This document shows positions 1 to 64,000 of a stretch of DNA of 64,000 nt, piece by piece. The stretch's first letter is position 1; each line of letters begins with the position of its first letter. A model generated the notes under the pieces. The model did not search any database, was not told the origin of the DNA, and was given only the letters and a program-made list of their open reading frames with translations. The stretch comes from Actinomadura luteofluorescens (GTDB lineage Bacteria > Actinomycetota > Actinomycetes > Streptosporangiales > Streptosporangiaceae), in assembly GCF_013409365.1 (NCBI RefSeq), contig NZ_JACCBA010000001.1:434001-498000 (forward strand), in the 5' to 3' direction. The position numbers were made by a program, and so were the translations under genes.

Positions 1-163
1 CGGCGAGCCGCTCCACGGTCAGCGGCCGGCCGTGCGTCTCCACGTACCCCACGACGACGTCGGTGCCGCGGGCCCGCCGCCGGTGCGCCTCGGCGAGCAT
101 CGCGTACGTCTTGCCCACGCCCGGGGCGGCCCCCAGGTAGACGCGGAGCCGCCCGCGCGTCAT
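1..163 (-). CDS. kdpD: KdpD sensor histidine kinase, N-terminal fragment (window edge)
   Basis: Only the first 54 or so codons are in the window; the gene runs off the left edge. The start MTRGRLRVYLGAAPGVGKTY contains the Walker-A-like GAAPGVGKTY motif, and the following VVGYVETHGR stretch is typical of the cytoplasmic KdpD domain that senses K+ or turgor and controls KdpE. The ATG (163-161) overlaps the kdpC TGA (162-160) as ATGA, so translation is probably coupled. This fits the usual actinobacterial order kdpFABC-kdpDE. The kinase core cannot be seen. Confidence 0.93.
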   Translation of the reverse strand, partial: MTRGRLRVYLGAAPGVGKTYAMLAEAHRRRARGTDVVVGYVETHGRPLTVERLA

Positions 164-1071
164 GGTCGGCCCCTCCCGGCGCCGGACGGGTGGTCGCGGT
201 CCAGTTCGAGGTTGAGGCGGACGACGTTGACCACCGGCTCCCCCATGAACCCGAGCGCGCGGCCGGTCTCGTTGTGCCGGACGGCCGCCAGCACGCGCGC
301 CTCGGAGACGCCGCGCGCCCGCGCGACCCGCGGCGCCTGGAGCCTCGCGTACGCGGGCGTGATGTGCGGGTCCAGGCCGCTGCCGCTCGCGGTGACGGCG
401 TCGGCCGGCACCTCCGGTTTCGCGGGCGCGTTCCCCCTGACCGGGACGGTCAGGCCCGCGGCGAGGTCCTCGCCCGGCCTGGCGCACTCGACCCGGACCC
501 CCTCGTAGACGGTGACGAAGGGTGCGGCGGGGCAGGCCTGGTTGGCGCTGACCACCCTGGAGGGCTTCGGGACGGTGCCGTCGGGCGCCCGCGTCCCGAA
601 CACCTTGAGCACCGCTCCCACCCCGTCGGGGGTGCAGTAGGGCCGCGCGCCGTCCACGCCTTCCAGGTCGCCGACGGCCTTGCTCCGGGAGCAGACCCGG
701 GTGAGGAGGCTCTGCTCGGCCTCGGCTCCGGCCGCCGGGTCGGCGAGGGTGTCGAGGACGTCCTCGGGCCCGAGGTTGCTCGCGGCCGTCGAGGTCGGGT
801 CGTAGCCGTTCCCGGCTTCGGAGGGACGGCTCTGGAAGTACTGCCTGAGCGGGTTCCCGTCCTTGCCGGTGAAGGACTGGCCGATGAGGGCGCTGCCCGC
901 CGCCCTGCCGTCGGCGGTCTTCACGATGCTCCCGTCGGCCCGGCCCTTCAGCCCTGGGAGCTGGGCGACCCCGAAGACGGCGAGCGGGTAGGCGACGCCG
1001 AGCACGACGGTGAGAACCAGCAGGGCTCGGACCGCGGCCACGTGCTGGCGGATCCAGGTGGGCATACGCAT
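160..1071 (-). CDS. kdpC: KdpC, K+-transporting ATPase subunit C
   Basis: Single-span membrane subunit that stabilises the KdpFABC potassium pump and assists ATP binding by KdpB. The protein (303 aa from ATG 1071; MPTWIRQ at 1065 is an alternative start) opens with one hydrophobic segment (ALLVLTVVLGVAYPLAVFGV). It then has the family features GSxLIGQSF, YFQSRPS, NLGPEDVLD, the DPHITPAYARLQ block and a C-terminal VVNVVRLNLELD. E. coli KdpC is about 190 aa; the extra length is a mid-protein insert around residues 150-230, which contains several cysteines. It starts one base after the kdpB stop. Confidence 0.93.
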   Translation of the reverse strand: MRMPTWIRQHVAAVRALLVLTVVLGVAYPLAVFGVAQLPGLKGRADGSIVKTADGRAAGSALIGQSFTGKDGNPLRQYFQSRPSEAGNGYDPTSTAASNLGPEDVLDTLADPAAGAEAEQSLLTRVCSRSKAVGDLEGVDGARPYCTPDGVGAVLKVFGTRAPDGTVPKPSRVVSANQACPAAPFVTVYEGVRVECARPGEDLAAGLTVPVRGNAPAKPEVPADAVTASGSGLDPHITPAYARLQAPRVARARGVSEARVLAAVRHNETGRALGFMGEPVVNVVRLNLELDRDHPSGAGRGRP

Positions 1072-1072
1072 G

Positions 1073-3232
1073 TCAGGACATCCCCGGAAGGAACTGGACG
1101 ATGAGGTCGATGAGCTTGATGCCGGCGAACGGCGCGACGATGCCGCCGAGGCCGTAGACGCCGAGGTTGCGCGACAGCAGCCGGGACGCGTTGCTCGGCC
1201 GGTACTTGACACCGCGCAGCGCCAGCGGGATCAGCGCGACGATGACCAGCGCGTTGAACACCACGGCCGACAGGATCGCCGACTGCGGGCTGGCCAGGCG
1301 CATGATGTTGAGCGCGTCCAGACCGGGGAAGAGCGTCACGAACAGCGCCGGGATGATCGCGAAGTACTTGGCGAGGTCGTTGGCGATGGAGAACGTGGTC
1401 AGCGCACCGCGCGTGATCAGCAACTGCTTGCCGATCTGGACGATCTCGATGAGCTTGGTGGGATCGGAGTCCAGGTCGACCATGTTCCCGGCCTCCTTGG
1501 CGGCGGAGGTGCCGGTGTTCATGGCGACGCCGACGTCGGCCTGGGCCAGCGCAGGGGCATCGTTGGTGCCGTCCCCGGTCATGGCGACGAGGCGCCCGCC
1601 CTCCTGCTCCTTCTTGATCAGGGCGAGTTTGTCCTCGGGCCTGGCCTCGGCGAGGAAGTCGTCCACGCCCGCCTCGTCGGCGATCGCCTTGGCGGTCAGC
1701 GGGTTGTCACCGGTGATCATGACGGTGCGGATGCCCATCGCCCGCATCGCGGCGAACCGCTCCCGCATGCCCTGCTTGACCACGTCCTTGAGGTGGATCA
1801 CGCCCAGGACGCGCGCCCCTCCGCCAGAGGACTCGCCGACCACGAGCGGTGTCCCGCCGGAAGCGGAGATGCCGTCCACGATCTGGCCGAGCATGGGCGG
1901 CACGGCGCCGCCCTGCTTGCGGACCCAGTCGGTGACCGCTCCGGCCGCGCCCTTGCGCAGCGACCGCTTCGTCCCCTCGTCCAGGTCGACGCCCGACATG
2001 CGGGTCTGGGCGGTGAACGGCACCCACTCGGCGTGGGAGAGCTCCCCGGGCGTGCGCTCGCGGAGTCCGTACCGCTGCTTGGCCAGGACGACCACCGAAC
2101 GGCCCTCGGGCGTCTCGTCGGCGAGGCTGGACAGCTGCGCAGCGTCGGCCAGTTCCGCCTCCGGCACCCCGGCGAGCGGAAGGAACTCGGCCGCCTGCCG
2201 GTTCCCGAGGGTGATGGTGCCGGTCTTGTCCAGCAACAGGGTGTTGACATCGCCCGCGGCCTCCACCGCGCGCCCCGACATCGCCAGCACGTTGCGCTGC
2301 ACGAGACGGTCCATCCCGGCGATGCCGATGGCGCTGAGCAGCGCCCCGATCGTCGTCGGGATCAGGCACACCAGCAGCGACACCAGCACGATCCCGGTGA
2401 CCCCGTCCGCGCCCAGGGCCGGCGAGTCCGGCACTCCGGGACTGGTGTCCTTGGAGTAGATCGCCAGGGGCTGGAGCGTCGCGGTGGCGAGCAGGAAGAT
2501 CAGCGTCAGCGCGGCGAGCAGGATGTTCAGCGCGATCTCGTTCGGCGTCTTCTGCCGGCTCGATCCCTCCACCAGCGCGATCATCCGGTCGATGAAGCTC
2601 TCGCCGGGCCGCTGGGTCACCCGCACCACGATGCGGTCCGACAGCACCTTCGTCCCGCCCGTCACCGCCGAGCGGTCCCCGCCCGACTCCCGGATCACCG
2701 GGGCCGACTCCCCCGTGATCGCCGACTCGTCCACGCTCGCGATGCCGTCCACGACGTCGCCGTCCGCCGGGATGATCTCCCCGGCCTCGACGACCACGAT
2801 GTCGCCCCGCACGAGTCGGGGCGCGGGAACCGGCTCCTCCCGCACGTCCACCGCCGCGGGCCGCCAGCCGACCAGGCGCCGGGCCGTCATGTCCCGCTTG
2901 GCCCGCCGGAGCGTGTCCGCCTGGGCCTTGCCGCGGCCCTCGGCCACCGCCTCCGCCAGGTTGGCGAAGACCACCGTGAGCCACAGCCAGCCGACGACGA
3001 GCCAGGCGAACCACGTCGGAGCGGTGACCGCCAGCACCGTGGACCACACGGCGCCGACCTCGACGATCAGCATCACCGGGTTCCGCCACAGCGTCCGGGG
3101 GTCCAGTTTCCGGAGCGCGTCCGGCAGGGACCGCAGCATCTGCCGCGGGTCGAGCAGGCCGCCCTGGACGCGGCCCGAGGGTTCGGGGGCGGGTGACTGC
3201 GCGGGGACCCGCGCGGTCTGCGTCGTGGTCAT
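1073..3232 (-). CDS. kdpB: KdpB, P-type ATPase catalytic subunit
   Basis: ATP-hydrolysing subunit of the K+ pump (719 aa). Visible P-type motifs are the actuator TGES, the phosphorylation site DKTGT (Asp335), the hinge MITGDN and [19 protein letters not shown]. Several hydrophobic segments flank these. The upstream longer open frame is a shadow of kdpA. The ATG at 3232 overlaps the kdpA TGA by one base (TGATG), and the downstream kdpC begins one base after the stop. The N-terminal stretch of about 40 residues is rich in Thr, Gln and Pro and probably disordered. Confidence 0.97.
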
Positions 3233-4899
3233 CAGTGGATTCCTTCTGCCAGCGGCCCGAGCGCGAGCGCGGGCAGGAACGTCAGCGCGACGAGGACGAC
3301 GGTGACGCCCGCGACCAGCCCGACGAACTGGGGCCGGTGCGTGGGCAGGGTGCCGTCCGATTCGGGGGTGCGCCCCTGGCGGGCCAGCGAGCCGGCCAGG
3401 GCGAGCACGAAGATGATCGGCAGGAACCGGCCGAAGGCCATGCACAGGCCGAGCGCCGTGTCGTACCAGACCGTGCTGACCGTGAGGCCGGCGAACGCCG
3501 AGCCGTTGTTGTTGGAGGCGGAGGTGAACGCGTACAGGACCTCCGACAGTCCATGCGGCCCGGAGTTCAGCAGACCCGCGCGGCCGCTCCCGGTCGCCAT
3601 CGCCGCGGCGCTCCCGGTCAGCACGAGCGCGGGCGTGACCAGGAAGTACAGCGCGGCGAACTTGATCTCCCGGGACCCGATCCGCTTGCCCAGGTACTCG
3701 GGCGTGCGGCCCACCATCAGCCCCGCCACGAACACCGTGATCACGGCGAGGACCAGCATCCCGTACAGGCCCGCGCCCACGCCGCCGGGCGCCACCTCGC
3801 CGAGCATCATGTTGAACAGCGTCATCATGCCGCCGAGGCTGGTGTAGGAGTCGTGGAAGGAGTCCACGGCGCCGGTCGAGGTCAGCGTGGTCGCCGCGGC
3901 GAACACCGCCGAGTTCAGCACCCCGAAACGCGCTTCGGTGCCCTCCGTCGCCGCGCCGGCCGCGGTCGGCACCGTGCCGTGGTGCAGGCCCTGGAAGATC
4001 ATCGTGAGCGAGACGCTCACCAGGGCGAGGAGGGCCATGACCGCCGCGATCGCATACCCCTGCCGCGGCTGGCCGACCATGCGGCCGAAGGTCCGGGTCA
4101 GCGCGAACGGGATGACCAGGATCAGAAAGATCTCCAGCCAGTTCGTCCACGCCGCGGCGTTCTCGAAGGGGTGCGAGGAGTTGGCGTTGTAGAAGCCTCC
4201 GCCGTTCGTCCCGAGTTCCTTGATCGCCTCCTGGGACGCCACCGGGCCGCCCGTCAGCGTCTGGGCGCCCCCGGCGATCGTGTCCACGGTGTGGTGCGCG
4301 GGATCCCAGAAGTTCTGCACCAGGCCGCCGGACACCAGCACGACGGCGCCGACGAAGGCGATGGGCAGCAGGACCCGCAGCGATCCCCTGGTCAGGTCGA
4401 CCCAGAAGTTGCCGAGATGGTCGCTCCTGCGGCGCGCGAATCCGCGCACCAGAGCGACGGCCACGGCCATGCCGACGGCGGCGGAGACGAAGTTCTGCAC
4501 CGCGAGCCCGGCCATCTGCACTAGGTGGCCCATCGTCGACTCGCCCGAGTACGACTGCCAGTTGGTGTTGGTCACGAAGCTGACGGCGGTGTTCCAGGCC
4601 TGGTCGGGCTTGACCGGGTCGAATCCCAGGCTGAGGAGCAGGTGGTTCTGCAGGCGCTGGAAGCCGTAGAGGAACAGCACGCTGACGGCGGAGAAGGCCA
4701 GGACGCTGCGCGCGTAGACGCTCCACCTCTGCTCGGCCTCGGGATCGACCCCGACCAGCCGGTAGAGCACGCGCTCCACGCGCGAATGCCGCGTCCCGGA
4801 ATAGACCCTGTACATGTAGTCGCCCAATGGCCTGTGCGACAGAGCGAGGGCGAGCAGGAGAGAGCCGAGGAAAAGGACCCCGGCGACCGTGGGGCTCAC
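3232..4899 (-). CDS. kdpA: KdpA, K+-translocating subunit
   Basis: Channel-like subunit (555 aa) related to the SKT/Trk superfamily. It binds and moves K+ through four pore-loop repeats. Visible are the P-loop segments [51 protein letters not shown] and [20 protein letters not shown], each holding a selectivity glycine, plus about ten hydrophobic helices. It starts at GTG 4899, which overlaps the kdpF TAG by one base. The family length (about 550-560 aa) is matched. Confidence 0.97.
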
Positions 4900-4988
4900 T
4901 AGAAACGCTCCGGGAAAAGAAGGGCCGCGACCAGGAAGGCGACCAGCAGGACGGCCAGCGCCAGTCCGATTCCGTTCTCTACGGTCAC
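4899..4988 (-). CDS. kdpF: KdpF, small single-span subunit
   Basis: A 29-aa hydrophobic peptide, [18 protein letters not shown]..., with one transmembrane helix ending in FPERF, directly ahead of kdpA. KdpF stabilises the KdpABC complex. The start is GTG at 4988, overlapping the stop of the preceding micro-ORF as GTGA; the TAG stop overlaps the kdpA GTG. This is the usual length for KdpF and is easily missed by gene callers. Confidence 0.9.
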
Positions 4989-5068
4989 AGTCGCTCGACC
5001 GCCTTCACGACCAGTGCGAACACGGCGAAGACCGCCACCGTGAGCAGGATGAACGCCAGATCTGACAT
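4985..5068 (-). CDS. 27-aa membrane micro-ORF at head of kdp operon
   Basis: Reading from ATG 5068 gives [20 protein letters not shown] and a short tail ending KAVERL: one hydrophobic helix with a positively charged end. It overlaps the kdpF GTG by four bases (GTGA). A GGAACCGAGAG stretch lies just upstream as a possible ribosome site. Small membrane ORFs in front of kdpF occur in actinomycetes, so it is probably an expressed extra subunit or leader peptide. I know of no characterised function. It is not homologous to KdpF by eye beyond both being single-span. Confidence 0.7.
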
Positions 5069-5186
5069 CTCTCGGTTCCTTGGAGGGCGGCGCGCGGCCG
5101 CCATGGAGCGCCGGGTGCTCGTCACACCCGCACCCGCTTCGGGGGTGCATCAGGCAGTTAACGGCACTTTCCCGGCATCTCCCCAG

Positions 5187-5239
5187 GTCGTTGACGCGTT
5201 CTTAGCGCAACGACGCGGTGCTTAACGCTTCTTTAACGC
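5187..5239 (-). promoter_or_regulatory. 11-bp-phased direct repeats upstream of kdp (candidate KdpE site)
   Basis: On the minus strand the sequence holds GCGTTAAAGAA (5239-5229), GCGTTAAGCAC (5228-5218), GCGCTAAGAAC (5208-5198) and GCGTCAACGAC (5197-5187): two pairs of GCGyyAA half-sites with 11-bp period inside each pair. OmpR/PhoB-type response regulators, the family of KdpE, bind direct repeats with about 11-bp period. The array lies about 120-170 bp before the first kdp ORF. Binding by KdpE is an inference. Confidence 0.55.
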
Positions 5240-5289
5240 CGAACGGATTCGCGCGTCCGTCGAAGGCGCCCGTTCCCCCGTCCCGGGGT

Positions 5290-5599
5290 TTACCGGCCCT
5301 GCGCCCGCCGGGGAGCCCGCTCGGCCCGCCAGCGGTCGACCAGGGCGGGCAGCTCGCGGAACATGAAGCCGTAGAAGTCGCGCATCTCCTCGAGGCGGCG
5401 CGCGGCGAGGCTGTCGTGACCGGCGGCGGCGATGCCCTGCTCGTCGGCCTCGAACATGGCCTGGATCAGCCCGTTCTGCGTGGACATCAGCGTGGCCCAG
5501 GCGCCCTCGCGGAGCCGGTAGTGCTCCCGGCGGCTGCCCGGCGCGGGAACGCGTTCGATCAGCCCGACCGTGGACAGCATCTTGATCGCCCCGGACACT
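5290..5599 (-). pseudogene. GbsR/MarR-type regulator, 3' remnant
   Basis: The last 102 or so codons of a winged-helix regulator. It reads SGAIKMLSTVGLIERV, PGSRREHYRLREGAW, then a helical C-terminal region ending RAPRRAQGR. The first part matches the recognition helix and wing of GbsR/MarR-like proteins that sit beside ABC exporters. The N-terminal dimerisation helix and first HTH helices are missing. At about 5599-5601 the sequence switches abruptly into an ABC ATPase on the opposite strand, so the 5' end was lost by deletion. A GTG at 5598 is in frame but is unlikely to make a functional protein. Confidence 0.75.
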
Positions 5600-5600
5600 G

Positions 5601-5935
5601 CAGAAGGTCGGCCTGGTCCAGGCGTTCATGCACGACCCCGAACTGCTGATCCTGGACGAGCCCACCTCCGGCCTGGACCCCCTGATGCAGCAGATGTTCC
5701 TGGAGATGGTGGCCGAGGCCCGCGACGCCGGGCAGACCATGTTCATGTCCAGCCACATCATGAGCGAGGTGGAGGCCGTCGCCGACCGGGTCGCCATCAT
5801 CCGCCAGGGCAGGCTCGTCGCCACCGGCGACCGTCGCCGGCCTGCGCGCCCGCTCCTCACTGCGGGTGCGGATCGGCTTCGCCGCCCCGGTGCGGGACGC
5901 CGAGTTCGCCGCACTGCCCGGAGCCTCCGGCCCCG
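5601..5935 (+). pseudogene. ABC exporter ATPase, truncated and frameshifted remnant
   Basis: Begins mid-domain at QKVGLVQAFMHDPELLILDE, just after where the LSGGM signature should be, and contains Walker B (LLILDEPTSGLDP) and the switch histidine (SSHIMSEVE). Walker A and the signature are absent. After RQGRLVATG (codon ending 5828) one extra base shifts the frame; translation resumes at 5830 as TVAGLRARSS, RVRIGFAAPV, FAALPGASG, then stops resembling the family at about 5935. A full ATPase is about 300 aa, so both ends and the frame are broken. Confidence 0.85.
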
Positions 5936-5955
5936 CCCGCGCGTTCAGCCGTTCG

Positions 5956-6545
5956 ATGTTCACCAGGACGCTCTTCGACAACCGGCCTGCTCGCCATGGC
6001 GTACGCCGGCTTCTACCCGCAGGTCAGCACGGACGCGGCCGGTGACGTGCCCGAGGCCATGAGCGGGTTCGGCTTCGACGACCCGACCTCGGCCGCCGGC
6101 TACCTCCAGGGCGCGGTGTTCGGGCTGCTCGTCCCGCTGCTGGCCACCTTCTACGGCGCGGCCACCGGCGCCCGCATGATCTCCGCCGACGAGGAGTCCG
6201 GCTACCTGGACCTGCTGCTGGCCCATCCGATCGGACGCACCCGCCTGCTGCTGCACCGCTTCGCCGCCCTCGCGGCCGGAGCCGTCGCGATCGCCGGCGC
6301 GGTGCTGCCAGCGATGCTCGCCGTCCGCACCGGCGCCGGACCGGACTCCGTCGCCTTCTCCGGCTTCGCCGCCCAGACCCTCAACCTGGCACTGCTGGCC
6401 CTCGTCTTCGGCGCCCTATCCACCGCTCTCGGCGCGGCCACCGGGAGAGGTCGCGCGTTCGTCTTCGGCGTGACCGCCGGGGCGGGCGTGCTGGCCTACG
6501 CCCTGAACGGCTTCCGGCTCGCCGACGCGGCCGTGATGGGCCTGG
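5956..6545 (+). pseudogene. ABC exporter permease, internally deleted remnant
   Basis: Starts MFTRTLFDNR (5956-5985), typical of the N-terminus of an ABC-2-like permease. A frame change and small deletion then join it to LLAMAYAGFYPQV (from 5987), followed by four hydrophobic segments (GAVFGLLVPLLATFYGA; AALAAGAVAIAGAVLPA; TLNLALLALVFGALSTALGA; FVFGVTAGAGVLAYAL) and EESGYLDLLLAHPIGRTRLL. It ends at about 6540 in NGFRLADAA, where the last third of the family is missing. With the two preceding remnants it once formed a regulator-ATPase-permease exporter module. Confidence 0.8.
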
Positions 6546-6593
6546 CGGTTCGGCCGCCGCGACCTCGGCCGCTGATCGCGCCTCCCACCGGCC

Positions 6594-9380
6594 TCAGCGC
6601 CACCATTGGAGCCCGGTGGGGGCGCTGCGCAGCACGTTGGTCCCGCAGTGGATGGACCCCAGGCGGACGTGGTAGTACCAGGCCTCCACCCAGCTCACCC
6701 GGTAGCCGATCCGGTCGGCGACGGCCTCGGTCCAGGCTTCGAAGAGGTCGACCTTGCGCTCGGGGATCTGCAGCTTCCGCCAGGCACTTCCCCTGAGGAA
6801 GCCCCGCGAGTCGAACGCGCCGGGGTTGGCCCGGACGATCTCCTGCCGGATCTCCCCGCGATCGCTGTCCTTGGGCCAGCCGTCGCGGAACGCGGAGGTC
6901 AGCTTCTCGGCGTCGTCCCCGGCGAGCTCGCCCGCTATCGAGCCGGGACGCGCCCAGTGGACCGTGCGGTCGAGTCCGCGGGAGCGCAGCCACTGCGGGG
7001 TGAACCGCGCCGCCTTCACGTCCCCGACCTGCTCGGCCACCGCGCGCAGCACCCGGACGGCCGCCTCGACGTCCATCCGCGGGCCGTGCGGCCGCGGGAC
7101 CAGCAGCCAGGGGGCGGCGACCTGGAGGTTCGCCAGGTTCGGGGTGAAGGCGGCGGTCTGCTCGGCGAGGGCCGACCGGTCGTCGAAGACGACCGGGAGC
7201 TTGAGGATGGGGATCGCGCCGTACTCGGTGGTGAGCTTCTCCTCGGTCTCGGTGAGCTGCCCCTTCGCCGGGATGGACGCGCCGTCCGGGCCCGTCCGGG
7301 GGCCGGCCGGTTCGGGGTCCTCCAGGTCCTCGTTGGTGCCGTCGCGGAAGTGGTCCAGCTCGAAGATCGAGATGCCGGCCGGCAGCGAGGGGGTGGAGGG
7401 CCGCCAGGGCGAGTCGGGCAGCGGGAGCGGGGAGTTCTGGATCGGGCCGATGAGGACCCGGTACAGCGCCGCCATCGACAGGTAGATCTCCGGCGGCTCG
7501 ATCGGCAGGAGCTGCCCCTTCTCGTGCTGGTGCAGCCACTGCATGCCGCGGAGCAGATGGGTGACCGGGTTCGCGCCCTCGTAGGTGAGGCGGGTGCGGG
7601 GCGTGGGCAGCCAGTTCTTGTACCGCGTCAGCTCGCCGGGCGACAGGCCCGCCATGAACTCCTGCCGCGCGGCCTCGATCAGGCGGAGCGCGACGAACGG
7701 CGAGGATCGCAGCACGGCGCCCTTCTGGCTCTGCGGGTCGCGAAGGTCGGGGACGAACGCGAGCACCTCGTCGACGTGGCCGACGTCGAGCCAGCTGGTG
7801 TCGACCTCCAGCGTCCGCTGGCGGCCCTGCGCCTGCCCGCGCAGGAAGGCCAGCAGCTCGGGGTCCATGTCGGTGGCGGTGGACCCGTCCGGCTGCGGTG
7901 TGGTCTGGTTGCCGACGACCACCACACCGGCCGGGGCCTTGGCGTGCGGCGGCCCGACCTCGATGTTGCCGCCGAAGTTGTGGCTGGAGTGCCACTGCTG
8001 GAGGCGCTTCTCCAGCCGCCCCACCTCCGCCTCGGACATCAGGAACTCCTGCTGCGGCAACCTGCCCACGGCGGGCAGCCGCAGCCGGAGCTGGGGCGCG
8101 CCCTGCGGGACCGGGATCTCCCGCCTGACGTCCTCGACCTGCTTCTCGGCGTTCTGGACGAGCCGGCCGAGCCTGTCGTGCTGCTTGAACCAGGGCGAGT
8201 CCGGACGTTCGGCCGCCGACCTGGCGACCTGCTTCAACCGGCCGGCCAGCGCGGACAGCTCGTTGCGGGCGCGGAAGAACTCGACTGTCGCGTCCCCGAA
8301 CAGCGCCACGGTCGTGTTCAGCTCGACGTCGGTGCCGATCCGCGCGATGGACTCCATCAGCTGCCGGCGCAGCATCTTCACCCGGATCATGATCACCAGG
8401 GCGCGGTCGCTGCCGGCGAAGCCGAGCCGCCCGGTCGTGCCGTCCGGGGAGGTGATGGTCAGCTCCCTGTCCCAGAACGACTGGCAGACCCCGAGGTTCC
8501 GGCTCGGGAAATGGCCGGTGACCACCGAGCCCAGATTGGGCGCGACGACTCCCCGGGCGGCGTCGGAACGGGTGCGCGGCGTGTGGAGGAGCACGCGCAG
8601 CGGGCCGTCCGGCGTCTCGGTGAAGGCGAGCTGGTACTGGTCCTGGATCCAGCTGTCGCCGCCGTGCGCCTCCATCGGGATGAGGGTCGGCGCCACGCCG
8701 AGCGGCTGGAGCGCGGCCCGCACCTCGGCGACGGCGGGACCGTTGTCGTCCAGCGGCCTGGCCGGATCGTCCGCGGTGACCTGGCACATGTAGAGCCGTT
8801 CCAGCGCGCCCGCGTTCCCGATCAGGACGAGCGGGGACAGGGTGAACAGCACCTCGTCCTCGACCACGGTGCCGGCGGGGTCGTCGCGCTCCAGCCAGAC
8901 CGTGACCCGGCCGCCCGGGAGCGCCGGGGCCGGTCCGCTGAGCACCGTGGCGGCCGACGGCGCGGCCGGCAGGTCCACCGCCTCCAGCGCGAGCCTGCGG
9001 GGGAACGGGGCGACGGGCAGGCGGAAGCGGACCCGGTCGCCCGTCCCGGCCCCGGCGAGCCGCCGGCCGGTGGCGTCGACCACCGCGCACCGCAGGGCGT
9101 CGGCGCCCCGCAGCACGACGAAAAGCGGTCCCGGGGCCGCGGTGACCTCCTCGACGAGGAGGCCGGCCGGTTCGTCGTCCCCGGCCGTCTTCACCGGAAG
9201 CTCGCGGTCCAGCCGGACGGGCTCGCCGGGGGTGACCGCCGTGGGCAGCCGCCGGGCGTCGCTGTCCAGGTTGGCGCGGACCAGCGCCCCCGGCGGCGCC
9301 TGCCGCCGCGCCCACTCGCCCGGCCGCGCGGTGAGCCTGCCGTCGCGGTCGAAGTCGGCGTGCAGCCGGTAGGCGGTCAT
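6594..9380 (-). CDS. Protein-arginine deiminase (PAD) family protein
   Basis: A 928-aa protein whose C-terminal two thirds match the PAD catalytic domain, which converts peptidyl-arginine to citrulline. Visible active-site blocks are DSWIQDQ (Asp247, equivalent to the PAD4 WMQDE aspartate), DVGHVDE (His535 and Asp537) and a C-terminal HCGTNV (Cys912) followed by a WW ending, as in animal PADs. Residues 1-230 look like beta-sandwich domains, as in PAD N-termini. No signal peptide or membrane segment is obvious. Its ATG overlaps the stop of the preceding 971-aa gene (ATGA), so the two are translationally coupled. The substrate is unknown. The assignment rests on motif order and spacing by eye; full PAD-like proteins are rare in bacteria. 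Confidence 0.85.
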   Translation of the reverse strand: MTAYRLHADFDRDGRLTARPGEWARRQAPPGALVRANLDSDARRLPTAVTPGEPVRLDRELPVKTAGDDEPAGLLVEEVTAAPGPLFVVLRGADALRCAVVDATGRRLAGAGTGDRVRFRLPVAPFPRRLALEAVDLPAAPSAATVLSGPAPALPGGRVTVWLERDDPAGTVVEDEVLFTLSPLVLIGNAGALERLYMCQVTADDPARPLDDNGPAVAEVRAALQPLGVAPTLIPMEAHGGDSWIQDQYQLAFTETPDGPLRVLLHTPRTRSDAARGVVAPNLGSVVTGHFPSRNLGVCQSFWDRELTITSPDGTTGRLGFAGSDRALVIMIRVKMLRRQLMESIARIGTDVELNTTVALFGDATVEFFRARNELSALAGRLKQVARSAAERPDSPWFKQHDRLGRLVQNAEKQVEDVRREIPVPQGAPQLRLRLPAVGRLPQQEFLMSEAEVGRLEKRLQQWHSSHNFGGNIEVGPPHAKAPAGVVVVGNQTTPQPDGSTATDMDPELLAFLRGQAQGRQRTLEVDTSWLDVGHVDEVLAFVPDLRDPQSQKGAVLRSSPFVALRLIEAARQEFMAGLSPGELTRYKNWLPTPRTRLTYEGANPVTHLLRGMQWLHQHEKGQLLPIEPPEIYLSMAALYRVLIGPIQNSPLPLPDSPWRPSTPSLPAGISIFELDHFRDGTNEDLEDPEPAGPRTGPDGASIPAKGQLTETEEKLTTEYGAIPILKLPVVFDDRSALAEQTAAFTPNLANLQVAAPWLLVPRPHGPRMDVEAAVRVLRAVAEQVGDVKAARFTPQWLRSRGLDRTVHWARPGSIAGELAGDDAEKLTSAFRDGWPKDSDRGEIRQEIVRANPGAFDSRGFLRGSAWRKLQIPERKVDLFEAWTEAVADRIGYRVSWVEAWYYHVRLGSIHCGTNVLRSAPTGLQWWR

Positions 9381-12292
9381 CGGCCGCTCGCGGCCTCGTG
9401 CCCGGAGACGGGGGAAGCGTCCCCGGGTACTTCGGTCCCGGCGGCGGCCGGCCCGGCCGCCGGCGCCACCGGAGCGCCGGGCTTCAGCGCGTCCCGCAGC
9501 GGGGGCACGTCCGAGACGTCCTGGACCAGCACCAGGTCGGTGGGGACGACCACCTCCCAGGGCTTGGATCCCGCCGGGTACGGGACGCCGTTGTCGAGCT
9601 TGCCGAGGTTGGTGGTGATCTCGTCGATGATCGGCACGTACAGGTCGTCGTCGATCCGCGGCACGTCGTTGCCGTCCCAGATGTTGCCGGTGTAGACGAA
9701 GTAGGCGACGGCGCTCTCGAAGCCGGGCCGGACCGGGACCTGGACGCGCGCGGCGCCGGCGCGCAGGAAGGCGGCGAAGTCGGCGTCCGGGTCGGTGACG
9801 TTGAGCGCGGAGATCCACCGGGCCCGCCGGCCCCACATGTGGGGGTAGCAGACGTAGAGCATGTTCTGCCACTCGAAGGCGTTCTCCAGGAACCGGATGA
9901 ACTTGCCGTTGGCGTTGGCCTTGTCGAGGTCCAGGATCGGCTCGGGCGGGGTCTTGGGCACCGGCGGCTGGAAGGAGTCGAGGTTCAGGTCGGGCTTCTT
10001 GGCCAGCATCATGATGACCCACTTCTTCAGCTCGTCGCGCTCCACCCGCCGGTTGACCAGCGGGTTGCGTCCGAACTGCTGGTTGGTGCTGCGCTGGAGC
10101 TCGCGCTGCGCGGCCCGCTCGTTGTACTCCGCGAGCTGCTGCTGGTAGGCGGCGATGACGGCGTCGTAGACCGACTGTTGCCACCGGGCCTCGGCCTCCG
10201 GCGTGACGACGCACTCCACGTCCACGCCGACCGACCAGCACAGCGCCGTCACCGCGATCGAGATCGACAGCTCCTTCTCCGCGGCGGCGGTCCCGCTCTT
10301 GGCGCCGAAGATGTCGGTGTAGACGTACAGCTGGCCGCCGATCACGATGTGGAAGTTGTGCACGCTGCCGGCCTCGAACAGGTGGGTCGCCTGCACGGTC
10401 ACGCTCTTGGCCGCGTACCCCTCCGGGATCTCGATCTTGCCGGAGCGGCCGAAGTTGGTCGTGGTGGTGCCGTCCTGCTTGTCGGAGAACGTGACGGTGC
10501 GGGTCGACGGCGGCGGAGCGGGCGCGTTGACGACGCGGTACCGGGCGACGAACTCGGTGTAGTTCCAGCGGGTCAGGTAGGACGGTCGCAGCGGCTGCCC
10601 GTCGGGGGTGGCCGGGGCCTGCGGCTTCACCAGCTCGCTGTCCTGCGGCGGGTTCTCCACCAGCCCGTAGAGGTAGTAGGCCGCCGGCTCGGGCACGACG
10701 AAGTCGAACATGAACCGCTGGCCGTAGTTGAAGACCTGCGCGTCGTAGACCTTGTTCAGCCACCGGTAGATGCCGCGGACGTGCTTGGTGAAGTTGTTGC
10801 TGAAGGCGTGCCGGTTGGTCTCCTCGAACTCCTCCAGCGTCCGCCGCCGGACAAGGCTGCGGACGCGCTCGCGCACCTTCTCCGCCGTGCGCTGCGTGAC
10901 CTCCTGGCTGAACGAGGAGGCCTTGCGCTGGGACTCCTCGGTCGAGGTGGAGCTGCCGGCCTTGACGCTGGAGGAGAACGACGCGGCCGGGCCGTAGCTG
11001 CCGCTCACCTGGAGCCCGGCCTCGATGTCGAGCTGGCTCTTGACGTGCTTCTCCGCCTCGTTCTGCAGCTCGTCCCGCTCGGTGGACTGCAGGTCCCGCT
11101 CCTTCTCGGTCTCGGTCTCCGTCTCGTCCTCCGTGGTCACCTCCACCTGGGTGAGCCGGCGGGTCGAACGCTCCCGGGTCTCCCCCGCCATGATGTTCTC
11201 GACGTGGGCGAACTCCCCCAGCTCGTAGGCCTTGATCTTCTGCCGCACCACCAGCAGGTCGGCCAGGCCGGCGGCGGAGTGCTGGGGCGCGGGCGGCGGG
11301 TCGGCGGCGAGCCCCTCGCCCCCGGCGCCCATGGCCCGGTGGAACCGGTGCAGGTCGATCTCGCCCCCGTCGAAGGCCAGGGTCCCGCCCGGCCGGACGT
11401 CCGCCGCGACCTGCCCGGCCGCGTGGTGCAGCTCGGCCTCGATCGCGGGGATCGCGCGGAACGGCCGCAGGTCGCCGGCGAGGAGGCCCAGCCGGTCCAG
11501 CACTCCCCGCGTCCGCTCGCCGAGCCCCGCCACGGCGTCGGCGGAGAGCTGCGGCTCGGCACTCGCCGCCTCCGGGGCTTCGGCGGCGGCGCCCGGAACC
11601 GCCGCCGCGGTCACCGACGAGAAGACCAGGTGCCTGCCGTCATGGACCAGCCGGAGCAGCTCCCGGTGCGCGCGTCCCAGGTCGTCAAGCCACGTCCGCG
11701 CCTCGTCATCGCTTTCCGGCGGGACGGGCGGCGCCGGTACGGACGCCCGAGCCGTGGGGAGCCGCGCGAAGAACGCCGGCAGCGTCGCCGGGGCGCCGAT
11801 GACGTCTCCGAGTGACCGCTCCGGCCCGAACGCCGCGGCCGTGGCGGCCAGCCCGAGCAGCTTGGCGTCGAGGAGGTCCCGCTCCGCGGTCCCCGCGGCG
11901 TCGCCGCGCAGCGCCGCCACCAGCAGCCGGTCGCTCAGCTCCGCCCGGACCGCGGCGAACTCCGGGGCCTCGACGAGCTCGTCCAGGGACAGTCCGTAGG
12001 CACGCGAGACGCAGCCGCCCAGGTCGGCCTCCTCCAGCGTGCTCTTCTCGTTCGCGTAGAACCAGGCCCGCAGCGGGGCGAGGTCCAGCTCGGCGGCGCG
12101 CGCGGCCTCGTCCGGCGGCTGCCGGTCGCCGGCGATCTCGCGGAGCCCCTCCCTGCCGGCGCCCGCCGCCGCGGCCTCGGCGAGGCGCCGGTACAGCCCG
12201 GACGACTCGACCATGACCGGCAGCCCCGCGTGGGTCGCCTGCTTGCGCGCAGGGCGCACGGTCATGAACCGGAATATGCCTTCACTCGCCAT
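9377..12292 (-). CDS. 971-aa protein of unknown function coupled to the PAD gene
   Basis: I do not recognise a family. Residues 1-360 are Ala/Leu-rich and helical. Residues about 360-530 form a charged, Glu/Thr-rich likely coiled coil (ETETETEKERDLQ, then QSEVTQRTAEKVRERVRS-like), broken by a Ser/Gly-rich patch (SGSYGPAASFSSSVKAGSST) that could be a membrane-active or beta segment. A conserved-looking C-terminal half follows, with beta-rich stretches (NFHIVIGGQLYVYTDIFG) and an aromatic region (WQNMLYVCYPHMWGRRARW). There is no signal peptide. A GGAGG lies 7 bases before the ATG. The tight ATGA link to the PAD gene implies joint function, perhaps scaffold, delivery partner or substrate; that is inference. 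Confidence 0.8.
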   Translation of the reverse strand: MASEGIFRFMTVRPARKQATHAGLPVMVESSGLYRRLAEAAAAGAGREGLREIAGDRQPPDEAARAAELDLAPLRAWFYANEKSTLEEADLGGCVSRAYGLSLDELVEAPEFAAVRAELSDRLLVAALRGDAAGTAERDLLDAKLLGLAATAAAFGPERSLGDVIGAPATLPAFFARLPTARASVPAPPVPPESDDEARTWLDDLGRAHRELLRLVHDGRHLVFSSVTAAAVPGAAAEAPEAASAEPQLSADAVAGLGERTRGVLDRLGLLAGDLRPFRAIPAIEAELHHAAGQVAADVRPGGTLAFDGGEIDLHRFHRAMGAGGEGLAADPPPAPQHSAAGLADLLVVRQKIKAYELGEFAHVENIMAGETRERSTRRLTQVEVTTEDETETETEKERDLQSTERDELQNEAEKHVKSQLDIEAGLQVSGSYGPAASFSSSVKAGSSTSTEESQRKASSFSQEVTQRTAEKVRERVRSLVRRRTLEEFEETNRHAFSNNFTKHVRGIYRWLNKVYDAQVFNYGQRFMFDFVVPEPAAYYLYGLVENPPQDSELVKPQAPATPDGQPLRPSYLTRWNYTEFVARYRVVNAPAPPPSTRTVTFSDKQDGTTTTNFGRSGKIEIPEGYAAKSVTVQATHLFEAGSVHNFHIVIGGQLYVYTDIFGAKSGTAAAEKELSISIAVTALCWSVGVDVECVVTPEAEARWQQSVYDAVIAAYQQQLAEYNERAAQRELQRSTNQQFGRNPLVNRRVERDELKKWVIMMLAKKPDLNLDSFQPPVPKTPPEPILDLDKANANGKFIRFLENAFEWQNMLYVCYPHMWGRRARWISALNVTDPDADFAAFLRAGAARVQVPVRPGFESAVAYFVYTGNIWDGNDVPRIDDDLYVPIIDEITTNLGKLDNGVPYPAGSKPWEVVVPTDLVLVQDVSDVPPLRDALKPGAPVAPAAGPAAAGTEVPGDASPVSGHEAASGR

Positions 12293-12471
12293 CGAGGTTC
12301 CTCCACGGTCTTCCCGGCCGCCGTTCTGGTGGACGGCTGCGAGCGGCTCACCGAAGAGTGCGCTGAGTAGCCGCCTTGCTACATCGTGGAAACCACTACC
12401 TTCGGTGGCCGGACCGCGCCACTCGGTTGCGGGAAACCCCGAGCACGCCCCTCATCTGCGTGTGGAGGAGG
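12293..12471. other. Spacer between LAL regulator and the PAD locus
   Basis: 179 bp without a gene. It holds a good ribosome site (GGAGG, minus strand) for the 971-aa gene and two short inverted repeats, GTAGC-N6-GCTAC (12367-12382) and GTGG-AAA-CCAC just beyond it. These could form an operator or a weak terminator after the LAL gene. I cannot place a convincing -10/-35 pair. Confidence 0.4.
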
Positions 12472-15333
12472 TCATCCCTGGTCGAAAAGGCGGGTTCGGT
12501 GGGCCCACGCGGCGGCTTCCAGACGGGTCGTCACACCCAGCTTGGCCAGGATGTTCGACACATGGACGCCGGCGGTCTTGGCGGAGATGAACAGCCGCTC
12601 GCCGATCTGGCGGTTGCTCAGACCGGCCGTCAGGAGCTCCAGCACTTCGAGCTCCCGGCCTGTGAGCCCGGCCGGGGCCTCCTGCCGGGCGGGCGAGGCG
12701 GTCGCGCCGAAGGGCAGGCGGGACCGCTTGGCCAGCTTCTCGACCTCGGCGCGCAGGGGCGCGGCGCCCAGGCCGGCCGCGATCGACGCCGCTTCGGCCA
12801 GGAGGACGGCGGCCTGCTTCCTGTCCTGGGCGGACAGGGCGGCGCGGGTGGCGCGGACCAGGGTCTCGGCCAGGGCATGGGGCTGCTCCAGGTCGCGCCA
12901 CGCCGCTATCGCCTCGTGCCACGCGTCGAGGCCGTCCTGCCTCGTCTCGGCGTCGAACGTCGCCCGGTACGCCCGCTGGAGCCGCCCGGTGACCGTCAGC
13001 TTGCCGCTCCAGGTGATCAGCCGCTCCCTCGGGCCCCCGGCGCGCGGGTGGTCGTTCAGGCCCTGCGTGGCGGCGAGCAGCAGGGGCCAGCCGTACCGGG
13101 GGCTGACCAGCAGATCGTGGTCGTCGAGGACGTGGCCGATCATCGCGGCCACCGCGCCCGCGTCCTGCCTGGCCCGGGCCAGCCTGCACTCCAGCAGGTC
13201 GGGTTCCAGGCACGACTCCTCCCCGCGGCTGTTGCCGCGCATGACGGCCCTGGCCTGCCCGGCCGCCGCCTCGGCCCGGTCGAACTCCCCCCGCCTGAGG
13301 TCGACGGTGGCCTGGATGATCCGCAGGTACGCCTGGTAGAGCGGCGGCGGCGCCAGACTCAGCGCGTTCCGGTTGACCTCGCTCGCCTCGTCCCAGCGGC
13401 CGAGTGAGAGCAGCGACTCCGACAGGTTCGGCGCCAGGAGCGTGCCGCGGGTACGGGCCAGTCCGAGACCGTCCGCGAGGGCCATGCCCTCCTGCGCGAC
13501 CTGCGCCGCCCGGGCGTGCTCGCCGGCGGCCTCCAGCGCGTCCGACTCGGTGACCGCCACGAGGAGCCGGGTGTCATGCGCCCCGGCGTCGGAGGCGGCC
13601 GCGCCGGCCTGGCCGAACAGCTCGCTCGCGGCCGCCAGGTCCGCGTTCGCCGCGGCCAGGGCGGCGAGCGTGACGAGCGCCTTCGCCTGGACGACGAGGT
13701 CGCGGGTCCCCCGCCCGATCTCCAGCGCCTCCTCGGCCGACGCCCTGGCCGGCGCGAGCCGTCGGTGGTTGCGCTCGGCGGTGGCCAGCTCGGCCAGCAC
13801 CCGGCCGCGCACCGCGGAGGGCGGGGCCGACGGGAGCGAGCGGGCGGCCCTCATCAGGTCGGGCAGCGGATCCTCGCCGTTGCGGTCGCGCATCGCCGCC
13901 CGCGTCTCCAGCAGCGCCGCGGTGCGCTCGGGGCCGGGCGACTCGTCCAGCGCGGCGGTCGCGACCGCGATCCCGGCGTCCAGTTCGCCCGCGTTCAGGC
14001 AGGCTTCGGCGGCCATCTCCATGACCGTGGCCCGGTCGGCGCCGATCCGCTCCGGCAGATCCGGCAACCGGTCCCACAGCCGCAGGACGCGGTCCAGCAT
14101 GCGGTGGCGCTCCGCGTACGCGTACGCGCGGCGGGCCGACTCGGCGGCCTGCCAGGCGGCCTCGGCGGCGCGGGCGTCCTCGCCGGCCGCGTTCCAGTGC
14201 ACGGCGATCTCGACGGGCGCGCGGTCCGCGGGGACCAGCCGCCGGTCGGCGCTGATCGCCTCGGCGCAGCGCCGGTGGAGCCGGACGCGCTCGCCCGGCA
14301 GCAGCCCCTCGTAGACCGCCTCGCGGATCAGGTCGCGGCGGAAGGCGTACCCGCCCTCGACCACGTCCAGGAGCCTGCGGCGCACGAGCGGCCGCAGCGC
14401 GTCCTCGAACTCCAGGTCGCCCATCCCGGTGAGCGCGGCCAGCAGGGCGTGGTCCACGGGCCCGGCGGCCACCGCGGCCGCGTGCACGACCCGCCGGCTC
14501 GGCTCGGGCAGGCGCTCGACGTCCGTCCGCAGCAGTTCGCGCAACGACCGGGCCGGGGCGTCTCCGGCGTCCACCAGGGCCTCGACGAACAGCGGGTTCC
14601 CTCCGCTGCGGCGGAAGATCCGGTCCACCCTCGGCGCGTCGGGCTCGTGGCCGAGCAGCGCGGCGACCTGCCGCTCCACCGCGTCCCTGGCCAGCCCGGC
14701 CAGCGCGACGCGGTGGACGTTCTCCCCGCGCGTGACCAGCGGCCGCAGCGGGTGCGCGGCGATGATCTCGTCGGGCCGGTACGTCCCGACCAGCAGCAGG
14801 CCGGGCCCGCTGACGTTCTGCGCGAGGAAGGCCAGGAGTTCGCCGGTCGACCGGTCGGCCCAGTGCAGATCCTCCAGCACCACGACCAGCGGCCGGTCGG
14901 CCGCGCCGCCCTCCAGCAGCAGGAGGACCTCCTCGAAGAGCCGGGCACGGCCGAGGGTCCGGTCCGGGTCGCCGTCGTCCTCGCCCAGCTCCGGCAGCAG
15001 CCGGGCCAGCCCGCGACGGCCGCCGCCCGGAAGCAGGCTCGTCGCCGCGGGGACTCCCATCGCGCGGACCAGCCGGCGCAGGGCCGTCACGAAGGCGCCG
15101 AAGGGCGGCCCGTCGACGCCCAGTTCGGTGCACCCGCCCGTCACCGTCCGCGCGGAGGACCCCAGCCCGGACGTGAACTCCCGGACCAGCCTGGTCTTGC
15201 CCATCCCGGCCTCACCGCCGACGAGCACCAGGGTCGCCGCGTGCCGGGCCTCGCCGTGCGCGGCGAGCAGCGCCGCTCGCTCCGGCCCCCTGCCCACCAG
15301 CACCGGGCTCACCAAACGGCTCGCCATGGCCAC
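12472..15333 (-). CDS. LAL-type (large ATP-binding LuxR) transcription regulator
   Basis: 953 aa from GTG 15333 (in-frame ATG at 15327). The N-terminus has an NTPase domain with Walker A GEAGMGKTR (about residue 40) and a Walker-B-like VVLEDLHWAD. A long TPR-like helical middle follows. A LuxR/GerE helix-turn-helix sits at the C-terminus (LTGRELEVLELLTAGLSNRQ, then VHVSNILAKLGV). LAL proteins are usually pathway-specific activators in actinomycetes. It lies upstream of, and on the same strand as, the 971-aa/PAD pair, so it may control it; no direct evidence is visible. Confidence 0.93.
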   Translation of the reverse strand: MAMASRLVSPVLVGRGPERAALLAAHGEARHAATLVLVGGEAGMGKTRLVREFTSGLGSSARTVTGGCTELGVDGPPFGAFVTALRRLVRAMGVPAATSLLPGGGRRGLARLLPELGEDDGDPDRTLGRARLFEEVLLLLEGGAADRPLVVVLEDLHWADRSTGELLAFLAQNVSGPGLLLVGTYRPDEIIAAHPLRPLVTRGENVHRVALAGLARDAVERQVAALLGHEPDAPRVDRIFRRSGGNPLFVEALVDAGDAPARSLRELLRTDVERLPEPSRRVVHAAAVAAGPVDHALLAALTGMGDLEFEDALRPLVRRRLLDVVEGGYAFRRDLIREAVYEGLLPGERVRLHRRCAEAISADRRLVPADRAPVEIAVHWNAAGEDARAAEAAWQAAESARRAYAYAERHRMLDRVLRLWDRLPDLPERIGADRATVMEMAAEACLNAGELDAGIAVATAALDESPGPERTAALLETRAAMRDRNGEDPLPDLMRAARSLPSAPPSAVRGRVLAELATAERNHRRLAPARASAEEALEIGRGTRDLVVQAKALVTLAALAAANADLAAASELFGQAGAAASDAGAHDTRLLVAVTESDALEAAGEHARAAQVAQEGMALADGLGLARTRGTLLAPNLSESLLSLGRWDEASEVNRNALSLAPPPLYQAYLRIIQATVDLRRGEFDRAEAAAGQARAVMRGNSRGEESCLEPDLLECRLARARQDAGAVAAMIGHVLDDHDLLVSPRYGWPLLLAATQGLNDHPRAGGPRERLITWSGKLTVTGRLQRAYRATFDAETRQDGLDAWHEAIAAWRDLEQPHALAETLVRATRAALSAQDRKQAAVLLAEAASIAAGLGAAPLRAEVEKLAKRSRLPFGATASPARQEAPAGLTGRELEVLELLTAGLSNRQIGERLFISAKTAGVHVSNILAKLGVTTRLEAAAWAHRTRLFDQG

Positions 15334-15452
15334 AGAATAGCCCGCGCCCGAAATCTAAAGAGCCGATGCCGGTTCGCCTGGGGCATCAGCCCAATGTGCC
15401 GGGTCCCCGCGCCCGAGATGCTGGACGGACACCGAACCGAAAGGCACACCTC

Positions 15453-15992
15453 ATGCGCATCCGCACGCACATCGCCGTCAGCGTCGACGGTTTCATCGCG
15501 TCACGGGAGGGGCTGCCGACGATCCTGACCGCACCGGACTTCGAGTCCGGCGTCTCGCACGGCCATCCCGAGTTCATCGCCGGCTGCGGCGCGGTGGTCA
15601 TGGGCCGCAACACCTTCGCCCCGGCGGTCGGGTCGTCGCACTGGCCGTGGCCGAACCTGCGGGTCTTCGTGCTGACCGGCGGCCCGCTCCCGGAAGGGAC
15701 CCCGGCCGACGTCGTGTCCGCCTCGGACCCCGCCGAACTGCACCGGCTCATGCGCGAGGCGGACTTCGCCGGCGACGTGCACCTGGTCGGCGGCCAGCAG
15801 ACGATACAGGCCTTCCGCGACATCGACGCGCTCGACGAACTCGGCGTGGTCGTCATGCCCGTCCTGCTCGGCGACGGCCTCAGGCTCACCATGGACAAGA
15901 GCGGCACCACCCCCCTTCAGCTCACCGGCTCCCGCACCTTCCCCGACGGGTCCGTCGAGCACCGGTACACCGTGGTCCGCGACCGCGACTGA
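15453..15992 (+). CDS. Dihydrofolate-reductase-like (RibD C-terminal) protein
   Basis: 179 aa. The start MRIRTHIAVSVDGFIASREG is the standard opening of the small DHFR/RibD_C family: NADPH-binding reductases common in actinomycetes and mostly uncharacterised. Later blocks are VVMGRNTFAPAVG, DVHLVGGQQTIQAF and LDELGVVVMPVLLGDG. The start ATG at 15453 follows a weak purine-rich region; the longer frame upstream lacks family residues. It stands alone between divergent and convergent neighbours, followed by a hairpin terminator. Substrate unknown. Confidence 0.88.
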   Translation: MRIRTHIAVSVDGFIASREGLPTILTAPDFESGVSHGHPEFIAGCGAVVMGRNTFAPAVGSSHWPWPNLRVFVLTGGPLPEGTPADVVSASDPAELHRLMREADFAGDVHLVGGQQTIQAFRDIDALDELGVVVMPVLLGDGLRLTMDKSGTTPLQLTGSRTFPDGSVEHRYTVVRDRD

Positions 15993-16013
15993 CCGGGCGC
16001 ACCGGCGGCAGGC

Positions 16014-16042
16014 CGCGGTGGTCCGGTGAACGGGCCACCGCG
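16014..16042 (+). terminator. Hairpin after the DHFR-like gene
   Basis: Arms CGCGGTGGTCC (16014-16024) and GGGCCACCGCG (16032-16042) pair with one G-T wobble around a 7-base loop, 21 bases after the stop. There is no T-tract, as is common in high-GC actinomycetes. Confidence 0.55.
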
Positions 16043-16151
16043 CCGCACGCGGCTTCCGAGGGGTGTGACGGAGAACGAATCCGGGTTATGTTGATCTCCA
16101 ATTCCGCGCGGACCGGTCCACCCTTTCCGAAGATGTGAAGGTGGTGCAGGC

Positions 16152-17786
16152 ATGACCCCGAACCCTGCGAACTTCCGTGACCGCGGCTGGTGGCGGGACG
16201 AGACCTTTCTCGACGACCTCCGGCGGCATGTGCGCGAAAGGCCGGAGAAGACGGCGGTGGTCACCCGGCGCCAGTCCGACGGGCGGACGCACCGGCTCGA
16301 CTACGTGCGGCTCGCCGCCGCCGCCGACAGGTTCGCCGGCGCCCTGGTCGAGCTCGGGCTGCGGCCCGGGGACGTGTTCGCGGCGCAGCTCACCGACCGG
16401 TGGGAGCTCGCCGCGATCACGCTCGGCTGCATCCGGGCCGGGGTCGTGTACTGCCCGCTGATGAAGACCTACCGGCGCCGCGAGCTCGACGTCATGCTGC
16501 GCGTCACCGAGGCAAAGGTCCTCGTCACCATGGCCGAGGACAACGGGGACCGGCTGGGTGAACTGGGGGCCGAGCTCGCCGCCGAGCTGCCGTCCCTGGG
16601 GCGCGTGTTCGTCGCGGACGGCCAAGGACAGGACGGCACCGAGGACTTCGAGTCGTTCTTCTTCGGGACCGCCTGGGAGGAGCGGCACGGCCACCTGCTC
16701 GACGAGCGGGAACTCGGCCCCGACGACCCGTACCTCGTCCTGTTCACCTCGGGCACCACGAGCGATCCCAAAGGGGTCCTGCACAGCCAGAACACGCTGT
16801 ACGCCGCCGTTCGCGGCGAGGCGGAGACCTTCGGTCTCGACGAGACGCTCGTCATGTACACCACCGCGCTCTACACGCACTACACCGGTGTCGTGCAGGG
16901 CATGCTGATGCCGCTGTCGCTGGGCGGCACCATGGCGTTCCAGGACGCCAAGGAACCGGGTGCCGCCCTCGACCTCATGGCCGAGCACGGGGTCACGTTC
17001 TTCTACTGCGCGCCCTTCTACCTGCTGAGCCTGATCAAGGAGCAGCGGTCCGCGCCGCGCCCGCTGCCCGCGCTGGCGTGGCTGGTCAGCGGTTCGGCGC
17101 CGATCCCCCCGTACTTCATCGGCGAGACCGCGAGCGTCTTCGGGCTCCGGTTGTACTCGCTGTGGGGGATGACCGAGAACGGACCGGTGACGATCACCCG
17201 TCCGGACGACCCGGAGGACTGGGCCGCCCACAGCGACGGCAGTCCCATCTCGGACATGGAGCTGCGGATCGACCCCGTCTCGGACCGGACCGGGGGCGAG
17301 GGCGTGCTGTGGGTGCGGGGGCCGACGCAGTGCCTCGGCTACTACCGGCGGGACGAGCTGTACGCGGCCGACCTCGACGAGGACGGGTGGTTCAACACCG
17401 GCGACCTGGCCCGCGACGACGGCCGCGGCGGAATCCGGATCACCGGCCGGGCCAAGGACATGATCCTGCGCAACGCGAACATCGCGCCGGTCACCGATCT
17501 GGAGTCGATCATCGGCCGGCACCCCGGCGTGCGCGACGTCGCGGTCATCGGCCTTCCCGACGAGCACGAGGACGAGACGATCTGCGCGGTGGTGGCACCG
17601 GTCTCCGCGGCCTCCCCGGTCACCCTCGAGGAATTGCAGAGTTCGCTGGACGAGGCGGGGATGACCAGGGCGTACTGGCCGCGGCGGCTGGAGGTGCTGG
17701 AGGTCCTGCCCACGACCGCGACCGGGAAGATCCGCAAAGAGGAGCTGCGGCGGCGCTACGCGCGGGCGGAGCCGGCCCCCCGGTGA
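16152..17786 (+). CDS. AMP-dependent acyl-CoA synthetase/ligase
   Basis: 544-aa ANL-superfamily enzyme that activates a carboxylic acid as acyl-AMP and transfers it to CoA or a carrier protein. Motifs seen are A3 LFTSGTTSDPKGVLHS, A5 SLWGMTENG, A7 FNTGDLARDDG and A10 TATGKIRKEEL with the catalytic lysine. The overall pattern (AliA/cyclohexanecarboxylate-CoA-ligase-like, YYRRDELYAADLDEDGWF) suggests an alicyclic or medium-chain acid. It flanks the proline-activating cassette and may supply a second acyl building block. The substrate cannot be read from the sequence. Confidence 0.88.
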   Translation: MTPNPANFRDRGWWRDETFLDDLRRHVRERPEKTAVVTRRQSDGRTHRLDYVRLAAAADRFAGALVELGLRPGDVFAAQLTDRWELAAITLGCIRAGVVYCPLMKTYRRRELDVMLRVTEAKVLVTMAEDNGDRLGELGAELAAELPSLGRVFVADGQGQDGTEDFESFFFGTAWEERHGHLLDERELGPDDPYLVLFTSGTTSDPKGVLHSQNTLYAAVRGEAETFGLDETLVMYTTALYTHYTGVVQGMLMPLSLGGTMAFQDAKEPGAALDLMAEHGVTFFYCAPFYLLSLIKEQRSAPRPLPALAWLVSGSAPIPPYFIGETASVFGLRLYSLWGMTENGPVTITRPDDPEDWAAHSDGSPISDMELRIDPVSDRTGGEGVLWVRGPTQCLGYYRRDELYAADLDEDGWFNTGDLARDDGRGGIRITGRAKDMILRNANIAPVTDLESIIGRHPGVRDVAVIGLPDEHEDETICAVVAPVSAASPVTLEELQSSLDEAGMTRAYWPRRLEVLEVLPTTATGKIRKEELRRRYARAEPAPR

Positions 17787-17819
17787 CGGCGGCGGCGCGG
17801 TGACGGCGGCCGCGCCGGG

Positions 17820-19643
17820 TCACGCCACGACGCGGACCCGGGTGAGCCACCGGTTCAGTTCGAGGAGGTAGGACAGGCCGATCGCGGAGGTCCGGGCGGT
17901 GATCGGGCCGGGCAGCTCGTCCAGTTCGGAGGTGACCGCCCGGCGGACCCTCGCCCGGTCCATGAGGTCGAAGAGCGGGGCCCCCGGCTCGTCGAGCATC
18001 TCGATCACCAGGTTCTTCAGCGTCTCGACGTAGCCGGGGTCCCGGCTGGCCGGGTACGCGCTCTTGGGCCTGTTGACGATCTCCTCCGGGAGCAGGTCGG
18101 CGCAGGCCCGGCGCAGCAGCGCCTTCTCCGTCCCCCCGTCGGCCTTCAGGTCCGCGGGCACGTTGAACAGGTACTCGGCGAGCCTGTGGTCGGCGAAGGG
18201 GACCCGGACCTCGAGGCCGACGGCCATGCTCATCCGGTCCTTGCGGTCCAGCAGCGCGCCCAGCCAGCGGGTCAGGCCGAGGTGGAAGACCTCCCGCTGC
18301 CGGCGTCCGGTGCGGTCCTCGCCGTCCACGTGCGGGACCTCCGCCAGCGCCTCCCGGTAGCGGTCGGCCTCGTAGTCGTCCGGCCGGATCGCGCGCCTCA
18401 CCTCCTCGCGGAGCAGGAACTGCGGCTGGCGCCGCGCGTACATCCAGGGGAACGACGCATGCCGGACGTACCGGTCGTCGACCTGCCAGGTGTAGCCGCC
18501 GAACATCTCGTCGGCGGACTCTCCCGACAGGGCGACCGTGCAGTCCGCCCGGACCCCGCGGAACAGGTGGTACATCGAGATGTCGAGGTCGCCCCAGCCG
18601 GGGAGGTCGCGCGCCCGCAGGCCGCGGTCGATCCCCTCGACGAGGCTGTCGGTGCCGACCTGGACGACGGAGTGCTTGAGGCCGAGCCGTTCGGCGACCA
18701 GTCGCGCGTACGGCTCGTCGGGGCTGGGCCGCCAGAGGTCGCTCCCCGGCCGGGCGGGCGCCGGGACGCTCACCGAGTAGCTGGTCAGCTCCCCCGCGAA
18801 CTCACGCGCGGCGAGGGCCGTGATGGCGCTGGAGTCGATTCCCCCCGACAGCAGCGTCCCGACCGGGACGTCCGCCACGATCTGGCGGTTGACGATGTCG
18901 GTGAGCAGGGAGCGGACCTCCTCCGTCGTCGTGCGGAAGTCCTCGGTGTGGGGACGGGCCTCCAACCGCCAGTACCGGCGCTCGCGGATACCGGAGGCGT
19001 CGGCGACAACGAGGCACCCCGGTTTGAGTTCCCGCATCCCCCGGTAGACGGCGTGGCCGGGCGTTCTCGCGCGCGGGACGGCCATCAGCTCGGCGAGGCC
19101 CTCCAGGTCCACCTCGGCCGTCATGCCGGGATGGGCCAGCAGCGCCTTGGGCTCCGATCCGAAGATGATTCCGTCGCCCAGCCTCGCGTAGTAGAGCGGC
19201 TTTATGCCGAGCCGGTCCCTTACCAGAAGCAGTTGTCGCGCGTGCTCATCCCAGATGGCGAACGCGTACATTCCGTTGAGGCGCGTGACGAGATCCGCGC
19301 CCCACTGGAGATAGGCCGTCAGCAGCACTTCGGTGTCCGAGCGGGTGGTGAACGACCAGCCGGCCGAGCGCAACTGCGCACGCAGTTCGCGGAAGTTGTA
19401 GATCTCGCCGCTGAACGTGATGACGACCGGCTCGCCGGCGCGCCCGCTCCGCGGCATCGGCTGGCGCCCGCCCTCGATGTCGATCACGGCGAGGCGCCGG
19501 TGGCCCAGGGCGGCGTGGCGCGAGAGCCACGTCCCCTCGTCGTCCGGGCCCCGCGGGGCCTGCGTCCGCGTCATGGCGGTGACCACGGAGCCCTCCCGGG
19601 AGAGGTCCCGCGTCCAGTCGGCCCATCCGGTTATGCCGCACAC
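17820..19643 (-). CDS. asnB: Asparagine synthetase (glutamine-hydrolysing), AsnB family
   Basis: 607 aa from GTG 19643; the N-terminal nucleophile Cys2 is present in MCGITGW. The glutaminase domain (RGPDDEG, ALGHRRLAVID, FSGEIYNFRELR) is followed by the ATP-pyrophosphatase synthase domain with LLSGGIDSSAI. In biosynthetic clusters AsnB homologues often amidate a carboxylate or condense an amine rather than make asparagine. Its place at the end of the esterase, adenylation and dehydrogenase block (all minus strand) suggests an amide-forming tailoring role. A housekeeping AsnB cannot be excluded. Confidence 0.88.
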   Translation of the reverse strand: MCGITGWADWTRDLSREGSVVTAMTRTQAPRGPDDEGTWLSRHAALGHRRLAVIDIEGGRQPMPRSGRAGEPVVITFSGEIYNFRELRAQLRSAGWSFTTRSDTEVLLTAYLQWGADLVTRLNGMYAFAIWDEHARQLLLVRDRLGIKPLYYARLGDGIIFGSEPKALLAHPGMTAEVDLEGLAELMAVPRARTPGHAVYRGMRELKPGCLVVADASGIRERRYWRLEARPHTEDFRTTTEEVRSLLTDIVNRQIVADVPVGTLLSGGIDSSAITALAAREFAGELTSYSVSVPAPARPGSDLWRPSPDEPYARLVAERLGLKHSVVQVGTDSLVEGIDRGLRARDLPGWGDLDISMYHLFRGVRADCTVALSGESADEMFGGYTWQVDDRYVRHASFPWMYARRQPQFLLREEVRRAIRPDDYEADRYREALAEVPHVDGEDRTGRRQREVFHLGLTRWLGALLDRKDRMSMAVGLEVRVPFADHRLAEYLFNVPADLKADGGTEKALLRRACADLLPEEIVNRPKSAYPASRDPGYVETLKNLVIEMLDEPGAPLFDLMDRARVRRAVTSELDELPGPITARTSAIGLSYLLELNRWLTRVRVVA

Positions 19644-19680
19644 GTGCGCTCCTTCCGTCGTCTTCTTGGTGGGGCGCGGA

Positions 19681-20478
19681 TCAGGCGGAAAGGAGGCGGC
19701 TCCGCGCGAACGCGAAGAGATCGGGCAGGCCCGCGTTGACGAATTCCCAGTCGTGCCCGCCGGGCCGTTCCCGGTACCGGTGGGGAATGGAACCGCCCGC
19801 GAGCGCCTCGCGCATCCTGCGGTTCATGTCGATCATCCGGGGGTAGTCGTCCAGGCCGATGTCGAGATGCACCTCGATCGGGTACCTCGCGTCCCGGTCC
19901 CGGACCGCGCGGTACGGGTCGTACTCGCGCCGGACCCCGCTGCCGACCGGCCCCCAGACGCGCTCGTGGTCCCTCGCGGTCGGCATGGCCAGCCGCCGCC
20001 CCTCCCGCAGGTGGCCGTAGGGATCGCCCTCGCGTAAGGGGGCTTCGAAGGCACCGGCGCTGCTGCACACGACCGAGAACACCTCACCGTGCCGCAACGC
20101 CTGGTAGAGGGCCGCGGCCCCGCCCATGGAGAATCCGCCGATGCCCCGCCCGTCCCGGGACGCCGCGGTGTTGAACGTGGCGTCGACATGGCCGACGACC
20201 TCCCCCACCAGGTAGTCCTCGTAGCGACGTCCCCGTGCGTCGTTGATGAACCATGAGCGCCCGGATTCGGGCAGCACCACGACCAGCCCCGCCGAATCCA
20301 CCGCGGGCGCGAGGTCGCCGCACTGGAGCCACGTGTTCCGGTTGCCGCCGAAGCCGTGCAGGAGGTACAGCACGGGAAAGGCCCGCCCGGCCGACGAGTA
20401 GCTGGACGGCAGGAGGACGTTCACCGACTTGTCCCGGCCGATCGCCGCGCTCCGCCAGGTCTCCGTCAGGACCTTCAT
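19681..20478 (-). CDS. Alpha/beta-hydrolase, esterase D/mycolyltransferase-like
   Basis: 265 aa. The alpha/beta-hydrolase fold shows the oxyanion region LYLLHGFGGNRNTW, the nucleophile elbow GFSMGG (Ser117) and a late histidine in GGHDWEFV. There is no signal peptide, so it is cytosolic. The ATG overlaps the stop of the adenylation gene (ATGA), tying it to that operon. It may hydrolyse or transfer a thioester-bound or ester product, for example as an off-loading or editing thioesterase-like enzyme. That role is inference. Confidence 0.82.
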   Translation of the reverse strand: MKVLTETWRSAAIGRDKSVNVLLPSSYSSAGRAFPVLYLLHGFGGNRNTWLQCGDLAPAVDSAGLVVVLPESGRSWFINDARGRRYEDYLVGEVVGHVDATFNTAASRDGRGIGGFSMGGAAALYQALRHGEVFSVVCSSAGAFEAPLREGDPYGHLREGRRLAMPTARDHERVWGPVGSGVRREYDPYRAVRDRDARYPIEVHLDIGLDDYPRMIDMNRRMREALAGGSIPHRYRERPGGHDWEFVNAGLPDLFAFARSRLLSA

Positions 20479-22037
20479 CGCGGTTCCGCCCGGGTCTCCC
20501 CCAGCCGCCTCCGGTCGATCTTCCCGGTACCGGTGACCGGGAGCGAGGCTCTGACGTGGAACCGCTCCGGGACCATGTAGCGCGGGATCTCGGTCAGGCA
20601 GTGCCGGCGCAGCGCGGAGACGTCGAGCGGGTGCGCCTCGGGCACCACGAACGCCTCGATCACCCGTTCCCCGGTGCCGTCGTCGACGGCGACGCACGCG
20701 GCCTCCCGGACGTTCTCCGCGGCCGACAGGACCGCCTCGATCTCACCGATCTCGACGCGGTGGCCGCGTATCTTCACCATGTCGTCCTCGCGTCCGCAGA
20801 ACACGTAGTTCAGCTCGTCGTCGAGCCGGACCAGGTCCCCGGTCCGGTAGGCGTCCAGCGGCTCCGCGCCGTCCCGGGGGATCGGCATCGTCCTCTCCGC
20901 CGTGAACTCGTCGTCCCGCCAGTAGCCGAGCATCACCGAGTCCCCCGCGACGCAGAGCTCCCCGGACGCTCCCGGCTCGTGCTCCACCGGGCGCCCGGCG
21001 CCGTCGACGATGAACGTCGCCGCGTACGGGCAGGCCCGTCCGATCGGCACGGGGTGCCGGCGGCCGGCCTCGACGTCCGACTCGCGGACGCGGTGGAAGA
21101 CGCAGACGTTGGTCTCCGTCGGACCGTAGAGGTTGTAGAAGTCCGCTCCAGGAATGAGCGCGTGCAACTCCCGGAGCCGGGCGATCGGGAACGTCTCACC
21201 GGCGAAGAGGACGACGCGCAGCCGCGACTCGGCCAGCAGCCCGCCGTTCTTCGCGGCGAGCATCCGTGTCAGCGCGCCCGGGACGGAGTACCAGACGGTG
21301 ATGCGCTGCTCGACGACGAACCTGTTGAGGGCGCCTCCGAGCCCGACGTGGCTCTCCGGCACCAGCACCACGCAGCCGCCCGCCATGCAGGTCGCGAACA
21401 GGTCCAGGACGGACAGGTCGAAATGGAAGGGCGCGTGGCTGGAGACCCGGTCGGCCGGGCCCAGACCGAATTCGTCGACCGCCCATTCCACGAACGCGCG
21501 GGCATTTCCGTGGGAGAGCACAACGCCCTTAGGGACGCCCTTCGACCCCGACGTATGGAGGATGAAGGCCGGGCTGTCGGGATCGGGAAGCGGTTCGGGT
21601 GCGTCCTCCGCCGGGGCGGCGAGCGCCTCCTCCCAGGCGGTCACGGACGCGTCCGCAGAGGGGCCGACGGACACGATCCGGCAGGAGACGTTCTTCCGCA
21701 GCCATTCCACCCGGTCGTCCTGAGCGATCACACAGGCGGCCTCGCAGTGGGCGATGATGTGGCCGGCCCTCTTGTAGGGCGCGCTCGGGTCGATGGGCAC
21801 GTACGCCGCGCCCGCCTTCAGCACTCCGTGGACGGCGACGACCGACTCGATCGACTTGTGCAGCCACAGGGCGACCCTGTCGCCGGGGACGACTCCGCCG
21901 TCGAGCAGCGTGCGGGCCAGGGCCGAACTGCGCCGATCCAGCTCGGCGTAGGTCAACGCCTCGCCCCGGAACTCGACCGCCGGGGCGTCCGGCCGCTCTC
22001 CGGCCCAGTGGCGCAGGCGGTCGCCGAGACCGTTCAC
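20475..22037 (-). CDS. Stand-alone adenylation enzyme, predicted L-prolyl-AMP ligase (PltF/RedM/CloN4 type)
   Basis: 520 aa from GTG 22037, which overlaps the dehydrogenase stop as GTGA. Core motifs are A3 ILHTSGSKGVPKG, A5 NLYGPTETN and A10 GTGKIDRR. The binding-pocket residues, aligned by eye to PheA positions 235-331, are Asp207, Leu208, Leu211, Tyr250, Leu277, Ala279, Leu303, Val311 and Cys312. This gives DLLYLALVC plus the A10 lysine, the code I recall for proline-activating PltF, RedM and CloN4. No condensation or carrier domain is fused. It should load L-proline on the nearby carrier protein (23681). Confidence 0.88.
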   Translation of the reverse strand: MNGLGDRLRHWAGERPDAPAVEFRGEALTYAELDRRSSALARTLLDGGVVPGDRVALWLHKSIESVVAVHGVLKAGAAYVPIDPSAPYKRAGHIIAHCEAACVIAQDDRVEWLRKNVSCRIVSVGPSADASVTAWEEALAAPAEDAPEPLPDPDSPAFILHTSGSKGVPKGVVLSHGNARAFVEWAVDEFGLGPADRVSSHAPFHFDLSVLDLFATCMAGGCVVLVPESHVGLGGALNRFVVEQRITVWYSVPGALTRMLAAKNGGLLAESRLRVVLFAGETFPIARLRELHALIPGADFYNLYGPTETNVCVFHRVRESDVEAGRRHPVPIGRACPYAATFIVDGAGRPVEHEPGASGELCVAGDSVMLGYWRDDEFTAERTMPIPRDGAEPLDAYRTGDLVRLDDELNYVFCGREDDMVKIRGHRVEIGEIEAVLSAAENVREAACVAVDDGTGERVIEAFVVPEAHPLDVSALRRHCLTEIPRYMVPERFHVRASLPVTGTGKIDRRRLGETRAEPR

Positions 22038-23212
22038 CTTCCCTCCCCGTCGCCCTCGGTGTCCGGCCAGGCGAGGCCGAGCTTCCCGGAGATGATCACT
22101 CGCTGCATGTCCGAGGTGCCCGACGAGATCGTCATGCCGAGGGCGTCCCGGAGGTTGCGTTCGGCGCGCCCGTCGGAGGAATAGCCGAGCGCCCCGTACA
22201 CCTGCATCGCGCTGGTGAAGGTCTCCGCCGCCGCTTCGCTCACGTACAGCTTGCCGACCTCGGGAAAGATGGACGCCTCCGGGCTGTCGAGCTCCGCCGC
22301 GGCGCGGTGCAGCAGCATGCGGGAGATCTCCCAGCGGATCCGCATGTCGACGATCCGGTTGGAGACCGATTGGTACCGTCCGATGTGCTTGCCGAACTGG
22401 CGCCGGCGGCGGCAGAAGCGCGTGCACTCGTCGATCTCCCGCCGCATGACGCCGAGCCACGGCGCCAGGAGGAGAGCACGCTCCCACGCCATCGTCCGCG
22501 CGAACACGGCGGATCCCTGCCTTTCGGCTCCGAGCCGCCGGGAGGCGGGAATGCGGCACCCGTCCAGCTCGACCTCACCCCAGCGGGCGGTGCGGAGTCC
22601 CATCTTCTCCGCGTGCTCCTTCACCGACACGCCTGGATCGTTCCGCTCCACGATGAAGGCGGTGACGCCGGTGAATCCGAGTTCCGGGTCGACGGTCGCG
22701 TAAACGATGAAGACATCGGCGACGGGCGCGTTCGTGACGTAGCACTTGCGTCCGGTCAGGAGATAGGAGTCACCGTCCCGCTCGGCGGTGGTGGTAAGCG
22801 ACAGCGCGTCCGAGCCGCTTCCCGGCTCGGTCATCGCGTTGGCCCCGATGAGACGGCCCGCGGCGAGTCCGGGCAGGTACCCGCGCCGCTGGTCCTCGTC
22901 GCCGAACTTCCAGAGCGGCACCTCGACGGCCAGGACGTGGGCGCCGATCGCCATCATGAGACCGTTGTCGAGGCACCCGTGGCCGAGCCCCTCCATCGCG
23001 TGGACATAGTCGACGGGACCGCATCCGGATCCCCCGTATTCGGACGGCAGGAGCAGGCCGAGCACACCCTGCCCGGCGCAGCGCGACCAATCGTCGCGGC
23101 TGAACGCCCCGGCCCTGTCCCGCTCGGTCACGTCCTTGCTCAGCGCCTCTTCGCCGAACGCGCGGAAAGCGCGGTACAGCCCGTCCTGGTCGCCGTCCCA
23201 TTCGAACCGCAT
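22034..23212 (-). CDS. Acyl-CoA-dehydrogenase-like flavoprotein, predicted prolyl-S-carrier dehydrogenase (PltE/CloN3 type)
   Basis: 392 aa starting MRFEWDGDQD. FAD-binding and family motifs are AMTEPGSGSDA, YVTNAPVADVFIVYAT, GVTAFIVER and ISSGTSDMQ. A glutamate sits in MAWERALLL (Glu244), the isovaleryl-CoA-dehydrogenase position for the base, while the usual C-terminal base position (before GTSD) is Ser. This pattern matches the PltE/RedW/CloN3 group, which oxidises prolyl-S-PCP to pyrrolyl-2-carboxyl-S-PCP. It overlaps the adenylation gene by four bases and is divergent from the carrier protein. The longer upstream frame lacks family residues. Confidence 0.85.
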   Translation of the reverse strand: MRFEWDGDQDGLYRAFRAFGEEALSKDVTERDRAGAFSRDDWSRCAGQGVLGLLLPSEYGGSGCGPVDYVHAMEGLGHGCLDNGLMMAIGAHVLAVEVPLWKFGDEDQRRGYLPGLAAGRLIGANAMTEPGSGSDALSLTTTAERDGDSYLLTGRKCYVTNAPVADVFIVYATVDPELGFTGVTAFIVERNDPGVSVKEHAEKMGLRTARWGEVELDGCRIPASRRLGAERQGSAVFARTMAWERALLLAPWLGVMRREIDECTRFCRRRRQFGKHIGRYQSVSNRIVDMRIRWEISRMLLHRAAAELDSPEASIFPEVGKLYVSEAAAETFTSAMQVYGALGYSSDGRAERNLRDALGMTISSGTSDMQRVIISGKLGLAWPDTEGDGEGR

Positions 23213-23680
23213 GGCTCTCCAATCCCCCGAGCGGGATGTCATGCCATATCGAGAATCGCCGGCGGCGGGACGGTCGCCTCCACCGCGCGGAATCGCAAGC
23301 GTCGCCCCTCCGGTCCGCCAGGCGGCCGCGGGAAACCCGGCCGCGCCGCACCGATCGCTGTCATTGTGCATCCGTGAAGCGATCTTGAGAAGCCCAACTT
23401 CTGCCAAATGGCCGCCGGCGGCGGGCTCCGTACGGCCTCTTGCGCCCCCCGGACGCCTGTCGTACGGTACGGACCGTCAGCCAATCGAAGCGGAAAACGT
23501 TCCGGCCATGGACGGCCCGCCACCGGTTCGTCGGCAAGAACCGGGCCTCGGACGGCCAGGCCGCCGGTAAGCGATGCGCCGTTCCCTTCAACGGGCGCCC
23601 TCCATCCGCGGGTATCGATTCCCGTCCTGCCGACTCACTCCCGCCATTCCCGGGCCGACGCCGCAGACGAGGTGCATGCC
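23213..23680. promoter_or_regulatory. Divergent promoter region of the pyrrole-type cluster
   Basis: 468 bp with no convincing gene, between the dehydrogenase operon (minus) and the ACP/trpB-like operon (plus). It contains a palindrome CCGTACGG (23428-23435) and, about 30 bp on, CGTACGGTACGG (23461-23472), a repeated TACGG element that might be a regulator site. A purine-rich GACGAGG precedes the ACP ATG. I could not fix a -35/-10 pair with confidence. Confidence 0.4.
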
Positions 23681-23965
23681 ATGGATCGTGCCAGCAACGT
23701 GGATCCGTCGGCGCAGATCAAAAGCATCATGATCCGCGTTCTCGATCTGGACATCGCCCCCGAGCGACTGGACGACACGGTCTCGCTCTACTCGCCGGTC
23801 GTGGGCATGGACTCCCTGAGCCTGCTGCACACCCTCGTGGAGATCGAGAAAGAGTTCGGCATCGAGATCGACGACGAGGACGTGATGCTCGCCGAACTGC
23901 GGAACGTGGGAAGCCTTGTCGACATGATCAGCGGAATCATCGGCGCGGAGGGCGGAAAAGCGTAA
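23681..23965 (+). CDS. Acyl/peptidyl carrier protein
   Basis: 94-aa discrete carrier protein. The phosphopantetheine site is Ser45 in VVGMDSLSLLH, followed by a typical helix III (EIEKEFGIEIDDEDVM). The start at ATG 23681 is chosen for its GAGG ribosome site and protein length; an in-frame GTG lies nine bases upstream. It is the likely acceptor of proline from the adenylation enzyme and the substrate scaffold for the dehydrogenase. It ends one base before the TrpB-like gene, so the two are co-transcribed. Confidence 0.92.
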   Translation: MDRASNVDPSAQIKSIMIRVLDLDIAPERLDDTVSLYSPVVGMDSLSLLHTLVEIEKEFGIEIDDEDVMLAELRNVGSLVDMISGIIGAEGGKA

Positions 23966-23966
23966 C

Positions 23967-25316
23967 ATGCGCGATGTTTTCGAGCTGGACCGGGACCTGG
24001 TTCCCACGCACTGGTACAACATCCTCGCGGACCTTCCTATCGAGGTCCCCCCGGCACGGCCGGCGCCGCCGAGGAACGGCGGTTCGGCGCCGCTGCAGCC
24101 GCAACTGCCGCTGTCGATGTACCGCCAGAGCATCGGCCGTGAGCGCTACGTCGAGATTCCCGGCCCCGTTCGATCGGAGTACCAGCGCTGGCGCCCGACG
24201 CCCCTTTTCCGGGCGTCCAGGCTGGAGAACGCCCTCGACACCCCGGCGCACATCTATTTCAAGTACGAAGGCACCAGTCCGTCCGGCAGCCACAAGATAA
24301 ACACCGCGCTGGCACAGGCCTATTACTACGCCAGATCCGGCGTCAGGGAGATGGTGACGGGAACCGGCGCGGGCCAGTGGGGCACCGCGCTCGCGATGGC
24401 CTGCCACCCGTACGGGATGGCGTGCACCGTCTTCATGGTGCGGTCCAGCTACGAGCAGAAGCCGTACCGGGGCACGCTGATGCGGTTGAACGGCGCCGAG
24501 GTCGTCCCGAGCCCCAGCACGAGGACGGAGGTGGGCAGGGCCGCCCTGCGCGCCGACCCGGATTCGCCGGGCACCCTAGGGATCGCGAACGCCGAGGCGA
24601 TCGAGTACGCCAACAGCCGGAAGGAGGCGCGGTTCTCGATCGGCAGCGGAGAGAACCACGTCCTCATGCACCAGACGGTCATCGGCGAGGAGGCCTTGCT
24701 GCAGATGGAGCTGGCCGGCGAGTTCCCCGACGTCGTGATCGGCGCGATGGGAGCGGGCAGCAACTTCGCCGGCCTGACCTTCCCCTTCTACCGGGCCGCG
24801 CGGGCGGAGAACGCCGGCACCCGGTTCCTGGCGGTCGAGCCCGACGCGTGCCCCAAGATGACCAGGGGCAGCTACATGCTGGACTACACCGACTACTCCG
24901 GAGTGACCCCCGCGGTCAAGATGTACACCCTGGGGCACACGTTCACGGCCTACCACATCCACGCCGGGGGCCTGCGCTACCACGGTGCCGCTCCGATCGT
25001 CAGCGCCATGTACGACAACGAGTTGGTGGAGGCGACCTCCTACTCCCAGACCCGCGTCTTCGAGAGCGGTGCCGCGTTCGCCAAGGCCGAGGGCCTCGTT
25101 CCCGCCCCCGAGTCGGCTCACGCCGTCGCCGCCGCGATCGACGAGGCGGTACGAGCGCGCGAGGAGAACAGGAAGCGGGTCGTCCTGGTCGGTCTCAGCG
25201 GGCATGGGCTGCTGGACCTCGGCGCCTACGAGAGCCACCTCTCCGGAGAGACCGTCGACGTCGCTCCCACCGACGAGGAGATCAAGGCGTCCCTGCGCCT
25301 CATCGAATCGCTGTGA
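23967..25316 (+). CDS. Tryptophan synthase beta-like PLP enzyme (TrpB2 type)
   Basis: 449 aa of fold-type-II PLP family. The PLP lysine is Lys110 in SGSHKINTA, and the phosphate-binding loop is GAMGAGSNFAG. The N-terminus (LPTHWYNILADLP-like, then WRPTPLFRASRLE) and length mark the TrpB2 group rather than canonical TrpB. No trpA lies nearby. TrpB2 enzymes can act alone on serine with indole or other nucleophiles. In this cluster it may make a beta-substituted amino acid building block, or support tryptophan supply; the sequence does not decide. Confidence 0.88.
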   Translation: MRDVFELDRDLVPTHWYNILADLPIEVPPARPAPPRNGGSAPLQPQLPLSMYRQSIGRERYVEIPGPVRSEYQRWRPTPLFRASRLENALDTPAHIYFKYEGTSPSGSHKINTALAQAYYYARSGVREMVTGTGAGQWGTALAMACHPYGMACTVFMVRSSYEQKPYRGTLMRLNGAEVVPSPSTRTEVGRAALRADPDSPGTLGIANAEAIEYANSRKEARFSIGSGENHVLMHQTVIGEEALLQMELAGEFPDVVIGAMGAGSNFAGLTFPFYRAARAENAGTRFLAVEPDACPKMTRGSYMLDYTDYSGVTPAVKMYTLGHTFTAYHIHAGGLRYHGAAPIVSAMYDNELVEATSYSQTRVFESGAAFAKAEGLVPAPESAHAVAAAIDEAVRAREENRKRVVLVGLSGHGLLDLGAYESHLSGETVDVAPTDEEIKASLRLIESL

Positions 25317-25322
25317 CGGGGG

Positions 25323-25351
25323 TCGGCACGCCACCGGCGGTGACGTGCCGA
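25323..25351. terminator. Bidirectional hairpin between trpB2-like and sialidase-like genes
   Basis: TCGGCACG (25323-25330) pairs with CGTGCCGA (25344-25351). After one mismatch the inner CACC/GGTG pair around a GGC loop. It lies 6 bases after one stop and 23 bases beyond the convergent gene's stop, so it can serve both strands. Confidence 0.6.
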
Positions 25352-25374
25352 ACTCTCCTGTCGGGACGTGCGGG

Positions 25375-26973
25375 TCAGGGAGCGGCGGGGGCGCGGACGC
25401 CCAGCTCGGCCAGGACGGCCGCACCGTTGGACCGGGTGATCTCGACCCGGATCTTGTCGATCGGGGTGCCGGCGTCGACGCGGAACCAGGCGAGGTCGTC
25501 TCCCCAGCGCACGGTGTAGTCGAGGTCCCCGACCGCGTGCCACGCGCCGTCCGAGGCGGTCCGGACCTTGATCTGCGCCGCTTCGGCGTAACCCGGCTTG
25601 AGCGCCATGCCGGCCTCGGCCACCCGGGTCGGCTCGTCGAACGTGATCGTGTACTGGGCGGGGGCCGCCGTGGCCTTCCAGGCGGCGTCGTAGTAGCCGA
25701 CCACGCCGTCGATCGGGCCGGTGCGCCCCACGTTCGGCTGGCTCGGAGTCGTGTATAGCAGGTCGGTGTCGATGCCGAGCCGTCCCGCGGCGTTCAGCGC
25801 GGCCAGGTCCACGCGGCGCGGGTCCGCCGGCTCGGACCGGATGCTCGCGACGTCGACGAAGTCGCCGACCAGCTGGCTCCGGGCGGAGTCGAAGCCGAGC
25901 ACGAGGACCCGGCCCGGGGAGACCTCCGCGACGGCGGGGTTGGCCTGGTCGCCCGTCCCCGAGTCGTACACCAATTCGCGCGGCGCGCCCGTCCACGGCC
26001 GGTCAGGGTGCCGCAGCACGGCGCCGACGGTTCCGCGGCGGTTGGTGAAGTGCCCCGACAGGTCGCCGTAGGCGAGGAAGACGTCGCCGTTCCGCAGGAC
26101 CTCGGTGTGGGCCGAGGAGGTCACCAGGTCGATCTCCGCCGGGGGCGTCCAGGTGCGGCCGCCGTCGCGTGACCAGGACTCCTGGGAGTGGACCGCGCCC
26201 ATCGTGGAGGCTCCCGTGCCGATGCGCAGCAGGGCGTGGACGGTCCCGTCGCGCAGGACGGTGAGCACGGGCTCCTGGTAGTGGGTGCCCTGCGCGGACG
26301 CGATCAGCGACTCGGTGCTCGCGTGCCAGGACGCGCCGCCGTCCAGGCTGCGCACGACGGTGGCGCGCTGCCAGCGGTCGTCGGGGACGGTGCCGTAGAG
26401 CGGGATGATCAGTTCACCGGAGGGCAGTTCCTTGATCTGGCCGTGGCTCGCCGCCCATCCCAGCTCGTAGGTGTCGACGATGTCGGACTCGCCGCTCATC
26501 GAGGTCTGCACCGCCGCGGGCTCGGACCAGCTGGCCCCGCCGTCGTCGCTGTGCCGGACGAACTCGCCCATCGGCTCGGGCGGCGCGACCGAGTAGTCGA
26601 TCTGGAACCAGCTCAGCAGGAGCCTGCCCGAGCGGAGCTGAGTGATCATCGGGTCGCGGTCGTCGTACGGGGAGTCGTGGACGGCCTCGGGCGGCGACCA
26701 GGTGCGGCCGCCGTCCCGGCTGTCGAGGATCACCAGCCGGCCGTCCTGGCCGGTGTGCCCGGCCCCCTCCCGCGCCACCGCGACGAGGGACCCGTCATCG
26801 AGCCGTTCCATGTTCGGGAAATGCAGTTTCTTGCCCGGGGCGGCCTGCGCCACGATCACGTCGGGACGGTCCGGGGCCGATGGAGTGGGCGGGTTCGCGT
26901 GCGCCACGGCGCCCGGAAACCCCAGCGTGAGCAGCGCGCCTACGGCGATGGCAATACCTCGATGCATTCGCAT
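25375..26973 (-). CDS. Secreted BNR-repeat (sialidase-like) protein
   Basis: 532 aa with a Sec signal peptide (basic MRMHRG, hydrophobic core, AVAHA cleavage region). It has four Asp-box motifs of the SxDxGxxW type: SRDGGRTW, SDDGGASW, SLDGGASW and SRDGGRTW, which define the six-bladed propeller of exo-sialidases. The last 110 or so residues look like a discoidin/F5-8C-type carbohydrate-binding domain. No FRIP motif is obvious, so true sialidase activity is uncertain. The start ATG 26973 is 10 bases after the predicted -10, so the mRNA is probably leaderless or nearly so. It is the last gene of the IclR-linked region. Confidence 0.85.
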   Translation of the reverse strand: MRMHRGIAIAVGALLTLGFPGAVAHANPPTPSAPDRPDVIVAQAAPGKKLHFPNMERLDDGSLVAVAREGAGHTGQDGRLVILDSRDGGRTWSPPEAVHDSPYDDRDPMITQLRSGRLLLSWFQIDYSVAPPEPMGEFVRHSDDGGASWSEPAAVQTSMSGESDIVDTYELGWAASHGQIKELPSGELIIPLYGTVPDDRWQRATVVRSLDGGASWHASTESLIASAQGTHYQEPVLTVLRDGTVHALLRIGTGASTMGAVHSQESWSRDGGRTWTPPAEIDLVTSSAHTEVLRNGDVFLAYGDLSGHFTNRRGTVGAVLRHPDRPWTGAPRELVYDSGTGDQANPAVAEVSPGRVLVLGFDSARSQLVGDFVDVASIRSEPADPRRVDLAALNAAGRLGIDTDLLYTTPSQPNVGRTGPIDGVVGYYDAAWKATAAPAQYTITFDEPTRVAEAGMALKPGYAEAAQIKVRTASDGAWHAVGDLDYTVRWGDDLAWFRVDAGTPIDKIRVEITRSNGAAVLAELGVRAPAAP

Positions 26974-26982
26974 GGTTCCCGG

Positions 26983-27011
26983 ATACAACACGGAATACCA
27001 TTCCATGTCAA
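26983..27011 (-). promoter_or_regulatory. Promoter with operator copy 1 inside the spacer
   Basis: On the minus strand: -35 TTGACA (27011-27006), 17-bp spacer, -10-like TTGTAT (26988-26983). The spacer is nearly filled by the 19-bp palindrome CATGGAA-N5-TTCCGTG (27007-26989). Repressor binding here would block the sialidase-like gene. The same arrangement recurs at 40560-40588. Confidence 0.7.
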
Positions 27012-27024
27012 TGTTCGAATTCGG

Positions 27025-28149
27025 TCAGTAGCGGGCCCGGATCGGGTGGCGTTCCACGGCGCGGCCGCCGTCCGCGAAGTACAGCTCGCTCCACATGTTG
27101 GTCGTGCCGCAGGCGTGGTTCGGAACGACGCGCAGCAGGTCGCCCACGCGCAGGCCGGCGGTGCCGGGCCCGGTGAGGTAGCCGTGCTCCTCGTTGCCGC
27201 CGGCGAACTCCACTCCGTCCAGCGGGCCGCCCTCCGCGTCGCACACGACGCCCAGGGATCCGGCGGTCGCGACGGAGTCGGAGCTCATGGCCTTGATCCC
27301 CGCGTCGATGATGACGGTCCCGGGGCGCTGGGCGCTGGTGACGCGGGTCAGGACGGTCTGCGCGCACTGGTCGATCCCGGCACTGCCCAGGCCGACCTGG
27401 TTCGCGTCGAAGTAGACGTAGGTACCGGGACGCGCCTCGGTGACCCCCGCGGCGAACGGCGCGGACGTGGCGCCGGGCGTCGAGCCGACCGAGACCAGGG
27501 AGCACTCGTGCCCGGCGGCGCGCAGCGCCTCGGCGACCTGCGCCAGAGTGCGCCCGGCGAGGTCGCCCGCCGCCTCCAGCCCCGGGCGGTCGGGACCGTG
27601 TGCGGCGAGGTGCCCTTCATGGGTGAGGACGCCCCGCATCTCCAGCGCGGGCAGCGCGCAGAGCGCGCCTGCGGTCTCGACGGCCCTGTCGGGGTCGACG
27701 CCCGCCCGGTGCAGGCCCGTGTCCACCTCAAGGACGAAGGGGACGGTGACGCCGCTGGAGGCGGCCGCGTCCGAGAGCGGCACCGCGACCTCCAGCGAGT
27801 CCAGCGCGATGGTCAGGCCGCCCCGGGCCAGAGCTCGGACGGCGAAGGCCACCTTGGCGGGCCCGACCGGCTGGTGCGCCCACAGGACGTCCTCGACGCC
27901 CGCGTCCTGCAGCAGCCGCACCTCGGCGGGCGTGGCGCAGGTGAACCCGATCGCGCCGTGGGCGAGCTGGCGCCGCGCGACCGCGAGGCACTTGGAGGTC
28001 TTGAAGTGGGGCCGCAGCGCGACCCCGGCGGCGCCGATCGAACCCGCCATGGCGGCCAGGTTGGCCTCCATGCGGGCCCGGTCGACGAGCAGCGCCGGTG
28101 TCGGCAGGGCGTCCAGTGGCAGCCCTCCGGGCGGGAAGCCGGCGCTCAT
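27025..28149 (-). CDS. D-threonine aldolase / D-serine dehydratase-like PLP enzyme
   Basis: 374 aa, alanine-racemase-type barrel. The PLP lysine is Lys50 in LRPHFKTSK. The C-terminal metal-binding HxC motif is seen in VVPNHACGTTNMW. The family splits or dehydrates D-beta-hydroxy-amino acids (D-threonine, D-serine, D-3-hydroxyaspartate), usually with a divalent metal. The ATG overlaps the upstream amidohydrolase stop (ATGA). Next to an N-acyl-D-amino-acid deacylase and RidA, it suggests catabolism of D-amino acids. Confidence 0.87.
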   Translation of the reverse strand: MSAGFPPGGLPLDALPTPALLVDRARMEANLAAMAGSIGAAGVALRPHFKTSKCLAVARRQLAHGAIGFTCATPAEVRLLQDAGVEDVLWAHQPVGPAKVAFAVRALARGGLTIALDSLEVAVPLSDAAASSGVTVPFVLEVDTGLHRAGVDPDRAVETAGALCALPALEMRGVLTHEGHLAAHGPDRPGLEAAGDLAGRTLAQVAEALRAAGHECSLVSVGSTPGATSAPFAAGVTEARPGTYVYFDANQVGLGSAGIDQCAQTVLTRVTSAQRPGTVIIDAGIKAMSSDSVATAGSLGVVCDAEGGPLDGVEFAGGNEEHGYLTGPGTAGLRVGDLLRVVPNHACGTTNMWSELYFADGGRAVERHPIRARY

Positions 28150-28973
28150 GCCAGTCCCATCTGGGGCCGCGGGTCCCCGTCCAGCAGCCACTCGACGGTC
28201 TCCTTCTTGATCTCGGGGAACCCGGAGGGGCGCTGCCCGGCCATCTCGCGCAGCCCGGCCACGGCCTCGGCGGGCGTCCAGAGCGGGAAGTCGGAGCCGA
28301 AGACGAGCCTGTCGACCACGTCCCACTCCTGGGCGCGGGCCAGCGCCAGGTAGCCGTCCATGGGACGGGCCCAGCACGCCGACACGTCGGAGTACACCCG
28401 CCGGTTCTTGCGGAGCGTCACGATCGTCTCGCGCTGCCAGGGATGCCCGAGGTGCGCGATGATCTGGACGAGGTCCGGGTGGCGGCGCGCGACGTCGTCC
28501 ACGACCAGGGGGTTGCTGACCGACAGGTCGCCGGCCGGGCTCGGCGTGGCGCCCATGTGCCACAGGACGGCCAGCCCCGCGTCGGCCGCGGCCCGGTAGA
28601 ACGGGTCGTGGGCGGTGTCGCGCGGATCGAACAGCGCCAGCACCGGGTACAGCTTGATGCCGCGCAGCCCGCGCGCGACGCCGTCGGCGAGCTGGTCGAG
28701 CACGTCGGGATCGGCGGGGTCGAGCGCCATGAACCCGATCGTCTCGGTGGCGGTCTGCGCGCAGAACCGCTCGGTGTACTCGTTCGGCGTGAGGATTCCG
28801 GCGGCCGTGGCGCGAATGCCGAACACGCACGCCGCGGTCACGTCCGCCATCGCGCGGTCGTAGTCGGCGGGAGTGAACTCGTGGGCCCCCCGTCCGTAGA
28901 CGGGCTTCCAGTGGCGGTCCCACTCGTGGCCCCAGTGCTCGGGCCGCTGGCAGTGGGTGTGGAAGTCGATCAA
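28146..28973 (-). CDS. Amidohydrolase 2 family TIM-barrel hydrolase/decarboxylase
   Basis: 275 aa. The N-terminal metal motif is LIDFHTH, with later blocks GIKLYPVLA, WHMGATPSP, QIIAHLGHPW and FGSDFPLW, whose Asp is the usual catalytic residue. The family includes ACMSD-like decarboxylases and lactone or amide hydrolases; the substrate is unknown. The TTG start at 28973 is chosen because GGAGG lies five bases upstream and the TTG overlaps the IclR stop (TTGA). The frame from the nearby ATG is a shadow. Confidence 0.83.
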   Translation of the reverse strand: MIDFHTHCQRPEHWGHEWDRHWKPVYGRGAHEFTPADYDRAMADVTAACVFGIRATAAGILTPNEYTERFCAQTATETIGFMALDPADPDVLDQLADGVARGLRGIKLYPVLALFDPRDTAHDPFYRAAADAGLAVLWHMGATPSPAGDLSVSNPLVVDDVARRHPDLVQIIAHLGHPWQRETIVTLRKNRRVYSDVSACWARPMDGYLALARAQEWDVVDRLVFGSDFPLWTPAEAVAGLREMAGQRPSGFPEIKKETVEWLLDGDPRPQMGLA

Positions 28974-29872
28974 GCATCCTCCCGGGTGCGGGGCGCGCCG
29001 GAGCGCAGGGACGAGCGCAGGTACTCCAGGGCGGCGACGACGTCGGCGTCGGCGGCGAGGCCGGCCGCCGCGGCGCGCAGCCCGTCCAGGTAGCGGGCGC
29101 GGCGGTCGCCGTCGAACTCGGCGGACGGCCCGGACACGCTGAGGGCGGCGACGCAGCCGCCGTCCACCTCGACGGGCACGGCGACGCAGCGCAGGCCGAT
29201 GCTGCCCTCGTTGTCGTCGAGGGCGTGGCCGCGCTCGGCCGTGGCCCGCAGGTCCTCGGCCAGGGCGCGGGCGGTCGTGAGGGTGTGCTCGGTGCGGGCC
29301 GGGAAGGGCTCGGGCGGCAGATGCGCGGCGACCTTCGACGGGTCGAGCCGGGCGAGCAGCATCTTGCCGAGTCCGGTGCAGTGGGCGGCGTCGCGGGTGC
29401 CGGGCACGGTGTGGAAGCGGATCGGCCGGTCCGGCTCGCGGACGCACACGTGCAGCACCTCCCGGCCGTCGAGCACGCCGAGGTTCGCGGTCTGCCCGGT
29501 GGCCTCGGCGACCTTCGCCAGGTGGCCGCCCGCCACCTGGGACAGGTCCAGCCCGGTCAGGTACGCGGTGGACAGCGTCAGCGTCTTGTGGCCGAGCCGG
29601 TAGGCGGGCCGCTCGTCGGCGCGGACCACGTAGCCCATCTCCTCCAGCACGCCGAGGAGCCGCACCAGCGTGCTCTTCGGCAGGCCGGTGCCGGCCGAGA
29701 AGTCGTTCAGGGTGAGGGTGCCGCCCTGCGCGGCGAGGCGTTCGAGCAGCGCCAGGCCCCGTGCCAGGGCGTTGGCGTGGTAGTTGGCCGCCGCCGGGCG
29801 GTCGTCGTCCACGTTGGCGCGGCGGGCCGCGGGCCGCGTGCCGGCGGCTCTCGTCCCTCGGGCTCTGTCCAT
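28970..29872 (-). CDS. IclR-family transcription regulator
   Basis: 300 aa. The winged HTH at residues about 35-95 (ALLERLAAQGGTLTLNDF, LPKSTLVRLLGVLEEMGYV) is followed by the IclR effector domain (AHCTGLGKMLLARL, EGSIGLRCVAVPV, LSVSGP). IclR proteins typically recognise GGAA-N-TTCC-like palindromes. The 19-bp repeats at 26989, 40444 and 40564 fit that pattern, and it is the only regulator in the region, so it is the obvious candidate to bind them. It sits inside the operon between the deacylase and the amidohydrolase. Confidence 0.92.
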   Translation of the reverse strand: MDRARGTRAAGTRPAARRANVDDDRPAAANYHANALARGLALLERLAAQGGTLTLNDFSAGTGLPKSTLVRLLGVLEEMGYVVRADERPAYRLGHKTLTLSTAYLTGLDLSQVAGGHLAKVAEATGQTANLGVLDGREVLHVCVREPDRPIRFHTVPGTRDAAHCTGLGKMLLARLDPSKVAAHLPPEPFPARTEHTLTTARALAEDLRATAERGHALDDNEGSIGLRCVAVPVEVDGGCVAALSVSGPSAEFDGDRRARYLDGLRAAAAGLAADADVVAALEYLRSSLRSGAPRTREDA

Positions 29873-29905
29873 GGGTGCCTCGTCTCTGTTCTGGGGATGC
29901 GCGGT

Positions 29906-31453
29906 TCAGGGGACGCGCAGGATCTCGCCGGGCCGCGCATCGCCATGCGCGCCGTCCTCGACGACGGCGCGGCCCCCGACGATGACCGCGCGGATCCCGT
30001 CCGGATACCGCTGGGGTGCTGCGAACGTAGCCCGATCGACGATGCGCGCGGGGTCGAAAACGACGATGTCCGCGTGCGCCCCCGGCTTCAGGACGCCGCG
30101 CCCCGCGAGCCCCGCGCGTTCGGCCGGCGCGGACGTGCACTTGCGGACCGCCTCGGCGAGCCCGAGCCGGCCCGGCCGGACGTACTCGGCGAACAGCCGC
30201 GGGAAGCAGCCGTAGGAGCGGGGGTGCGGCGTGCCGCGGCCGGTCGGCCCGGCGGGGTCGAGGGCCTGGCCGTCCGAGCCGATGACGCCGGCGGGATGGG
30301 CCAGCGCGTCGGCGAGGTCCCGTTCGCTGCGGCCTCCCGCCACCATCTGGACGGCGTTGCCGTGCTCGGCGACGAGGTCGAGCGCGAGGTCCGGCGGGTC
30401 GGTCCCGGCGTCGGCGGCGAGGGCGGTGACGGCGCGTCCCCCGACGACGATGTCGTCCCACGAGTTCGGCATGTCCCGCCACCCGTCGCGGACGCGGGCG
30501 CGGACGGCGCGGTCGGTGAGCCGGGCCCGCATCGCCCTCTCGCCTCCCTCCTGTGCCCATGCGGGCAGCAATTGCGACAGCGGCGCGTTCCCCGCGAGAT
30601 AGGGGTAGATGTCGAAGCCGACGTCCAGCCCGGCGGCGCGCGCGGCGTCGATGAGCTCCAGTGCCCGCGCGACCGAGCCGTGGTTGCGCCGCCCGACCGC
30701 GACCAGATGCGAGATCTGGGTGCGGCAGCCGGTCGCGGCCGCGACCCGCAGCGCCTGCCGCACGGAGTCGAGCAGCCCGTCGGCGTAGTCGCGGACGTGC
30801 CAGGCGAACAGCCGGCCGTGCGCGGCGGCCGTGCGGCCGAGCGCCTCCAGTTCGTCCTCGCGGGCGTAGCAGGCCGGTGCGTAGACCAGCCCCGTGGAGA
30901 CGCCGGCGGCGCCCGCCGCGAGCGCGTCGCCGAGCAGACCCCGCATGCGGTCGAGCGCGGCGGCGCCGGCCGGGCGGTCGCCGAAACCGACGGCGGCGGC
31001 GCGCAGCGGCGTGTGCGCGACGAGCGCGGCCACGTTCACGGCGGGGCGCGCGGCGTCGAGCGCCGCCAGGTAGCCAGGCATATCGGTCCAGTCCCAGCGG
31101 ACGGCCGGATCCAGGTCGAGGTAGCCGGCGGCGGCGCGCAGCGCTTCCCCGTCGTCGCCGGCGGCGGGCGTCACGCCGAGCCCGCAGTTGCCGACCACGA
31201 CGGTCGTGATCCCCTGCCGGACGGCGCTGCGCGCCTCGGGGGCCGACAGGAGGGTCAGGTCGGAATGGGTGTGGACGTCCACGAACCCCGGCGCGACGAC
31301 GTGCCCGGACGCGTCCATGGTCCGGGCCGCGGGGCACCCGGCCAGGTCGCCGATCCGCGCGACCCGCCCACCGGTGACGGCGACGTCGGCGCGGCGCGGC
31401 GCCGCCCCGGTGCCGTCGGCGAGCGTCCCGCCCGCGATGAGCAGATCGATCAC
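29906..31453 (-). CDS. N-acyl-D-amino-acid deacylase (D-aminoacylase)-type amidohydrolase
   Basis: 515 aa from GTG 31453, overlapping the RidA stop (GTGA). Features are the N-terminal composite beta-domain (DLLIAGGTLADGTG), metal site FVDVHTHSD, TTVVVGNCG, SHLVAVGRRNHG and GVIGSDG, plus the C-terminal KPGAHADIVVFDP. The family hydrolyses N-acyl-D-amino acids or related imides and dihydropyrimidines. Placement beside a D-threonine-aldolase-like enzyme and a peptide transporter supports release of D-amino acids from imported acylated or peptide material. Confidence 0.87.
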   Translation of the reverse strand: MIDLLIAGGTLADGTGAAPRRADVAVTGGRVARIGDLAGCPAARTMDASGHVVAPGFVDVHTHSDLTLLSAPEARSAVRQGITTVVVGNCGLGVTPAAGDDGEALRAAAGYLDLDPAVRWDWTDMPGYLAALDAARPAVNVAALVAHTPLRAAAVGFGDRPAGAAALDRMRGLLGDALAAGAAGVSTGLVYAPACYAREDELEALGRTAAAHGRLFAWHVRDYADGLLDSVRQALRVAAATGCRTQISHLVAVGRRNHGSVARALELIDAARAAGLDVGFDIYPYLAGNAPLSQLLPAWAQEGGERAMRARLTDRAVRARVRDGWRDMPNSWDDIVVGGRAVTALAADAGTDPPDLALDLVAEHGNAVQMVAGGRSERDLADALAHPAGVIGSDGQALDPAGPTGRGTPHPRSYGCFPRLFAEYVRPGRLGLAEAVRKCTSAPAERAGLAGRGVLKPGAHADIVVFDPARIVDRATFAAPQRYPDGIRAVIVGGRAVVEDGAHGDARPGEILRVP

Positions 31454-31938
31454 GGCGCCGCGGCCTCCGGGCGCAACCGGAACGTGGCCCCCACCTCGAC
31501 CGGGCTGCCCGTGGGCAGGGCGGCCACGCCGAGCGCCACCCGCGCATGCCGCCCGGCGCCGTCGCCGAGCACCTCGGTGAACAGGGCCGTCGCCGCGTCG
31601 GCCACCAGGTGCTGGTCGGTGAACCCCGGCGCGGAGGCGACCCACACCGACACCGCCTCGACGTGCTCGACCGCGCCGAGCCCGCCGGCACCGGACAGCT
31701 CGTCCCGGACGGCGGTGAGGACGTTGCGGGCGCACTGCCGCGCGCAGGCGCGGGCGGTGTCGAGCGTGACCTCGTCCCCGACGCGGCCCTCGGCGAGCAG
31801 CCGGCCGTCGCGGACGGCGACCTGGCCGGAGGCGATCAGAACCGCGCCCGAGCGGCGCGCCGGGGCCACCGGCGGGCGCTCCCCCGCGGGCCCCGGGTCC
31901 GGGGAGGCGGCGGCCAGGCGCTGGTCGGCGTCGTGCAT
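31450..31938 (-). CDS. RidA/YjgF-family protein
   Basis: 162 aa. The RidA signature near the C-terminus is RVALGVAALPTGSPVEVGAT, and the SGQVAVRDGR and CARNVLTAV blocks fit the trimeric fold. RidA proteins hydrolyse reactive enamine/imine intermediates made by PLP enzymes; some act as catabolic deaminases. It precedes the deacylase and lies near the PLP aldolase, as expected. The N-terminal 35 residues are Pro-rich and unlike the core. Confidence 0.85.
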   Translation of the reverse strand: MHDADQRLAAASPDPGPAGERPPVAPARRSGAVLIASGQVAVRDGRLLAEGRVGDEVTLDTARACARQCARNVLTAVRDELSGAGGLGAVEHVEAVSVWVASAPGFTDQHLVADAATALFTEVLGDGAGRHARVALGVAALPTGSPVEVGATFRLRPEAAAP

Positions 31939-31960
31939 GGTGACTCCTTCGATGGCGAGG

Positions 31961-32962
31961 TCAGGCGGTGGCCGGCGCGCCGGCCGGCTCGGCGAAGTGG
32001 CAGGCGGCCGGATGGCCGGTGCCGGGGCGGGCGACGAGCGGCGGCGCCTCGGTCGCGCAGATGTCCCGGGCCTTCCAGCACCGGGTGCGGAACCGGCAGC
32101 CGGAGGGCGGGTCGATCGGGCTCGGCACGTCCCCCGTCAGCATGATCCGCGTCCCGCCGCGGGCGCCCGGACGCGGCCGCGGGACGGCCGACAGGAGCGC
32201 CTGCGTGTACGGGTGCAGGGGGCTGCCGAAGATCTCGTCCCGGGTGCCGTGCTCCACGATCGTCCCGAGGTACATCACGGCGATCTCGTGCGAGACGTGC
32301 CGCACCACCGAGAGGTCGTGCGAGATGAACAGGTACGCCACGCCCAGCTCCCGCTGCAGTTCCCGCAGCGTGTTGACGACCTGCGCCTGGATCGAGACGT
32401 CCAGGGCGCTGACCGGCTCGTCCAGCACGAGGACCTTCGGGCCGAGGGCGAGCGCGCGGGCGATCCCGATGCGCTGGCGCTGCCCGCCGGAGAACTCGTG
32501 CGCGTACCTGCGGGCGTGCGAGGGCGCGAGCCGCACCATGTCGAGCAGCTCGGCGACCCGCTCGGGGCCCGCGTCCTCGTAGCGGCCCTGGACGCGCAGC
32601 GGTTCGGCGATGATGTCGTGGACGGTCATCCGCGGCGACAGCGACGCGTACGGGTCCTGGAACACCAGTTGCAGGTCGCGGCGCAGCGCCCGGAGCTCGG
32701 CGCCGCGCGCGCGGGTGACGTCCCGCCCCGCCACGACGATCCGCCCGGCGGTGGGCTCCAGCAGCCGCACCGCCATCCGTCCCGTGGTCGTCTTGCCGCA
32801 GCCCGACTCGCCGACCAGGCCGAGCGTCCGCCCGGCGCGCAGGGAGAAGTCGACGCCGTCGACCGCGTGGACGCTGCCGGTCCGCCTGCGCAGCGGCCCC
32901 GACCGCACCGGGAAGTGCCGGGTGAGGCCGGTGACGCCGAGAACCTCGTCCGGTCCGGTCAT
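31961..32962 (-). CDS. Peptide-type ABC transporter ATPase (DppF/OppF-like)
   Basis: 333 aa. Walker [11 protein letters not shown]-loop FQDPYASL, signature FSGGQRQR, Walker [13 protein letters not shown] and switch His ISHDLSV are all intact. The C-terminal oligopeptide-ABC extension carries the Cys-containing [15 protein letters not shown], possibly an Fe-S or metal site. Its ATG overlaps the stop of the partner ATPase (ATGA). The N-terminal region seen in a longer frame is a shadow. Confidence 0.93.
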
Positions 32963-33987
32963 CGGTCGCCTCCCTTCTCCCCGCCGGGCGGGGCCATCTC
33001 GGAGTGGAAATGGCAGGCGCTCGCGCGCCCCGGGCCGGACTGGACCGGTTCGGGGCGCTCCGCCCGGCAGCGGTCCCGCGCCATCGGGCAGCGCGGCGCG
33101 AACGCGCACCCCCGCCCGATCTCGCCCGGCACCGGCGGCGCGCCGGGGATCGGGGTCAGCTCGCCGGCGTCGCCGTCCAGCGAGGGCAGGCTGTCCAGCA
33201 GCCCCCGCGTGTAGGGGTGCCGGGGCGAGTCGAAGATCGCCTCGACTGGGCCGTGCTCGACGACCCGCCCGGCGTACATCACCACGACGCGGTCGGCGAG
33301 CTCGGCGACCACGCCGAGGTCATGGGTGATCAGCACGGTGGCGGCGCCCGTCTCCCGCCGGGTCAGCCGGAGCAGGTCGAGCACCTGGGCCTGGACGGTC
33401 ACGTCCAGTGCGGTCGTCGGCTCGTCGGCGATCAGCAGGTCGGGGTCGTTGGCGATGGCCATCGCGATCATCGCGCGCTGCCGCATCCCGCCGGAGAACT
33501 CGTGCGGGTACTGCTTCAGGCGGCGCTCGGCGCCCGGCACCCCGACCAGGGTCAGCAGCTCGGCGGCCCGCTCGCGCGCCTGCGAGCGGGACATGCCCGG
33601 CCGGTGCAGGCGCAGCGCCTCGCGGATCTGCGCGCCGACCGACAGGACGGGGTTCAGCGCGGTCATCGGATCCTGGAAGATCATCGCGATCCGGCCGCCG
33701 CGCAGCCGGCGCAGCTCGCGAGGGGCCATCGCGCGCAGGTCGGCCCCGTCGAACACGACGCGTCCCGAGACGACCCGGCCCGGCGGCCTGATCAGCCCGA
33801 GCGCGGACATCGCCGTGACGCTCTTGCCCGACCCCGACTCGCCGACGACGCCGAGCGTCTCGCCCGGCGCGACGGTGTACCCGGCGCCGTCCACGGCCCG
33901 GACGGCCCCCTCGTCGCCGGTGAACTCGACGACCAGGTCCTCGATCTCCAGCAGCGGGCGGTCCGCGTTCCCGGCGGGCGCGCTCAT
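32959..33987 (-). CDS. Peptide-type ABC transporter ATPase (DppD/OppD-like)
   Basis: 342 aa. Walker [19 protein letters not shown], signature FSGGMRQR and Walker [13 protein letters not shown] are present, with the C-terminal [15 protein letters not shown] cysteine cluster. With the companion ATPase it powers uptake through the two permeases upstream. The ATG (33987) overlaps the permease stop (ATGA). Confidence 0.93.
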
Positions 33988-34931
33988 GTGCGTCCTCCCG
34001 GCGTGACGGCGTCGCGGAGCCCGTCCCCGACGAAGTTGACGGCGAGCACCGTCACGGCGATCGCGACGCCCGGCGGTATCCACAACCACGGCATCGTCTG
34101 GATCAGCGTCAGGTTCTGCGCGTCGTTCAGCATGTTCCCCCAGCTCGCCTGGGGCGGCCGCACGCCGAGCCCGAGGAAGGACGCGGTGGTCTCCAGCATG
34201 ATCGCCTGCGCGACGGCCAGGGTGCCGGTCACCGTGACCGGGGCCAGCGCCGCGGGGACGACGTGCTTGCGGATCAGCCACCACGCGTTCGCCCCGCTCG
34301 CCTCGGCCGCCTGGATGTACTCGCGGTCGCGCAGCGACAGCGTCACGCCCCGCACCACCCGCCCCGCGACCGGCCACTGCGTCAGCCCGATGGCGACGAT
34401 CAGCACGGTCACGCTCGGCCCGACGATCCCGGCGAGCACCAGGATCACCACGACGGTCGGGAACGACATGACGATGTCGGCGATCCGCATGATCACGTTG
34501 TCCACCACGCCGCCCAGCAGCCCGGACACCGAGCCGAACAGCGTGCCGACCACGACGGCGCCGAGCGCGGCGGCCAGCCCCACCAGCAGCGACACCCGCC
34601 CCGCGTGCAGGGTGCGGGCGAACACGTCGCGGCCGGAGGTGTCGGTGCCGAACCAGTGCGCGCCGGACGGGCCCTCGCGGACCGCGTCCAGGTCCACCGC
34701 GTTCGGATGCCCGGCGATCAGCGGCGCCAGCAGCGACGCGAGGATCACCGCGCCGAGCACGGCGGTCCCGGCGACGGCGAGCCGGTTGCGGCGGAACCGC
34801 CGCACGGCCCGCGCCCGGGGTGACGCGGACCCGGCCCGGGCCCCGCCGCCCTTGCGCGGCGGCGGGCCGTCCCCTCCCCCGCCGGGCGTTCCCGGCTTCT
34901 CGGTCGGCGCGCCGGCGGGCGTCACGGTCAT
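33984..34931 (-). CDS. Peptide-type ABC transporter permease (DppC-like)
   Basis: 315 aa. A Gly/Pro/Lys-rich cytosolic N-terminus (about 45 residues) precedes the first helix. The extracytoplasmic GTDTSGRDVFAR motif is typical of DppC/OppC. The EAA-loop region (EYIQAAEASGANAWWLIRKH) contacts the ATPases. About six hydrophobic segments are visible. The start ATG 34931 overlaps the upstream permease stop (ATGA). Confidence 0.92.
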   Translation of the reverse strand: MTVTPAGAPTEKPGTPGGGGDGPPPRKGGGARAGSASPRARAVRRFRRNRLAVAGTAVLGAVILASLLAPLIAGHPNAVDLDAVREGPSGAHWFGTDTSGRDVFARTLHAGRVSLLVGLAAALGAVVVGTLFGSVSGLLGGVVDNVIMRIADIVMSFPTVVVILVLAGIVGPSVTVLIVAIGLTQWPVAGRVVRGVTLSLRDREYIQAAEASGANAWWLIRKHVVPAALAPVTVTGTLAVAQAIMLETTASFLGLGVRPPQASWGNMLNDAQNLTLIQTMPWLWIPPGVAIAVTVLAVNFVGDGLRDAVTPGGRT

Positions 34932-35887
34932 CGCAGGCTCACTCTCGGGTCGACGACGGCGTACAGCACGTCCGCGATCAGGTTGCACAGCAGCACGAGC
35001 ACCGCCACGTACAGCGCGAACCCGACGATGACCGGGTAGTCGTGCTGGCCGATCGAGCTGACCGCGAGCTGCCCCATGCCGGGCCAGGCGAAGACCTGCT
35101 CGATCACCACCGCGCCCGCCAGCATCTGCGGGATCTGGTACATCACCACGGTGATCAGCGGGATCAGCGCGTTGCGCAGCGCGTGCCGCAGGACGACGCG
35201 GGCCCGGGACGCGCCCTTGGCCTCGGCCGTGCGGACGTAGTCGGCGCCCAGCTCGTCCACCAGGCCGCCGCGCACGTAGCGGGTGAACGGCCCGGCGGTG
35301 ACGAACGCCAGGATCAGCCCCGGCAGGACCAGGTGCCGGAGCTGGTCGGCGGGGCCGCCGCCGCCCGGCGTGGTCATCCCGGCCGACGGCAGCACGCCCC
35401 ACTTCAGGGAGAACAGGTAGATCCCGACGATGCCGAGGAAGAACGGCGGCACCGACACCGCGGCCAGGCCGAGCACGGTGGCGCCGTAGTCGACCGCGGT
35501 GTTGCGGCGCACCGCGGCGGCGACGCCGAGCGCGATCGACACCGCGAGCGCGACCGCCAGGGCGGCGCTCATGAGCTGCAGCGTCGGTCCGACCCGCTCG
35601 CCGAGCACCGCCGAGACCGGACGGTGCCCGACGTAGGAGTAGCCGAAGTCGCCGTGCAGCGCGCCCGACAGCCAGTGGCCGTACTGGACGACGACGGACC
35701 GGTCCAGGCCGAGCTCGTGCCGTTTGGCCTCGATGAAGGCGGCGCCGCCGCCGCGCATCTGCTCGGGGTCGACCATCATGCGGACCGGGTCGCCGGGCGC
35801 GACCCGCACCAGCACGAAGATCCCGATGCTGATCAGCACGAACACGAGCGCGTTCACCAGCAGGCGCCGGATGACGTAGGCCGCCAC
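34928..35887 (-). CDS. Peptide-type ABC transporter permease (DppB-like)
   Basis: 319 aa with the standard N-terminal helix (YVIRRLLVNALVFVLISIGI), the VRVAPGDPV loop and the EAA motif (DYVRTAEAKGASRARVVLRH). About six transmembrane segments. It pairs with the DppC-like gene. A 68-base spacer separates it from the binding-protein gene, the usual place for differential expression of the more abundant lipoprotein. Confidence 0.92.
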   Translation of the reverse strand: MAAYVIRRLLVNALVFVLISIGIFVLVRVAPGDPVRMMVDPEQMRGGGAAFIEAKRHELGLDRSVVVQYGHWLSGALHGDFGYSYVGHRPVSAVLGERVGPTLQLMSAALAVALAVSIALGVAAAVRRNTAVDYGATVLGLAAVSVPPFFLGIVGIYLFSLKWGVLPSAGMTTPGGGGPADQLRHLVLPGLILAFVTAGPFTRYVRGGLVDELGADYVRTAEAKGASRARVVLRHALRNALIPLITVVMYQIPQMLAGAVVIEQVFAWPGMGQLAVSSIGQHDYPVIVGFALYVAVLVLLCNLIADVLYAVVDPRVSLR

Positions 35888-35955
35888 GCCTCACCCCCTC
35901 TCGTCGTTGCCGGCCGGGCGCGGGGCCGGGGCGAGCGGCCCCGGCCCCGGACCGG

Positions 35956-37593
35956 TCAGCTCAGCTTCCAGTTCGCGAAGTCCCAGGTCCCGACCTCGTT
36001 GGTCGGCAGGCCGGACGGTTCGAAGCCCGACAGGCGCGTCCGGAAGGCCCAGACCGCGTCGGGGTTGTAGAGCCACAGGTACGGGACCTGCGCGTTCTCG
36101 ACCTCGGCGGCCTGCTGGAACAGGCCCTTGCGGCGCGCCGGGTCGGCGACCGCGTCGGCCCTGGACAGCAGGCCGTCGAGCTTCGGGTCGCAGAAGCGGC
36201 CGATGTTGCCGCCCGCGGGGTAGCCCTGGTCGCAGGCGTCGATGGTCGCGACGGTGGACGGCTCGGTCGCGTAGTTGCCGCCGCCGAACAGGGCCATGTC
36301 GAACGACTTCTTCTCGTACGAGGAGAGCAGCTCGTCGGCCTGCACCTGCTTGAGCTCCACGTTGACGCCGACGGCCTTCAGCTGGCTCTGGATCACCGTC
36401 ACGGCGGTGTCGCGGTCGCGCTGCCCGGGGATCCACGACAGCGTGACGGGCTTGGAGCCGTCCCAGCCGGCGGCGGCGAGCAGGCTCTTCGCCTTCCCGG
36501 GGTCGTAGGCGTAGCCCTCCTTCGCCGACGCGCCGGCGTCCCCGTAGAAGCTGGAGTTCACGACCGTGCCGGCGCCGCCGAGCACCTTGTCGACGAGGCC
36601 CTTGCGGTCGATCGCGGTGAGGAGCGCCTGCCGGACGCGCGCGTCCTTGAACCGGCCCTGGGTCTGGTTGAGGGCGATCCGGGTGTAGCCGGGGCTCTTG
36701 GCCGAGACCACCCTGACACCGTCCATCTTCTTGACGGTGGGCAGGTCGGTCGGCGAGACCTGGGTGAGGTCCATCTCGCCGGTGCGCAGCTGCGCGGTGG
36801 CCACGTCCGAGGTCACCGGCTTCAGGTACACCTTCTTGATCGAAACTGGTTCCCGGAAGTGGGGGTTGGCCTTCAGCTCGACGTACTGGTCGGTCTTGTA
36901 GTCGACGAAGGCGAACGCCCCCGAGCCCACGGTCGGCTTGGTGAAGAACCCGTTGTCGCCGAGCCCCTTCGCCGGGACGCCGCCGAGGACGTGCTCCGGC
37001 AGGATCGGGGTGTTGCCGATCAGTCCGGGCAGGCCCGCCGCCGGGCGCGTCGTGGTGATCTTCACGGTGGCGGCGTCGGGCGCGGTCAGCCCCGCCAGCG
37101 AGTCGGCCTTGCCGTCCGCGAGGGCCTTGGCGCCGGTCACCGCGGCGAACTTGCCCGCCTGCGCGCTCCCGGTCGCCGGGTTCGCGAGGGCGGTGTAGGT
37201 GAACACCACGTCCTTGGAGGTGAGCGGCTTGCCGTCGCTCCACTTCAGGCCCGGCCTCAGCTTGAGGGTGATGGTCCTGGCGTCGCCGGACACCTCCGGC
37301 GCGGCGGCGGCCAGGTGCGGCTTCAGCCCGTAGGACGCGTCCGCGCCGTACAGCGAGTCGAACACGAACGACATGACCAGCTGGTCGGGGCCGTTGTTCG
37401 GCGCGAGCGGGCTGAACGTCTTCGGCTTCTGGTACAGGTACATGTTCAGTACGCCGGCGTCGCCGCCGGAGGACTTCTGCGTCGGGTCGGAACTGCAGGC
37501 GGCGAGCGCGGCGGCCGCGAGGGCGCCGCCCAGCACGGCCGCGGCGGCCCGCCGGGCTGCGCCGGCCGCCGGTCTGCCGGAACGAATGGTCAT
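35956..37593 (-). CDS. Extracellular peptide-type substrate-binding lipoprotein (SBP family 5)
   Basis: 545 aa with a lipoprotein signal peptide: Arg-rich start, hydrophobic stretch and lipobox LAAC. The mature part has SBP_bac_5 features such as FTYTALANPATGS, LRPGLKWSDGKPLTSKDVVF and the C-terminal YLWLYNPDAVWAF. It delivers peptides or other amphiphilic ligands to the DppBC-like permeases. Given the neighbouring D-amino-acid enzymes, D-amino-acid-containing peptides or acylated D-amino acids are plausible ligands (inference). Confidence 0.92.
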   Translation of the reverse strand: MTIRSGRPAAGAARRAAAAVLGGALAAAALAACSSDPTQKSSGGDAGVLNMYLYQKPKTFSPLAPNNGPDQLVMSFVFDSLYGADASYGLKPHLAAAAPEVSGDARTITLKLRPGLKWSDGKPLTSKDVVFTYTALANPATGSAQAGKFAAVTGAKALADGKADSLAGLTAPDAATVKITTTRPAAGLPGLIGNTPILPEHVLGGVPAKGLGDNGFFTKPTVGSGAFAFVDYKTDQYVELKANPHFREPVSIKKVYLKPVTSDVATAQLRTGEMDLTQVSPTDLPTVKKMDGVRVVSAKSPGYTRIALNQTQGRFKDARVRQALLTAIDRKGLVDKVLGGAGTVVNSSFYGDAGASAKEGYAYDPGKAKSLLAAAGWDGSKPVTLSWIPGQRDRDTAVTVIQSQLKAVGVNVELKQVQADELLSSYEKKSFDMALFGGGNYATEPSTVATIDACDQGYPAGGNIGRFCDPKLDGLLSRADAVADPARRKGLFQQAAEVENAQVPYLWLYNPDAVWAFRTRLSGFEPSGLPTNEVGTWDFANWKLS

Positions 37594-37613
37594 TGACTTG
37601 CCTCTTCTCGGCG

Positions 37614-37637
37614 GTGGCCGGGCGCGCGCCCGGCCAC
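37614..37637. terminator. Perfect 24-bp palindrome between FAH-family and binding-protein genes
   Basis: GTGGCCGGGCGC followed directly by its reverse complement GCGCCCGGCCAC. It lies 8 bases after the FAH gene stop and 21 bases before the binding-protein ATG, so it could act as an attenuator or an mRNA-stabilising stem within the operon. Confidence 0.5.
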
Positions 37638-37645
37638 TGGTCCGC

Positions 37646-38512
37646 TCAGCGGACGCGGTTCACCAGGCTTCCGAGCCCGCTCACGCGGACGGTCATCTCA
37701 TCGCCTGCGGACAGGAACTCCCCCGATGCCAGTCCCACCCCGGACGGCGTGCCGGTGTAGAGCACGTCGCCGGGCTCCAGCGTCATCAGCCGGGACGCGA
37801 ACGCCACCAGCTCCGCGACGTTGAAGATCATCTGACCGGTGTCGCCGTGCTGCCGGACCCGCCCGTTGACCTCCAGGGTCACCTCGAGCCTCTGCGGGTC
37901 GGGCACCTCGTCGGCGGAGACGAGGTAGGGGCCCAGCGCGGCGAACCCGTCGAGCCACTTGCCGTTCAGCCAGTCGAAGAACGCGACCGCGGGATCGCCG
38001 GTGTCGCGCTCGTGGCCGTAGTCCATCTTCCGCGCCGACACGTCGTTGCCGATGGTGTAGCCGGCGACGTGGGCGAGGGCGTCCTCGACCGGGATGTCCT
38101 TGCCGCCGCGCCCCACCACCGCGACCAGCTCGGCCTCCCAGTCGATGCTGGGGCTGACCGACGGCAGCGCGATCTCCTCCCCTGGGCCGCTGACGGAGGT
38201 GGCGGGCTTGATGAACAGCCGCGGCGAGATCCGCTCCTTGTCGATCGGATCCCCTCCCGTCTCGGTCACGTGCTCCTGGTAGTTGGCGGCGACCGCGAGG
38301 ACCTTGCCCGGGCGCAGCAGCGGCGCGAGCAGGGTCACCTCGTCCAGGGCGCGGGCCGGTCCACCGGACGGCGCCGCACCGGGTCCGCCGTCCGCGAGCG
38401 CGGCGACCACGGGCGTGAGGTCGCCGGGGCCGAGGTCGGTGACGCGACCGCCGTCGACGACCTCGCCGTGGCGGACTGCGCCGTCCGGCAGGCGGTACGT
38501 CGCGAACTTCAT
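37646..38512 (-). CDS. Fumarylacetoacetate-hydrolase-family protein
   Basis: 288 aa. The family core is seen in DWEAELVAVVGRGGKDIP (metal-binding Glu), YTIGNDVSARKMD, KWLDGFAALGPYLV and LEPGDVLYTGTPSGVG. Members hydrolyse C-C bonds of acylpyruvates, or dehydrate or decarboxylate 2-keto-3-deoxy-sugar acids and ureidoglycolate-like compounds. Two sugar-dehydrogenase-like genes precede it, so a keto-deoxy-sugar-acid step is possible. It starts three bases after the stop of the upstream gene. Confidence 0.87.
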   Translation of the reverse strand: MKFATYRLPDGAVRHGEVVDGGRVTDLGPGDLTPVVAALADGGPGAAPSGGPARALDEVTLLAPLLRPGKVLAVAANYQEHVTETGGDPIDKERISPRLFIKPATSVSGPGEEIALPSVSPSIDWEAELVAVVGRGGKDIPVEDALAHVAGYTIGNDVSARKMDYGHERDTGDPAVAFFDWLNGKWLDGFAALGPYLVSADEVPDPQRLEVTLEVNGRVRQHGDTGQMIFNVAELVAFASRLMTLEPGDVLYTGTPSGVGLASGEFLSAGDEMTVRVSGLGSLVNRVR

Positions 38513-38515
38513 GGA

Positions 38516-39439
38516 TCAGACCTCCGGGGAGTCGATCGGCACGGGCGTGCCGAGGGCGAGCGAGCGGGCCGCGGCGTCGGTGACGCGCAGCGCGGCGAGG
38601 GCGTCGGCCGGGCCGGCCTCCGGCGGGCGCCCGGTGACGACGGCGGTGTGCAGGGCGGTGAGCATCCGGCCGACAGTGCCGGGGCCGTGCCAGGCGGCGC
38701 GGTTCCCCGTCACCGTCCGGACGGACGCGCCCGGCCGGGCGGCGTCGACGTCCATGACCCCGCCGGACCCGCTGACGCGGTAGCGGTGCAGCGCCATGCC
38801 AGGGGCGTCGGCGGTGCCGCGCAGCCGGCCGACGGTGATCGTGCTGGTCAGGCCGTGCTCGTGGCCGAGCAGCAGGACGGTGATCGCGCCGCGTCCACCG
38901 GCCCGCAGGGCGTGCACGCGGCGGACGGCCTGACCGGTGAGGGCCCGTACGACGTCCACGGGGTAGAGGCCGAAGTTGGCGAGTTCGCCTTCCGGGCACG
39001 GGTCGCCGCCGTCGACGAGGAAGTCGGCCTGCACGTTCCAGGGCAGCCCGACGCGTCCCGCGGCGAGCGCGCCCGCGGCGGCCTGGACGGCGGCGCCGAA
39101 GCGGTGGTGGTGCGCGGGCATGCAGACCCGGCCCGCCTCCGCCGCGGCCGCGGCGATCGCCTCGATCTCCGCGACGTCCAGGGCGAGCGGCTTGTCGGCG
39201 AGGACGTGGCAGCCGGCGCGCAGGGCCTCGATGACGCGGGCGGCGCGCTCGGCGGGCGGCGCGCACACGCTCACGACCTCGGCGCCCGTCTCCCGGACGG
39301 CGCGCGTGAGGTCGGGCAGCCCGCTCTCCACGACCGTGAACCCGGCGTGCTCGCGGAACGCGGGAAGGTACATGTCGTGCTGGTGGTCCTGGGTCCCGAA
39401 ACCGCCGGACCCCCAGGGCAGCACCCTCAGCGCGCGCAT
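38516..39439 (-). CDS. Gfo/Idh/MocA-family oxidoreductase (second copy)
   Basis: 307 aa. Its N-terminus (MRALRVLPWGSGGFG) has a divergent, poorly formed Rossmann glycine motif. The downstream ADKPLALDVAEIEAIA supplies the catalytic-region lysine (EKP-equivalent), with HHHRFGAAVQAA nearby. It overlaps the preceding homologue by one base (TGATG). The pair may form a heteromer or catalyse sequential steps on a sugar, cyclitol or aminosugar. Substrate unknown. Confidence 0.83.
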   Translation of the reverse strand: MRALRVLPWGSGGFGTQDHQHDMYLPAFREHAGFTVVESGLPDLTRAVRETGAEVVSVCAPPAERAARVIEALRAGCHVLADKPLALDVAEIEAIAAAAAEAGRVCMPAHHHRFGAAVQAAAGALAAGRVGLPWNVQADFLVDGGDPCPEGELANFGLYPVDVVRALTGQAVRRVHALRAGGRGAITVLLLGHEHGLTSTITVGRLRGTADAPGMALHRYRVSGSGGVMDVDAARPGASVRTVTGNRAAWHGPGTVGRMLTALHTAVVTGRPPEAGPADALAALRVTDAAARSLALGTPVPIDSPEV

Positions 39440-40461
39440 CAGGGCGCCTCCTTCAGGACGTCGGCGATCCGGACGGGCACGCCGGTCGCGATCGATCGTT
39501 CGGCGGCGACGCCCATCGCCACGGCCAGCAGCCCGTCGGCGCCCGTCACGGCCGGCGGGCCTCCGGTGACGGCGTCGGCCCAGGCGCCGATCTGGGCGGC
39601 GAACCCGTCGGCGCCGCCGGGCGGGAGCAGCGCGGTGCCCGCCTCGTCGGTCACGGTCCCCGCCTCGCCGTCCCAGGGCAGGGTGAGGATCCCGCCGGTG
39701 CCGGCGACCATGACGTCTCGGCGGGCGAGCGAGGCCGGGCGGTGCCCGCGGCTCATCTCGCACACGGCGGTCGCACCGCCGCCGAACGAGACCGTCATCT
39801 CCAGGTAGTCGTGGACGCCGAGTTCGGCGGCGGTCTGGCGGCGGCCGCGCGCGTACACGCTCTCCGGGGTGTCGCCCGTCCACCAGGTGACGAGATCCAG
39901 CAGGTGGACGCCGTTGTGCAGGGCGTGCCCGCCGGAGCGGACGGGGTCGAGCATCCAGCCGCGCCAGTCCGGCCAGATCCAGCCGCCGAGGATGGACAGC
40001 CGGACGAGGTCGACCGTGCCGAGCTCGCCGGAGCGCAGGACGTCTCGGACCGTCCGCGCGTAGTCGTAGTAGCGGTGGCTGTGCGCGGGCATCAGCACCC
40101 GCCCGGCCGCCGCGAACGCCTCCACGGCGCGCCGGGCCCCCGCCACCCCGGTGGCGAGCGGCTTCTCGATCAGCAGATGGGCGCCCGCCTCGGCGACCTG
40201 GACGGCGATGTCCGCGTGGGTGTCGTTCGGGGTGCACACGACGCAGCCGCCGGCGCCGGTCCCGGCCAGCGCCGCGGCGAGGTCGGCGAAGGCCGGGACG
40301 CCCCCGTTGGCGCGGGACGCGGCGGCGGCCCGCTCCGGGTCGACGTCGACCACGCCGGCGAGCTCCAGCCGGGGCTCGGCATGGATCGCGGCGGCGTGCT
40401 GCGCGGCGATGAAACCGGTGCCGACGAGCAGCACCGGAACCGGCACGGAATGGGATTCCAT
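39439..40461 (-). CDS. Gfo/Idh/MocA-family oxidoreductase (first copy)
   Basis: 340 aa. The Rossmann motif is LLVGTGFIAAQHA, then VCTPNDTHADIA, the catalytic-region LIEKPLATGVAGA and HSHRYYDYARTV. It is NAD(P)-dependent, acting on an unknown sugar or polyol. It is the first gene of the long minus-strand unit. Operator copy 2 (40444-40462) overlaps its start codon, so either the repressor acts as a roadblock at the start or the true start is slightly downstream. Confidence 0.85.
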   Translation of the reverse strand: MESHSVPVPVLLVGTGFIAAQHAAAIHAEPRLELAGVVDVDPERAAAASRANGGVPAFADLAAALAGTGAGGCVVCTPNDTHADIAVQVAEAGAHLLIEKPLATGVAGARRAVEAFAAAGRVLMPAHSHRYYDYARTVRDVLRSGELGTVDLVRLSILGGWIWPDWRGWMLDPVRSGGHALHNGVHLLDLVTWWTGDTPESVYARGRRQTAAELGVHDYLEMTVSFGGGATAVCEMSRGHRPASLARRDVMVAGTGGILTLPWDGEAGTVTDEAGTALLPPGGADGFAAQIGAWADAVTGGPPAVTGADGLLAVAMGVAAERSIATGVPVRIADVLKEAP

Positions 40462-40462
40462 G
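40444..40462. promoter_or_regulatory. Operator copy 2 (19-bp palindrome)
   Basis: CACGGAA-TGGGA-TTCCATG. Same CAyGGAA-N5-TTCCATG pattern as the copies at 26989 and 40564. It overlaps the start of the first Gfo/Idh gene. A possible minus-strand promoter lies just upstream (TTGACA at 40499-40494, CAGGAT-like -10 about 18 bp on). Confidence 0.65.
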
Positions 40463-40559
40463 CCGACGGATCCTGATCGTCAAACCATTCACATGTCAAG
40501 GGTCGGCCGGAAAAAACCTTGAGCCAACGCTGGTCAGAGCATGACTGCCATCCAACCCG

Positions 40560-40588
40560 TTGACATGGAACACCTTTCCATGAACTAT
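40560..40588 (+). promoter_or_regulatory. Promoter with operator copy 3 inside the spacer
   Basis: -35 TTGACA (40560-40565), 17-bp spacer, -10-like AACTAT (40583-40588). The perfect palindrome CATGGAA-CACCT-TTCCATG (40564-40582) fills the spacer. This decides the downstream start: the ATGs at or before 40579 lie in the promoter, so translation must begin later, best at 40640. Confidence 0.72.
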
Positions 40589-40639
40589 TCGACCGAACGG
40601 CTCCGATCCATCTTCGTCAACCACTTGGGGGCTCCCAGA

Positions 40640-41977
40640 ATGACCACCGCCGAGCTGGCCGGGCAGAGATCGCGCGGCGCGGAACTGCTCGCCGCCGCGC
40701 GGACCGTGATCCCCGGCGGCGTCAACTCCGCGACCCGTCTGGTCGGCGCGCCGCACGCGCTCACCGCGGCGTCCGGGGCCCATGTCACCGACGCCGACGG
40801 CCGCCGCTACCTCGACTACCACGCGGCGTTCGGCGCGATCCTGCTGGGCCACGCCGCGCCCGAGGTGGACGACGCGGTGCGCGCCGCCGTCGGCGGGCTC
40901 GACCTGGTCGGCTGGGGCGTCACCGAGACCGAGATCGAACTCGCCCGGCTGGTCGTCGAGACGATCCCGTCCGCGGAGCAGATGATCTCGGCGATGTCGG
41001 GCAGCGAGGCCACCGCGCAGGCGATCCGGCTGTCCCGGGCGGTCACCGGCCGCCCGCTGATCGTCAAGTTCCAGGGCGGCTTCCACGGCTGGCACGACGC
41101 CGTCGCCCGCAACGTCATCTCCGCGCCGGAGCGCGCCTACGGCGACGATCCCCTGTCGCGCGGCATCCTGCCCGAGGCGCTGGACTCCACGCTCATCGCC
41201 GAGTTCAACGACCTGGAGTCCGTGCGCGCCCTCTACGAGCGGCACCCCGGCCTGATCGCCGCCGTGATCGTGGAGCCGATCCCGCACAACGTCGGCGCCC
41301 TGGTGCCCGAGCGGGAGTTCGTGGAGGGGCTGCGCGCCCTGACCGCCGAGCGCGGCTCACTGCTGATCTTCGACGAGGTGATCACCGGATTCCGCCACGC
41401 GCCGGGCGGCTACCAGGAGGTCTGCGGCGTGCTGCCGGACCTGACCACCTTCGGCAAGGCGATGGGCAACGGCTACCCGATCGCCGGCCTCGCCGGCCCC
41501 CGGCGGCTGATGGAGCACTTCAGCTCCGCGGGCGGCGACGTGCTGCTGGCCGGCACCTTCAACGGCAACCCGGTCTCGTCCGCCGCGGCCATCGCCACCA
41601 TCACCTACCTGCGCGACCATCCTGACTTCTACGAGCGCACCCACGCCCTCGGCGACCGCATGCGCGCCGGGCTCACCGGCATCTGCGAGGAACTCGGCGT
41701 CGCCGGGACCGCGGCGGGCTTCGGCGGGGTGTTCGCCCTCTACTTCACCGAGGCCCCCGTCCGCGGCTACCGCGACCTCATGCGCAACAACGACGCCGCC
41801 TACGTGGCCTTCCACCGCCGCATGACCGACCGCGGCTTCCTGATGCTCCCTCTCGCGCTCAAGCGCAACCACATCTCCGCCGCCCACACGGCGGAGGACA
41901 TCGACCGCACGCTGGACGCGGCCCGCGACGTCCTCCGGTCGATCCGCGACGACGGCCTGCTCGCCCCCGCGCGGTAG
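40640..41977 (+). CDS. Class-III aminotransferase, glutamate-1-semialdehyde-aminomutase-like
   Basis: 445 aa from ATG 40640, the start forced by the promoter at 40560. GSA-AM-like blocks are VIPGGVNSATR, ISAMSGSEATAQA, KFQGGFHGWHD, LIFDEVITGFR and the PLP lysine region LTTFGKAMGNGYPIAG. The isolated position away from heme genes and control by the same palindrome as the catabolic genes argue for a catabolic amino-transfer or mutase role (for example on a D- or beta-amino acid), not heme synthesis. Confidence 0.87.
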   Translation: MTTAELAGQRSRGAELLAAARTVIPGGVNSATRLVGAPHALTAASGAHVTDADGRRYLDYHAAFGAILLGHAAPEVDDAVRAAVGGLDLVGWGVTETEIELARLVVETIPSAEQMISAMSGSEATAQAIRLSRAVTGRPLIVKFQGGFHGWHDAVARNVISAPERAYGDDPLSRGILPEALDSTLIAEFNDLESVRALYERHPGLIAAVIVEPIPHNVGALVPEREFVEGLRALTAERGSLLIFDEVITGFRHAPGGYQEVCGVLPDLTTFGKAMGNGYPIAGLAGPRRLMEHFSSAGGDVLLAGTFNGNPVSSAAAIATITYLRDHPDFYERTHALGDRMRAGLTGICEELGVAGTAAGFGGVFALYFTEAPVRGYRDLMRNNDAAYVAFHRRMTDRGFLMLPLALKRNHISAAHTAEDIDRTLDAARDVLRSIRDDGLLAPAR

Positions 41978-42067
41978 GCACGTCCCCGGAACGCGGCGGG
42001 GCCTCCGAACCGGGTGCCCGGCGGGCCCTGCCGCTCCGGGGCGCGGCGGCCGTGAAGGCTCCGCCCA

Positions 42068-42964
42068 TCAGGAGCCGGGGAAGGGACCCGCGCGGCCGAG
42101 CAGGGCGGGGACGGGCTTGCCGAGGCGTTCGCCGAGCCAGGCCGCGGTCTCGGCGACGGCGGACATCCGGACACCGGTGTCGACCCCCGAGCGGTCCAGG
42201 GCGTACAGCAGGTCCTCGGTCGCGATGTTGCCGGTGGCGGCGGGCGCGAACGGGCAGCCGCCGAAGCCGCCGGTGCTGGCGTCCAGGGCGCTCACCCCGC
42301 ATTCGAGGGCGGTGAGGGCGTTGGCGTAGCCGGTGTTGCGGGTGTTGTGGAAATGGCAGCGCAGCGGGACGCCGGGGGCGATCTCGGCGGCGCCCGTGAG
42401 CAGCGTGCGGACCTGGGCGGGCACGCCGACGCCGATCGTGTCGGCCACGGCGATCTCGTCGGGTTCGCTTTCGGCGACCCGCCGCACCAGGTCGAGCACG
42501 TGGTCCGCGGAGACCTCCCCCTCGAAGGGGCAGCCGAAGGCGGCGGCGATCGTCACGGTCCGGCGGAGCCCGGCGGCGCGGGCGTCCGCGGCGACGGCCG
42601 CCCAGGCGGCGACGCCCTCCTCGACCGTGCAGCCCTGGTTGCGGCGGCTGAACTCGTCGGTGGCCACGACGACGACGTTGACCTCGTCCACCCCGGCGGC
42701 GAGCGCGCGGTCGAGCCCGCGCCGGTTGAGGACGAGCCCCGCGTAGCCGACGCCGTCCGGCCTGGGGAGCCGCTCCATCACCGCCTCGGCGTCGGCCATC
42801 TGCGGGACCCGCTTCGGGTTCACGAAGCTGACGGCCTCGATCCGCCGCAGGCCCGCCGCGACGCTGCGCTCGATGAGCCGCACCTTGTCGGCGGTCGCGA
42901 GGATCGCGGACTCGTTCTGCAGCCCGTCTCGGGGCGCCACCTCGATGAGTTCGACCATGGGCAT
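42068..42964 (-). CDS. Hydroxymethylglutaryl-CoA-lyase-family aldolase
   Basis: 298 aa from ATG 42964 (MVEL at 42958 also possible). DRE-TIM-type lyase motifs are VAPRDGLQNE (metal-binding Asp), VADTIGVG, HFHNTRNTG and the Cys loop GGFGGCPFAPAATGNIATED that marks HMG-CoA lyases. Members cleave HMG-CoA or related 3-hydroxy-acyl-CoAs such as citramalyl-CoA. It is divergent from GntR and the CoA-transferase operon, with a GntR-type operator just upstream of its start, so it probably cleaves a CoA ester made by that transferase. Confidence 0.88.
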   Translation of the reverse strand: MPMVELIEVAPRDGLQNESAILATADKVRLIERSVAAGLRRIEAVSFVNPKRVPQMADAEAVMERLPRPDGVGYAGLVLNRRGLDRALAAGVDEVNVVVVATDEFSRRNQGCTVEEGVAAWAAVAADARAAGLRRTVTIAAAFGCPFEGEVSADHVLDLVRRVAESEPDEIAVADTIGVGVPAQVRTLLTGAAEIAPGVPLRCHFHNTRNTGYANALTALECGVSALDASTGGFGGCPFAPAATGNIATEDLLYALDRSGVDTGVRMSAVAETAAWLGERLGKPVPALLGRAGPFPGS

Positions 42965-42967
42965 CCT

Positions 42968-42977
42968 TTGTATGCAA
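42968..42977. promoter_or_regulatory. GntR-type operator at the lyase start
   Basis: TTGTATGCAA, one mismatch from the perfect TTGCATGCAA found at 43042 next to the gntR gene. The FadR/FCD group of GntR regulators commonly binds such short TnGnnnnCA palindromes. Confidence 0.6.
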
Positions 42978-43013
42978 TCTTGAGCCATCTGCAGGATTGT
43001 CCTGGCAAGACTC

Positions 43014-43051
43014 TTGTGTCAAGGCTCACGTTCTGCCTATCTTGCATGCAA
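43014..43051 (+). promoter_or_regulatory. Putative gntR promoter with overlapping operator
   Basis: TTGTGT (43014-43019), 18-bp spacer, TATCTT (43038-43043), then palindrome TTGCATGCAA (43042-43051) overlapping the -10 and start point. GAAGGAGG follows before the ATG at 43071. The arrangement suits autorepression. Confidence 0.5.
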
Positions 43052-43070
43052 TCGACCGAAGGAGGTTCGG

Positions 43071-43763
43071 ATGGTCCGTGCCGTGGACCGTGTCTACGCA
43101 CGGCTGCGCGCCGACATCCTGGACGGCGTCCACCCGCCCGGGGCGCGGATCGGCGAGGCCGAGCTGGCCGAGGCCACCGGCTCCAGCCGGACGCCCGTCC
43201 GGGAGGCGCTGCGGCGGCTGGAGGTCGAGGGCCTGGTGGAGGTGCTGCCGCACCGCGGCGCGCGGGTCCCGGACTGGACGCCCGAGGACCTGGAGGAGAT
43301 CTACGACCTGCGGATGCTGCTGGAGGGCGCCGCCGCGCGGCGCGCCGCCGCCCGCGTCACCGACGCGGACGCGGACCGGATGGACGAGCTGTGCGCCCTG
43401 ATGGAGGAGGCCGTCGAGCCGGGGGCCGGGCAGGACCTGGACCGGGTCGCGGAGCTCAACGCCGAGTTCCACGACATCGTCCGCTCCGCCGCCGCCAGCG
43501 GCCGGCTCGTGTCCATGCTCAACGCGGTGGTGCAGCTCCCGCTCGTGATGCGGACCTTCCACCGCTACTCCCCCGCCGACCTGGCCCGCAGCTCCGCGCA
43601 CCACCGCGAGCTCGCCGCCGCGCTGCGCGCCCGCGACGGGACGTGGGCCGAGTCGGTGATGCGGGCGCACGTGCTCGCCGCGAAGGCGGTGCTGCTGCGC
43701 GCCGCCCGCACCCCGGGCGACCCGAAGGACCAGGACGACCACACGGAAACGAGGACCGGCTAG
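43071..43763 (+). CDS. GntR-family regulator (FCD/FadR subgroup)
   Basis: 230 aa. The winged HTH (DRVYARLRADILDGVHPPGA, EATGSSRTPVREALRRLEVEG) precedes an all-helical FCD effector domain with metal-binding-type histidines (ELNAEFHDIV, SSAHHRELAAAL, MRAHV). The start ATG 43071 has an excellent GGAGG; the longer frame would run through the operator. Its stop abuts the ATG of the CoA transferase, so it heads that operon and probably regulates both it and the divergent lyase. Confidence 0.92.
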   Translation: MVRAVDRVYARLRADILDGVHPPGARIGEAELAEATGSSRTPVREALRRLEVEGLVEVLPHRGARVPDWTPEDLEEIYDLRMLLEGAAARRAAARVTDADADRMDELCALMEEAVEPGAGQDLDRVAELNAEFHDIVRSAAASGRLVSMLNAVVQLPLVMRTFHRYSPADLARSSAHHRELAAALRARDGTWAESVMRAHVLAAKAVLLRAARTPGDPKDQDDHTETRTG

Positions 43764-44987
43764 ATGTCAACGCACGACGGCGCCGCGCCGGACGCCAGGG
43801 GCCCGCTCGCCGACCTGCGGGTCGTGGAGATGGGGCAGCTGCTCGCCGGACCGTTCTGCGGCCAGCTGCTCGGCGACTTCGGCGCCGAGGTGATCAAGCT
43901 GGAGTCGCCCGGCGCCGGCGACCCGATGCGCCAGTGGGGGCGCGAGAAGCCGCACGGCAAGTCCCTGTGGTGGCCGGTGGTCGCCCGCAACAAGAAGTCG
44001 GTGACCTGCGACCTGCGCACCCCCGAGGGGCAGGACCTCGCCCGGCGCGTCATCGACCGCGCCGACATCGTGGTCGAGAACTTCCGGCCCGGCACGCTGG
44101 AGCGCTGGGGGATGGACTTCGACCGGCTCCGCGAGACGAACCCCGGGCTGATCCTGGTGCGCGTGTCCGGGTTCGGGCAGACCGGCCCCTACTCGCCCCG
44201 TGCCGGCTACGGGTCGATCGGCGAGGCGATGGGCGGCATCCGCTACGTCACCGGCGACCCCGGCGGCGCGCCCGCCCGCGCCGGGATCTCGCTGGGCGAC
44301 TCGCTGGCGGCCGTGTTCGCCACGATCGGCGCGCTCGTCGCCGTCCACCACCGCGGCGCCACCGGGCGCGGCCAGATCGTCGACTCGGCGATCTACGAGG
44401 CGGTGCTGGCGATGATGGAGTCGCTGCTGCCCGAATGGGCGGTCGCCGGTTACCAGCGCGAACGGACCGGCTCCGTGCTCCCGAACGTCTCGCCCAGCAA
44501 CGTCTACCCGACCGCGTCCGGCGAGATGATCCTGATCGCCGCCAACCAGGACACGGTGTTCGGACGGCTCGCGAGGACGATGGGGCGGCCCGAGCTGAGC
44601 GCCGACCCCCGGTTCGCCGGGCACGCCGACCGGGGCCGGAACATGGCCGAGCTGGACGGGATCATCTCGGCCTGGTCGGCCGGGATCGAGACCGGGGACC
44701 TGCTGGAGCTGCTGCACGCCGGCGGCGTCCCGGCCGGCCGCATCTACACCGCCAAGGACATGTTCGACGATCCCCACTTCGCCGCCCGGGAGGCGATCGT
44801 GCGCCTCGTCCACCCGGACTTCGGCGAGCTCCCGATGCACAACGCGTTCCCCAGGCTCAGCGAGACCCCGGGGTCGGTCCGCCGGCCCGGCCCGGGGCTC
44901 GGCGAGCACAACCGGGAGGTCTACGGCGGCCTCCTGGACCTACCAGAAGACGAGATCGCCGCGCTGTCGGAGCGCGGCGTCATCTGA
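43764..44987 (+). CDS. Class III CoA transferase (CaiB/BaiF family)
   Basis: 407 aa. Family blocks are LRVVEMGQLLAGPFCGQLLGDFGAEVIKLE, the nucleophile-region Asp in KKSVTCDLRTPEGQDL, ENFRPGTLERWGM and SGFGQTGPYS. It moves CoA between carboxylic acids, probably activating the substrate later cleaved by the HMG-CoA-lyase-like enzyme. It starts immediately after the gntR stop with no spacer. Confidence 0.92.
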   Translation: MSTHDGAAPDARGPLADLRVVEMGQLLAGPFCGQLLGDFGAEVIKLESPGAGDPMRQWGREKPHGKSLWWPVVARNKKSVTCDLRTPEGQDLARRVIDRADIVVENFRPGTLERWGMDFDRLRETNPGLILVRVSGFGQTGPYSPRAGYGSIGEAMGGIRYVTGDPGGAPARAGISLGDSLAAVFATIGALVAVHHRGATGRGQIVDSAIYEAVLAMMESLLPEWAVAGYQRERTGSVLPNVSPSNVYPTASGEMILIAANQDTVFGRLARTMGRPELSADPRFAGHADRGRNMAELDGIISAWSAGIETGDLLELLHAGGVPAGRIYTAKDMFDDPHFAAREAIVRLVHPDFGELPMHNAFPRLSETPGSVRRPGPGLGEHNREVYGGLLDLPEDEIAALSERGVI

Positions 44988-45007
44988 GCACAGCACCGGG
45001 AGAGCAG

Positions 45008-47071
45008 ATGGGATATCGACTGGGCGTCGACGTGGGCGGCACGTTCACCGACGTGCTGCTGGTCGACGAGCGGACCGGCGTCAGCCACCGCGCCAAGACG
45101 GCGTCCACTCCGGCGGACCAGTCGGAGGGCGTGCTCAACGGCATCCGCAAGGTGTGCCGGGACGCCGGGATCGAGATGCACGAGGTGGCGCACGTCCTGC
45201 ACGGCACCACCGTGGCGACCAACGCGATCCTCCAGGGCCGCGGGGCGCGCGTCGGGCTGGTGACCACCGAGGGGTTCAGGCAGGTCCTGCAGATCGGCCG
45301 GTCGTTCGTCCCCGGCGGCCTCGCCGGGTGGATCATCTGGCCGAAGCCCGAGCCGCTGGCCCGGCTGGAGCACACCGTGGAGATCCCGGGGCGGATCGCC
45401 GCGGACGGCACGGTCGTCGCCCCGCTGGACGAGGAGCGCGCGCGTGCGGAGCTGCGGCGGCTCGGCGGCGCCGGCATCGAGGCGCTGACGGTCTCGCTGA
45501 TCAACTCCTACGCGAACGACGCGCACGAGCGGCGGGTGGCGGAGCTCGCCGCCGAGGAGCTGCCCGGCGTGCCGGTGTCGCTGTCCAGCCACGTCCTGCC
45601 GGAGATGCGGGAGTACGAGCGCACCGTCACCACCGTCGCGAACGGCTACGTCCAGCCCGAGGTGTCCCGCTACGTGGGCAACCTGGACCGGTCGCTGAGC
45701 GGCAGCGGGATCGACGCGCCGCTGTCGGTGCTGCGCAGCGACGGCGGGCTGACCAAGGCCGCCAAGGCCGCCGAGGACCCGGTGTCGCTGCTGCTGTCCG
45801 GCCCGGCCGGCGGGGTGACGGGGGCGGTCTGGTTCGCCGAGCAGGCCGGGTTCCCCGACTTCCTCACCTTCGACATGGGCGGCACGTCCACCGACGTTGC
45901 GCTGGTGCTCGACGGGCGCCCCCGGATCGGCCGGGAGACCACCGTCGGCGACCTCACCGTCCGCGCCACCAGCGTCGACGTCCGCACGGTCGGCGCGGGC
46001 GGCGGCTCGATCGCGCACGTCCCGGAGCTGACCAGGGCGCTGCGAGTCGGCCCGCAGTCGGCCGGCGCCGACCCGGGCCCGGCCGCCTACGGGTCGGGCG
46101 GCACCGAGCCGACCGTGACCGACGCCAACGTCGTGCTCGGCTACCTGCCGACGCGGCTCGCGGGCGGGGAGATCTCGCTGGACGCCGAGGCCGCCCGCAA
46201 GGCGATGCGCTCCATCGCCGACGCGATGGGCCTGCCGAGCGTCGAGGCGGCCGCCGCCGGCGTGATCGACATCGTCAACGAGAACATGCTCGGCGCGCTC
46301 CGCCTGATCAGCGTCCGGCAGGGCTACGACCCCCGCGACTTCGCGCTGATGTCGTTCGGCGGCGCGGGGCCGCTGCACGCCAACGCGCTCGGCCGGCTGA
46401 CCGGCTCCTGGCCGGTGATCGTGCCGCCGTCGCCGGGCGTCCTGTGCGCCTACGGGGACGCGACCACCTGCCCGCGCGATGAGAGCGCCCGCACCATGGT
46501 GCGCCGCTTCTCCACCCTCGACGACGACGAGCTGCGCACCGCGCTCGCCGAACTGGCCGACGCCGCCGCCGGGCGGCTGGAGGCGGAGGGCGTGCCGCGC
46601 GCGAGCCAGACCGCGACCTACCAGATCGACCTGCGCTACCACGGGCAGGGCTTCGAGATCCCGGTCGAGGTGGACCGCGCCACCGTCGACGGCGACCTGC
46701 TGGCCGGGCTGGGCGCCGCGTTCGACGCCGAGCACGAGCGGCTGTTCTCCTTCCTGCTCGACAACGAGCGCGAGGTCATCAACCTGCGGGTCACGGTGAG
46801 CGGGCCGCGTCCGGAGGTCGCGTGGCGCGTCCTGCCGGAGGGGTCGGGCGACCCGTCCGCCGCGCTCGTCCGCGAGACCGAGGTGTGGATGGACGGCGCC
46901 ACGACGTCCGCCCGCATCTACGACCGTTCCCGGCTGCTGTCCGGTGACGTCGTGGCCGGACCGGCCGTGGTGGTCGAGATGGACTCCACCACGCTCGTGC
47001 TGGCCGGGCACGCCGCGACCGTGCACCCGAGCGGCAGCCTGCTGATCCGTCCCATGAACGAGGAGGGCTGA
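45008..47071 (+). CDS. hyuA: Hydantoinase/oxoprolinase family subunit A
   Basis: 687 aa. The ASKHA-type N-terminal ATP-binding site is GVDVGGTFTDVLLVDE. VLHGTTVATNAILQGRGARV, LLLSGPAGGVTGA and FDMGGTSTDVAL are diagnostic of HyuA. It couples ATP hydrolysis to opening of a lactam or hydantoin ring (5-oxoproline, N-methylhydantoin), or to acetone-type carboxylation in relatives. The start ATG 45008 has GGGAGAG upstream; the much longer in-frame ORF upstream is non-coding for this family. It overlaps the B subunit by one base. Confidence 0.92.
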   Translation: MGYRLGVDVGGTFTDVLLVDERTGVSHRAKTASTPADQSEGVLNGIRKVCRDAGIEMHEVAHVLHGTTVATNAILQGRGARVGLVTTEGFRQVLQIGRSFVPGGLAGWIIWPKPEPLARLEHTVEIPGRIAADGTVVAPLDEERARAELRRLGGAGIEALTVSLINSYANDAHERRVAELAAEELPGVPVSLSSHVLPEMREYERTVTTVANGYVQPEVSRYVGNLDRSLSGSGIDAPLSVLRSDGGLTKAAKAAEDPVSLLLSGPAGGVTGAVWFAEQAGFPDFLTFDMGGTSTDVALVLDGRPRIGRETTVGDLTVRATSVDVRTVGAGGGSIAHVPELTRALRVGPQSAGADPGPAAYGSGGTEPTVTDANVVLGYLPTRLAGGEISLDAEAARKAMRSIADAMGLPSVEAAAAGVIDIVNENMLGALRLISVRQGYDPRDFALMSFGGAGPLHANALGRLTGSWPVIVPPSPGVLCAYGDATTCPRDESARTMVRRFSTLDDDELRTALAELADAAAGRLEAEGVPRASQTATYQIDLRYHGQGFEIPVEVDRATVDGDLLAGLGAAFDAEHERLFSFLLDNEREVINLRVTVSGPRPEVAWRVLPEGSGDPSAALVRETEVWMDGATTSARIYDRSRLLSGDVVAGPAVVVEMDSTTLVLAGHAATVHPSGSLLIRPMNEEG

Positions 47072-48972
47072 TGGCCGAGATCCTGCAGACCGAGACCGCG
47101 CCCGTCGGCCGCGTCGACGTCGACCCGGTGACCCTGGACATCATCGAGAACGCGCTGCGCAACGCCCGCCAGGAGATGGACGAGGTGCTGTTCCGCACCG
47201 CGCTGTCCCCGGGCATCCGCGAGCAGCACGACGAGTTCCCGCTGATCGCCGATCCGTCGGGCAAGATGGTCGTCGGCCAGTTCGGGCTCTCGGTCCCCGA
47301 CTTCCTGGAGAACTTCGACGGCACGATCGGCGAGGGCGACATCCTGATGACGTCCGACCCGTACGCGTGCGGCGCGGCGATCAGCCACGCCAACGACTGG
47401 CTGCTGGTGGTGCCGATCTTCCACGAGGGCCGGCTGGTCGGCTGGTCCTCGATGTTCGGGCACATGTCGGACGTGGGCGGCAAGACGCCCTGCTCGATGC
47501 CCGCCGACGCCCGCACCATCTACGAGGAGGGCGTGGTCGTCCCGCCGTTCAAGCTGTACGAGGGCGGCGTGCTGAACGAGCCGGCGCTGCGCATCATCCT
47601 CAACCAGGTGCGCATGCCCGACTGGAACCGGGCCGACCTGAACGGCCTGACCGCCGCGTGCACCACGGCCGCCCGGCGGGTCTCCGAGCTGTGCGCCCGG
47701 TTCGGCGTCGAGACCTACCTGTCCGCGCTGGACGCCCTGCTCGACCGCAACTACCAGGCCATGAAGGTCCTGCTGGCCACCCTCTTCGAGGACGGCCGGA
47801 CGCTGGAGTTCGCCGACTACATCTGCGACGACGGCTGCGGGTACGGCCCGTACGAACTGAAGATCTCCCTCACCCGGACCGGAGAGAAGATCCATCTGGA
47901 CTTCTCGCACGCGGCGCCGCAGGCCGTCGGGCCGGTGAACTACTTCATCAACGAGAACCTCGTCCGGATGTTCTTCGGGATCTACGTGATCACCGTCGCG
48001 GATCCGCAGATCCTCTGGAACGACGGCTTCTACCCGCTGATCGACGTGACGATCCCCGAGGACTCGTTCTGGAAGCCGCGCCGCCCCGCGGCGCTGAACG
48101 CCCGCAACCACGGCATCGGCCGGGTGTTCGACCTGTTCGGCGGGCTGCTCGGCCAGACCAACCCGGAGATCCTCAACGCGGCCGGCTTCTCGTCCTCGCC
48201 GCACTTCATGTACTCGGGCCACTACGGCTCGGGGCCGCGCGAGGGCGAGTGGTTCCAGCTGTACTCGATCGGGTTCGGCGGCGTGCCGGGACGCCCCGTC
48301 GGGGACGGCCCGGACGGGCATTCGCTGTGGCCGTCGTTCGTGAACATCCCCTGCGAGTACCTGGAGTCGTACTACCCGCTGCGCGTCGAGCGGTGGGAGA
48401 CGATCGCCGACTCCGGCGGCGCGGGCCTGCACCGGGGCGGCAACGGCGTCGACGTCGCGTACCGCTTCGAGGAGCCCGGCACGATCGCGATCCACGACGA
48501 CCGCTGGCTCACCTACCCGTGGGGGGTGAACGGGGGGCGCCCGGGCGAGCGGGGCCGCAAGTGGATCGACCGGGCGGACGGCACCCGGGAGGTGCTGCCC
48601 AGCAAGATCCATGACGTCCCGGTCGGGCCCGGGGACGTCCTGCACTTCGTGACCTGGGGCGGCGGCGGGTGGGGCGATCCGCTCGCCCGTCCCGCCGGGC
48701 TGGTCGCGCTGGAGGTCCTGCGGGGCCTGGTCACCGCGGACGGCGCCCGCGACGGCTACGGCGTCGTCTGCACCGCGGAGGGCGCCGTCGACGAGGAGGC
48801 CACCGGGCTGCTGCGGGAGAGGATGGCCGCGGACCGCACGGAGATCCCGGTGTTCGACATGGGCCCGCCGCTGGAGGAGATCCTCGCCCGCTGCGAGGAG
48901 GAGACGGGCCTTCCCGCGCCGCGCCCGCCGGTCGACGTCCGGTCCGCCGCCGCGCTGAGGGACCGCCGGTGA
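47071..48972 (+). CDS. hyuB: Hydantoinase/oxoprolinase family subunit B
   Basis: 633 aa. HyuB blocks are PVTLDIIENALRNARQEMDE, LMTSDPYACGAAISHAND, the C-terminal HRGGNGVDVAYRF and FVTWGGGGWGDPL. It forms the amidohydrolase complex with subunit A. TGATG joins it to hyuA, and GTGA joins it to the next gene, so the three proteins are made together. Confidence 0.92.
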   Translation: MAEILQTETAPVGRVDVDPVTLDIIENALRNARQEMDEVLFRTALSPGIREQHDEFPLIADPSGKMVVGQFGLSVPDFLENFDGTIGEGDILMTSDPYACGAAISHANDWLLVVPIFHEGRLVGWSSMFGHMSDVGGKTPCSMPADARTIYEEGVVVPPFKLYEGGVLNEPALRIILNQVRMPDWNRADLNGLTAACTTAARRVSELCARFGVETYLSALDALLDRNYQAMKVLLATLFEDGRTLEFADYICDDGCGYGPYELKISLTRTGEKIHLDFSHAAPQAVGPVNYFINENLVRMFFGIYVITVADPQILWNDGFYPLIDVTIPEDSFWKPRRPAALNARNHGIGRVFDLFGGLLGQTNPEILNAAGFSSSPHFMYSGHYGSGPREGEWFQLYSIGFGGVPGRPVGDGPDGHSLWPSFVNIPCEYLESYYPLRVERWETIADSGGAGLHRGGNGVDVAYRFEEPGTIAIHDDRWLTYPWGVNGGRPGERGRKWIDRADGTREVLPSKIHDVPVGPGDVLHFVTWGGGGWGDPLARPAGLVALEVLRGLVTADGARDGYGVVCTAEGAVDEEATGLLRERMAADRTEIPVFDMGPPLEEILARCEEETGLPAPRPPVDVRSAAALRDRR

Positions 48973-49619
48973 GCGATGACCTCGCCGCCGGCTACCGGGC
49001 CTCGGGATTCGGCCGCGGCCTCGGCTGCGGCCGGTCGCCGGCGGTGCTGGCGGTGGACGTCGTCCGCGCCTACCTGGTGGACGGGTCGCCGCTGCGCGCC
49101 CCCGTCGAGGACGCGGTGGCCGCCGCCGCGGCGCTGGTCGGCGCGGGCCGGACGGCCGGGCTGCCCGTGCTGTTCACCCGCGTGGCGTACCGGCCGGGAG
49201 GCGCGGACGGCGGCCTGTTCCGCCTCAAGATCCCCGCGCTCCGCGTGTTCGAGGAAGGGAGCCCCCTCGGCGACTTCGCCGAGGGGGCCGCCCCCCGTCC
49301 CGGCGAGACCGTGGTCACCAAGCAGTACGCCAGCGCGTTCCACGGCACGTCGCTGGCGGCCACCCTGACCGCGTCCGGCATCGACACCGTGCTGATCTGC
49401 GGCCTCACCACCAGCGGCTGCATCCGCGCCACCGCCACCGACGCGCTGCAGCACGGGTTCCGGCCGCTGGTGGTGGACGAGGCCTGCGGCGACCGGGACC
49501 GCCGCCTGCACGAGGCGAACCTGCTGGACCTGGGCGCCAAGTACGCCGACGTCCTGTCCCTCGACGAGGCCCTCAGCACCGTGCGCGGGTTCTCACCGGG
49601 CCGTGGGGAAGGCCATTGA
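48969..49619 (+). CDS. Isochorismatase-fold amidohydrolase (N-carbamoylsarcosine-amidase-like)
   Basis: 216 aa from GTG 48969. The catalytic triad is visible: Asp in AVLAVDVVRAY, Lys in VTKQYASAF and Cys in LTTSGCIRAT. Proteins of this type include N-carbamoylsarcosine amidase. Behind hyuA/hyuB this recalls the creatinine route in which N-methylhydantoin is opened to N-carbamoylsarcosine and then hydrolysed to sarcosine, CO2 and ammonia. The CoA transferase and lyase nearby do not belong to that route, so the true substrate is open. Its 3' end overlaps the convergent iolA by 27 bases. Confidence 0.87.
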   Translation: MSDDLAAGYRASGFGRGLGCGRSPAVLAVDVVRAYLVDGSPLRAPVEDAVAAAAALVGAGRTAGLPVLFTRVAYRPGGADGGLFRLKIPALRVFEEGSPLGDFAEGAAPRPGETVVTKQYASAFHGTSLAATLTASGIDTVLICGLTTSGCIRATATDALQHGFRPLVVDEACGDRDRRLHEANLLDLGAKYADVLSLDEALSTVRGFSPGRGEGH

Positions 49620-51089
49620 GGAGGGTGGCGAGGACGACGTCCCGTCGGCCACGGCGGGGGCGGGCCACCGGGAGGTGACGGCCTTGGCGCGCGTGTAGAA
49701 GCGCACCCCTTCGGCCCCGTGGACGTGGGTGTCACCGAACAGGGACGACTTCCATCCGCCGAAGGAGTAGAACGCCATCGGAACCGGGATGGGGACGTTC
49801 ACTCCGATCATCCCGACGTGCACGGCGCGCTGGAAGCGCCGCGCCGCCTCCCCGGAGGAGGTGAAGAGCGCCGTCCCGTTGCCATAGGGGTTGGCGTTGA
49901 TCAGCTCGATCGCCTCGTCGAGGGTCTCGGCGCGCAGCACCAGCAGGACCGGTCCGAAGATCTCCTCCTGGTAGGCCACCATGCCGGTGGCGACGCCGTC
50001 CAGCAGGCAGGGGCCGAGGAAGAATCCGGGGCCGGCCGCGCCGCGCCCGTCCACGACGAGCTTCGCGCCCGCCCGCTCGGCGTCCTCGACATGGCCGGTG
50101 ACGCGCTCGAGCGCCGCCTCGCTGATCAGCGGCCCCATCTCGCTCGCCGGGTCGGTGCCCGGCCCGACCCTGATCGCGCGGGCCCGGTCGGCGAGCCGCT
50201 CGACCAGCGGGTCGGCGGCGGACCCCACCGCGACCGCGACCGAGACGGCCATGCAGCGCTGGCCCGCCGATCCGTACGCCGCCGCCGTGATCTGGTCCGC
50301 GGCCAGGTCGAGGTCGGCGTCGGGCAGGACCACGGCGTGGTTCTTCGCGCCGCCGAGGGCCTGCACCCGCTTTCCGGCCGTGCTCGCCGCCTCGTGGACG
50401 TGCCGCGCGACGGGCGTGGACCCGACGAACGACACCGCCGCCACTCCGGGATGCGTGATCAGGGCGTCGGCGGTCTCGCGGTCGCCGTGCAGCACGTTGA
50501 ACACCCCGTCCGGCAGCCCGGCCTGCGCGTACAGCTCGGCGACCAGGTTGGACGCCGAGGGCACCCGCTCGCTCGGCTTCAGCACGAACGTGTTGCCGCA
50601 CGCGATGGCGATCGGGTGCATCCACAGCGGGACCATCACCGGGAAGTTGAACGGGACGATCCCCGCGCACACGCCGAGCGGCTGCCGGAACGAGAACGCG
50701 TCCACCCCGGTCGACACCTGGTCGGAGTACTCGCCCTTGAGCACCTGCGCGATCCCGCAGGCGAACTCGACGACCTCCCGTCCCCGCACGACCTCTCCGC
50801 GCGCGTCGTCCAGGACCTTGCCGTGCTCGGCGGTGACGAGGCGGGCCAGCTCGTCCTCGTGCCGTGCCAGCAGGTCGCGCAGCGCGAACATGATCTGCGC
50901 CCGCCGGCTCAGCGACACCTCGGACCACGACTCGAACGCCCGGGCCGCGGTCCCCACCGCCAGGTCCGCCTCGGCGCGCCGACCGAGGACGACCTCGCCC
51001 GACTGCAGACCGGTCGCCGGGTCGTGGACGGCCGCCGAGGTGCTCCCACCCACCGGGACACCACCGATCCAGTGCTGGATAGAACGCAT
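49593..51089 (-). CDS. iolA: CoA-acylating methylmalonate-/malonate-semialdehyde dehydrogenase
   Basis: 498 aa. Aldehyde dehydrogenase of the MmsA/IolA type: IVPFNFPVMVPLWM, FVGSTPVARHVHEAA, QALGGAKNHAVVLPDAD, catalytic Cys in GSAGQRCMA and EIFGPVLLVLRAETLDEA. It performs the last inositol step, malonate semialdehyde to acetyl-CoA and CO2, or valine/thymine semialdehyde oxidation. It follows iolD by ten bases and closes the iol operon. Confidence 0.9.
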   Translation of the reverse strand: MRSIQHWIGGVPVGGSTSAAVHDPATGLQSGEVVLGRRAEADLAVGTAARAFESWSEVSLSRRAQIMFALRDLLARHEDELARLVTAEHGKVLDDARGEVVRGREVVEFACGIAQVLKGEYSDQVSTGVDAFSFRQPLGVCAGIVPFNFPVMVPLWMHPIAIACGNTFVLKPSERVPSASNLVAELYAQAGLPDGVFNVLHGDRETADALITHPGVAAVSFVGSTPVARHVHEAASTAGKRVQALGGAKNHAVVLPDADLDLAADQITAAAYGSAGQRCMAVSVAVAVGSAADPLVERLADRARAIRVGPGTDPASEMGPLISEAALERVTGHVEDAERAGAKLVVDGRGAAGPGFFLGPCLLDGVATGMVAYQEEIFGPVLLVLRAETLDEAIELINANPYGNGTALFTSSGEAARRFQRAVHVGMIGVNVPIPVPMAFYSFGGWKSSLFGDTHVHGAEGVRFYTRAKAVTSRWPAPAVADGTSSSPPSSMAFPTAR

Positions 51090-51099
51090 CGGTTTCCTT

Positions 51100-52950
51100 T
51101 CAGAGGTAACGGCGCTGGGTCTTCTTGCTGTCGTCGTAGTGGGCGCGTGCCTGCCGCGTGTCGTCCAGTTCGGAGACCTCGGCGACCGGGACGTCCCACC
51201 ACGCCTCGCTGTCCGGGCCCGCGGCGAGGGGGTCGGTCTCCACGTGCACGACCGTCGTGCGGGGCGACGCGATCGCCTGGCGGAGCGCCTTCCTGAAGCC
51301 GTCGGCGCCTTCCGCGCGGATGACGTCGGCGCCGAGGCTGGCGGCGTTGGCGGCCAGGTCGACCGGGATGGGGTCGCCGTCCAGGCCGGTGGGGGTGCGC
51401 AGGCGGTGGCGGGTGCCGAACCGCTGCGCGCCGACCGATTCGGACAGGTTGCCGATGGAGGCGTAGCCGTGGTTCTGGACCAGCACGACGACGAGTTTGA
51501 TCCCTTCGGCGACGGCGGTGGTGAGTTCCTGGGCCATCATCAGATAGGAGCCGTCGCCGACCAGGACGAACACCTCCCGGTCGGGCGCGGCCATCTTCAC
51601 GCCCAGACCCCCGGCGATCTCATATCCCATGCACGAGTAGCCGTACTCGACGTGGTAGCCCTTGGGGTCGCGGGCCCGCCACAGCTTGTGCAGGTCCCCG
51701 GGCATCGACCCGGCCGCGCACACCACCACGTCCCGCGGACCGGCCTCGGCGTTGACGATCCCGATGATCTCCGACTGCGCCGGCGGCGTGCCGTGCCGCT
51801 CCCCGAACGCGGCGTCGACGACACCGTTCCACTGCTCCGTCCGCTCGCGCGCCTCGACGCGGTAGGAGTCCGGCACCGACCAACCGTCCAGCGCCTCGTC
51901 CAGTGCGCGGATCGCTTCCCGGGCGTCGGCCACCACCGACACTCCCCCGAGCTTGACCGCGTCAGCACGGGCGACATTGATGTTGACGAACCGCACCCCA
52001 GGATCGGCGAACAAGCTATGGGAGGCGGTGGTGAAATCGCTGTAGCGGGTACCGATCCCCACCACCACATCGGCCTGGCGCGCCAGCGCGTTGGCCGCCG
52101 TGGTCCCCGTAGCACCGACCGCACCCACCGACGATGGGTGATCCCACGCCAGCGCACCCTTGCCCGCCTGGGTCTCAGCGACCGGGATCCCCGTCCGCTC
52201 GGCCAGAGCGCGCAACTCCTCGGTGGCCCCCGAATAGATGACCCCGCCGCCCGCCACGATCAACGGACGCTCCGCCCCGCCCAACAGCGCCGACGCCTCC
52301 TCCAACGCCGCCGGCTCGGGCACCGGACGCCCGACCCGCCACACCCGCCGCGCGAACAACTCCTCCGGCCAATCGAACGCCTCGGCCTGCACATCCTGCG
52401 GCAACGCCAACGTCACCGCACCCGTCTCGGCCGGATCGGTCAGCACCCGCATCGCCGCCAGCAACGCCCCCGGCAACTGCTCGGCACGATTGATCCGATC
52501 CCAGTACCTCGACACCGGCCTGAAGCAGTCGTTCACCGACACGTCATACGAGCGGGCGTCCTCCAACTCCTGCAACACCGGATTGGCCGCACGCGTCGCG
52601 AAGACGTCACCCGGCAGCAGCAGCACCGGCAACCGGTTCACCGTCGCCAGCGCCGCACCCGTCACCATGTTCGTCGCACCCGGCCCGATCGACGTCGTAC
52701 ACGCCAACGCCGACAACCGATCACTCATCCGCGCGAACCCAGCAGCCGCATGCACCATCGCCTGCTCATTACGCGCCATCAAATACGGCAACTCACCGCC
52801 GTGCTCCAGCAGCGCCTGCCCCATCCCGGCCACATTGCCATGCCCGAAAATCCCGAAACACCCAGCGAAGAACCGCCGCTCCACACCATCCCGCTCGCTG
52901 TACTGCACCGACAGGAAACGCACCAGCGCCTGCGCCACCGTCAACCTCAT
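51100..52950 (-). CDS. iolD: 3D-(3,5/4)-trihydroxycyclohexane-1,2-dione hydrolase
   Basis: 616-aa thiamine-diphosphate enzyme that opens the inositol-derived dione ring to 5-deoxy-glucuronate. ThDP-family features are FGIFGHGNVAGMGQAL with the catalytic Glu in MARNEQAMVHAA, central LIVAGGGVIYSGA, and the ThDP-Mg motif VGDGSYLMMAQEL. MRLTVAQALVRFL is the standard IolD start, preceded by GGAGGAG. Its ATG overlaps the stop of the iolB remnant (ATGA), so it was originally coupled to iolB. Confidence 0.95.
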   Translation of the reverse strand: MRLTVAQALVRFLSVQYSERDGVERRFFAGCFGIFGHGNVAGMGQALLEHGGELPYLMARNEQAMVHAAAGFARMSDRLSALACTTSIGPGATNMVTGAALATVNRLPVLLLPGDVFATRAANPVLQELEDARSYDVSVNDCFRPVSRYWDRINRAEQLPGALLAAMRVLTDPAETGAVTLALPQDVQAEAFDWPEELFARRVWRVGRPVPEPAALEEASALLGGAERPLIVAGGGVIYSGATEELRALAERTGIPVAETQAGKGALAWDHPSSVGAVGATGTTAANALARQADVVVGIGTRYSDFTTASHSLFADPGVRFVNINVARADAVKLGGVSVVADAREAIRALDEALDGWSVPDSYRVEARERTEQWNGVVDAAFGERHGTPPAQSEIIGIVNAEAGPRDVVVCAAGSMPGDLHKLWRARDPKGYHVEYGYSCMGYEIAGGLGVKMAAPDREVFVLVGDGSYLMMAQELTTAVAEGIKLVVVLVQNHGYASIGNLSESVGAQRFGTRHRLRTPTGLDGDPIPVDLAANAASLGADVIRAEGADGFRKALRQAIASPRTTVVHVETDPLAAGPDSEAWWDVPVAEVSELDDTRQARAHYDDSKKTQRRYL

Positions 52951-53098
52951 GACCGCTCCTCCACACCGCGTGCCCAGGGCAGGGGCGGCCGCGAACCGAC
53001 CGGCCGCCCTCCCCGGCTCTTCCGGGTCCAGGTGTGCTCCGGGTCGTCGCAGATGCGCCACGCGCGCTCCGGCGACGGCCCGGCCACCACGTTCACAG
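52947..53098 (-). pseudogene. iolB: iolB 3' stub (5-deoxy-glucuronate isomerase remnant)
   Basis: After the aldolase stop the minus strand reads NVVAGPSPERAWRICDDPEH followed by TW and about 25 more residues to a TGA that overlaps the iolD ATG. NVMAGPxPERAW-ICDDPxHxW is the conserved C-terminal signature of IolB as I recall it. The first roughly 240 residues, including the cupin metal site, are absent, and the sequence passes directly into the intact aldolase gene at about 53095-53099. An internal deletion has therefore removed almost all of iolB while leaving its coupling to iolD. Confidence 0.78.
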
Positions 53099-54001
53099 CA
53101 GTTCCACCGCGGCGTCGACGGCGCCGGCGACGTCGCCGTCCGGCGGATACAGCAGGGACCGGCCCACCACCAGACCCCGCACGGTCGGCGACCGCAACGC
53201 ACGCCGCCACCCCTCACGCGCCGCACCCTGATCGGCCGCCACCTCACCGCCCAGCAGCAGCGCGGGCAGCGTGGACGCGGCCATCACCCGCTCCATGTCC
53301 GCCACCACCGGCACCTTCAACCACGTGTACGCCGACGTCGTCCCCAACCCCGAAGCGATCGCGACCGCACGCGTCATCGCCTCCGGCGACAGGTCATTGC
53401 GGACCCGCCCCTCCACCCGCCGGGAGATGAACGGCTCCACCATCGCCATCAGCCCATGCCCGGCCAGCTCCGACACCGCCCGAGCACACGCCTCCAACGT
53501 GCGCACGGTCGCCGGGTCGTCATCGTCCACCCGCACCAGCATCTTGCCACCGTCCAACCCCGACGCCGCGATCGCATCCGCGCCGTAGGCCGTGAAACGG
53601 TCATCGATCTCGAACGCCGAACCCGCCAGGCCACCCCGGTTCATCGAACCGATCACGACCTTGCCCTCCAGCACGCCCAGCAGCAGCAGATCCTCGATAA
53701 TGTCCGCCGTGCCCATCACGCCGTCCACACCCGGCCGCTCCAAGGCGACGCACAACCGGTCCAGCAGCTCACCCCGATCGCCCATCGCCAGTGGATCGCC
53801 ACCGGCCGCCAGGGCGCCACGCGCCGGATGATCGGCGGCCAGCAGCATCAACCGCCCTGACTCCCCGACCAGCGAGACCTGCCTGGTCCTGCGTTCCGCC
53901 GCCTCGGCGACCGCCTCCGGACGCATCACCCGCGTCTCGGTCAGCGCCGCGATCCTCTCCGCCCGCGCGTCGGCGGGCGACACCGGAATGCCGAGAGTCA
54001 T
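53093..54001 (-). CDS. Cgl0159-type (beta/alpha)8 aldolase of the inositol cluster
   Basis: 302 aa. LMLLAADHPARGALAAGGDP is typical of the aldolase-like Cgl0159 family found in actinobacterial iol clusters, followed by a barrel with KMLVRVDDDD, VEPFISRR, KVPVVADMERVM and LLGGEVAADQGAAREGW. It is thought to replace or resemble IolJ, which cleaves 2-deoxy-5-keto-gluconate-6-phosphate (inference from context). ATGA overlap with iolC. It ends in AVDAAVELL at the iolB deletion junction, apparently complete. Confidence 0.85.
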   Translation of the reverse strand: MTLGIPVSPADARAERIAALTETRVMRPEAVAEAAERRTRQVSLVGESGRLMLLAADHPARGALAAGGDPLAMGDRGELLDRLCVALERPGVDGVMGTADIIEDLLLLGVLEGKVVIGSMNRGGLAGSAFEIDDRFTAYGADAIAASGLDGGKMLVRVDDDDPATVRTLEACARAVSELAGHGLMAMVEPFISRRVEGRVRNDLSPEAMTRAVAIASGLGTTSAYTWLKVPVVADMERVMAASTLPALLLGGEVAADQGAAREGWRRALRSPTVRGLVVGRSLLYPPDGDVAGAVDAAVELL

Positions 54002-54957
54002 GCGGCCACCTGCCCGGCCAGTGCCAGCACCTCGCCGGTGGAGGGCATCGCCGCCGAGCACGCCAGCCGGGACGCGACGATCGCGCCCGCCGCGTTGGCG
54101 AAGCCGAGGACGCGCGGCAGGTCCCAGCCCGACAGCAGCCCGTGGCAGAGGGCTCCGCCGAACGCGTCGCCCGCGCCGAGGCCGTTGACGACCTCGACCG
54201 GCACCGGCGGCGCCTCGGCGGTCCGGCCCTCGGCGTCGACGGCGAGGACGCCGTCCGGTCCGCGCTTGACGACGGCGAGCCGGACGCCCCGGTCGAGCAG
54301 CGCGCGGGCGGCCCGGTGGGGGTCGCCCTCCCCCACGGCCACCTCGCATTCGGCGACGTTCCCGACCGCGACGGTGGCGTGTTCGAGGGCCTCGCCCGCC
54401 CAGCGCCGCGCCTCGTCCCGCGACTCCCAGAACATGGGCCGGTGGTCGAGGTCGAGGACGGTGAGAGCGGCCCGGCGGCGCGCGCCCAGCGCGGCCAGCG
54501 TGGCCGTCCGGGACGGTTCGGCGCACAGGCCCGTCATCGTGGCCCACAGCACCCCGGCGCCCTCGATCGCCGACCGGTCCAGCTCGTCCGCCCGGATCTC
54601 CAGGTCGGGCGCCTTCGGGAAGCGGTAGAAGTACAGCGGGAAGTCGTCGGGCGGGAACAGCTCGCAGAAGGTGACCGGGGTCGGCAGGCCCGGGACGTCG
54701 GCGACGTACCGGTCGTCCACCCCGTATTCGGCGAGCGCCCGGCGGACGAAGCGGCCGAACGGGTCGGCGCCGGTCCGGGTGATCACGGCCGTGCGGCGGC
54801 CGTGCCGGGCGGCGGCGACCGCGACGTTGGTGGCGCTGCCGCCGAGGAACCGCGCGAACGTGTCGACCTCGTCCAGCGCGACACCGGAGGTGAGCGGGTA
54901 GAGGTCGACGCCGACGCGGCCCATGGTGATGACGTCGAAGGACGCGGGGCCGCTCAT
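53998..54957 (-). CDS. iolC: 5-dehydro-2-deoxygluconokinase
   Basis: 319-aa PfkB-family kinase. The substrate motif ARFLGGSATNVAVAAARHG and the catalytic anion-hole motif NGLGAGDAFGGAL (Asp base) are intact. VITMGRVGVDLYPL is characteristic of IolC. It phosphorylates 2-deoxy-5-keto-gluconate. ATGA overlaps join it to the IolE-like gene upstream and the aldolase downstream. Confidence 0.9.
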   Translation of the reverse strand: MSGPASFDVITMGRVGVDLYPLTSGVALDEVDTFARFLGGSATNVAVAAARHGRRTAVITRTGADPFGRFVRRALAEYGVDDRYVADVPGLPTPVTFCELFPPDDFPLYFYRFPKAPDLEIRADELDRSAIEGAGVLWATMTGLCAEPSRTATLAALGARRRAALTVLDLDHRPMFWESRDEARRWAGEALEHATVAVGNVAECEVAVGEGDPHRAARALLDRGVRLAVVKRGPDGVLAVDAEGRTAEAPPVPVEVVNGLGAGDAFGGALCHGLLSGWDLPRVLGFANAAGAIVASRLACSAAMPSTGEVLALAGQVAA

Positions 54958-55835
54958 GCGCCGATCCCCGCGAGGTACTCGACGCAGGCGCGGACGTCGG
55001 CCAGCGGGCCGGCGCCGGGGGCGGGTTCGCGGTCGAGGACGGTGTCCTGTTCCAGCACGTACCAGCCGTCGTACCCGGCCCCTTCGAGGGAGCCGATGAT
55101 GGCGGCGATGTCGACGTCCCCCGCGCCGAGCGGGCGGTAGAGGCCGGTGCGGACGGCCTCGGTGTAGGGCGTCCGGCCGTCCCTGACGCTCTCGGCGAGT
55201 GCGGCGTCGACGTCCTTGAGGTGGACGTGCGCGATCCGCCCGGCGGCGCCCGCCGCCAGCTCGACCGGGTCGGTGCCGCCGATCAGCAGGTGGCCGGTGT
55301 CCAGGCACAGCGGCACGTCCGACCCGTCGAGGACGCGCCGCACCTCGTTGGACCGTTCCACCATGGTTCCCACGTGCGGGTGGAGCACGGCCCGCGCGCC
55401 CACCTCCCCGGCCAGCGAGGCGATCCGTTCGAGGTTGGTGAGCAGCGCCGTCCAGCCGACGGTGTCGAGGGTGGGGCGCCGGTCGTAGCCCTCCAGCCCG
55501 TGCACGGCGGCCAGCACCAGCGTCGGCTCCGACTTGGAGCGTTCCATGTCGAAGCCGGCCAGGATCCGCCGGATCTCGGGCAGCGGATCGCGGTCCGGGT
55601 CGTGCAGCACGACGGGCGCGAAGCCGCCCACCGGGCGCAGCCCGTACTCGGCCAGCAGGGCGGCGCGCTCCGCGGCCCCGGCCGGCAGGAAGCCGTCCGG
55701 CCCGAACTCCGTGGCGGCCAGTCCGAGGTCGCGCATCTCCGCCAGCACCCGTCCGGGGTCCATCTGGTGCCCCCAGCCGGGCACCTCGCACACCCCCCAC
55801 GAGATCGGGGCTCCCGCGACGCGGTCGTTGATCAT
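54954..55835 (-). CDS. IolE/IolH-like sugar-phosphate isomerase/inosose dehydratase
   Basis: 293-aa TIM-barrel protein (AP-endonuclease-2 fold). Features are APISWGVCEVPGWG, LHPHVGTMVERSNEV, LCLDTGHLLIGGTDP and AHVHLKDVD, with the His/Glu/Asp metal ligands of the family. In this operon the best guess is 2-keto-myo-inositol (inosose) dehydratase. The start MINDRVAG (55835) is preferred because GGAGAT lies upstream; an in-frame ATG at 55880 is possible. First gene of the minus-strand iol operon. Confidence 0.82.
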   Translation of the reverse strand: MINDRVAGAPISWGVCEVPGWGHQMDPGRVLAEMRDLGLAATEFGPDGFLPAGAAERAALLAEYGLRPVGGFAPVVLHDPDRDPLPEIRRILAGFDMERSKSEPTLVLAAVHGLEGYDRRPTLDTVGWTALLTNLERIASLAGEVGARAVLHPHVGTMVERSNEVRRVLDGSDVPLCLDTGHLLIGGTDPVELAAGAAGRIAHVHLKDVDAALAESVRDGRTPYTEAVRTGLYRPLGAGDVDIAAIIGSLEGAGYDGWYVLEQDTVLDREPAPGAGPLADVRACVEYLAGIGA

Positions 55836-55913
55836 CGGCTCACCATCTCCCTGGGACGCGCCCGGCTCCGTACTCGGCATCGGCCTCGCCGAGTCTGCTG
55901 AAGGGCGGGAAGC

Positions 55914-55938
55914 AATGTCAATAGTTTGTTATGACATT
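55914..55938. promoter_or_regulatory. Inverted repeat between iol operon and gntR (candidate operator)
   Basis: AATGTCA (55914-55920), 11 bases, TGACATT (55932-55938), a perfect inverted repeat in a short AT-rich patch of an otherwise GC-rich intergenic region. The left arm includes a minus-strand TTGACA. It lies between the divergent iol operon and the GntR/UTRA gene, as expected for a shared operator. Confidence 0.6.
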
Positions 55939-55999
55939 ATGAGGTAATAAGCTAACCGACGGCGGCGGGTACGATCGTCCCGACGAGAGGAGGCGCCGG

Positions 56000-56737
56000 G
56001 TGTACCGACCGCGCGTGACCGTGGACCGCAGCAGCCCCGTCCCGCTGTACTACCAGCTCGCACAGCAGCTGGAGGCCGCGATACGGGAGGGCGAGCTGTC
56101 CCCCGGCACCCGCCTGGAGAACGAGGTCGAGCTGGCCGACCGGTGCGGGCTGTCGCGCCCGACCGTCCGGCAGGCGATCCAGCACCTGGTGGACCGGGGG
56201 CTGCTGGTGCGCAAGCGCGGCGTCGGCACGCAGGTGGTGCAGTCGGAGATCCGCCGCCCGATCGAGCTGACCAGCCTGCACGACGACCTGGCGGCCGCCG
56301 GGCGCGAGCCCCGCACCGAGGTCCTGGAGCTCGGCCCCGTCCCCGCCGAGGACCAGGTGGCCAAGGAGCTCGGCGTCACGCCCGGCGCCGAGGTCGTCCG
56401 GATGCGCCGCCTCCGGTTCACCGGCGACGAGCCCCTCGCCCTGCTCACCAACTACCTGCCGCTCGACCTGCTCGCGATCACCGAGGCCGACCTCGCCGAG
56501 CACGGCCTGTACGAGCTGCTGCGCGCGACCGGCATCAACCTGCGCATCGCGAACCAGACGATCGGCGCCCGCGGCGCGACGGCGGCCGAGGCCCGGCTGC
56601 TGGACGAGCGGCGCGGCGTCCCGCTGCTGACCATGACCCGCACCGCCTACGACGACAAGGGCGGCGCGATCGAGTACGGCTGCCACGTCTACCGCGCCGA
56701 CCGGTACTCCTTCGCCCTCACCCTCGTCGAGCGCTAG
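56000..56737 (+). CDS. GntR-family regulator (HutC/UTRA subgroup), probable iol regulator
   Basis: 245 aa from GTG 56000, with GAGAGGAGG upstream. The wHTH (PLYYQLAQQLEAAIREGELS, CGLSRPTVRQAIQHLVDRG) is followed by a UTRA ligand domain (REPRTEVLELGPVPA, TNYLPLDLLA, DERRGVPLLTMTRTAYDD). It is divergent from the iol operon and probably represses it in the absence of inositol or an intermediate. Confidence 0.92.
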   Translation: MYRPRVTVDRSSPVPLYYQLAQQLEAAIREGELSPGTRLENEVELADRCGLSRPTVRQAIQHLVDRGLLVRKRGVGTQVVQSEIRRPIELTSLHDDLAAAGREPRTEVLELGPVPAEDQVAKELGVTPGAEVVRMRRLRFTGDEPLALLTNYLPLDLLAITEADLAEHGLYELLRATGINLRIANQTIGARGATAAEARLLDERRGVPLLTMTRTAYDDKGGAIEYGCHVYRADRYSFALTLVER

Positions 56738-56787
56738 CGGGCCCGCCGGGGCCCGGCCGGCCAACGCCCGGTGAAATCTCTTGATCA

Positions 56788-56821
56788 ATTAGAGCGCTCT
56801 ATTGAATTAGAGCGCTCTAAT
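56788..56821 (+). promoter_or_regulatory. Tandem LacI-type operators ahead of phytase
   Basis: Two AGAGCGCTCT palindromes (56791-56800 and 56809-56818), centres 18 bp apart. The second is part of the perfect 16-mer ATTAGAGCGCTCTAAT. The centre CG and symmetry are typical of LacI-family sites, and a LacI gene follows the phytase gene. A second site of similar strength suggests cooperative repression. Confidence 0.75.
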
Positions 56822-56862
56822 GCCTACCGTTCAGGCATCCCCCACGCATCAGGAGGAACCCG

Positions 56863-58215
56863 ATGCAGTTGCGACCCACCCCCCAGGGCGCCCGCCTGGC
56901 GGCCGCGGCGACGACCGCCGCGCTCGCCGCGGCCTTCCTGTCGGCGGTCCCCGCGGCCGCCGACGGCGACGAGCTCGCCCAGGTCCGCGCCGCGCTGGAG
57001 ACGCCCGCGAACCTCGACGACGACGCGGGCGGCAACGCCAACGCCGACGACCCGGCCATCTGGAGCCACCCGGACGACCGCGACGGCGACCTGATCGTCG
57101 CGACCCTGAAGCAGGGCGGCCTCGCGGTGTACGACGCCGCCGGCCGGCAGATCCAGCGGCTCGCCGCCCCCACCCCGCCCCGGCCCGGCGACGAGCCCGG
57201 ACGGTTCAACAACGTCGACCTGATCTACGGCTTCCAGCTCGGCCGCCGCAAGGTCGACCTGGCCGTCGTGTCCGACCGCGGCCGCGACACCGTCCGCGCC
57301 TACGCGATCGACCCCGCGAAGGCCGAGGCCCACCGGGCCCCGCTCACCGACGTCACCGACCCCGCCGCCCCGCCCGTCTTCTCGTCCTCCCTCGACGAGA
57401 TCAACGAGCAGGCGACGGCGTACGGGCTGGCGTCCTGGAAGGACTCCCGCGGCACCTCCTACGTCGCGCTGAGCCGCCGGCACACCTCACGGATCGGCAC
57501 CGTCCGGCTGGAGGCCACCGCCGCGGGCACCATCACCTACCGGCACGTCCGCGACGTCGACCTGCCCACCTCGTTCGCGCTGCCGGGCGGCGGCACCTGG
57601 GCTCCGTGCGAGGACCCCGGCGAGGGACCGCAGGTCGAGGGCATGGTCGCCGATCCCGAGAACGGGGTGCTCTTCGCCGCCCAGGAGGACGTCGGCATCT
57701 GGCGCATCCCGCTGGGCGGCGGCTCGCCGCAGCTCGTCGACAAGGTCAGGGAGTACGGCGTCCCCGCCTCCTACGACCCCGAGACCGAGGAGTGCGCCCC
57801 GAGCGGACCCGACCCCGGCGCCGGAGGCACGCACCTCACCGCCGACGCCGAGGGCCTGTCCATCTACCGGCAGGACGACGGTGAGGGCTACCTGCTCGCC
57901 TCCAGCCAGGGCGACGACACCTTCGTGGTCTACGACCGCCAGGACCCGCGCCGGTACCTCGGCCACTTCCGCGTCGCCCCCGGCGCCACGGTCGACGGCT
58001 CGGAGGTCTGTGACGGGGCGATGGTGACCAGCGCCCCCGTCGGAGGGTTCGGCAAGGGCCTCCTCGTCGTCCACGACGGTGTCAACACCCCCGTGGTCAC
58101 CGACGGGAACGGCGAGGTCAGGGAGAACACCAACTTCAAGCTGGTCGACTGGGAGGATGTGGCGGACCCGCTCGACCTGGACGTCACGCCCGGCGACTGG
58201 GATCCGCGCGACTAG
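56863..58215 (+). CDS. Secreted beta-propeller phytase (3-phytase type)
   Basis: 450 aa with a Sec signal peptide (MQLRPTPQGAR, Ala-rich core, AVPAAA cleavage). Beta-propeller phytase landmarks are ANADDPAIWSHP, LIVATLKQGGLAVYD, NNVDLIYGF, SDRGRDTVRAY, VEGMVADPENGVLF, ADAEGLSIY and ASSQGDDTFVVYDR. These calcium-dependent enzymes remove phosphates from phytate (inositol hexakisphosphate) outside the cell. GGAGG precedes the ATG. Tandem LacI sites control it, and it neighbours inositol-catabolic and phosphate-uptake genes. Confidence 0.92.
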   Translation: MQLRPTPQGARLAAAATTAALAAAFLSAVPAAADGDELAQVRAALETPANLDDDAGGNANADDPAIWSHPDDRDGDLIVATLKQGGLAVYDAAGRQIQRLAAPTPPRPGDEPGRFNNVDLIYGFQLGRRKVDLAVVSDRGRDTVRAYAIDPAKAEAHRAPLTDVTDPAAPPVFSSSLDEINEQATAYGLASWKDSRGTSYVALSRRHTSRIGTVRLEATAAGTITYRHVRDVDLPTSFALPGGGTWAPCEDPGEGPQVEGMVADPENGVLFAAQEDVGIWRIPLGGGSPQLVDKVREYGVPASYDPETEECAPSGPDPGAGGTHLTADAEGLSIYRQDDGEGYLLASSQGDDTFVVYDRQDPRRYLGHFRVAPGATVDGSEVCDGAMVTSAPVGGFGKGLLVVHDGVNTPVVTDGNGEVRENTNFKLVDWEDVADPLDLDVTPGDWDPRD

Positions 58216-58232
58216 CGACGAACCGCACCGAC

Positions 58233-58267
58233 GCGAGTCGCCGCCATGCCCCATGGCGGCGACTCGC
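58233..58267 (+). terminator. 16-bp perfect hairpin after phytase
   Basis: GCGAGTCGCCGCCATG, loop CCC, then the exact complement (58252-58267), 17 bases after the phytase stop and 21 before the lacI ATG. There is no T-tract. It may reduce read-through into lacI. Confidence 0.7.
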
Positions 58268-58288
58268 CGTACCCGGGGAGAACACCGC

Positions 58289-59203
58289 ATGGCCCATCCG
58301 ACCCTGGAGGACGTGGCGGCGCGCGCCGGAGTGTCGCGCGCGCTCGTGTCGCTGGTGATGCGCGGCTCCCCCAAGGTCGGCAAGGAGCGCCGCGAGGCGG
58401 TGCTCCGGGCGGCCCGGGAACTCGGCTACCGGCCCAACATGATGGCGCGGAGCCTCGCGGCCGGACGGACGGGCATGATCGGCGTGCTCCTCTCCGATCT
58501 CCACGACCCCTGGTCCTCCGCGGTCCACGACGGGCTGGCCGACGAGGCCGCCCGGCGCGGCGTCCGGCTGCTGCTGGCCACCGGGCGCGGCAGCCCGGCA
58601 CGCGAGCGGGCCGCCCTGGACGACCTGCTCGACCTGCGCCCGGACGGTGTCGTCCTGGCCGGGCCGAAGCTGGCCGCCGCCGACATCGAGCGCGCCGCGG
58701 CCAGATGCGCCGTGACCGTGGTCGGGCGCTCCGTCCGCTCCGACCGCGTCGACTGCGTGACCGGCGACGGCGCCGCGGCCGTCGCGCGGGCGCTCGGGCA
58801 CCTGGCGGACCTCGGGCACCACCGCGTCGCCTGCCTCGACCTCGGCCCGCGCCCCTCGCCGCTGCGCCGCGCGTGCCCGGACGTCGCCGCCGGCCCGGAC
58901 GAGCTGTGGCGGGCGCCCGCGCCGCCGACGGCCGTCCTCGCACTCGGCGACACCACGGGCACCGGCGCGCTCATCGCGCTGCTGCGCGCGGGCAAGCGCG
59001 TGCCAGAAGACGTCTCGCTGATCGTCCACGGCGACCCGCCGGGAGCGCGGGCCGAGGCAGTCACGACGATCGCCTCACCGCCCGCGGAGCTGGGCCGCGA
59101 GGCCGCGGCGCTCCTGCTGGAACGGATCGGCGAGGGGGCGCGGTCGACGGCGCGGCGCGTCACCGTCCCGCCGCTCCTGAACGAGCGCGGCACCGTCCGG
59201 TAA
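58289..59203 (+). CDS. LacI-family regulator, shorter than usual
   Basis: 304 aa. HTH and hinge: TLEDVAARAGVSRALVSLVM, REAVLRAARELGYRPN, ARSLAAGRTGMIGVLL. The core has DLHDPWSSAVHDGLADEA, RPDGVVLAGP, GHHRVACLDLGP and TTIASPPAELGREAA. LacI proteins are usually 330-345 aa; here about 25-30 residues between the VACLDL strand and the VLALGD strand (normally a GYRDAL-type helix and the next strand) are missing. It probably still binds the AGAGCGCTCT sites, but ligand response may be altered. GGGGAG lies 10 bases before the start. Confidence 0.88.
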   Translation: MAHPTLEDVAARAGVSRALVSLVMRGSPKVGKERREAVLRAARELGYRPNMMARSLAAGRTGMIGVLLSDLHDPWSSAVHDGLADEAARRGVRLLLATGRGSPARERAALDDLLDLRPDGVVLAGPKLAAADIERAAARCAVTVVGRSVRSDRVDCVTGDGAAAVARALGHLADLGHHRVACLDLGPRPSPLRRACPDVAAGPDELWRAPAPPTAVLALGDTTGTGALIALLRAGKRVPEDVSLIVHGDPPGARAEAVTTIASPPAELGREAAALLLERIGEGARSTARRVTVPPLLNERGTVR

Positions 59204-59600
59204 CCCGCTTCCCGGCGTCGGCGGCGGCCCTCCAGGCCCCGGAAGCGACGCCCGCAGGCGTGCCCTCCCGGCTCCGGCCGGGTGCGCCGCACGCCCTTCA
59301 CGCATGCCCGCGGTACACGGATTCGCGTGCTCGCGCACCGGTTTTGGCCGCACGCGGCCGTCGGAGCCGAGCCGTGTGCCGGCGTTTCCCCAGCTCCGCC
59401 CAGTTGACGGGCCGGTACGGCAAGACGCCAGTCCAAGTAAGAACGTCAAGATGTAAGAACAAAGTCTTGACTGCCGTTCCGGCCCGGGCTACAAATGTGG
59501 CCCGAACCACACCAAGATGACGAGCAGATGAACAACCGGTGTCCGCCGCCGGTCCATCAGATGAACTCGCCATCCGATCGGACGGGACATGGGAGGCACC
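59204..59600 (+). promoter_or_regulatory. Intergenic region with strong promoter for the iolG-like/pit operon
   Basis: 397 bp, no gene seen. The best element is -35 TTGACT (59467-59472), 17-bp spacer, -10 TACAAA (59490-59495). Over the -35 lies an inverted repeat GTCAAGA (59445-59451)/TCTTGAC (59465-59471), and a direct repeat GTAAGAAC occurs at 59437-59444 and 59453-59460. Both suggest a regulator site. The patch is AT-rich compared with its surroundings. The transcript would have a leader of about 100 bases. Confidence 0.65.
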
Positions 59601-60596
59601 ATGCGGGTCGGACTGCTGGGCGCGGGGCGGATCGGGGCGTCGCACGCCCGGTTCCTGGGCGGCCATCCCCAGGTCGACAGCCTGCTGATCGGAGACGCCG
59701 ACGTCCGCCGCGCCGCGGCGCTCGCCGGGCCGATCGGCGCCCGGGCCGGGGACCCGGAGACCGTGCTCACCGCCGGGCTCGACGCGGTCGTCATCGCCAC
59801 GCCGACGTCCACGCACGCCGAGCTGCTCGTCCGCGCCTGCGACGCCGGCGTCCCCGTGTTCTGCGAGAAACCGGTCGCGCCCGACCTGCGCTCGACGCTG
59901 GAGGTCCGCGACCGCGCCGCCAAGACGGGGGTGCCCGTGCACGTGGGCTTCCAGCGCCGCTTCGACGCCGGATACGCGGCGGCGCGGCAGGCCGTGCTCG
60001 ACGGACGGCTGGGAGCGCTCCACCGCGTCCACCTGGTCACCGCCGACCCGGCGCCGCCGCCGGCCGAGTACGTCCGCTCGTCCGGGGGGATCTTCCGCGA
60101 CTGCCACATCCACGACTTCGACATCCTGCGCTGGGTCACCGGGCGGGAGGTCGACTCGGTCACCGCCGTCGGCGCCAACCGCGGCGACGCCTACTTCTCG
60201 GCCGCCGGGGACGTGGACACCAGCGCCGCCGTCCTGGCCCTGGACGACGGGACGCTCGCCACGCTGCAGGGCTCGCGCTACAACGGCGCCGGCTACGACG
60301 TGCGCATGGAGCTGTCGGGCACCGCCGGCACCTGGGTGGTCGGGCTCGACGAGCGCGCCCCGCTCCGGTCGGCCGAGCCCGGCGTCGACTGGCCGCCCGG
60401 CGGCCCGTGGACCGACTTCCAGGAGCGCTTCGAACCCGCGTACGCGAACGAGATTGGAACGTTCCTGGAAATGGCCAGGGGCCGCGTGGACAGCCCCTGC
60501 ACGGTCGACGACGCGCTGCAGGCGCTCCTCGTCGCCGAGGCCGCCACGCTCTCGCTGCGCGAGGGCCGCAGCGTCCCGCTCGCGGAGATCCGATGA
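59601..60596 (+). CDS. Gfo/Idh/MocA dehydrogenase, inositol 2-dehydrogenase-like
   Basis: 331 aa from ATG 59601 (GGGAGG seven bases upstream). Rossmann motif VGLLGAGRIGASHA, VIATPTSTHAELL, catalytic-region EKPVAPDLRSTLEV and GFQRRFDAGYAAAR, then IHDFDILRWVTG with the catalytic His/Asp region. This pattern is characteristic of myo-inositol/scyllo-inositol dehydrogenases (IolG-like), the first step of inositol breakdown. ATGA overlap with the phosphate transporter shows co-translation. Confidence 0.87.
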   Translation: MRVGLLGAGRIGASHARFLGGHPQVDSLLIGDADVRRAAALAGPIGARAGDPETVLTAGLDAVVIATPTSTHAELLVRACDAGVPVFCEKPVAPDLRSTLEVRDRAAKTGVPVHVGFQRRFDAGYAAARQAVLDGRLGALHRVHLVTADPAPPPAEYVRSSGGIFRDCHIHDFDILRWVTGREVDSVTAVGANRGDAYFSAAGDVDTSAAVLALDDGTLATLQGSRYNGAGYDVRMELSGTAGTWVVGLDERAPLRSAEPGVDWPPGGPWTDFQERFEPAYANEIGTFLEMARGRVDSPCTVDDALQALLVAEAATLSLREGRSVPLAEIR

Positions 60597-61573
60597 TCTG
60601 GGCGGTGGCGTTCGGCGCGGTCGCGCTCGCCTTCGTCTGGGTGACCGGCGTCAACGACGGCGCGGCCCTGCTCGGGCTCAGCGGGCGCTACCCCCGCTCG
60701 TCCGGGCCGCTGCTGACCGCGCTGGTGCTCGTGCCCCTCGTCCTCGTCCCGCAGCTGACGGTCGCCGTCGCGCGGACGTTCACCGAGGGCCTCACCGACC
60801 TCGGCGACCGGCGCGGCGCGCTCGCCTTCCTGCTCGGCGTGACCGTCGCCCTCGCCGTCGTCGCCGCCCTCACCGGGCGCGGCCTGCCGACCAGCCTGAC
60901 CCTGGCGATCGTCGGCGGCATCGGCGGCGCCGGGCTCGGCATGGGCCTGGACGTGGCCTGGGGCGGGCTGGGCCTGGTCCTGCTCATCGGCGCCGCCGCC
61001 CCGCTGGTCGGCACGTCCGTCGGGTTCGGGCTCGGGCTCGCGTCGCGGCGCGTGCCGTCCTTCGCCGGGATGCCCGCGGCCGTCAGGACCGCCCACGTCC
61101 TGGCCTACACCGCCCAGTGCGCCGCCTACGCCGCCAACGACGGGCAGAAGATGCTCGCCGTCGTCAGCGTGGCGCGACACGTGGTGTCCACGCGGCGGCT
61201 CGGCGGGGTCGGCCCCGTCCAGCCGACCCCGGTGGTGCTCATCGCGATCGCCGTCGTCTTCTGCGCCGGCGCGCTGAGCGCCGTCCACCGGGTGGGCGAG
61301 CGGCTGGGGCGCGGGCTCGTGCTGGCCAGGCCGCTGCACGTGGTGTCCACGGAGGCGGCGGCCGCCGCGTCGGTCGCGGCCAGCTCGCTCGCGGGAGCCC
61401 CGGTCAGCATGACGCAGTCGGTCACCGCGGGGGTCGTCGGCGTCGCCGCCAGCGAGGGCGCCTCCCGGGTGCGCTGGCAGAACGTCGTCGGCATCGGCGC
61501 CGCGTGGCTGTTCACGCTGCCGCTCGCGTTCGCCGGGGGGACCCTCGGCGGCATCGCGGTGAGGGCGCTGTGA
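60593..61573 (+). CDS. PiT-family inorganic phosphate transporter
   Basis: 326 aa, about nine hydrophobic segments. The duplicated PiT signature is visible as WVTGVNDGAALLGL near the N-terminus and AAYAANDGQKMLAVV in the middle. It is a low-affinity phosphate (metal-phosphate) symporter. It lies between the IolG-like gene (ATGA overlap) and its PhoU-like accessory gene (GTGA overlap), so phosphate uptake is expressed with inositol oxidation. Confidence 0.9.
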   Translation: MIWAVAFGAVALAFVWVTGVNDGAALLGLSGRYPRSSGPLLTALVLVPLVLVPQLTVAVARTFTEGLTDLGDRRGALAFLLGVTVALAVVAALTGRGLPTSLTLAIVGGIGGAGLGMGLDVAWGGLGLVLLIGAAAPLVGTSVGFGLGLASRRVPSFAGMPAAVRTAHVLAYTAQCAAYAANDGQKMLAVVSVARHVVSTRRLGGVGPVQPTPVVLIAIAVVFCAGALSAVHRVGERLGRGLVLARPLHVVSTEAAAAASVAASSLAGAPVSMTQSVTAGVVGVAASEGASRVRWQNVVGIGAAWLFTLPLAFAGGTLGGIAVRAL

Positions 61574-62229
61574 GCGCCGCCGTCCGGCCCGTCCGCCGCA
61601 TCCGCCTGGTCTGGGACGACCTGCGCGGACGCTCCGGAGACCGGGTCGTCGGGCAGGTCGCCCGGCAGATCCGCGCCGTCCGCGACGGCGCCGAGCTGGC
61701 CCGGGAGATGGCCGCCGGGCGGGTGCCCTCCGGGGAGGCCCGCGCCCGGATGACCGAGATCGAGCACGCGGGGGACGCCGAGCGCGCCGCGCTCGCCGCG
61801 ATGCTGCGCGGCGTCCTCGCCACCCCCATCGACCGGGAGGACCTGTACCGGCTCTCCCGCTCCGTCGACGACGTCCTGGACAACCTCCGCGACTTCGTCC
61901 GCGAGGCCGACCTGTTCGGGCCGCCCGGACTCGGCTTCGCCGTCCCGCCGCTGGACGCGGTGCTGGAGGGGCTGACCTCCCTCGACACCGCCGTCCGGAT
62001 GGTCCTCGCCGAGCCCGCCGCGGTCACCGTCGCGGCGCTCGGCGCGCGCAAGGCCGGCAACCGGGTCCGGGAGACCCGGCAGGCGGCGCTGACCCGGCTG
62101 TTCGCCGGCCCGCTGGACATCGACGTCCTGCGCCGGCGCGAGCTGCTCGACCGCCTGGACGCGGTGGGGCGGCGGCTCGGCGAGGCGGCCGACGCGCTCT
62201 CGGACGCGATGCTCAAGCGCAGTCACTGA
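61570..62229 (+). CDS. PhoU-like (DUF47) phosphate-transport accessory protein
   Basis: 219 aa, all-helical. The DUF47 pattern is visible: VARQIRAVRDGAELAREMAA, ARMTEIEHAGDAERAALAAM, TPIDREDLYRLSRSVDDVLD and RDFVREADLF, the Glu/Asp-rich helices that bind metal clusters. DUF47 proteins pair with PiT transporters and modulate them. GTG start overlapping the pit stop (GTGA). Confidence 0.9.
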   Translation: MSAAVRPVRRIRLVWDDLRGRSGDRVVGQVARQIRAVRDGAELAREMAAGRVPSGEARARMTEIEHAGDAERAALAAMLRGVLATPIDREDLYRLSRSVDDVLDNLRDFVREADLFGPPGLGFAVPPLDAVLEGLTSLDTAVRMVLAEPAAVTVAALGARKAGNRVRETRQAALTRLFAGPLDIDVLRRRELLDRLDAVGRRLGEAADALSDAMLKRSH

Positions 62230-62283
62230 TCGAACCATGAAGCCGCAGGTCGGGGCTGCGGGCCCGCAAGGAGAGGACCCACC

Positions 62284-63483
62284 ATGATCCGCACCATGAG
62301 GAGAGGGCGCCGGGTACAGGCCGGAGCCGCCGTCGCCGTCGCCGCCGCCCTCGCCACGGCGGCACTGGGCGCGTGCGCGCCGTCCAGCGAGGGGCGGGCC
62401 GGAGCCGACCGGCCCCTGCCCACCGTGACCGTCGAGGACGCCGCGTCCTTCGACCTCAACGCGCTCATCGCCGCGGCGAAGAAGGAGGGCAGCGTCCTCG
62501 CCTACGACGGCAGCGGCGACGTCAAGGACATGGCCGCCGCGTTCGAGAAGAAGTACGGCATCAAGGCCGAGGGCGAGAAGTCCAAGGCCGCCGCGACCGC
62601 GGAGAAGATGACGCGCGAGGCCCAGGCCGGCAACGTCACCATCGACGTCAGCCTGTTCGAGGACGGCCCGATGCTCGTCGGCCAGCTCCTCCCCCAGAAG
62701 ATCGTCACCACCTGGATCCCGCCGGACCTCGCCGGGACCATCGCCGAGAAGAACCGCAACCCGCTGATGATGATCTCGAAGGCGTACGTGTTCGCCTACA
62801 ACCCCAGGCTCAACCCCGGCGGCTGCCCGGTGAAGAACGTCTGGGACCTGACCGACCCCCGGTGGAAGGGCAAGGTCATGTTGCAGGACCCGCTGGGCAA
62901 GGAGGTCTTCACCCAGTGGTTCACGCAGCTGTCGGAGCGGAGCTCCGACAAGCTCGCGGCGGCCTACGAGCAGCTGGGCAAGGGCAAGCTCAAGACCGGC
63001 GAGGACGACGCCGCCCACGAGTGGGTGAAGCGGTTCGCGAAGAACGACCCGGTGCTGACCACCGAGGACGAGGACGTCGCGACCGCCGTCGGCGCGCCCA
63101 ACCAGACCCGGACGACGATCGGGCTGTTCTCGATCGCCAAGTTCCGCGACCTGGAGGGCAAGAACTTCGACATGAAGGTCTGCGAGGGCCTGAACCCCTG
63201 GGCGGGCTTCGCCTACCCCAAGTTCGCGACGATCGCGGCGAAGTCCGAGCACCCCAACGCCGCCAAGCTGTTCGTCCACTTCGCGATGTCGAAGGAGGGC
63301 TTCGACCTCGAGGCCCACTCCGGCGGCGTGTCCGGCAACGACGCGGTCGGGGTGAGCCCCCACAACCCGCCCGGCCTCACCGACTGGAACACCCAGCTGT
63401 ACTGGTTCGCCTCCGACCAGCTGCTCGCCGACTTCCGCAACCGCCAGGACATCAAGGACTTCTGGCGCGTCAACCACTCCTGA
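62284..63483 (+). CDS. AfuA/Fe3+-type ABC transporter substrate-binding lipoprotein
   Basis: 399 aa with a lipoprotein signal (Arg-rich start, hydrophobic stretch, lipobox LGAC). The mature part matches SBP_bac_1/AfuA-like proteins: AAKKEGSVLAYDGSGDVKDM, FEKKYGIKAEGEKSKAAATA, KAYVFAYNPRLNPG, VWDLTDPRWKGKVMLQDP and NAAKLFVHFAMSKEGF. The family was named for iron but some members bind hexose phosphates or phosphonates. Here, after phytase and PiT, an inositol phosphate or other organophosphate ligand is a reasonable guess. GGAGAGG precedes the ATG. Confidence 0.88.
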   Translation: MIRTMRRGRRVQAGAAVAVAAALATAALGACAPSSEGRAGADRPLPTVTVEDAASFDLNALIAAAKKEGSVLAYDGSGDVKDMAAAFEKKYGIKAEGEKSKAAATAEKMTREAQAGNVTIDVSLFEDGPMLVGQLLPQKIVTTWIPPDLAGTIAEKNRNPLMMISKAYVFAYNPRLNPGGCPVKNVWDLTDPRWKGKVMLQDPLGKEVFTQWFTQLSERSSDKLAAAYEQLGKGKLKTGEDDAAHEWVKRFAKNDPVLTTEDEDVATAVGAPNQTRTTIGLFSIAKFRDLEGKNFDMKVCEGLNPWAGFAYPKFATIAAKSEHPNAAKLFVHFAMSKEGFDLEAHSGGVSGNDAVGVSPHNPPGLTDWNTQLYWFASDQLLADFRNRQDIKDFWRVNHS

Positions 63484-63496
63484 GCACTGCCCGACC

Positions 63497-63526
63497 CCCG
63501 GCGGGCCGCACGAGCGGCCCGCCGGG
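63497..63526 (+). terminator. 13-bp hairpin between binding protein and permease
   Basis: CCCGGCGGGCCGC, loop ACGA, exact complement (63514-63526), 14 bases after the stop. Placement suggests attenuation or mRNA protection, giving more binding protein than permease. Confidence 0.7.
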
Positions 63527-63548
63527 CTCCACCCCGGAGGAAGAACCC

Positions 63549-64000
63549 ATGGCGGTCGCCGCCTCCGCACGGCCCGTGTCACGCGGCCGGCGCGTGCTCT
63601 ACCGGTCCCGCGTCCTGCTGCGCAACCCCACCGTGCTGCTCGGCCTCGTGCTGAGCGCCGCGCTGCTCTACCTCGTCATCGCCCCGCTCGTCTCGGTCGT
63701 CTCGGACGCGGGCCGCGTCCAGTACGGCGACGAGGCCCGCTCCGGCCAGGGGGCGGGCTCGTGGACGAGCTACTACCTGTGGCGGGTGTTCCGCTCCCCG
63801 GTCAGCCGGCTGCTGTTCTGGGAACCGCTCCTGCACACCCTCACGGTCGCGGTCGGCGTCATCGCGTTCGCGCTCGTCGTGGGCGGGTCGATGGCGTGGC
63901 TCGTGACCCGCACGAACGTCCCGGGGCGCACGTTCCTGGCCGGCGCGCTGGTCGTGCCGTACATGCTGCCGTCCTGGACGTTCGCGCTGGCGTGGCTGTC
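63549..64000 (+). CDS. ABC transporter permease (AfuB/iron-type), N-terminal part
   Basis: Starts MAVAASARPVSRGRRVLYRS, with GGAGG upstream, and runs off the right edge. One strong transmembrane helix (VLLGLVLSAALLYLVIAPLV) is followed by a periplasmic loop (SWTSYYLWRVFRSP) and further helices (LHTLTVAVGVIAFALVVGGS; LAGALVVPYMLPSW). The arrangement matches the fused double-length FbpB/AfuB-type permeases that work with the binding protein just upstream. The ATPase gene should follow outside the window. Confidence 0.88.
   Translation, partial: MAVAASARPVSRGRRVLYRSRVLLRNPTVLLGLVLSAALLYLVIAPLVSVVSDAGRVQYGDEARSGQGAGSWTSYYLWRVFRSPVSRLLFWEPLLHTLTVAVGVIAFALVVGGSMAWLVTRTNVPGRTFLAGALVVPYMLPSWTFALAWL

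Follow-up and report, generated by a model that had tools for sequence, protein, structure and literature searches.

Protein-arginine deiminases (PADs), the Porphyromonas enzyme PPAD and arginine deiminase all belong to the guanidine-modifying superfamily. Within it PADs, pPAD and gADI are phyletically distinct, according to PMC8826395. The earlier note on this DNA held that PADs are known mainly from animals, a view that is outdated: bacterial PADs, including actinobacterial ones, are described in the same paper. Two further kinds of system resemble the locus described here. Polymorphic toxin systems (Zhang et al., 2012; PMC3482391) likewise have a constant part and many toxin domains, Het-C included, but their toxin domains sit at the C-terminus of the carrier, whereas the PAD is encoded by a gene of its own. 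The word ‘deiminase’ does not occur in the examined part of this 2012 toxin catalogue. Binary A+B toxins of the CDTa/CDTb type also consist of a separate enzyme and a large partner protein, but no relation in sequence or fold was found, and the partner family considered here pairs with many kinds of next gene.

We analyzed a window of 64,000 nucleotides from the soil actinomycete Actinomadura luteofluorescens. It carries the gene of a PAD whose active site looks intact, and the start codon of this gene overlaps the stop codon of that for a large partner protein. In the literature searched, which was seen in part and did not extend to preprints and most subscription journals, we found nothing on such a pair. 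What looks new, the modular pairing of the PAD with this partner, lies outside the coordinates of the earlier note.

The PAD and its relatives

The PAD gene is read on the minus strand, from an ATG at 9380 to the stop codon at 6594–6596; the plus strand of the same interval reads as something other than a PAD. The earlier note had both the coordinates and the residues right, and to these we add the strand. The features of the gene are as follows.

6594–9380, minus strand: PAD gene, 928 aa, with no PAD_N and three insertions
8640–8642, minus strand: codon of catalytic Asp247 (PAD4 D350), from the profile alignment to PAD4
7776–7778, minus strand: codon of catalytic His535 (PAD4 H471), from the same alignment
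7770–7772, minus strand: codon of catalytic Asp537 (PAD4 D473), from the same alignment
6645–6647, minus strand: codon of catalytic Cys912 (PAD4 C645), from the same alignment
7974–8513, minus strand: insertion 1, residues ~290–469, a gap between aligned blocks with long helices in the model
7209–7670, minus strand: insertion 2, residues ~571–724, a gap between PAD4-aligned blocks
6717–7070, minus strand: insertion 3, residues ~771–888, a gap between PAD4-aligned blocks

The translation contains the motifs WIQDQ (D247), GHVDE (H535 and D537) and HCGTNV (C912), together with the C-terminal WW. The profile search that had been proposed gave a match to the Pfam PAD family PF03068 (E 8.6e-38, 130.8 bits against a cut-off of 25), split over four stretches and far beyond chance; it is the sole Pfam family for this protein at E 1. 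The best solved relative by sequence is PAD4 (4e-18 in a PDB sequence search), which reaches 3.4e-47 when the PDB is searched with the PAD family profile. The catalytic Asp247 is kept in all 21 rows of the PAD alignment and in 16 of the 16 PADs from partner-linked loci, and the catalytic assignment of His535, Asp537 and Cys912 comes from the same PAD alignment, the PAD4 alignment and the locus PADs. Compared with PAD4, the predicted structure has the PAD fold, with the catalytic D, H, D and C in order. We regard membership of this product in the PAD family as firm, and from its sequence the active site appears to be intact. The proteins closest to the PAD (92%) and to the partner (94%) come from Actinomadura.

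The description ‘full-length PAD’ holds for the PAD_M-like and PAD_C-like parts; PAD_N is absent and three insertions are present. The domain profile check gave a similarly mixed result. The PAD_N and PAD_M models were unmatched, as no Pfam family besides PAD appeared at E 1, and the PAD_M-like part rests on profile and structure alignments that begin at about PAD4 residue 112. With vertebrate PAD4 the protein shares these two parts, the four catalytic residues and equivalents of N153, D155, D157 and D179. It differs from PAD4 and from the cyanobacterial three-domain PAD in the missing PAD_N, in net insertions of ~370 aa (the sequence comparison being with PAD4 alone), in altered calcium sites 1 and 2, and in being paired with a partner. 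The three insertions measure 180, 154 and 118 aa, against 11, 60 and 13 in the PAD4 chain.

N37, D39, D41 and D68, which we take to be the N-terminal calcium ligands, are invariant in the 21 rows of the PAD alignment, and each is retained in 14 or 15 of the 16 locus PADs. In the profile alignment E351, E353 and D369 of PAD4, presumably ligands of its calcium sites 1 and 2, are replaced by Q, Q and H; thus, the calcium need of the window PAD may differ. The calcium-switch aspartate of three-domain PADs is D389 in PADI2 (PMC8826395). The column nearest to it holds N282, with N in 15 and S in one of the 16 locus PADs, an equivalence that is unsure as it falls beyond the PAD4-aligned block.

A crude hydrophobicity test detected no signal peptide in the PAD or the partner. 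On this N-terminal proxy the window PAD scores 0.17, in contrast to 2.3, 2.6 and 1.4 for three signal-bearing actinobacterial PADs (L085–L087, starts uncertain), two of which have a hydrophobic N-terminal stretch. By description, these three are of the two-domain type of Cummings et al. They share PF03068 and the catalytic residues with the window PAD but score 78–113 bits with the profile of its family, compared with 1329 for the window gene, and no partner is present in the ~4 kb fetched around them. A tree of 19 PADs separates the 16 partner-linked PADs from these three; the rooting is unsure because long branches meet at the split.

A PF03068 match is present in 5 of the 200 family genomes, A. 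luteofluorescens counted. In the other four genomes, and in a second PAD of A. luteofluorescens itself, the type is unlike the window PAD. Three of these other-type PADs are readable (L085–L087), two with a clearly hydrophobic N-terminus, and one is a remnant. The second PAD of A. luteofluorescens, of the signal-bearing type, lies outside the window (L001; G000:C1:4476146-4477162) and is broken: a frame change divides it into two frames that overlap, owing to either a sequencing error or a pseudogene. The window-type PAD is rare. With first-look candidates scored in part, it was found in 1 of 394 genomes of the class, namely A. luteofluorescens, and in 4 of 65 of the genus. Those four are also the four genomes of the genus with a full-length partner. 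PAD and partner adjoin in three of them (A. luteofluorescens, G875 and G896) and lie on separate contigs in the fourth, the partner near a contig end if the record is that of L007. The PAD was not found in IMG/VR or in the plasmid records searched.

The partner protein and its family

The partner gene lies directly upstream of the PAD gene. The features of the pair and of the partner are as follows.

9377–12292, minus strand: partner gene, 971 aa, of a family with no Pfam, NCBIfam or PADLOC hit
9377–9380, minus strand: ATGA overlap of PAD start and partner stop, also present in loci L005 and L006
10691–11278, minus strand: partner residues 339–534, four predicted strands of 26–30 residues each around an insert
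10952–11035, minus strand: partner residues 420–447, a conserved amphipathic stretch, rich in Gly/Ser and with an SYGP turn, mostly at pLDDT <50
10202–10504, minus strand: partner residues 597–697, a beta-sandwich domain in the model

From the ATGA overlap, translational coupling of the two genes is to be expected. The part of the partner common to distant relatives spans residues ~342–930. The protein matched nothing in Pfam over cut-off and nothing in NCBIfam, and it had no clear PDB match. Its structure model is weak (pLDDT 74.4, pTM 0.55), and a fold search with this model returned no pore-former and no fold match. The amphipathic segments lie 2.6–3.6 SD over the protein mean, and segment 849–858 scores above them. 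The amphipathic stretch and the long predicted strands weakly suggest a membrane-inserting device. We also considered whether the N-terminal part of the partner is specific to the cargo and rejected this, as the rows that can be split follow the backbone, not the cargo: in this part L013 groups with the PAD-partners and L030 with the non-PAD partners. Rows with no split point (L043, L046 and six others) or an early one (L025 and three others) were uninformative.

Directly upstream of the partner, on the same strand, a large ATPase/LuxR-type regulator (AAA_16 and GerE) occupies 12472–15333. On the other side, the interval 5290–6796, lying between genes that look kdp-like by eye and the PAD, holds a short ORF that matched nothing and fragments of an ABC transporter: a weak ATPase match at 5628–6062 and, in a different frame, an ABC-2 permease match at 5570–6796. 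These pieces run antisense across the 3' end of the PAD gene and appear decayed. A scan for promoters and terminators found none, and composition analysis showed no clear break.

In the protein collection the partner has 112 relatives. A scan of species genomes yielded 79 partner loci, in Actinomycetota, Bacteroidota, Pseudomonadota, Bacillota, Verrucomicrobia and other groups and in one methanogen bin. These loci come from the best 80 of 167 relatives, so the cargo counts below lean towards relatives of the window. The partner is rare: counting A. luteofluorescens, and with first-look candidates scored in part, 2 of 296 genomes of the phylum and 6 of 65 of the genus have it. Two genomes of the genus carry a distant partner and no PAD; beside it stands a PLD-like gene in one and a long frame with an endonuclease/phosphatase domain in the other. 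Twelve plasmid records carry the partner, among them a haloarchaeal one with a gene annotated as patatin-like in second place behind the partner.

A check for phage origin gave no match in 50,697 phage records. Three IMG/VR contigs bear the partner (L089–L091). Among ten proteins of L089 and L091 scanned with PHROGs, L091 has a tail sheath and an endolysin, and L089 an endolysin, a holin and a minor tail protein. At 6786–11800 of L089, the partner and a 387-aa gene of unknown kind lie beside phage tail, holin and endolysin genes; the 387-aa gene is a candidate for prophage cargo. The endolysin and patatin-like genes upstream of the partner in L091 have relatives in L060, L066, L068, L069 and L071; its sheath gene, close to the partner there, was not found in the 79 loci.

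Genes behind the partner

Relatives of the partner precede many unrelated genes, several of them toxin-like, and PADs of one clade stand behind partners of three separate lineages. A usable next gene is present in 74 of the 79 loci: a PAD of this type in 16, on the same strand and overlapping to ~65 bases off, and other genes in 58. We scanned 50 non-PAD next genes, picked by hand; some lie several hundred bases downstream, that of L067 ~1.5 kb. Pfam matches included Patatin (4), Het-C (4), PLD (2) and one each of Amidase_3, amine oxidase, Tox-MPTase4, Pre-toxin TG, PhoD, LysM and PPK2. NCBIfam matches included the T4SS effector VpdC (4), DISARM DrmC (2, best E 1.6e-8) and a CBASS lipase (2, best E 0.00024). 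The recognizable genes are chiefly hydrolases and phospholipases. The 50 genes yield only 21 Pfam families, several of them on one protein, indicating that many next genes have no match. Some next genes may be something other than cargo, given that one encodes a polyphosphate kinase.

The next genes of the 74 loci fall into 27 groups (for L024 the second gene was used instead of its amidase, and L077 is a doubtful frame). Two next-gene families recur behind distant partners, one in L013, L014 and L020 and the other in L027, L031, L035 and L041, with lengths of 365–776 aa and 758–853 aa, respectively; both are candidate effector families. The next genes of L013 and L031, scanned singly, had no Pfam hit that passed the cut-off. 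When 917 frames from 66 loci were compared all against all, those recurring in at least three loci were the partner, the next-gene families, response regulators, general proteins, antisense frames and surroundings that related species have in common. This comparison used the longest frames of at least 80 aa and missed genuine genes where loci are GC-rich (11 of the 16 PADs were recovered), so it may have overlooked a small third gene.

On a partner tree of 59 rows, the division into PAD and other next genes needs at least 4 changes, and all labels together 35, as raw counts with no shuffled control. A single clade of PAD-partners is rejected (AU p 5.6e-65); the tree was known before this test, though the tested group was defined by its next gene. 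The PADs of L043 and L046 form a group with the L012 PAD (support 95), but the corresponding partners are found in different places on the partner tree. The partner tree omits 20 of the 79 loci: 5 with no usable next gene, 4 whose frames are split, and 11 near-duplicates from Chryseobacterium.

Proposed function and alternatives

We propose that the PAD is the exchangeable enzymatic effector of a two-gene module and that the large partner handles or delivers it, a reading for and against which we see the case as evenly balanced. The partner would be the shared component of such modules and would release, target or translocate any enzyme paired with it, like the B part of a binary toxin. PADs need more calcium than the bacterial cytosol holds, so the enzyme would be idle in the producer. 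It would become active on reaching a calcium-rich site or another cell, and there convert protein arginines to citrulline. More tentatively, and on balance doubtfully, the family may form a widespread modular effector system of Bacteria and Archaea, in which a carrier of ~1000 aa, rapidly changing in its N-terminal part and conserved and membrane-active in its C-terminal half, brings separately encoded enzymes of many unrelated classes, citrullination included, into other cells.

A contractile injection apparatus (eCIS or tail) was rejected as the obligatory carrier, as the genome of A. luteofluorescens matches neither of the two marker families that made up the check. The eCIS cap PF14065 matches in 10 of 30 partner-bearing genomes, with no background rate and no enrichment to be read from it; Phage_sheath_1 PF04984 matches in 14 of the 30, in 11 over cut-off, likewise with no background rate.

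Alternatively, the partner could sense infection or damage and trigger the variable enzyme inside the producer, as an anti-phage or stress defence pair acting by abortive infection. Many defence systems also pair a constant large protein with a variable effector, and the DrmC and CBASS lipase matches, the lack of signal peptides in the crude test, the patchy presence in the genus and the plasmid copies are consistent with this. However, PADLOC models match neither protein at E 0.1, and no NTPase or nucleotide-sensor domain was found in the window partner by Pfam scan or among 25 of the 32 weak families listed for 46 partner relatives. The amidase, Het-C and metallopeptidase-toxin matches among the next genes point outward, and the leaky frame comparison revealed no recurring defence gene within 10 kb. 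We consider defence unlikely.

Self-modification, in which the PAD citrullinates the producer's own proteins and the partner is a scaffold, substrate or regulator, would fit the apparently leaderless PAD and the co-production implied by the gene overlap. It is improbable given that partner relatives elsewhere precede unrelated genes and that the PAD is rare even within its genus. That the enzyme is a small-molecule guanidino hydrolase (of arginine, agmatine or natural-product arginine) merely resembling a PAD is very improbable, even though such enzymes belong to the superfamily and ORFs resembling CoA ligase, carrier protein and acyl-CoA dehydrogenase (by eye) lie 4–14 kb upstream.

Citrullination is known for its roles in animal physiology and in rheumatoid arthritis. 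If the PAD is indeed the exchangeable effector of a delivered module, citrullination would also be a released or injected bacterial weapon, and one class of bacterial PADs would have a purpose. The partner family would then be a common carrier, and many effector enzymes, most of them unannotated, could be found by their position alone.
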